A stretch of 20,127 nucleotides of DNA from a virus, in IMG/VR virus record IMGVR_UViG_3300032236_000752, positions 1 to 20,127 of that record; one strand, 5' to 3'. The translations under genes and the position numbers were made by a program. The stretch's first letter is position 1. Each line of letters begins with the position of its first letter. The notes beneath the pieces were generated by a model. The model did not search any database and was not told the DNA's origin. It saw only the letters and a list, made by a program, of their open reading frames with translations. Of this stretch, positions 1-20,127 are shown in pieces.

Positions 1-1535
1 ACAACAGTGATAGCACATCTACCAACCAAAATACTTTATCTGAAATATCCAATTTACAAAAAGAAGTTAATCAGATTTCTAGTGAACTTAACAACAACAG
101 TGATAGCACATCTACCAACCAAAATACTTTATCTGAAATATCCAATTTACAAAAAGAAGTTAATCAGATTTCTAGTGAACTTAACAACAACAGTGAAACT
201 TCTAGTACCAATTCAAATGTTACGGTATTAGGTAAAGAGAAACGTACAAAACAAACTGCATCTAAAGTATCAACCACTTCTACTCCAAAAACCGAAATGG
301 GTTGGTTGGAAAAGATTTATAATTTACTTGATAGTAAATTCAAATCAGAACAAAAGCAAAAAGATTTAGAAACCAAACAAAAAGAAATACAAGCGAGTGA
401 ATCTGAAGCTGCTAGAGAAGAATCAAAATTACAAGAAGTAAACAAAGAACAGAAGCAAGTTAAAGAAAAATCTAAAGAAGAAACTGGCGAAGACAAACCT
501 AGTTCTATAATGAGCAAGTTGAAAGACTCATTTATGAATTTCAAAAAAGGCGGTGGTCTATCAAAAGGTGCTGCGGCGGGAGAAGGTGCAGCTGCTGCCG
601 GTTCTGGTTTAGCTGAAGGTGCCGCTCTTGCTGGTGGTGCCGTAGGTGGTGCCGCTCTTGCCGGTGGTGCAGCTGAAGGTGCCGGATTAGCCGGTGGTGC
701 CGCGGCAGCGGGTGAAGGTTTGTTAGCAGGTGGTGCATTAGTTGCCGCGGCACCATGGTTGTTAGGTGCGGCTGCAGTTGGTGGTACTGGATATCTTGGA
801 TATAAAGCTTACAAAGGTTTATCAGGTGATGCTGCAAAATCAGTCAAAGGTTCAAACCCAAGTGGTGAAGTAGACCAAACATACTTCCAAAAATCACCAG
901 GCGAATCCGACAGTGATTACAGTAAGAGAATGACTGAATATGCTACAAAGAATAATGCTCAAATAGCGGCCGGTACTAAAGAAATGCCTAAAGGGTATGA
1001 CCCTAAGACTGGTACACAAACTGCAACTCCAAGTGCGGCTAAACCAGCAGCAACTACTCCTGCAGTCACATCATCTACATCTACATCTACAACAAACAAT
1101 ACAAGTAATAAATTGACAGCTACAAAAATGTCAAGAGAAGATTGGGAAAAAACTATTGAAAATAATACGGATTTAACTAAAGCGTCTACAACTAATAATA
1201 CATCACAAACAAATACAGCAACACCTGTAACACAGACTGCTCAGAATGTTGCAAATGATACGATTAATAATACCACATCGACAACTAATAATGCTAATTT
1301 GGCACCAGCTTCACCAAATCAAATAGCTGCACGAGCAACACATGCTACACATGAACATAAAAATTTAGTAAATGAATCAGCAACATCGTCTAATAATCCT
1401 GTTATAATAAATGCACCTAAGACAACTAATAACAATGTATCTGGTGGTTCAAAAGGTGGATTAGAATCGACACCTATCAGAGACCAAGAACCGATGATAT
1501 CACAAGTACAATATCTATCTTGTAGACCTGTATAA
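1..1535 (+). CDS. repeat-rich, probably virion-associated protein, 5' partial
   Basis: The reading frame is open from the first bases of the window, so the ATG at 297 is internal and the gene begins upstream. The visible product starts with two identical 31-residue repeats (93 bp each) with a coiled-coil pattern of Leu/Ile/Val spacing. A charged Lys/Glu/Gln helix follows (about 300-520), then a long Ala/Gly-rich hydrophobic stretch (about 560-800), a Ser/Thr/Asn-rich low-complexity region and a short C-terminal tail. I do not recognise a named family. The composition resembles phage tail or baseplate proteins, and the gene is alone on the plus strand opposite replication genes, which fits a late structural gene. 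A membrane-active role for the Ala/Gly segment is inference only. Translation ends at TAA 1533-1535, just before a terminator. Confidence 0.75.
   Translation, partial: NSDSTSTNQNTLSEISNLQKEVNQISSELNNNSDSTSTNQNTLSEISNLQKEVNQISSELNNNSETSSTNSNVTVLGKEKRTKQTASKVSTTSTPKTEMGWLEKIYNLLDSKFKSEQKQKDLETKQKEIQASESEAAREESKLQEVNKEQKQVKEKSKEETGEDKPSSIMSKLKDSFMNFKKGGGLSKGAAAGEGAAAAGSGLAEGAALAGGAVGGAALAGGAAEGAGLAGGAAAAGEGLLAGGALVAAAPWLLGAAAVGGTGYLGYKAYKGLSGDAAKSVKGSNPSGEVDQTYFQKSPGESDSDYSKRMTEYATKNNAQIAAGTKEMPKGYDPKTGTQTATPSAAKPAATTPAVTSSTSTSTTNNTSNKLTATKMSREDWEKTIENNTDLTKASTTNNTSQTNTATPVTQTAQNVANDTINNTTSTTNNANLAPASPNQIAARATHATHEHKNLVNESATSSNNPVIINAPKTTNNNVSGGSKGGLESTPIRDQEPMISQVQYLSCRPV
6..205 (+). repeat. 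93-bp in-frame tandem repeat
   Basis: Positions 6-98 and 99-191 are identical over 93 bp. The start of a third copy (192-196) then diverges. The unit encodes 31 residues, so copy number can change without breaking the frame. The array may contain more copies upstream of the window, since the first copy already begins at the window edge. Confidence 0.95.
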
Positions 1536-1537
1536 AT

Positions 1538-1567
1538 GAAAAACCCACCTTTCGGTGGGTTTCTTTT
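1538..1567. terminator. bidirectional intrinsic terminator
   Basis: A perfect 9-bp stem (AAACCCACC / GGTGGGTTT, 1541-1549 with 1554-1562) has a four-base loop. It is followed by a T-rich run on the plus strand (1560-1567) and by five T's on the minus strand (1539-1543). It lies between convergent genes ending at 1535 and 1580, so it can end transcription from both sides. On the minus strand the loop reads GAAA, a stable tetraloop. Confidence 0.9.
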
Positions 1568-1579
1568 GCGTAGAACTTA

Positions 1580-1756
1580 TTACACCGCTTCTGGTGTAAG
1601 AGTTTCTGGTTGTGCTGGTTGAGCAGCCTGAACTTGTTCAATTGCTTGATTACGAATTTTCATAATCAATTCAGCAACTTGGCCAAATTGTAACATCATC
1701 AATACACTGATAATGCCATTCACTTCTTCAAGTTTTAAATCTAATTTGATATCCAT
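1580..1756 (-). CDS. conserved small phage protein, 58 aa
   Basis: The frame runs from ATG at 1756 to TAA at 1580-1582. It has a good ribosome binding site (AGGA eight bases upstream) and starts nine bases after the gp32 stop, so it is probably expressed with gp32. The product begins MDIKLDLKLEEVNGII, a leucine/isoleucine-patterned helix, continues with a second helix and ends in a Gln/Ala/Pro-rich tail. Short proteins of this shape, with an N-terminal strand, a Glu-Val-Asn helix and an Ile-Lys-x-Gln-Ala helix, are common in T4-type and other large phages, but I know of no assigned function. Confidence 0.75.
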   Translation of the reverse strand: MDIKLDLKLEEVNGIISVLMMLQFGQVAELIMKIRNQAIEQVQAAQPAQPETLTPEAV

Positions 1757-1765
1757 ATTTTATTC

Positions 1766-2671
1766 CTAATCTTCGTTAGCTAAAGCGGCAAAGTGATCCA
1801 TAATCAAATCATCATCATCGTCTACCCAAGGTTTATCAATCGAAGGCACTTCAGCTTTTTCAACTGGAGTTACTTTCACTTCCTCGACTGTAGCAGTGCG
1901 AGGTGCCGCAGGTGTGTTAGGCAAACTACCCAATACACGAGCCAAACGGACTTTCAACTCATCATATGACTTGAAGTGTTTCTTATCCAAGAACTCTTTA
2001 AGAGAATACTCAGATTTCCACAATGCTTCAAGTTTAGCATCATCACCATTTAATGCTGGAGATGCACCTTCAAACTCAGATTTGTCATAGTTTTGGTAAC
2101 CCTCAACTTTACGAATCTTCAATTTGAAGTTAGCGCCTTCCCACAAATCAAATGGGTTGATTGGTTTTTCATCTTCAAACGCTGGATTCATTGCTTCTGT
2201 AATCTTGTCAAAGATTTTCTTGCCAAACTTAAACAACTTAACTTGACCGTTGTTTTCTGGATGTTTAGAATCCTCAACAATCAATACGTTTGAGATATAT
2301 GTCAAACGGCGTTTTTGTTTACGTGCAATTTCTTTGTTGGCTTCGATACCAGAATTCCACAATTCAGAGTTATATTCTGAAACGGGGTCTTTCTCATTAA
2401 GAGTGGTCAATGAGTTTTCGATGTACCAACCGCCTGGACCTTGGAAGCCATGTGTATACACTTTAGCCCACGGTAAACCATCATCACCATCAACTGCTGG
2501 TGCCGGTAAGAAACGAATAACAGCATAACCGTTACCTGCTTTGTCTACCTCTGGTTTCCAAAAGTTTTCATCTGAACTGTCACCTGATTGTGGTGAATTG
2601 ACTTGCTCTAGTGCCTTTGTGAGTTTTTCAAGATTTGAAGAACTGCGTTTTAAATTAGCGAAATCTACCAT
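1766..2671 (-). CDS. 32: single-stranded DNA-binding protein gp32
   Basis: This 301-residue protein is a T4 gp32 homologue and has the T4 length. It coats single-stranded DNA during phage replication, recombination and repair. The N-terminal Lys-Arg-Ser-Ser cluster (residues 8-12) corresponds to the cooperativity (LAST) motif. The core shows AGNGYAVIRFLP (about 46-57), HGF..GGWYIE (about 74-85), a FGKKIFDKI segment and WEGANFKLKIRKVEGYQNYD. The C-terminus is acidic (five consecutive Asp), as expected for binding partner proteins. The T4 zinc ligands Cys77, Cys87 and Cys90 have no counterparts; the protein contains no cysteine. The gene follows gp59 and gp33 in T4 order. The start has AAGGA upstream. 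Confidence 0.96.
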   Translation of the reverse strand: MVDFANLKRSSSNLEKLTKALEQVNSPQSGDSSDENFWKPEVDKAGNGYAVIRFLPAPAVDGDDGLPWAKVYTHGFQGPGGWYIENSLTTLNEKDPVSEYNSELWNSGIEANKEIARKQKRRLTYISNVLIVEDSKHPENNGQVKLFKFGKKIFDKITEAMNPAFEDEKPINPFDLWEGANFKLKIRKVEGYQNYDKSEFEGASPALNGDDAKLEALWKSEYSLKEFLDKKHFKSYDELKVRLARVLGSLPNTPAAPRTATVEEVKVTPVEKAEVPSIDKPWVDDDDDLIMDHFAALANED

Positions 2672-2723
2672 TTTATGTTTCCTTTTCTACTGTTATCTAC
2701 GTTAATTGTTTTATACTGCATAA

Positions 2724-3332
2724 TTATTTATGCCGCTTTATTTGATTGCTCAATATTTCTTTGAACTTTACCTTGTCAAACACAACAAAGGGTTCATACT
2801 TCTTACACCTGAATGTAAACGCCGGATACACGATATCATCCTGTATTTGTTTATCCCACACATCAAAAATCTTAGTAAAATGATTAATGATGACCACGGT
2901 CTCTGGCGCTACATTCCCATAATAAACTTCTTTTAACAATAAAGGTTCTTGTCCATCCTTTACCGTAAAAATATCATTCGGCTTTGAAACTTTATCGAAT
3001 AGATACATTATATCTTGTTCGAACTGATATGTCAAGGCCTGATTTCTCTTTTGCCAACATTTATATACATCATCACCTTCTTGTGTATTCAAATCACCAA
3101 TCCAGCACTTAGGTTTACTGAATAGATTGGCAACAAAGAAATCTTTAACATCAGTCAGGTTATACTTCCGTGAGATAGCATAGAAAACATACTTATCCCT
3201 ACGATTTAAGAAAGCATCCTTACTGATATTACATTTCCCATGGTACTTAAAGTAATCATAGGACTTAGAAGTGAAGTGTAAATGTAGGGTATGAAACAAA
3301 GCAAACGTTGCATAACCTCCATTCTCACTCAT
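2724..3332 (-). CDS. 59: helicase loader gp59
   Basis: This 202-residue protein matches T4 gp59, which loads the gp41 replicative helicase onto gp32-coated DNA at forks and recombination intermediates. The clearest similarity is the N-terminal half. A YDYFKY segment (about 25-30) aligns with the T4 segment YDVIKY, followed by RRDKY (44-48), SRKYNL and WIGDL (77-81). The usual length is about 217, so it is full size. The start overlaps the gp33 stop by four bases (ATGA), and gp32 follows downstream, the same neighbourhood as in T4. A near-perfect sigma70 promoter lies inside the coding region (3007-3035). Confidence 0.9.
   Translation of the reverse strand: MSENGGYATFALFHTLHLHFTSKSYDYFKYHGKCNISKDAFLNRRDKYVFYAISRKYNLTDVKDFFVANLFSKPKCWIGDLNTQEGDDVYKCWQKRNQALTYQFEQDIMYLFDKVSKPNDIFTVKDGQEPLLLKEVYYGNVAPETVVIINHFTKIFDVWDKQIQDDIVYPAFTFRCKKYEPFVVFDKVKFKEILSNQIKRHK
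2725..2732 (-). promoter_or_regulatory. possible T4-type late promoter for gp32
   Basis: The minus strand reads CATAAATA, matching seven of eight bases of the T4 late consensus TATAAATA. It lies at the gp59 stop, about 50 bases ahead of the gp32 ATG, leaving room for a leader with a ribosome binding site. Late transcription is expected because gp33 is encoded nearby. A short A/T motif like this is weak evidence. Confidence 0.3.
3007..3035 (-). promoter_or_regulatory. sigma70-type promoter inside gp59, reading toward gp32
   Basis: The minus strand has TTGACA (3030-3035), a 17-base spacer and TATAAT (3007-3012), a perfect consensus. It lies within the gp59 reading frame about 330 bases ahead of the gp32 start, and would give gp32 its own early transcript. 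The spacer contains the 8-base palindrome GTTCGAAC. Confidence 0.7.
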
Positions 3333-3553
3333 AACGGCAAACTAGCCCCTTCTTTTTTCAACATATTCATAACCATTGCTTCATCACGGATAATCGATTT
3401 TAATCTAGGTGATACCAGTGATGATGCTAACTCAATCTCAAAACCTGTTTCTTTACAATGTTCCACAATTGCATCTATGTGACTACACTCTAACTTTTTG
3501 GCTAATGTCTCTATCATTAGCGAGAAGTTTTTTATCTCTTCTTTCGTTGGCAT
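3329..3553 (-). CDS. 33: late-transcription co-activator gp33
   Basis: The 74-residue product matches T4 gp33 in its core. It has a helix with LECSHIDAIVEHCKE, then a segment around SPRLKSIIRDEAM that parallels the T4 segment PSGIIEKIQSEAI. gp33 bridges RNA polymerase and the gp45 sliding clamp to activate late promoters. It is shorter than T4 gp33 (112 residues) because the N-terminus is reduced. The last residues (ASLPL) are only loosely like the clamp-binding tail of T4 (LDFLL). The ATG at 3553 has AGGA six bases upstream and lies inside the preceding hydrolase gene, overlapping it by 71 bases. The position directly before gp59 strongly supports the call. Confidence 0.8.
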   Translation of the reverse strand: MPTKEEIKNFSLMIETLAKKLECSHIDAIVEHCKETGFEIELASSLVSPRLKSIIRDEAMVMNMLKKEGASLPL

Positions 3554-4103
3554 ACTTAGTCCTATAAAATTTGTGATTACCTATCACTTTAACCTGTTTG
3601 TATTTTTCTTTCCAATTTGTTTCTAAATGTTTCTCATGGAAAAATAATACATTACGGCTAAATTTATCATAAACTTTCTTTTCTGTCAATGCTATTTTAG
3701 CAACATAAACAGAATCACCCCATGCTGGAGAATCAATTAATACTTTCTTGGTACCTTCACATACCCATGAGAACTGACAGATGGTTTTCTGTAATTCTAC
3801 GCTATGTGTTTTTTGTTTCACTACACCACATGCTGACTTTGGAAATCCAGCAGCCATCATACGGTTCAATACTACTTGAGCTACGGCCTGTTTACCTTCT
3901 AAAGGTTCAGCACCTGCCTCAAAATATACATTCTTAGCTAAACAGATTAATTCTTTTTGATTAACTTTTGGTTTTACAGTAACTTGTTTCTCATTGTTTA
4001 CAACTTGTTCAGTTTGTACATTATGGGATACAATATTTGCTTTAAGCATCAGTCCTAAGAGAAAAGCAAAGACCACCCACACGATTAATGTGTCGTTCTT
4101 CAT
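3483..4103 (-). CDS. SleB-type cell wall hydrolase with N-terminal membrane anchor
   Basis: This 206-residue protein carries the Hydrolase_2/SleB fold typical of peptidoglycan hydrolases. The motif LAKNVYFEAGAEPLEGKQAV (55-74) contains the probable catalytic Glu62. It is followed by VVLNRM, CQFSWVC and a late NVLFFHE segment. Residues 5-21 form one hydrophobic helix followed by a short linker, suggesting a signal-anchor, as in endolysins exported by the host Sec system. The basic C-terminal tail (from about residue 175) overlaps the start of gp33. A role in lysis or in opening the wall is inferred from the family. A terminator hairpin lies 20 bases ahead of its ribosome binding site (AAAGGAT). 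Confidence 0.85.
   Translation of the reverse strand: MKNDTLIVWVVFAFLLGLMLKANIVSHNVQTEQVVNNEKQVTVKPKVNQKELICLAKNVYFEAGAEPLEGKQAVAQVVLNRMMAAGFPKSACGVVKQKTHSVELQKTICQFSWVCEGTKKVLIDSPAWGDSVYVAKIALTEKKVYDKFSRNVLFFHEKHLETNWKEKYKQVKVIGNHKFYRTKYANERRDKKLLANDRDISQKVRV
3661..3689 (-). promoter_or_regulatory. weak candidate promoter inside the SleB-type gene
   Basis: The minus strand has TTGACA (3684-3689), a 17-base spacer and TAAATT (3661-3666). The -35 box is perfect but the -10 box matches only four of six bases. It would serve gp33 and gp59. Confidence 0.3.
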
Positions 4104-4121
4104 TGTCTATCCTTTGGAAAA

Positions 4122-4145
4122 TGAAAAGAGGGGACCGAAGTCCCC
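4122..4145 (-). terminator. intrinsic terminator with UUCG tetraloop
   Basis: The minus strand reads GGGGAC-TTCG-GTCCCC (4130-4145), a perfect 6-bp stem closed by the very stable C(UUCG)G loop, then TCTTTTCATTTT. It follows the outer-membrane protein gene and directly precedes the ribosome binding site of the hydrolase gene. Confidence 0.85.
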
Positions 4146-4153
4146 AAGTCCTG

Positions 4154-4717
4154 TTAGAACTTGTAAGTTACGCCGCCTTGAAAGGCAGTGTACTCTGAGT
4201 CGCCTGTAGTTTTACCTAAGGCTAGATTGAATGACGTTTGAGTTGAGTATTTGTAATCAACACCAACTTTGTATGTGTTAGTTGCGTCATGTTTGTCGCT
4301 GTCAAAAGCGTTACGATAACGCCATGAACCTTTAACACTGATGTCATTAGTTAAATCATATGCAACAAATGGTTCTGCTAACCAGTAACCATATGCGTCA
4401 CCTGATGTATACTTCTCACCAATAGCTGCACGAACACCTACTTTTACGTAAGGAATTTTTTGTTCATAAGCTACGCCGCCTTCAAAGCGGTTAGATAGTT
4501 TTTGTGTGTTTTCTTCAACACGTGCCTCTTGCTTGATGTCAACTTTAACACCAGGAAGAACTTCACGGCCGACTTGTAGGTTTACACCATACTTGTCATT
4601 TGGAGCTGAATCATAATTATATTTTACAGCTTCAACTTTCAGAAAATTACGGTTATCTTCCGCTTGAGCAACGGTTGCTACTGATAGCAATGCTGCTAGT
4701 AGAATAGAATACTTCAT
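4154..4717 (-). CDS. outer-membrane beta-barrel protein
   Basis: The 187-residue product starts with a clear Sec signal peptide (residues 1-19, cleavage after AQA). The mature part alternates polar and hydrophobic residues in repeated strand pairs and ends in Tyr-Lys-Phe, the aromatic C-terminus recognised by the BAM complex. The mature length of about 168 fits an eight-stranded barrel. A phage could use such a protein to alter the surface of the infected cell, for example to exclude competing phages, but no function can be read from the sequence. The start has an excellent ribosome binding site (GAGGAGAAG). Terminator-like hairpins lie on both sides of the gene. Confidence 0.85.
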   Translation of the reverse strand: MKYSILLAALLSVATVAQAEDNRNFLKVEAVKYNYDSAPNDKYGVNLQVGREVLPGVKVDIKQEARVEENTQKLSNRFEGGVAYEQKIPYVKVGVRAAIGEKYTSGDAYGYWLAEPFVAYDLTNDISVKGSWRYRNAFDSDKHDATNTYKVGVDYKYSTQTSFNLALGKTTGDSEYTAFQGGVTYKF

Positions 4718-4737
4718 TTACTTCTCCTCTTGTTTAC

Positions 4738-4772
4738 AAAAATGGTGAGTATTCTTTTTGAAGGAACCCACC
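4738..4772 (-). terminator. intrinsic terminator ahead of the outer-membrane protein gene
   Basis: On the minus strand GGTGGGTT (4765-4772) pairs with TACTCACC (4744-4751) over seven pairs, one of them G-U. TTTTT (4738-4742) follows after one base. The loop is 13 bases. It shares the stem core and downstream leader with the terminator after the tmRNA. Confidence 0.75.
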
Positions 4773-4784
4773 TAACCTTATACT

Positions 4785-5030
4785 TTATTTCTTGCCAGTA
4801 TCACTTACAAAATCATTTAATGCTTTTGCTTTGGTAATAATTTCATCCTCTGTTGGAACTTTTGGAAGTTCAGGATAATCTGGTGCAGAATGTTTATTGT
4901 CTATGTTGAAACAACGCAATGTTTCATATTGTTGATTCACTTTGTCTTTTTTGGCATAATAATCATCCATTAATAAATCTTTTGCCATTCTTAATACTTC
5001 TAATCTTACTTCAAATGGTGTCATACTCAT
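4785..5030 (-). CDS. conserved phage hypothetical, 81 aa
   Basis: The small acidic protein begins MSMTPFEVRLEVLRMAKDLL, a long amphipathic helix, followed by a second helix (DDYYAKKDKVNQQYE) and a Pro-rich linker to a C-terminal helix. Proteins with this opening occur in T4-type marine phages as conserved hypotheticals, and I know of no function. The start has GGAG seven bases upstream. The gene lies between two terminators with no visible promoter of its own, so its expression probably depends on read-through from the tmRNA unit. Confidence 0.7.
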   Translation of the reverse strand: MSMTPFEVRLEVLRMAKDLLMDDYYAKKDKVNQQYETLRCFNIDNKHSAPDYPELPKVPTEDEIITKAKALNDFVSDTGKK

Positions 5031-5057
5031 TTTACTTCTCCTTTGTGTGTTGTGTGT

Positions 5058-5094
5058 AAAAATGGTGGGTTATTCTGTTGCTAAGAAACCCACC
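5058..5094 (-). terminator. intrinsic terminator of the tmRNA unit
   Basis: On the minus strand GGTGGGTT (5087-5094) pairs perfectly with AACCCACC (5064-5071) around a 15-base loop. TTTTT (5058-5062) follows after one base. The upper edge overlaps a smaller hairpin (ACCG/CGGT, 5092-5105), so the two cannot form together. Confidence 0.85.
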
Positions 5095-5111
5095 GAAACT
5101 CCGGTCTGCGT

Positions 5112-5144
5112 TTAAGCAGCCATTCTATATTCGCTATCGTTTGC
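5112..5144 (-). other. tmRNA proteolysis tag reading frame
   Basis: Starting at the GCA resume codon (5142-5144), ten codons encode ANDSEYRMAA, followed by TAA (5112-5114). With the alanine delivered by charged tmRNA, the tag would be AANDSEYRMAA. The opening AND and closing AA are typical of proteobacterial tags. The usual third-last Leu or Val is replaced by Met. Confidence 0.93.
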
Positions 5145-5227
5145 GTTTATATTTTGTTTTACTTTTTACGACTCTCTGTGTCGAGCGCCATTATCCTATC
5201 TCACGCTGTCGAAACCTGGTCATCCCC

Positions 5228-5280
5228 ATCATCTGAATACTGTTTGCGGCATTTCAGCCCATGCCAACTCAATACTCAGG
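5228..5280 (-). other. intervening segment of the permuted tmRNA
   Basis: This 53-base segment lies between the mature CCA end and the GGGG start of the coding piece. It folds into one extended hairpin. CTGAGTATT (5271-5279) pairs with AGTATTCAG (5233-5241) with two G-U pairs, and an inner GGCAT/ATGCC stem is formed by 5261-5265 and 5248-5252. It prolongs the acceptor stem and is expected to be removed by tRNA-processing nucleases. Confidence 0.85.
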
Positions 5281-5344
5281 TGGTGGAGATGGGCGGAATC
5301 GAACCGCCGTCCAACATGCCTTACTTTATGGTTATACGCTGTTT

Positions 5345-5662
5345 TTATTGCACTTGCACAAATACTTCTTTATAACAACTACAATTTGCATCGTAGATTG
5401 TGTCTTTTCTGTATAGTGGTTGTTGAGGTTGAACCACCACAGGTGGTTGTTGATATACTACTTGAGGTTGTGGTTGAACCACAACTGTACGAGGTTGAGA
5501 TAACTCATAACCAATTAAACCACCAATTGCTAATGGAGCAACCCATCCATAACCACCACCGCCGCCACGATAATAGTGACCACGATATCCATAACCATCA
5601 TAACCATGTGCCGAAGCACTCAATGATGTTAATAAACCTAATGCTAAGATTACTTTTTTCAT
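5345..5662 (-). CDS. exported Gly-rich small protein
   Basis: This 105-residue protein has a signal peptide (residues 1-18, cleavage after ASA) and a Gly/Tyr/His-rich segment with five consecutive Gly (33-37). A short hydrophobic glycine-zipper-like stretch (WVAPLAIGGLIGYEL) follows, then a Gln/Pro/Val-rich linker and a C-terminal Cys-Ser-Cys (94-96). Similar small periplasmic or surface proteins of unknown function are common in Gram-negative bacteria, so it is probably host-derived. It follows a consensus promoter (5689-5717) and its stop codon directly abuts the tmRNA acceptor piece. The two are therefore likely transcribed together. The start has AGAGGA upstream. Confidence 0.8.
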   Translation of the reverse strand: MKKVILALGLLTSLSASAHGYDGYGYRGHYYRGGGGGYGWVAPLAIGGLIGYELSQPRTVVVQPQPQVVYQQPPVVVQPQQPLYRKDTIYDANCSCYKEVFVQVQ

Positions 5663-5688
5663 ACTAGTTCCTCTTTAAGTATGTGGCT

Positions 5689-5717
5689 ATTATATATCAA
5701 TAACCACATATTGTCAA
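5689..5717 (-). promoter_or_regulatory. consensus sigma70 promoter for the Gly-rich protein and tmRNA
   Basis: The minus strand has TTGACA (5712-5717), a 17-base spacer and TATAAT (5689-5694). Just inside lies an inverted repeat (5681-5691 with 5699-5709, eleven-base arms, one mismatch, seven-base centre) that covers part of the -10 box and could be an operator. Confidence 0.88.
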
Positions 5718-5723
5718 GCATTA

Positions 5724-6470
5724 TTACCAAGTTTTTACTGTTTCTAATGATACGTTTGGACCAGCTAACTTAGGATTAAAGTTAATGCCTGTTGCCTTTT
5801 CTACATCAGCAATATTTGTTTTGTATTTTTCCAAGTCAGCAACTGGTAGTGCTGTGTTAGGGAAAATGTATGCTGAGGCCTTGTTACCTTTTACATCAAT
5901 GATAATCTTATACAAACGAGTTGGCACACCTACTTTGCCTGGACCAATTGTTTTATAACCAGCATCATAGATTGGACCTGAAGCAACGTATACTTCGTTA
6001 CCTGCGTTGACATAATCACGCACTTTAGTTTCTAATTGTTTCCAAATACCTCTGTTGTTATTGGCAACTTGTGGCACCATGTTAGAAAGCAAAAATGACT
6101 CTGACATGATGGTGTCATTGATAGTATTGTCACCTGCGGGTGCCATATGACCACGGTCATAAGTTTTACCTTCAGTAGCATAGTCTGCTAGCGTTGCTTC
6201 AAATTGTTTAGCAATCTGAGCATCTGGTCTAAAATCATCTTTACGTTTTGCTGGGCCTGAAATTGCAGCCTTAGTTACATGTTCCAACACAAAGAAAGAT
6301 GTTTTTGTTGTGTCATTATACTGAATAGCATAATTGGTACGACAGTAGTATTCATTTGTTACCTTAGATACTGGCGCACCAAATGGAACAAACTGAGAGC
6401 ATTTGTCATCAATTGGATTTGCCGAAGCAAATAACGGGAATACTAATAATGCTAATAATAACTTTTTCAT
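5724..6470 (-). CDS. secreted DNA/RNA non-specific endonuclease (NUC1 family)
   Basis: The 248-residue protein belongs to the beta-beta-alpha-metal nuclease family of Serratia nuclease. The catalytic motif DRGHMAP is at 105-111 with His108 as the probable general base. The metal-binding region is NMVPQVANNNRGIWKQLE (130-147). A signal peptide (1-17, cleavage after ASA) and an early Cys pair (24 and 43) indicate export and a disulphide. The enzyme would act in the periplasm or outside the cell, unlike the T4 host-DNA-degrading enzymes. It could degrade incoming DNA of competitors or released DNA; that role is inference. Its start overlaps the preceding nuclease gene by four bases (ATGA). Confidence 0.92.
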   Translation of the reverse strand: MKKLLLALLVFPLFASANPIDDKCSQFVPFGAPVSKVTNEYYCRTNYAIQYNDTTKTSFFVLEHVTKAAISGPAKRKDDFRPDAQIAKQFEATLADYATEGKTYDRGHMAPAGDNTINDTIMSESFLLSNMVPQVANNNRGIWKQLETKVRDYVNAGNEVYVASGPIYDAGYKTIGPGKVGVPTRLYKIIIDVKGNKASAYIFPNTALPVADLEKYKTNIADVEKATGINFNPKLAGPNVSLETVKTW

Positions 6471-7126
6471 TTATGGGTCCTTTTGTAATCTTGTACTAAA
6501 TTAACCAATGGTTCAATCCATGGTTCGGTTGGTTGAATGAACACCAATGGTTTTTCATTCTCTACGGCCATAATAGTAACCAATTGGTGTATCGGTTGTC
6601 CTATTAATTCCTCATATGCGAGAGCATAGAAACACTCTTGCATATAATAATCTTCAATCATATCAGATGTTTTAATTTTGCGTGATGTCTTAAAGTCAAT
6701 AACAGACAATACACCATCATATTCACCAATACAATCAACTCGACCAGCAACACCAAGTGTAGTGCTATAAAGACCACACTCTTGGTAGTGTATATTATTT
6801 ATACGGTTTAGTAGTGGTTTGAGTGTATTGAACATCTCCAAAGCGTCCGGGAACGCACCACGAGTGTAATGTTGTTCATTGTTCAGATACTTCTCGCAAA
6901 GCGTGTGGACGTTTGTCCCTCGGTTTGAGGACTGTTTACTGATACGATTAGCTTCTACTTCACCAACCTTATTACGCCACTCTTGTATGATGTCTTTTTT
7001 GAAATAGGAAAGCACAGTAGTGATAGAAGGCACCTTATCACCGTTAGGTAACAGGTACTTTCTACCATATTGAGTCGTTTCAGCAGTTAATTCTTCTAAA
7101 GTTTTTGGTGGGCAATAATTAAACAT
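6467..7126 (-). CDS. PD-(D/E)XK exonuclease
   Basis: The 219-residue product has the nuclease core of the RecB/MGME1-like group found in many marine T4-type phages. It shows RGTNVHTLCEKYL (69-81), Glu116, GRVD (128-131), DFKTS (144-148, catalytic Asp and Lys) and QECFYALAYE (163-172). It probably processes DNA ends in recombination or repair. I prefer the ATG at 7126, since it overlaps the methyltransferase stop by eight bases and has a purine-rich AAAGAG upstream. The ATG at 7168 would add 14 residues, overlap more and lack a ribosome binding site. The next gene follows with a four-base overlap. Confidence 0.88.
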   Translation of the reverse strand: MFNYCPPKTLEELTAETTQYGRKYLLPNGDKVPSITTVLSYFKKDIIQEWRNKVGEVEANRISKQSSNRGTNVHTLCEKYLNNEQHYTRGAFPDALEMFNTLKPLLNRINNIHYQECGLYSTTLGVAGRVDCIGEYDGVLSVIDFKTSRKIKTSDMIEDYYMQECFYALAYEELIGQPIHQLVTIMAVENEKPLVFIQPTEPWIEPLVNLVQDYKRTHK

Positions 7127-7748
7127 CAGCTCTTTCAAAGAAGATATTAGCTTCTTTTTGTTGGTCATCAGGCACTACATTGACAATCTTAAACCCATGT
7201 TTAAATAACCATTCTTCAATTTGTTGACAAGTGTTACCTGTGTCTTTATATAATTCAAAGTTCAAAGCACCTTCACAGTTGCCGGCAACCACATCTTTAA
7301 TTCTGCTACCTAAACTCTGTAGGACTTTAAGGTCGTTACCTTGAGCATCAATCCATAAGTAATCGATTACCTCAATGTTATTATTTTCCATAAAAGTGTC
7401 AAGGCGAATAGTCATTACCTTAACTTTATCTGTATAGAATAAACCTGTGTGATGTGGCCAGGCTGGACTCGCTTCACCTAGGTTCTCAGGTTGTACACCA
7501 TCTGAGAAGTCATATAGTGAAGAGCAACCCCAATTGTTACATCCTGCTACATTGAACCACTTGAAACCATTCTCAACATCGGCAGCCATTGGCACCAAAT
7601 TGAAACGGTCATTACCTTTGAATTTTCTTTGTAACTCTACAACCAACTCAGGTGTAGGTTCAAAAGCATAAACAATATTTTCTTCTTTATTTAAAAATAA
7701 CTCAGTATCGGTGCCAAGGTTAGCACCGACTTCAACGATAGTTTTCAT
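7119..7748 (-). CDS. FkbM-family methyltransferase
   Basis: This 209-residue protein is an S-adenosylmethionine-dependent methyltransferase. Motif I is VEVGANLG (5-12), the following acidic strand is FEPTP (29-33), and LDTF (116-119) with WIDAQGND (132-139) forms the FkbM signature. Members O-methylate sugars and small molecules. In phages they often sit with glycosyltransferases, as here (GT-D gene at 8777-9559). The ATG at 7748 is chosen over the GTG two codons earlier because it has AGGGAG six bases upstream and overlaps the preceding stop as TAATG. The substrate cannot be deduced. Confidence 0.88.
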   Translation of the reverse strand: MKTIVEVGANLGTDTELFLNKEENIVYAFEPTPELVVELQRKFKGNDRFNLVPMAADVENGFKWFNVAGCNNWGCSSLYDFSDGVQPENLGEASPAWPHHTGLFYTDKVKVMTIRLDTFMENNNIEVIDYLWIDAQGNDLKVLQSLGSRIKDVVAGNCEGALNFELYKDTGNTCQQIEEWLFKHGFKIVNVVPDDQQKEANIFFERADV

Positions 7749-8026
7749 TACCACTCCCTTGGTGTCTTTGTTTTATGACCACTCATTGTATTACCAGGAA
7801 TAGTTTCTTTCATACGTTGAATGACATACTTCTCAAATGTTGAGTCTGGTTTACCAATGCCAGGTACAGACATACGTGAACCATCTGACATTACTGGTAA
7901 ATTCTCTGATGAATGATATTGTTCAAGTTGAGGATTACTCTCTTTGAATTCATCCAATTTAGTGTATGACATGGTGTATTGTTTAATCTCACCTGTCACC
8001 TTATTTCTAAAATCATAGTTAGGCAT
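7748..8026 (-). CDS. conserved phage hypothetical, FmdB-like opening
   Basis: The 92-residue product starts MPNYDFRNKVTGE, resembling the opening of small FmdB-type zinc-ribbon proteins (MPxYxFxC). The cysteines that would bind zinc are absent, so any relationship is structural or degenerate. The rest is polar, with a conserved-looking SDGSRMSVPGIGKPDS segment. The ATG at 8026 is preferred because GGAG lies eight bases upstream and it overlaps the previous gene by only eight bases. The frame is open to 8065. Function unknown. Confidence 0.65.
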   Translation of the reverse strand: MPNYDFRNKVTGEIKQYTMSYTKLDEFKESNPQLEQYHSSENLPVMSDGSRMSVPGIGKPDSTFEKYVIQRMKETIPGNTMSGHKTKTPREW

Positions 8027-8495
8027 TGTACCACTCCGGTTTGTTTCGTATTTTCCAAGTTGCAAGATGCGCCTTGTTCATTATATAGTAACTCCGATAG
8101 GCGGCTACAGAATTGCCTGGTACTTTACATTCATCAGGCATGGCCTGTGGTGGTTCTGACCAAACTTCAGATGTTATCTGATTAGGTATAACACTTAAGA
8201 TTTGGCGCATTGAGTCGCACTTATGTGTTTTGCCGTAACGATAGGTATATTCATTCATCAATTCACAAAACAAAGCAAACAACCATGTATAGTTATTTTT
8301 AGATTGTCTAGCCCATATGGCAGATGGATGGTTCTTATGTGTCATCTTGTATAAGCCTTCGGGTGGATTATCATTCAACAGGTGATGTGCAGTAGATAAC
8401 AACTGCGCAGACTCCAGTATCATCTTTACGCAGTGTTTATCATTGTGCATTTCAGCGCAAGTTTTAGGGTCAGGATGTAAATAAAAAATGTTCAC
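8019..8495 (-). CDS. conserved phage hypothetical, 158 aa
   Basis: The product begins MNIFYLHPDPKTCAEMHNDK and has HCVKMILESAQLLSTAHHLL, NHPSAIWARQS, EYTYRYGK and PDECKVPG. This pattern of conserved His, Asp, Trp and Tyr residues is common in cyanophage and pelagiphage genomes and suggests an enzyme or nucleic-acid-binding fold. I know of no assigned function. The start codon is GTG (8493-8495), directly after the previous stop, with GGAA upstream. A weak promoter with an inverted repeat lies just ahead. Confidence 0.8.
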   Translation of the reverse strand: MNIFYLHPDPKTCAEMHNDKHCVKMILESAQLLSTAHHLLNDNPPEGLYKMTHKNHPSAIWARQSKNNYTWLFALFCELMNEYTYRYGKTHKCDSMRQILSVIPNQITSEVWSEPPQAMPDECKVPGNSVAAYRSYYIMNKAHLATWKIRNKPEWYNA

Positions 8496-8777
8496 TTAGA
8501 TTTTCCAATTAATGTTTAACAATTTATAAACCCATCTTAACATAAAGTTGGGTTTCTTGTCAAGCACAATTGATAATCGTTTAGTTTCCACTTCATCAGA
8601 CTTGACTGTAGTAGACCATGTTGGACTTGCACCTGAACTAAATGCAAGTGTTTGACCAACAGAACCATTCACTGTTGGAATCGACAACCCTTTAAACTTA
8701 GAACAATTCTCATAATCTAAATCTAAAGGGATTTGTTCAGTCAACGGCCAGAAGAATTTAATCTCTTGTTGATACAT
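8496..8777 (-). CDS. unknown, 93 aa
   Basis: The small protein starts MYQQEIKFFWPLTEQIPLDL, followed by a Gly/Ser/Thr-rich middle suggestive of beta strands and a C-terminal basic and hydrophobic helix (LRWVYKLLNINWKI). The opening resembles short proteins of unknown role in marine phages. It starts with a TAATG overlap to the glycosyltransferase stop, so it is translationally coupled. The 3' end carries a promoter-like sequence. Confidence 0.65.
   Translation of the reverse strand: MYQQEIKFFWPLTEQIPLDLDYENCSKFKGLSIPTVNGSVGQTLAFSSGASPTWSTTVKSDEVETKRLSIVLDKKPNFMLRWVYKLLNINWKI
8528..8563 (-). promoter_or_regulatory. candidate promoter with inverted repeat
   Basis: The minus strand has GCTTGACA (-35 at 8558-8563), an 18-base spacer and TAAGAT (8534-8539). 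The -10 match is four of six, but the -35 context is identical to stronger promoters in the window. An inverted repeat (8528-8538 with 8545-8555, eleven-base arms, one mismatch) overlaps the -10 box. Confidence 0.45.
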
Positions 8778-9559
8778 TAGTTAGGCCTATTAAATGGTCC
8801 AGACATACGACACTCGACCTTAGCATAGTGATTGTTTGGGTCTTGGTGAGGTCTGGAGATGTCCAGGACACCAGCTTTAGTATAAACATCTAGTGATGAA
8901 CCAACATCAAAGTAAATGTTGTTAGGGTTTGCCTTCCACATCTCAGAGATAAACACTTCTGACATAGGACCGGCAGCAACCATCACAAAATGGCCATTGA
9001 TTGATTTAGCAAACTCTTGCACATCTGCAACCAAACGGTCACCGTTCTGTTCAAATTCAACAATACAATTAGATGGCACAGGATGAAACTTATTAACATG
9101 GAAAGGATATTCTTTACCTTGACCTAGATGGTTAACCACCAATGATACAGTGATACCTTTTTGGTCTAGTGTTTTAATCCAATCAATGAACCAATGGTAG
9201 GCTGCATTACCAAATACAGTATTAGGTGCAACAGGTGAGTCTTTTAAATAAGGCAACAAAGCCTCATGTTCCCATTGTGCGGCACAACAACGACAAGGGA
9301 TACCAAAATGATTATCTGGTCCCTGTAAGTCTAATGAATTCTGTAAGGCATCACCTAGTTTGGTACGACCACCTTCTTTGAATACCCACTCTTGGTTCTG
9401 GTTCACCAATGATTGCTCACCGACAGGATGACCTAGAGCTACTGCTAACTCACCGTCACCCCAACGAACAAATGAGAAAGGCTTTTTAGCCTCAATCATT
9501 TGTGTATAATGGTCAAAGAATTGCTTCAATGACCAATCTTGTTGGTCTTGGTTAATCAT
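8777..9559 (-). CDS. GT-D type glycosyltransferase-like protein
   Basis: The 260-residue protein shows FSFVRWGDGEL near the N-terminus (28-38), matching the RxGDGE region with the DxE motif (35-37) of GT-D fold glycosyltransferases (DUF1792). A later segment HFVMVAAGPMSEV followed by FDVGSSLDVYT corresponds to the conserved C-terminal nucleotide-site region. A Cys-Arg-Cys-Cys cluster lies around residue 90. It could glycosylate phage DNA, a virion protein or host surface sugar. The neighbouring FkbM methyltransferase suggests sugar modification. The start overlaps the previous stop as TAATG. Confidence 0.72.
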   Translation of the reverse strand: MINQDQQDWSLKQFFDHYTQMIEAKKPFSFVRWGDGELAVALGHPVGEQSLVNQNQEWVFKEGGRTKLGDALQNSLDLQGPDNHFGIPCRCCAAQWEHEALLPYLKDSPVAPNTVFGNAAYHWFIDWIKTLDQKGITVSLVVNHLGQGKEYPFHVNKFHPVPSNCIVEFEQNGDRLVADVQEFAKSINGHFVMVAAGPMSEVFISEMWKANPNNIYFDVGSSLDVYTKAGVLDISRPHQDPNNHYAKVECRMSGPFNRPN

Positions 9560-9873
9560 TATAGCACCGGAATCTCATCGTAGTTGTTGTCTTTCAAAGC
9601 TACAGGTTCTTTATTACCTTTTTGTAACTTCTTCAGTTCAGCAACCTTCTTAGATACTTCTTCGCTTGTTACCGTTTGTAATACAAATTGTTGGAACTCT
9701 TTGAAATCATTATCTACATGAATTTCACGGAAGCCTGCTTTAGCAGTCACATCACCATCATATGCCATACGAATTGCTGAACCACCAGCTGCGAGTGGTG
9801 CAATTTCCATTACATGGTCTAGGTTAATGATTACATCACAATTTTTCTCACGAGATTTCACTTGAATTAACAT
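9559..9873 (-). CDS. unknown, 104 aa
   Basis: The N-terminal half reads as beta-strand rich (MLIQVKSREKNCDVIINLDH), then a Gly-Gly turn and AIRMAYDG. The C-terminal half is helical and Lys/Glu-rich. No family recognised. It has an excellent ribosome binding site (AAGGAG) and is followed by the glycosyltransferase with a TAATG overlap. Confidence 0.7.
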   Translation of the reverse strand: MLIQVKSREKNCDVIINLDHVMEIAPLAAGGSAIRMAYDGDVTAKAGFREIHVDNDFKEFQQFVLQTVTSEEVSKKVAELKKLQKGNKEPVALKDNNYDEIPVL

Positions 9874-9875
9874 TA

Positions 9876-10046
9876 TTACTCCTTATCATTACCACCTTTA
9901 AAAATATAATATCCATTTTTGTCAAAACTTACCTGAGCATCAATGGCCATCTTCTTATATATATCTCGCTGTTTTGGGTCGGAAATCGTACCCAAAGTGC
10001 GTTTAGCCTGCTTGTTCAGACGAAAACTTGCATCTGTTTTTTTCAT
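9876..10046 (-). CDS. small basic protein, 56 aa
   Basis: The frame runs from ATG 10046 to TAA 9876-9878. It begins MKKTDASFRLNKQAKRTLGT, a basic and probably helical region, then a KMAIDAQVSF segment and a Gly-Gly tail. The start overlaps the previous stop by four bases (ATGA). The gene is two bases from the next start. Function unknown; the positive N-terminus suggests nucleic-acid binding. Confidence 0.65.
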   Translation of the reverse strand: MKKTDASFRLNKQAKRTLGTISDPKQRDIYKKMAIDAQVSFDKNGYYIFKGGNDKE

Positions 10047-10246
10047 AGTGCTTTATCCCCTTTTAAATAGAATTTTAGTGTTTTATCTGCTAGCGTACTT
10101 GGTACATTATAAAATGGATTTTCAACTTCAAATCGTAAATTTGTATGCCCCCAAGCATTTGTTTTCACATACTCATTATACGCTTTACGGTGTATAGTAT
10201 TACTTGGATCATATGTGACAATTTGTGGTGGTTGTATTCTTGGCAT
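10043..10246 (-). CDS. unknown, 67 aa
   Basis: The product starts MPRIQPPQIVTYDPSNTIHR. The ATG at 10246 is chosen because a perfect AAGGAGG lies upstream and it overlaps the previous stop as TAATG. The longer frame to 10282 would use a poorer start. The sequence contains a polar Trp-Gly-His segment and ends in a basic helix. No family recognised. Confidence 0.7.
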   Translation of the reverse strand: MPRIQPPQIVTYDPSNTIHRKAYNEYVKTNAWGHTNLRFEVENPFYNVPSTLADKTLKFYLKGDKAL

Positions 10247-10512
10247 TATGCAGCCTCCTTCTGTGGAACAATACCGACCCATCGGCCATTAGAATCAAAT
10301 TCGGTACCATTCAATAGTTGATACCCAATCACCTTACGACCATCTTTGACAGCCTTAACTACACCACCATTTTTCTTAATGTTATAGATATATGTAGACA
10401 ATCTATAAAGAACTGGTTCAACTTTAGTACCGGCAAAGATGGTCTTAAACTGGTCAACGGTGACAACATCACCGTTTTTCAATACAGTAGCAATACGGTT
10501 ATAAACTCTCAT
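10246..10512 (-). CDS. conserved phage protein, possible winged helix, 88 aa
   Basis: The product has an ordered pattern: MRVYNRIATVL, GDVVTVDQFKTIF, VLYRLSTYIYNIKKNGG and VIGYQLLN. The spacing of a helix, a Tyr-rich helix with basic end and two strands recalls a winged-helix domain, and close relatives occur in T4-type marine phages. It lies directly downstream of the CobS-like ATPase and overlaps its stop by one base. The function is unknown; DNA binding is inference. Confidence 0.7.
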   Translation of the reverse strand: MRVYNRIATVLKNGDVVTVDQFKTIFAGTKVEPVLYRLSTYIYNIKKNGGVVKAVKDGRKVIGYQLLNGTEFDSNGRWVGIVPQKEAA

Positions 10513-11399
10513 TAGAATGGAATCTCCTCAGCAATTGTAGGTTCTTCAACTTTCAAGGCATCTTCACCTGCATCAATCTTGGTGTATAGGTCAATGAATG
10601 ATAGTTTTGTATCTTCATCAAAACGGTTCACACACAAGGTAATGGCCTGTACCTTATCACCAAAGATTGAATAAGCCTTGGCAATGTGGACTAAGCGGCG
10701 AGTAGAAATCAATTCATCAACAGCACCTTCATCATAGGTCTTACGGATAACGTCAGCCCACTTGATTAGATTGTCAACAAAGCCTTCATCTTTAATCAAT
10801 GGTGTTAAGATTTTCTTCTCAACAGTCACAGATGGAAACTCTTGTTCTACAGTAATAGGGAAACGTTCCAAGAAAGCATCATCTAAGATTTGTGATAGAT
10901 ACTTACCTTCATCTGAACCACGACCTTTGGTGTTTGCAGTAGCAACTACATTAAAACCAGGAGTTGGATAGACCACTTCACCAGATTTCTTATTGTAGTA
11001 AGGTTTACCTTCTAAGATGCCTTGTAAGCACATTAGTTTATTTGAACCACGGTCTACCTCGTCAATCAACAAGATAGCACCACGTTTCATTGCTGTGATT
11101 ACGGGACCATCACGGTTAACCACATTACCGTTAACCAAAGTAGGGCCACCAAGCAAATCACTTTCGTCAGTTTCAATAGAAATGTTGACACGAATACACT
11201 CCCTTTTAAGTTCAGCACATACTTGTTCAATCATCAATGTTTTACCATTACCAGATAGACCAGTAATGAATACAGGATAGTATTGTTTGGATTCGATAAT
11301 GTTTTTTAGATTTTTGAAGAATCCAAAAGGCACATAATCGGGATACTTTTCAGGAATTGATTCAATGTTCAAGTCCTCAACTACTGCTGTTTTTGTCAT
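10512..11399 (-). CDS. CobS/MoxR-like AAA+ ATPase
   Basis: The 295-residue protein has Walker A GLSGNGKT (47-54), a DLLGGPT segment after the second strand, Walker B AILLIDEVD (about 108-116), sensor ATANT and a finger-like FLERF. The layout matches the MoxR/CobS branch. Proteins of this kind are annotated as cobS in almost all cyanomyoviruses, though a cobalt-chelatase role in phages is unproven. A remodelling or chaperone role is as likely. The ATG at 11399 is preferred to a TTG at 11417. A consensus-like promoter lies upstream (11437-11465), and no other gene intervenes. Confidence 0.88.
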   Translation of the reverse strand: MTKTAVVEDLNIESIPEKYPDYVPFGFFKNLKNIIESKQYYPVFITGLSGNGKTLMIEQVCAELKRECIRVNISIETDESDLLGGPTLVNGNVVNRDGPVITAMKRGAILLIDEVDRGSNKLMCLQGILEGKPYYNKKSGEVVYPTPGFNVVATANTKGRGSDEGKYLSQILDDAFLERFPITVEQEFPSVTVEKKILTPLIKDEGFVDNLIKWADVIRKTYDEGAVDELISTRRLVHIAKAYSIFGDKVQAITLCVNRFDEDTKLSFIDLYTKIDAGEDALKVEEPTIAEEIPF

Positions 11400-11436
11400 A
11401 ATATATTTCTTTCTCAATTAACAAACTGTGAAGACC

Positions 11437-11465
11437 ATTCTACACATTATTACCATTTTTGTCAA
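11437..11465 (-). promoter_or_regulatory. sigma70 promoter for the CobS-like ATPase operon
   Basis: The minus strand has TTGACA (11460-11465), a 17-base spacer and TAGAAT (11437-11442), eleven of twelve consensus bases. The flanks GC before the -35 box and GG after the -10 box are shared with other promoters in the window. Confidence 0.85.
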
Positions 11466-11470
11466 GCGTT

Positions 11471-11602
11471 TTATTGTATAATTTCGGTATGTTTGTGTTT
11501 TAGACTTTTCTTGATAGCCTTGAGCCATAGTTTCTTTTGTTTTTTCTTATCGTGTCTAATACAGGCACGATACATCTTACGAACCAATTTCTTCGTTTTC
11601 AT
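11471..11602 (-). CDS. small very basic protein, 43 aa
   Basis: The product begins MKTKKLVRKMYRACIRHDKK and is almost entirely Lys/Arg with a helical pattern. The ATG at 11602 has AGGA six bases upstream; the frame is open further (to 11662) but that part is used by another gene in a different frame. Small basic proteins of this type are frequent in T4-type marine phages and may bind nucleic acid. The function is unknown. Confidence 0.6.
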   Translation of the reverse strand: MKTKKLVRKMYRACIRHDKKKQKKLWLKAIKKSLKHKHTEIIQ

Positions 11603-11708
11603 TTTCATTCCTTTTTGAATATAATTCTCTAATAATATCAATATTAGATACTTCGGATTCAATTGGCCTATATGGAATCTTTGCCAATAATTCTAATAGT
11701 TCATTCAT
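11577..11708 (-). CDS. small acidic protein, 43 aa
   Basis: The frame starts MNELLELLAKIPYRP and ends in an Asn/Glu-rich tail. The ATG at 11708 overlaps the stop of the phosphoesterase gene by four bases (ATGA), the coupling used across this region. Its 3' end overlaps the next small gene by 26 bases. No function recognised. Confidence 0.55.
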   Translation of the reverse strand: MNELLELLAKIPYRPIESEVSNIDIIRELYSKRNENENEEIGS

Positions 11709-12451
11709 ATTAGTTTTGTCCAGTATATAATTTCCCAACGCCCATCATAGTGTTCAACAAGAGCTGAGCAGGTCTCTTGCCAATCTCCATCATTCATGTA
11801 TAAGATACCATTGACATCTTTAATCTCAGGTGTATGTATATGACCACAGATTACACCATCAAAATCATGTTTAGCACAATACTCAGTAATGGTCTTTTCA
11901 TATCTAAAGATGAAGTCCATACCTTTCTTGACTTTTTGTTTGAGGTATTGTGATAGACTCCAATAACCAAACCCCATCTTATGGCGCCAGTAGTTGAAGT
12001 GTGTATTAATCCACAATGCTACATCATATGCCTTATCACCTAAGAAACCTATCCATGGTGCCAACCTCGTGATGCCATCAAACATATCACCATGAACTAT
12101 CAATAAACGTCTGCCGTCTATGTCTCGGTATTCAGTTTGATTAACTATGGATAGGTTTCCCATATTAAAAATCTGACGGACAAAAGGTCTGAGAAATTCA
12201 TCATGGTTGCCGGTGATGTATGTCACCTTGACACCATGTTTACCCATACCTAGAATCCGACGGACAACATTAGAATGGCTTTGGCGCCATTTCCATTTGT
12301 TCTGTTGAATTTTCCACCCATCAATGATGTCACCTACTAAGAATAGGTTTTCACAGGTGTTGTGCTTAAGGAAGTTGTTTAAGAGGTCAGCTTGAGAGTC
12401 TTTTGAACCCAAGTGAAAGTCTGATATGCAAATGGTTTTATATTTGTTCAT
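11705..12451 (-). CDS. LpxH-like metallophosphoesterase
   Basis: The 248-residue protein has all the blocks of the calcineurin-like fold: DFH (11-13), GDIID (40-44), GNHDE (81-85), HGD (120-122) and GHIHTPE (203-209). The order and the YITGNHDE and HGDMFD forms are closest to UDP-2,3-diacylglucosamine pyrophosphatase (LpxH, COG2908), which cleaves UDP from a lipid A precursor on the inner face of the inner membrane. Some relatives have other phosphoester substrates. A host-derived gene affecting lipopolysaccharide is plausible. Its length is normal. No strong promoter is visible in the 50 bases upstream. Confidence 0.85.
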   Translation of the reverse strand: MNKYKTICISDFHLGSKDSQADLLNNFLKHNTCENLFLVGDIIDGWKIQQNKWKWRQSHSNVVRRILGMGKHGVKVTYITGNHDEFLRPFVRQIFNMGNLSIVNQTEYRDIDGRRLLIVHGDMFDGITRLAPWIGFLGDKAYDVALWINTHFNYWRHKMGFGYWSLSQYLKQKVKKGMDFIFRYEKTITEYCAKHDFDGVICGHIHTPEIKDVNGILYMNDGDWQETCSALVEHYDGRWEIIYWTKLI

Positions 12452-12501
12452 AGAAATATTTATGGCTCAAAAGCTCGCTGTCATAAAAGGTTCATAAAGG
12501 T

Positions 12502-12726
12502 TTAATCGTAGCCTAAGGACTTTTGTCTAGTGTACCATTCAGAAAAACTATAGTCATCATCAGCCACAAACACTTCACCACTAACATCTTCCCACAAATG
12601 CTTCTGCATGAAGTCAGGTGGGTCATAGTTGTTGTGTAGTTTTTTGATGGCCAATTCCAATGAGTCAGCCTCAATCAGGTAAACATTCTCAAAAGTTGAA
12701 TGTGTTTTAATTTCATATTTTGCCAT
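12502..12726 (-). CDS. unknown, 74 aa
   Basis: The acidic, aromatic-rich product begins MAKYEIKTHSTFENVYLIEA, followed by a helix (DSLELAIKKLH). The opening resembles small beta-strand-helix domains that pack on a partner, with a C-terminal Trp-Tyr segment. The start overlaps the previous stop by one base (TAATG). No family recognised. Confidence 0.65.
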   Translation of the reverse strand: MAKYEIKTHSTFENVYLIEADSLELAIKKLHNNYDPPDFMQKHLWEDVSGEVFVADDDYSFSEWYTRQKSLGYD

Positions 12727-12893
12727 TATGGTAAGTACCTCAACGATAGAATTGATAAACTAATAGTAAGCAATATTGCACCAACAACCATTAAACCAAA
12801 CTGTACGGTGTCACGCCAATCTTTTGTATACTCCGTACCTGCATACCAAACATAACCAAGTAAAAATAATATTGCACCAATTGTAAAAATCAT
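12726..12893 (-). CDS. two-helix membrane micro-protein, 55 aa
   Basis: The product has hydrophobic segments at about 2-18 and 33-52, separated by a short charged loop (TEYTKDWRDT). It looks like a helical hairpin in the inner membrane. The start overlaps the previous stop by four bases (ATGA). Function unknown. Confidence 0.6.
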   Translation of the reverse strand: MIFTIGAILFLLGYVWYAGTEYTKDWRDTVQFGLMVVGAILLTISLSILSLRYLP

Positions 12894-13030
12894 TTAATTT
12901 TATCCTTAAAAGTACCACAACATAACATAGCAACTAAAAACCACCAAGGACTCCAATCATGCCATTGGATTAAATAAGCTGCACCTGCCAATATTATTAG
13001 ATTGTATATTGCAATCGCTACGATAATCAT
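12890..13030 (-). CDS. small membrane protein with Trp-rich loop, 46 aa
   Basis: The product has an N-terminal hydrophobic helix (MIIVAIAIYNLIILAGAAYL), a conserved-looking WHDWSPWW loop and a second hydrophobic segment ending in Cys-Cys-Gly and a basic tail. Similar tiny proteins occur in T4-type cyanophages. It overlaps the exonuclease stop and the next start by ATGA each. Confidence 0.6.
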   Translation of the reverse strand: MIIVAIAIYNLIILAGAAYLIQWHDWSPWWFLVAMLCCGTFKDKIK

Positions 13031-13458
13031 AGGTTTGATGCCTGTTTCTTTAACCATGCACCTTTGATAGCAATAGCATCCTCTAAGGCATTATGTGGAA
13101 GTGCCGATGTGTGCTCAGGCAATCTACGAGCAATTTCCATTGTAAACGTAGATGGCATATTCAACATTTCACCTGGTCTAATGTGTAAGACCTCACAAAA
13201 GTATTTGATGTCATCGGGCCAATCTGCAATGATGTGTAGGCTATCATACTTCTTAATGTAATTATAGAACTTATATTCAAACATCTCTTTTGAAATTGGT
13301 TCTTTCAATAGAATAGGCACCACATTATCTTTCACCCATTGACTAGGTTCTGGATACTCAATCACCTCATAGAAGTATTCATTGTTCTCATCAATCAAGG
13401 CCATTGATATTAATGAGCCGTGAAATTCCGTAAATTCTGTATCAATCCAAATGTTCAT
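13027..13458 (-). CDS. DEDDh 3'-5' exonuclease, Rv2179c-like
   Basis: The 143-residue protein has the exonuclease motifs DTEF (Asp6, Glu8), a middle Asp in ADWPDD (79-83) and the terminal HNALEDA (His122, Asp127). The compact size fits the Rv2179c-like exoribonuclease group better than polymerase proofreading domains. It probably trims RNA or single-stranded DNA 3' ends. The start overlaps the previous stop by four bases and its own stop overlaps the next start likewise. Confidence 0.85.
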   Translation of the reverse strand: MNIWIDTEFTEFHGSLISMALIDENNEYFYEVIEYPEPSQWVKDNVVPILLKEPISKEMFEYKFYNYIKKYDSLHIIADWPDDIKYFCEVLHIRPGEMLNMPSTFTMEIARRLPEHTSALPHNALEDAIAIKGAWLKKQASNL

Positions 13459-13736
13459 TTAACCCCCATTGATAAATCACATATATGAGCTTGAAGTTTA
13501 TCTATTCTCGCTCTTGCTTCTGCTAACGCAATTCTATATCGGTCTAATTCTTCCACTAATGGCACCCAACTCTCTATTGGTTTTATGATTGTATGACCAG
13601 ATAATTGAATACCAAGACCTTCGTATTTCAATTCGGTATCATCATAACCAGTTAAGAATACTTTTATAGTTTGGCCAATGGAATTTGTATTGTTATACAA
13701 TACTTTTTCTGCCTCGGTCTTTAATGTACCACTCAT
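13455..13736 (-). CDS. unknown, coiled-coil C-terminus, 93 aa
   Basis: The product begins MSGTLKTEAEKVLYNN, has a beta-strand rich middle (IKVFLTGYDD and YEGLGIQL) and ends in a coiled-coil-like helix (VEELDRYRIALAEARARIDK). The ATG at 13736 overlaps the previous stop by four bases and is preferred to a TTG at 13742. No family recognised. Confidence 0.65.
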   Translation of the reverse strand: MSGTLKTEAEKVLYNNTNSIGQTIKVFLTGYDDTELKYEGLGIQLSGHTIIKPIESWVPLVEELDRYRIALAEARARIDKLQAHICDLSMGVK

Positions 13737-14329
13737 GTCCAAAGACTCCTGTAGTATTTACCAAACAATGTCAAACCATTCTGAATACGTTTCTCAACTT
13801 TCATGTAACCCTTTTTATCCCATTTACGTCCTTCTTTAGGACCATCCATGCCTGTGAAGAATGGGTCTTCCCAATTGTCATGTACGATAGACTCAAAGGC
13901 GAAAATCATTTCGTCAAGGATCCAATTCCAACGGTCAAACCATAAAGCATCGGTGTCCCATGGATTTTCTTTAGGTGGTGCTGATGTGCTACGTAGATGT
14001 TTAGGTACATCTTTGTCATCTGTGCATGGTGCGCCACACTTAGATGCTCGAATATCTTTAAGCATTGGAAGTATAATGACCGCTAGCGTTGAATCCATTC
14101 CCCATGTATCATAGTGGTCAATCTTGACATACTGAATACGTGGATGAATAAAGTCTAATACCTTTTGTAATAACTCACAAGGTTTAGTTAACCAATCGGT
14201 CAAATAATCATTATGGTCATCATAGAGGTCAAACTTTGGGTCTGTCCATTTCTTCCAAAACAATACGGCACCCATAATCGTGTATGGACTCAGCCAATGG
14301 TTTCGGTAATTACTGAGATATACTTTCAT
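13733..14329 (-). CDS. conserved phage hypothetical, 198 aa
   Basis: The product begins MKVYLSNYRNHWLSPYTI and contains IDHYDTWGMDSTLAVIILPM, EDVP-like and LRSTSAPPKE segments, then WDTD, WNWILDEMIFAFE and LFGKYYRSLW. This family occurs in a wide range of large phages as a conserved hypothetical, with invariant Asp, Trp and His residues. I know of no biochemical function. It overlaps the preceding gene by 20 bases. Confidence 0.85.
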   Translation of the reverse strand: MKVYLSNYRNHWLSPYTIMGAVLFWKKWTDPKFDLYDDHNDYLTDWLTKPCELLQKVLDFIHPRIQYVKIDHYDTWGMDSTLAVIILPMLKDIRASKCGAPCTDDKDVPKHLRSTSAPPKENPWDTDALWFDRWNWILDEMIFAFESIVHDNWEDPFFTGMDGPKEGRKWDKKGYMKVEKRIQNGLTLFGKYYRSLWT

Positions 14330-14546
14330 TATTTTCTTCCCTTAGTTTTAATTCACTTATAACAGCATCCATTGCTGACTGCATATCAATCCATTCACCA
14401 TATGGCTCATAAGGTTTACTCAATGGAATAAGTGTAGCAGAATAGTGTCCATTGGTTATATTATGCCTAATGCTTGCTAGTAATTGGCCATTGTCTTCAT
14501 TGTAACCATAATATATAAACCCATCACGCTTCCATTTTAAGTTCAC
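14310..14546 (-). CDS. small protein, paralogue of 17468-17698
   Basis: The 78-residue product starts MNLKWKRDGFIYYGYNEDNG and aligns along its length with the product of 17468-17698: Trp5, an aromatic strand, Asn/Asp-rich turn, ILGA/LLAS strand and a C-terminal Ala-rich helix. The start is GTG, overlapping the preceding stop by four bases. Function unknown; the pattern suggests a small beta-sheet with a helix. Confidence 0.7.
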   Translation of the reverse strand: MNLKWKRDGFIYYGYNEDNGQLLASIRHNITNGHYSATLIPLSKPYEPYGEWIDMQSAMDAVISELKLREENNESISQ

Positions 14547-14773
14547 TTAGGTATTCCTTTAATTTGTTCAATAATAATTCTAATGTCTTCAATGTCTTCA
14601 CGGTCTTCATATGAACCAATGTAGAAACCTTTTACCTCTGTTAATCCTCTAAGGTCGGTAGATTTTGATAAATATCGCCAATTAGATACATCTATCCCAG
14701 CTTTTTCTTTGCGCCTACGATACTCATTGTATTCACCAAAGTTACCTGCGACATAATAAACTAGGTCGCTCAC
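14543..14773 (-). CDS. unknown, 76 aa
   Basis: The product starts MSDLVYYVAGNFGEYNEYRR and has a charged middle and a strand-helix C-terminus with Asp/Glu/Ile repeats. A YIGSYEDRED segment recalls small nucleotide- or DNA-interaction domains but is not diagnostic. The GTG start is immediately after the previous stop. Function unknown. Confidence 0.6.
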   Translation of the reverse strand: MSDLVYYVAGNFGEYNEYRRRKEKAGIDVSNWRYLSKSTDLRGLTEVKGFYIGSYEDREDIEDIRIIIEQIKGIPK

Positions 14774-14908
14774 TTACTTACCTCGACAGTCACAAGGTTT
14801 TCTACCTTGCTCACAGTTACCTTTGCAACCATCATCGGCTTCAGTAAAGTATTTGTAACCTACAAATAGAAATGAACCTACCATCAAACCAATTATAAAA
14901 TAAGCCAT
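14774..14908 (-). CDS. membrane micro-protein with Cys-rich tail, 44 aa
   Basis: The product has one hydrophobic helix (MAYFIIGLMVGSFLFVGYKY) followed by a tail with four Cys in a CxxxC ... CxC pattern around QGRKPCDC. Such Cys-rich QGR motifs recur in phage and bacterial small proteins. They may bind a metal or be oxidised outside the membrane. The start overlaps the previous stop as TAATG. Confidence 0.65.
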   Translation of the reverse strand: MAYFIIGLMVGSFLFVGYKYFTEADDGCKGNCEQGRKPCDCRGK

Positions 14909-15096
14909 TATCTTTTCTCCATACGTTTACGACATTCTTGTTTGACCAAAGGTGGTACATCAGGACTAATTTCAGCAATACGGCAGTCATAGAATACCGC
15001 TACTTGGTCGTGTCTAATTTTTAACATCTCATATACACACCCGATTAGAAGGATAATTATAATGAGAAACATCATTCTGTCGATAAACTTGTCCAT
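14908..15096 (-). CDS. small membrane protein, 62 aa
   Basis: The product has an N-terminal hydrophobic helix (MMFLIIIILLIGCVYEML) and a soluble charged tail with two further Cys and a C-terminal Lys/Arg cluster. It is probably a single-pass inner-membrane protein with the tail on one face. No similarity recognised. Confidence 0.6.
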   Translation of the reverse strand: MDKFIDRMMFLIIIILLIGCVYEMLKIRHDQVAVFYDCRIAEISPDVPPLVKQECRKRMEKR

Positions 15097-15104
15097 GTTT
15101 TATC

Positions 15105-15254
15105 CTATTTTGGTGTACACACACCAGTGATTGCGCCTTTTGATTCCGTTTTAACAGCCACCAATGCCTCTTGACAAGTTTTCATTGTGAAGAACTCATG
15201 GTACTGAGGTGGTACAGACCAACTGGTTGCAAATAAAATCAATACGAAACCCAT
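15105..15254 (-). CDS. short exported or anchored protein, 49 aa
   Basis: The product starts MGFVLILFATSW, a short hydrophobic stretch compatible with a signal sequence, and carries two Cys (27 and 46) that could form a disulphide. AGAGG lies five bases ahead of the ATG. Function unknown. Confidence 0.55.
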   Translation of the reverse strand: MGFVLILFATSWSVPPQYHEFFTMKTCQEALVAVKTESKGAITGVCTPK

Positions 15255-15270
15255 ATTAACCTCTTTTCAA

Positions 15271-15486
15271 TTACTTTTTATACGAATTAATGTGTTCAAA
15301 GATTAATACTCTAGTTCGTTGCTCAGCTTTATCAACCACTCTATCCATCAACTCACACAAATCCAAATATTGTTGAAAGTTATTCATCCTCAATTTAACT
15401 TCTTTATCTCTACAAGTAAATGTAGCTATACCTGTTGTATCATTAGGTTCAATAGCACCTCTCCAAGCGGTCATATAACCTTTCAT
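15271..15486 (-). CDS. unknown, 71 aa
   Basis: The product starts MKGYMTAWRGAIEP, has strand-like FTCRDKEVKLRM and a long C-terminal helix (FQQYLDLCELMDRVVDKAEQ). The ATG overlaps the previous stop by one base and has GGAGAGG upstream. No family recognised. Confidence 0.65.
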   Translation of the reverse strand: MKGYMTAWRGAIEPNDTTGIATFTCRDKEVKLRMNNFQQYLDLCELMDRVVDKAEQRTRVLIFEHINSYKK

Positions 15487-15848
15487 TAACCTCTCCTCAT
15501 TTTAGAAATGTCAATAGCATCTTGTGCCTTGAAAATAGGTACAGCATTACTCTTGTGTAATTGACCGATACCAATCATGGCGTCACCAGTATATGTAGGC
15601 GAGGCTTTCTTGGTCACAGAACCTATCCCATTATCAATTGAGCCAATGTGGCGGCTAGAGTTCCTACCAATAGGAATAGGATACAAATCAGTGCTCCCTT
15701 TGCAAACTCGAACACTCGGTCTTTTGTTGTCTTGTCTTGGTTTAACATCATACTTCCTTAAAATATCTTCCCAGCTAGCCTGTAACTCTCTGGTCTTGGC
15801 ATTAGCCTTACGCTTCTTACGCTTAGGTATATGTGGATGAATTATCAT
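15486..15848 (-). CDS. conserved basic phage protein, 120 aa
   Basis: The N-terminus is strongly basic (HPHIPKRKKRKANAKTRELQ) and is followed by a Trp-containing helix. The C-terminal part contains SPTYTGDAMIGIG, then QLHKSNAVPIFKAQDAIDI and ends MRRG. The C-terminal pattern recurs in many unrelated large phages, but I know of no assigned function. The promoter at 15855-15883 lies directly upstream, giving a very short leader. Confidence 0.75.
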   Translation of the reverse strand: MIIHPHIPKRKKRKANAKTRELQASWEDILRKYDVKPRQDNKRPSVRVCKGSTDLYPIPIGRNSSRHIGSIDNGIGSVTKKASPTYTGDAMIGIGQLHKSNAVPIFKAQDAIDISKMRRG

Positions 15849-15854
15849 TTTCGT

Positions 15855-15883
15855 ATTATATCAAATAGTAGCAGTTTTGTCAA
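15855..15883 (-). promoter_or_regulatory. sigma70 consensus promoter at a gene junction
   Basis: The minus strand has TTGACA (15878-15883), a 17-base spacer and TATAAT (15855-15860), a perfect match. The -35 box lies in the end of the preceding coding region, and the stop codon of that gene directly touches the -10 box. The next ATG is at 15848, only six bases after the -10 box, so the transcript would be nearly leaderless for that gene or serve those after it. Confidence 0.75.
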
Positions 15884-16163
15884 CAGAATAATAAGCTCTT
15901 AACACTTTATCGGCTAATTGTTCAATCAATTGGTGTTTTGGTAGGTGCATGCCTGTTGAACCATCCCAATCAAAGAACTCTTTATCATAATAACCAATCT
16001 TTAGTTTAGGGTTATCGTTCTGTAATTGGGTTAGTTCATCAGCCCATGCCTGCCATTGGTCATCGGAGATAATTGGGTCATCTTTAACATAGTAGAGGTA
16101 AGAATGAACCAACATCTGACCTCTACGGCGTTTAATCAACTCTTTTATATCATTACTCAACAT
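15861..16163 (-). CDS. LigA N-terminal-domain-like protein, 100 aa
   Basis: The product shows RRRGQMLVHSYLYYVKDD, then PIISDDQWQAW and a late FDWDGSTGMHLP. The first part resembles domain Ia of NAD-dependent DNA ligase, whose pattern is YxxDxPxxSDxxYD and binds the nicotinamide part of NAD. The adenylation core is absent, so it cannot be a ligase by itself. It may bind NAD or nicotinamide mononucleotide, or be a partner of another protein. Close relatives are common in phages. The start overlaps the HNH gene by seven bases. Confidence 0.6.
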   Translation of the reverse strand: MLSNDIKELIKRRRGQMLVHSYLYYVKDDPIISDDQWQAWADELTQLQNDNPKLKIGYYDKEFFDWDGSTGMHLPKHQLIEQLADKVLRAYYSVDKTATI

Positions 16164-16690
16164 TTAACTCCTAATGCCTTACGACCTGGTGTCGCATAAT
16201 CTTCATTGATTATAGTTTTATACTTATGACAACAAGCACACAAAGTTTGTAAATTGCTTTCATCATTATTAGATGGGTCACCATCAATGTGGTCAACTTC
16301 TAATTGTGCATCTAATAAAATTGTAGTGGTACATTTGAAACCTAATATACCATGGATGTTCTCACAATAACTCTTACGATATTTACGATAAGGATGTGTA
16401 GAGTTTATGTATGAAGCTACATTAGCAAACCCTAAACTCTCAGCTCGCAGTTCAAGCATATGATAAGAATACTCACTAGCCGTTTCAAATCCAGCTTTTT
16501 TAGCAACAACTTCGGCTAGATTTTTGGCGCCATGTTTTTTAGCAATCTTGTCACCGTGGCATTTTTGACATACTTTACGAAAAATTGCAGAACCATCTTT
16601 TCTGCGACCAGAAACTTGGCAATCCTCATTACAACCATCATTCTGACATTTAGGTCGAATACCAAAGTCTATTTTTTGACTAGCTGCCAT
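16157..16690 (-). CDS. HNH endonuclease with N-terminal zinc site
   Basis: The 177-residue protein has the HNH core VDHIDGDPSNNDESNLQTLC (132-151) followed by CCHKYKT with His155. An N-terminal Cys cluster (15, 20, 24, 41, 44) suggests a zinc ribbon. RKSYCENIHGILGFKCTTT is a phage-specific linker known from HNH proteins of T4-type and other phages. It may be a free-standing homing endonuclease or nick processing enzyme. The ATG at 16690 is preferred over a TTG 18 bases earlier. A promoter with inverted repeat is upstream. Confidence 0.88.
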   Translation of the reverse strand: MAASQKIDFGIRPKCQNDGCNEDCQVSGRRKDGSAIFRKVCQKCHGDKIAKKHGAKNLAEVVAKKAGFETASEYSYHMLELRAESLGFANVASYINSTHPYRKYRKSYCENIHGILGFKCTTTILLDAQLEVDHIDGDPSNNDESNLQTLCACCHKYKTIINEDYATPGRKALGVKC

Positions 16691-16717
16691 AATATAGATA
16701 CCTTTCAATTAAAGAAA

Positions 16718-16749
16718 TGCCATTATAACACAATAATGGCAAATGTCAA
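16718..16749 (-). promoter_or_regulatory. sigma70 promoter with perfect inverted repeat
   Basis: The minus strand has TTGACA (16744-16749), a 16-base spacer and TATAAT (16722-16727). The inverted repeat TGCCATTAT/ATAATGGCA (16733-16741 with 16718-16726, centre six bases) begins two bases after the -35 box and includes most of the -10 box. It drives the HNH endonuclease gene. Confidence 0.85.
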
Positions 16750-16754
16750 GCACT

Positions 16755-17195
16755 TTAATACGAGTTAGTTAAAACTCTTTCACCTTTATTTCGGCGCTTG
16801 ATAAAATCATTAAATTCTTCCACTAATTTCTCATGGTGCTCTTGGTTACAATGCAAAGTCCATTCCCTCAACTCAGCCTTTGAAGCATTGTCTGAGCGTT
16901 CACGAACAATGTGCCCAATAATTGTCACTAAAATACTAAAGTTCTCACCATCGACCTGAATTGGTTTAACTGCACGTTCAATAGATACTACTTGCATTTG
17001 AAGAAAATCAATTGCAGGTGTGGCCGACATCATGGTCTCAATCATTCCAGATAATTCATCAATACGTGCTTTTTTCTTTTCAGCCTGTTTGCGTTCATAT
17101 TCCTCTTGAGCATCTTGCACAGCTTCGTATTTTCTTTTTTTAACAACTTCATCAACTGCTTTTTGTGTTGCATCACTAACTCTAAATGGCCACAT
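16755..17195 (-). CDS. unknown coiled-coil protein, 146 aa
   Basis: The first third is a charged helix (KKRKYEAVQDAQEEYERKQA), probably coiled coil. The middle has a hydrophobic IDFLQMQVVSIER and a NFSILVTIIGHIV segment, and the end is again helical and charged. No motif identifies a family. AAGGAG lies upstream of the ATG. Confidence 0.7.
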   Translation of the reverse strand: MWPFRVSDATQKAVDEVVKKRKYEAVQDAQEEYERKQAEKKKARIDELSGMIETMMSATPAIDFLQMQVVSIERAVKPIQVDGENFSILVTIIGHIVRERSDNASKAELREWTLHCNQEHHEKLVEEFNDFIKRRNKGERVLTNSY

Positions 17196-17197
17196 AA

Positions 17198-17440
17198 TTA
17201 CTCCTTAATAAACTTTTGTCTGCGTGCTTCAATGAATACGGCTTCTAACCAAGCATAAATTGTTTTGTTATCCCAATTCTGCACTTGCATATACGGTTGT
17301 GCTAAGTGTTTGAACAAATCACTAAAATCATTATACACATATTCTTTTGGGTTATCAATGACCATTTTAGCAAATTGCATACGGAGTCCAGGCCATAAGA
17401 CCTTAGGGACTCCTTCTAAATCTAAATGTAAGTTAGGCAT
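17198..17440 (-). CDS. unknown, 80 aa
   Basis: The product starts MPNLHLDLEGVPKVLWPGLR and is helical and aromatic, with a WDNKTIYAWLEAVFIEARRQ C-terminal helix. AAAGGGA lies upstream of the ATG. It is only two bases from the next gene start. No family recognised. Confidence 0.65.
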   Translation of the reverse strand: MPNLHLDLEGVPKVLWPGLRMQFAKMVIDNPKEYVYNDFSDLFKHLAQPYMQVQNWDNKTIYAWLEAVFIEARRQKFIKE

Positions 17441-17467
17441 CTATTGTGTTCCCTTTATTATTTGGTT

Positions 17468-17698
17468 TTAGGTGGATTCATTTGAACCTCCCGTCGGCAC
17501 ATATACTGTATTGAGCATTTTTGCAACAGCAATCGTGGCCGCTTCTTGGTTGATATATTCACCAATAAAATGGCCACGAACTAAAGCAACATAAGTGCCA
17601 TCAGCCTCATCGTTTTCACGGACGGCACCTAAGATTGCACCATCGTCATCATTATAACACTTGTAAAACCGACCTGTGTTAATCCATCTTAAATTCAT
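17468..17698 (-). CDS. small protein, paralogue of 14310-14546
   Basis: The 76-residue product (MNLRWINTGRFYKCYNDDDG) shares the opening, aromatic strand, Asp/Asn-rich turn and C-terminal Ala-rich helix of the product of 14310-14546. The start overlaps the previous stop by four bases (ATGA). Function unknown. Confidence 0.7.
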   Translation of the reverse strand: MNLRWINTGRFYKCYNDDDGAILGAVRENDEADGTYVALVRGHFIGEYINQEAATIAVAKMLNTVYVPTGGSNEST

Positions 17699-17931
17699 AA
17701 TCCAAAATACTCCTCAATTTCCCAAGCGGCATCTCTCAAAGCAGCATCAATGTATTGGTCTGTATACCTATCGGACACCTTTACGATTTGGCTAATACAT
17801 TGATTGATTACTTTCTTAAGTTCCTTCTCTATATCTTTGCGACATAATTCTCTGTCAAAACTACTTTTTCTGTCATAATGGTTCAACCATCTTTCAGTAA
17901 ATGTAACGGCAAGAGTTTCTAATTTAGTCAT
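17695..17931 (-). CDS. unknown helical protein, 78 aa
   Basis: The product is mainly helical and charged: MTKLETLAVTFTERWLNHYD, then a Cys-containing basic helix and a C-terminal AALRDAAWEIEEYFGL helix. No family recognised. It overlaps the next gene by ATGA. Confidence 0.65.
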   Translation of the reverse strand: MTKLETLAVTFTERWLNHYDRKSSFDRELCRKDIEKELKKVINQCISQIVKVSDRYTDQYIDAALRDAAWEIEEYFGL

Positions 17932-17933
17932 TT

Positions 17934-18137
17934 TTAATCCTTAAGCCTACAACATCTACGACAATAAGTATAATTATCTTTTTTGTTGTGAATCCAAATA
18001 TGACCACGAACTTTACATATCAAAGGAGTAATAGTATCAAAGAATACTAATTTCCAAGGCATATATCGCCATGGTTTATCTTTGAAATTCATCCAACCAT
18101 ATTTTTCAAATAAATCAAAATTTTGCCTAGATTCCAT
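17934..18137 (-). CDS. small zinc-ribbon-like protein, 67 aa
   Basis: The C-terminal half has CKVRGHIWI followed by YCRRCCRLK. The arrangement Cys ... Gly-His-x-Trp ... CxxC is that of small phage zinc proteins such as DUF1660. The N-terminal half is Trp/Phe/Lys rich. Role unknown; a structural zinc site is likely. Confidence 0.65.
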   Translation of the reverse strand: MESRQNFDLFEKYGWMNFKDKPWRYMPWKLVFFDTITPLICKVRGHIWIHNKKDNYTYCRRCCRLKD

Positions 18138-18139
18138 AA

Positions 18140-18877
18140 TTAACTCACAAAGTTATACAAAGCAAGGCGTTCCCAATTGTCACCAATGTCACGCTTCAAC
18201 TTAAGAATGTTCAAACAACTACGAATGTTAAGGTCGGATGCCACATCAGCATACTTGTCAACAAACTCCAACACTTCAGCCTTTTCATCTGGTTCACCAT
18301 CGATAGAACCAAACACCTGACGGATACGCTCTAGCTTTTCCTCTGTGTTCAGTGTCAAGTCAACCTTCATAGACCGTGACAACAAGGCCTGAGGGAATTG
18401 CTCTTGTGATAGGTTTGAAATAAACACTACACGACCACGGAACTCGAAACGGTTAGGTAAAGACTCTGACTCTGGAAACTCAGCACCCCAACTAATCACA
18501 CGTTTTTCCTCTGAACCTAGTGCTGCCTTTAAGATATTGGCACCAATAGGGTCTTTGTGAACTGAGTCGGCATCATCAAAGATAATCACTTTGCCGTTTT
18601 GTTCCCATAGGGTACGGTACAAGGCCTTGGCAGTAGAATAACCACGAATAAAGATAAAGTCACCTTCTTCCATGATTGTATCTTCCTTGAGGCCTTTACG
18701 TTTGAGGCCTTCAATAACAGCGTGAGTCTTACCTAGACCACCAGAACCGGTAAGAATAAAAGAGTTTAGTTTTCTGTTACCTACAAGCGTAACAAATTGG
18801 TCAATGAACTGAAAGCGCTCAGTGACAGAGAATTTAACAGCAGGTTCTTTTACCTCAATCATCATTTTTTTACTCAT
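18140..18877 (-). CDS. phage AAA+ ATPase
   Basis: The 245-residue protein has Walker A GSGGLGKT (44-51), a FIRGYSTAKALYRTLWEQ segment, Walker B KVIIFDDAD (96-104), sensor 1 VVFISN and an LLSRSMKV arginine-finger region. It belongs to a phage group of single-domain AAA+ ATPases, distinct from the CobS-like protein at 10512-11399. It may remodel a protein or DNA complex; no partner is evident. A sigma70-type promoter lies upstream (18909-18936). Confidence 0.85.
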   Translation of the reverse strand: MSKKMMIEVKEPAVKFSVTERFQFIDQFVTLVGNRKLNSFILTGSGGLGKTHAVIEGLKRKGLKEDTIMEEGDFIFIRGYSTAKALYRTLWEQNGKVIIFDDADSVHKDPIGANILKAALGSEEKRVISWGAEFPESESLPNRFEFRGRVVFISNLSQEQFPQALLSRSMKVDLTLNTEEKLERIRQVFGSIDGEPDEKAEVLEFVDKYADVASDLNIRSCLNILKLKRDIGDNWERLALYNFVS

Positions 18878-18908
18878 AATATATTTTTACCTCACTCATA
18901 AAGAAGCC

Positions 18909-18936
18909 ATTATACATGAACCATACCAATTGTCAA
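18909..18936 (-). promoter_or_regulatory. sigma70 promoter for the AAA+ ATPase gene
   Basis: The minus strand has TTGACA (18931-18936), a 16-base spacer and TATAAT (18909-18914), preceded by GC and followed by GGC. The stop codon of the preceding small gene lies inside the -35 box. Confidence 0.85.
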
Positions 18937-19076
18937 GCATTTTCTAGGTGTTTAATATGGTTATATAATTTTAACATAGCTAAGAACCGCTTTGGTTCAT
19001 GCTCAGGATGTGGTAGTGTACCAAATTTCTTGAGCATATCATCCAAAATCATCTGAGCCAATTGGTCGTTAATCAT
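18933..19076 (-). CDS. unknown, 47 aa
   Basis: The frame starts MINDQLAQMILDDMLKKFGT, an amphipathic helix, and ends in a second helix after a His/Pro/Glu loop. Its TGA stop is part of the -35 box of the next promoter. It starts with a TAATG overlap. Function unknown. Confidence 0.6.
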   Translation of the reverse strand: MINDQLAQMILDDMLKKFGTLPHPEHEPKRFLAMLKLYNHIKHLENA

Positions 19077-19264
19077 TACTTACCTTCAACCTTTGAACAC
19101 ATATCAAATACATCATTAAGTGTCATGTTTTCAATTTCACCACCAGCTCGAACATAATCAATGATATTACACAATATACCCCCAAATAATTGAGAAGTTG
19201 GATTTAATTCTGTTGCTCGATGAAACGAAGCCCATTTACTTGACATTTTATCTTTATAATCCAT
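19076..19264 (-). CDS. unknown, 62 aa
   Basis: The product starts MDYKDKMSSKWASFHRATEL and has a hydrophobic GGILCNIIDYVRAGGEIE segment and a C-terminal DVFDMCSKVEGK. No family recognised. Its start overlaps the previous stop as TAATG. Confidence 0.6.
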   Translation of the reverse strand: MDYKDKMSSKWASFHRATELNPTSQLFGGILCNIIDYVRAGGEIENMTLNDVFDMCSKVEGK

Positions 19265-19461
19265 TACTTACCTTCAAACAATCGTATCAAACCAAAGAAA
19301 GCATAACTATAACTTACAACGGCCGCAAGGCCTAATGTAAATAAGAATGAAAAATTCCACCAATCGTCAATCGATGGATTGACCTGATGGTACACATATG
19401 GAATTAACCATACCATGACCAATGCTTGTGATACTTTTAATATATTCAATAGTTTAATCAA
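19264..19461 (-). CDS. two-helix membrane protein, about 65 aa
   Basis: The product has two hydrophobic segments (around ALVMVWLIPYVY and FLFTLGLAAVVSYSYAFFGL) separated by a loop with NPSIDDWWNF. The start is uncertain: no ATG lies near the N-terminus. A TTG at 19461 overlaps the preceding stop by eight bases and has GGAG upstream; a TTG at 19485 is also possible. Confidence 0.55.
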   Translation of the reverse strand: MIKLLNILKVSQALVMVWLIPYVYHQVNPSIDDWWNFSFLFTLGLAAVVSYSYAFFGLIRLFEGK

Positions 19462-19789
19462 GATTATCCCACTCCGACAATTCAAAAGCCAAACGAAATT
19501 TTACCTCACCATCCCACTTGAAAGCACTAGCACGGAAGCCGCCTGTTGCTATATGATGGTCTGACACAATCTCATTAGATAACAACACCTTAACTGCCGC
19601 CTCATTCAATAGAATGCGTGCCTTCTTACGCAACTCACCAAGCCGAGGTACACCTTCATCAGCATCAAACCATTGCCAATCAAGGAAATCCATTGTTTTC
19701 TTGACCGTTTCAAAGTCAAATTCATCAACGATATCCTCAATGTCTTTGGCTACCACATCTGGTAATACTTTACCACCTGTAATCATCAT
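19454..19789 (-). CDS. conserved phage hypothetical, 111 aa
   Basis: The product contains IVDEFDFETVKKTMDFLDW, GELRKKARILLNEA, IATGGFRA and a C-terminal LAFELSEWDNLD. This arrangement recurs in marine T4-type phages as a conserved hypothetical. The ATG at 19789 is preferred because it overlaps the previous stop by four bases (ATGA); the frame opens at 19801. Function unknown. Confidence 0.7.
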   Translation of the reverse strand: MMITGGKVLPDVVAKDIEDIVDEFDFETVKKTMDFLDWQWFDADEGVPRLGELRKKARILLNEAAVKVLLSNEIVSDHHIATGGFRASAFKWDGEVKFRLAFELSEWDNLD

Positions 19790-19917
19790 AATAAGTTCCA
19801 TCCAAATTCAACTGATATTTTTATAAATTTTATCACAACCGCTGTTAAGAAAGGCAAAGCAAACAGAATGACAATACAAAAAAGTGTAACCAGTTTATCA
19901 AATACACCCTCACTCAT
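19786..19917 (-). CDS. single-pass membrane micro-protein, 43 aa
   Basis: The product is one hydrophobic helix (about residues 9-29, TLFCIVILFALPFLTAVV) with short polar ends. The start overlaps the previous stop by eight bases. Function unknown. Confidence 0.55.
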   Translation of the reverse strand: MSEGVFDKLVTLFCIVILFALPFLTAVVIKFIKISVEFGWNLL

Positions 19918-20029
19918 CGTCATCATCCTCAATCAATACATTGGTTAAGTATGCCACTTGCCGTTGTAGGTCACACAACATGGCATTCTGTTCCTCAATC
20001 AATTCAACCAAATAAGATAATTGATCCAT
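19910..20029 (-). CDS. leucine-zipper-like micro-protein, 39 aa
   Basis: The product (MDQLSYLVELIEEQNAMLCD then LQRQVAYLTNVLIE) is one helix with hydrophobic residues at heptad spacing and an acidic tail of four Asp. It probably dimerises as a coiled coil. The start overlaps the previous stop as TAATG. Confidence 0.6.
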   Translation of the reverse strand: MDQLSYLVELIEEQNAMLCDLQRQVAYLTNVLIEDDDDE

Positions 20030-20127
20030 TATGCTGGATCCACATTATCACCGGCACATTGCTCTTCAATGTATTTCTCACATTCCGCCAATGTGCCTTC
20101 GAAGTCCTCAACTTCATCCATCTTAAC
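20029..20127 (-). CDS. unknown, partial at the window end
   Basis: The frame is open to the window edge and ends at TAA 20029-20031. The visible end (MDEVEDFEGTLAECEKYIEE, then QCAGDNVDPA) is acidic with two Cys. An ATG at 20121 is present, so the gene may start there (30 residues) or further upstream. Confidence 0.45.
   Translation of the reverse strand, partial: VKMDEVEDFEGTLAECEKYIEEQCAGDNVDPA

Follow-up and report, generated by a model that had tools for sequence, protein, structure and literature searches.

A betaproteobacterial-type permuted two-piece tmRNA gene predicted among the replication genes of a T4-type phage

The window, by which we mean the whole 20,127-base virus record analysed here (IMG/VR IMGVR_UViG_3300032236_000752), encodes homologues of gp32, gp59, and gp33, whose joint presence assigns it to the T4-type phages. 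An earlier note on this DNA had placed a tmRNA beside T4-type genes, and the three homologues identify that neighborhood. The features of the locus, listed in the direction of the minus strand, are the following.

6467..7168, minus strand: PD-(D/E)XK exonuclease, the upstream landmark of the tmRNA locus (phrog_298, E 8.3e-74; PF12705; synteny)
5689..5717, minus strand: candidate sigma-70-type promoter, TTGACA-17-TATAAT (12 of 12 consensus matches, called by consensus alone)
5345..5662, minus strand: 105-aa ORF ending at the acceptor piece (homologues lie just upstream of the tmRNA in the viral contigs L051 and L095)
5340-5057, minus strand: permuted tmRNA gene overall (Rfam)
3483..4103, minus strand: cell-wall hydrolase of the SleB type, between the tmRNA and gp33 (PF07486, E 1.1e-21; synteny)
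3329..3553, minus strand: gp33, late-transcription coactivator (PF16805, E 4.1e-14; phrog_254)
2724..3332, minus strand: gp59, helicase loader (phrog_269, E 1.8e-53)
1766..2671, minus strand: gp32, single-strand DNA-binding protein (phrog_224, E 7.5e-114)

The promoter at 5717-5689 precedes both the 105-aa ORF, which has no Pfam or PHROG match, and the tmRNA; the two probably share one transcript. In relatives, L049 and L068 among them, a promoter of this kind immediately precedes the tmRNA. Further neighbors in the window are an outer-membrane-type protein and a non-specific endonuclease. Among the isolate matches listed for gp32, the best is Pelagibacter phage HTVC008M, with 56.5% identity. 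No near-identical phage isolate was found, and a search with only the tmRNA returned short matches, mostly to Stenotrophomonas and Pseudomonas phages. At the contig edge, the first ORF contains IAHLPTKILYLKYPIYKKKLIRFLVNLTTTV twice as a tandem repeat (7-231, plus strand), which could stem from assembly or from the contig end.

Infernal searches with Rfam models place a tmRNA_permuted match (RF04321) at 5340-5112 on the minus strand, covering the full model length with 113.1 bits (cut-off 47) and an E-value of 8.6e-22. The beta_tmRNA model (RF01850) matches minus-strand positions 5387-5057 with 98.8 bits (cut-off 84), and all of its modelled elements are present in the RNA. The alpha-tmRNA model reaches 55.6 bits and the cyano-tmRNA model 45.9 bits, under its cut-off of 70. 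Identity as a one-piece tmRNA is ruled out by the score of the corresponding model (RF00023), 27.2 bits against a cut-off of 47. ARAGORN calls a permuted tmRNA with the tag ANDSEYRMAA, and the predicted fold of the precursor is more stable than that of shuffled sequences (z-score -4.0). By sequence and model score, this is thus the gene for a betaproteobacterial-type permuted two-piece tmRNA, an RNA that releases stalled ribosomes in bacteria. The earlier note had read a permuted two-piece tmRNA here and named the comparison of permuted and one-piece Infernal models and an ARAGORN run as checks; the sequence and both programs agree with that reading. The beta_tmRNA score of the window lies below those of the bacterial members found here (296, 251.5, and 169 bits), from which the window copy also differs in being phage-borne.

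Read 5' to 3' on the minus strand, the gene consists of an acceptor piece, a 53-nt intervening segment, and a coding piece, with the following parts.

5281..5344, minus strand: acceptor piece (Rfam RF04321 and RF01850, ARAGORN, covariation); its 5' start, near 5344-5340, is approximate
5340-5337 and 5331-5328, minus strand: outer helix strands AGCG and CCAU in the acceptor piece (sequence)
5318-5313, minus strand: P2 5' strand CAUGUU, in the acceptor piece
5228..5280, minus strand: intervening segment, 53 nt, with an internal hairpin (sequence, predicted fold)
5064..5227, minus strand: coding piece (sequence, Rfam, covariation)
5227-5221, minus strand: acceptor 5' strand GGGGAUG, forming all seven pairs including G3.U70, in the coding piece
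5207-5202, minus strand: P2 3' strand AGCGUG, in the coding piece
5191-5184, minus strand: outer helix strand AUGGCGCU, in the coding piece
5112..5144, minus strand: tag reading frame ANDSEYRMAA, codons 5144-5115 (ARAGORN)
5064..5094, minus strand: 3' hairpin GGUGGGUU-(UCUUAGCAACAGAAU)-AACCCACC, eight pairs (conserved in relatives)

The acceptor piece contains the T arm GGCGG-UUCGAUU-CCGCC and the acceptor 3' strand CAUCUCC, followed by A73 and an encoded CCA that ends at 5281. The alanine identity elements G3.U70, A73, and CCA are therefore all present (5227-5221 with 5291-5281). The ends of the intervening segment, CUGAGUAUU and AGUAUUCAG, are predicted to pair with each other and to lengthen the acceptor stem in the precursor; removal of the segment during maturation is expected. 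In the coding piece, the D loop is GGUUUCGACA, and the tag frame runs from the resume codon GCA (5144-5142) to the stop TAA (5114-5112). The sequence ATTTTT (5063-5058) directly follows the 3' hairpin, which may double as a terminator. Several structural claims of the earlier note can be read directly in these parts: a CCA-ended acceptor half ahead of the tag-coding half on the minus strand, seven acceptor pairs with G3-U70, a T arm, and two inter-piece helices, which correspond to P2 and the outer AGCG/CGCU helix. The piece ends it had put near 5281 and 5227 are exact in the sequence, as predicted processing points. Its interval of 5095-5344 captured the locus and fell slightly short at the 3' end, where the conserved hairpin extends to 5064.

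Viral contigs that carry relatives of gp59 share the order exonuclease, tmRNA, hydrolase, gp33, gp59, gp32. With a strict search pattern, a permuted tmRNA is found at this locus in 31 of the 47 contigs whose sequence reaches 3 kb or more upstream of gp59; L096 and L126 also carry one there, which the strict pattern missed. The IMG/VR contigs L002-L048 and L049-L126 contain permuted tmRNAs with the architecture of the window, whereas their intervening segments are unrelated to the window's. The closest mature RNAs are those of L049 (91% identity) and L051 (86%), which share the locus and whose gp59 proteins are 76% and 69% identical to that of the window. In agreement with gp59, the window groups with L049 and L051 in the tmRNA tree (support 100/99). 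Alpha-like sequences stand apart in this tree, in which many inner branches are weak, and bacterial beta sequences share one large half of the tree with the window, though not as its near neighbors.

Two-piece tmRNAs in T4-type phages are already known. The earlier note had been aware of no characterised example, and this part of it does not hold: in Melnitz (MZ577097), a T4-like myophage that infects OM43, a two-piece tmRNA is annotated immediately ahead of gp33 (PMC9004378). The same paper counts 53 two-piece tmRNAs in the genomes of phage isolates, of which 50 come from marine or aquatic samples (PMC9004378), and the current tmRNA database lists 79 tmRNA sequences from bacteriophages, all forms included (PMC11915505). 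Like the window, Melnitz is T4-type and aquatic, with a permuted tmRNA between a PD-(D/E)XK nuclease and gp33-gp59-gp32. The two differ in tmRNA type, which is alpha in Melnitz (106.7 alpha versus 25.0 beta bits) and beta in the window (98.8 versus 55.6), in the intervening segment (142 nt with an ORF in Melnitz, 53 nt without one in the window), and in the place of the cell-wall hydrolase, which lies upstream of the nuclease in Melnitz and between the tmRNA and gp33 in the window. The tmRNAs of the mycobacteriophage Bxz1 group and of Bacillus phage G are phage-encoded, as is the window's (PMC4131195). They have the one-piece form and belong to phages of other types.

What is new here is a beta-type two-piece tmRNA at a gene position common to a large group of T4-type phages, which extends the phage-borne two-piece form from the alpha type of Melnitz to the beta type. 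The contig L053, whose gp59 is 55% identical to that of the window and whose locus order is the same, has a tmRNA scoring 80.7 alpha versus 47.6 beta bits. Since L053 and Melnitz are alpha-type and the window is beta-type at one locus, the locus is shared while the tmRNA lineage differs, and phages may swap tmRNAs at this site on a change of host. Two further observations concern individual contigs. L061 has a second, partial coding piece (7700-7760) just upstream of its complete permuted tmRNA, and the permuted tmRNAs of L021 and L034 encode a 28-residue tag, ANANTKDVVKVSMGRGFRFARGTEAVAA, according to ARAGORN.

Conservation of structure was assessed in 82 permuted tmRNAs, 65 of them distinct, taken from Melnitz and from viral contigs. 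Every one of the 65 distinct sequences has G.U at pair 3-70; because the search imposed U70 and seven acceptor pairs, with A-U at 3-70 acceptable in contigs found through gp59, the evidence lies only in the choice of G rather than A at position 3 among the gp59-found contigs and in compensatory changes. Pairs 4-69, 5-68, and 6-67 vary on both sides among the same sequences. An alignment-based test of 59 phage sequences, in which the acceptor pairs were partly misaligned, gave 99.2% pairing for P2 (best shuffle 83.9%) and 100% for the T stem (best shuffle 86.4%), four of whose five pairs were a search criterion. Gaps spoiled this test for the outer and middle helices. The outer helix, AGCG/CGCU, was retested without a fixed register, and strands scored 13.5 with their own partners against a maximum of 12.2 in 300 partner shuffles; these helix controls ignore the relatedness of the sequences. 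In relatives, the loop of the 3' hairpin stays constant (GUAACAGAA or slight variants of it) and its stem takes about 30 different forms, of which nearly all pair fully. The strong covariation of P2, the T stem, and the 3' hairpin points to selection as a structured tmRNA. T-loop position 55 also covaries with the D loop among the 82 sequences, with U55 accompanied by GG in 57, G55 by AG in 24, and a single exception. Finally, the pattern L/M/I/V-A-A closes 36 of the 37 distinct phage tags.

Comparison of the same genes indicates that intervening segments are exchanged independently of tmRNA bodies. In 27 pairs the segments are at least 85% identical on bodies less than 75% identical, and in 66 pairs bodies at least 85% identical carry segments less than 60% identical. 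Some segments are 95-100% identical on bodies of 63-72% identity, as in L029 and L039, where identical segments interrupt bodies that are 63% identical; the reverse is seen in L091 and L055, whose bodies are 99% identical and whose segments are unrelated. The window itself shares 91% of its mature parts and 26% of its intervening segment with L049. The simplest reading of these comparisons is that the segment is swapped between phages by recombination through the conserved flanking arms. Because the arms are conserved, assembly chimaeras possibly contribute; an explanation by chimaeras alone is countered by segments that match at 95-98% and not exactly, and by the long spacer of Melnitz, an isolate. 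In the literature searched, which took in few subscription papers, we found no report of such spacer exchange.

The four longest non-composite segments (142-165 nt; Melnitz (L130), L055, L084, and L113) each contain a small unannotated ORF of 40-54 codons, equalled by chance in 4 to 20 of 500 shuffles each and matching no Pfam family above cut-off. It is possible, if doubtful, that the permuted gene acts as a cargo slot, in which a segment destined for removal could be swapped freely and could house small genes without burdening the tmRNA. We also considered the segment as an independent mobile element and rejected this for the family tested, which was never found outside tmRNA genes: its core, searched without a tmRNA anchor, occurred in ten contigs, all within the 18 where it adjoins the coding piece. 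No ribozymes or other Rfam families were detected in the intervening segments of 31 contigs. Segment exchange serves as a natural experiment on the tolerance of precursor processing, and may help to explain why the permuted form is well suited to phages.

Two contigs show a rearranged locus. The segment of L049 (8294-8481) is composite: between its two spacer hairpins lies a fused remnant of a tRNA-like domain, whose acceptor-like hairpin ends in CCA (GGAGATGATAGGTATCTCTACCA). In L126 (3480-3790), which is 97% identical to L049 beside the rearranged segment, a decayed acceptor start, in which a short truncated ORF is located, precedes a complete tmRNA. Together they show the locus undergoing rearrangement. 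The truncated ORF resembles GIY-YIG weakly (E 0.0021, which does not pass the cut-off), with another weak GIY-YIG hit nearby, and homing endonuclease activity at the tmRNA is possible.

We consider it likely, at a probability of about 85%, that the beta-type permuted tmRNA gene of the window is functional, resides in the phage, and adds ribosome rescue during infection. This reading draws on a tRNA-like domain with every element for charging with alanine, a degron-like tag end, helices that join the pieces, and the conservation of the gene and its place, with the gene order kept in those 31 contigs and, with gp33 adjoining, in Melnitz. Host RNA polymerase would transcribe the tmRNA early from the sigma-70 promoter, host RNase P would cut at 5227, and host 3'-end enzymes would remove the extra sequence as far as the CCA at 5281. 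Still base-paired, the two pieces would be charged with alanine by host AlaRS and bind host SmpB; a search of 14 virus records, including five longer than 140 kb, gave no SmpB (PF01668). Ribosomes stalled on broken messages during infection would then be rescued with addition of ANDSEYRMAA, which host proteases could probably recognise, and rescue would be sustained under heavy mRNA turnover and host-gene shut-off. The hydrophobic-A-A end of nearly all distinct tags indicates that tagging for breakdown is probably kept; with MAA in place of LAA, degradation of the window's tag may be weaker. A whole T4-type group keeps a tmRNA at one place near its late-transcription coactivator.

The same gene could instead be a passenger, acquired from a host or another phage and still processed, of little benefit and kept by a recombination hot spot. 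By the strict pattern about one third of comparable contigs lack a tmRNA at the locus, which indicates that the gene is not essential to the group, and the turnover seen in L126 and L049 would suit a passenger as well. We nevertheless regard this as quite unlikely, since the strong compensatory change in P2, the T stem, and the 3' hairpin, together with G3.U70 and degron-like tags retained across very diverged phages, speaks for functional selection. Rather unlikely, too, is a role beyond added rescue, in which the tmRNA mainly alters the fate of tagged proteins or competes with host tmRNA and SmpB. Tag variation, from ANDSEYRMAA in the window to long or odd tags in L012, L021, and L010, would be compatible with such a role, as would the inhibition of tmRNA by a tag-less tRNA-like domain of the kind found in mycobacteriophage DS6A (PMC4131195, PMC11915505). 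The tag frame here is intact, unlike that of DS6A, and the near-uniform hydrophobic-A-A end argues for ordinary tagging.

Because mobile elements commonly integrate at tmRNA genes, the window might instead be a piece of a bacterial genome or the border of a prophage inserted at such a gene. Such an origin is scarcely tenable: the tmRNA is complete and lies inside T4-type replication genes, the ORFs tested include no integrase, and dozens of viral contigs show the same arrangement, a synteny that already contradicts it.

A host from a lineage able to process split tmRNA, as the earlier note had supposed, is plausible. It does not strictly follow, because both one-piece and permuted tmRNAs occur in two Herbaspirillum genomes and in a third Burkholderiales genome (G188). 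A first exact tmRNA pattern gave zero matches in bacterial genomes, and a DNA search of 399 Burkholderiales genomes returned mostly short T-arm matches, as expected from tRNA genes. Herbaspirillum, which a looser pattern had raised as a host lead through two genomes, was rejected, as its permuted tmRNA is not close to that of the window. The one-piece tmRNAs of these genomes, Herbaspirillum sp. LeCh32-8 (L132/L134) and Herbaspirillum sp. RV1423 (L133/L135), score 217-219 bits. Their chromosomal permuted tmRNAs encode tags that end in GT (ANDSQFLAYGT and ANESQYLAFGT), for which recognition by ClpXP is not expected, and the tag in G188 is ANDENFAMAA.
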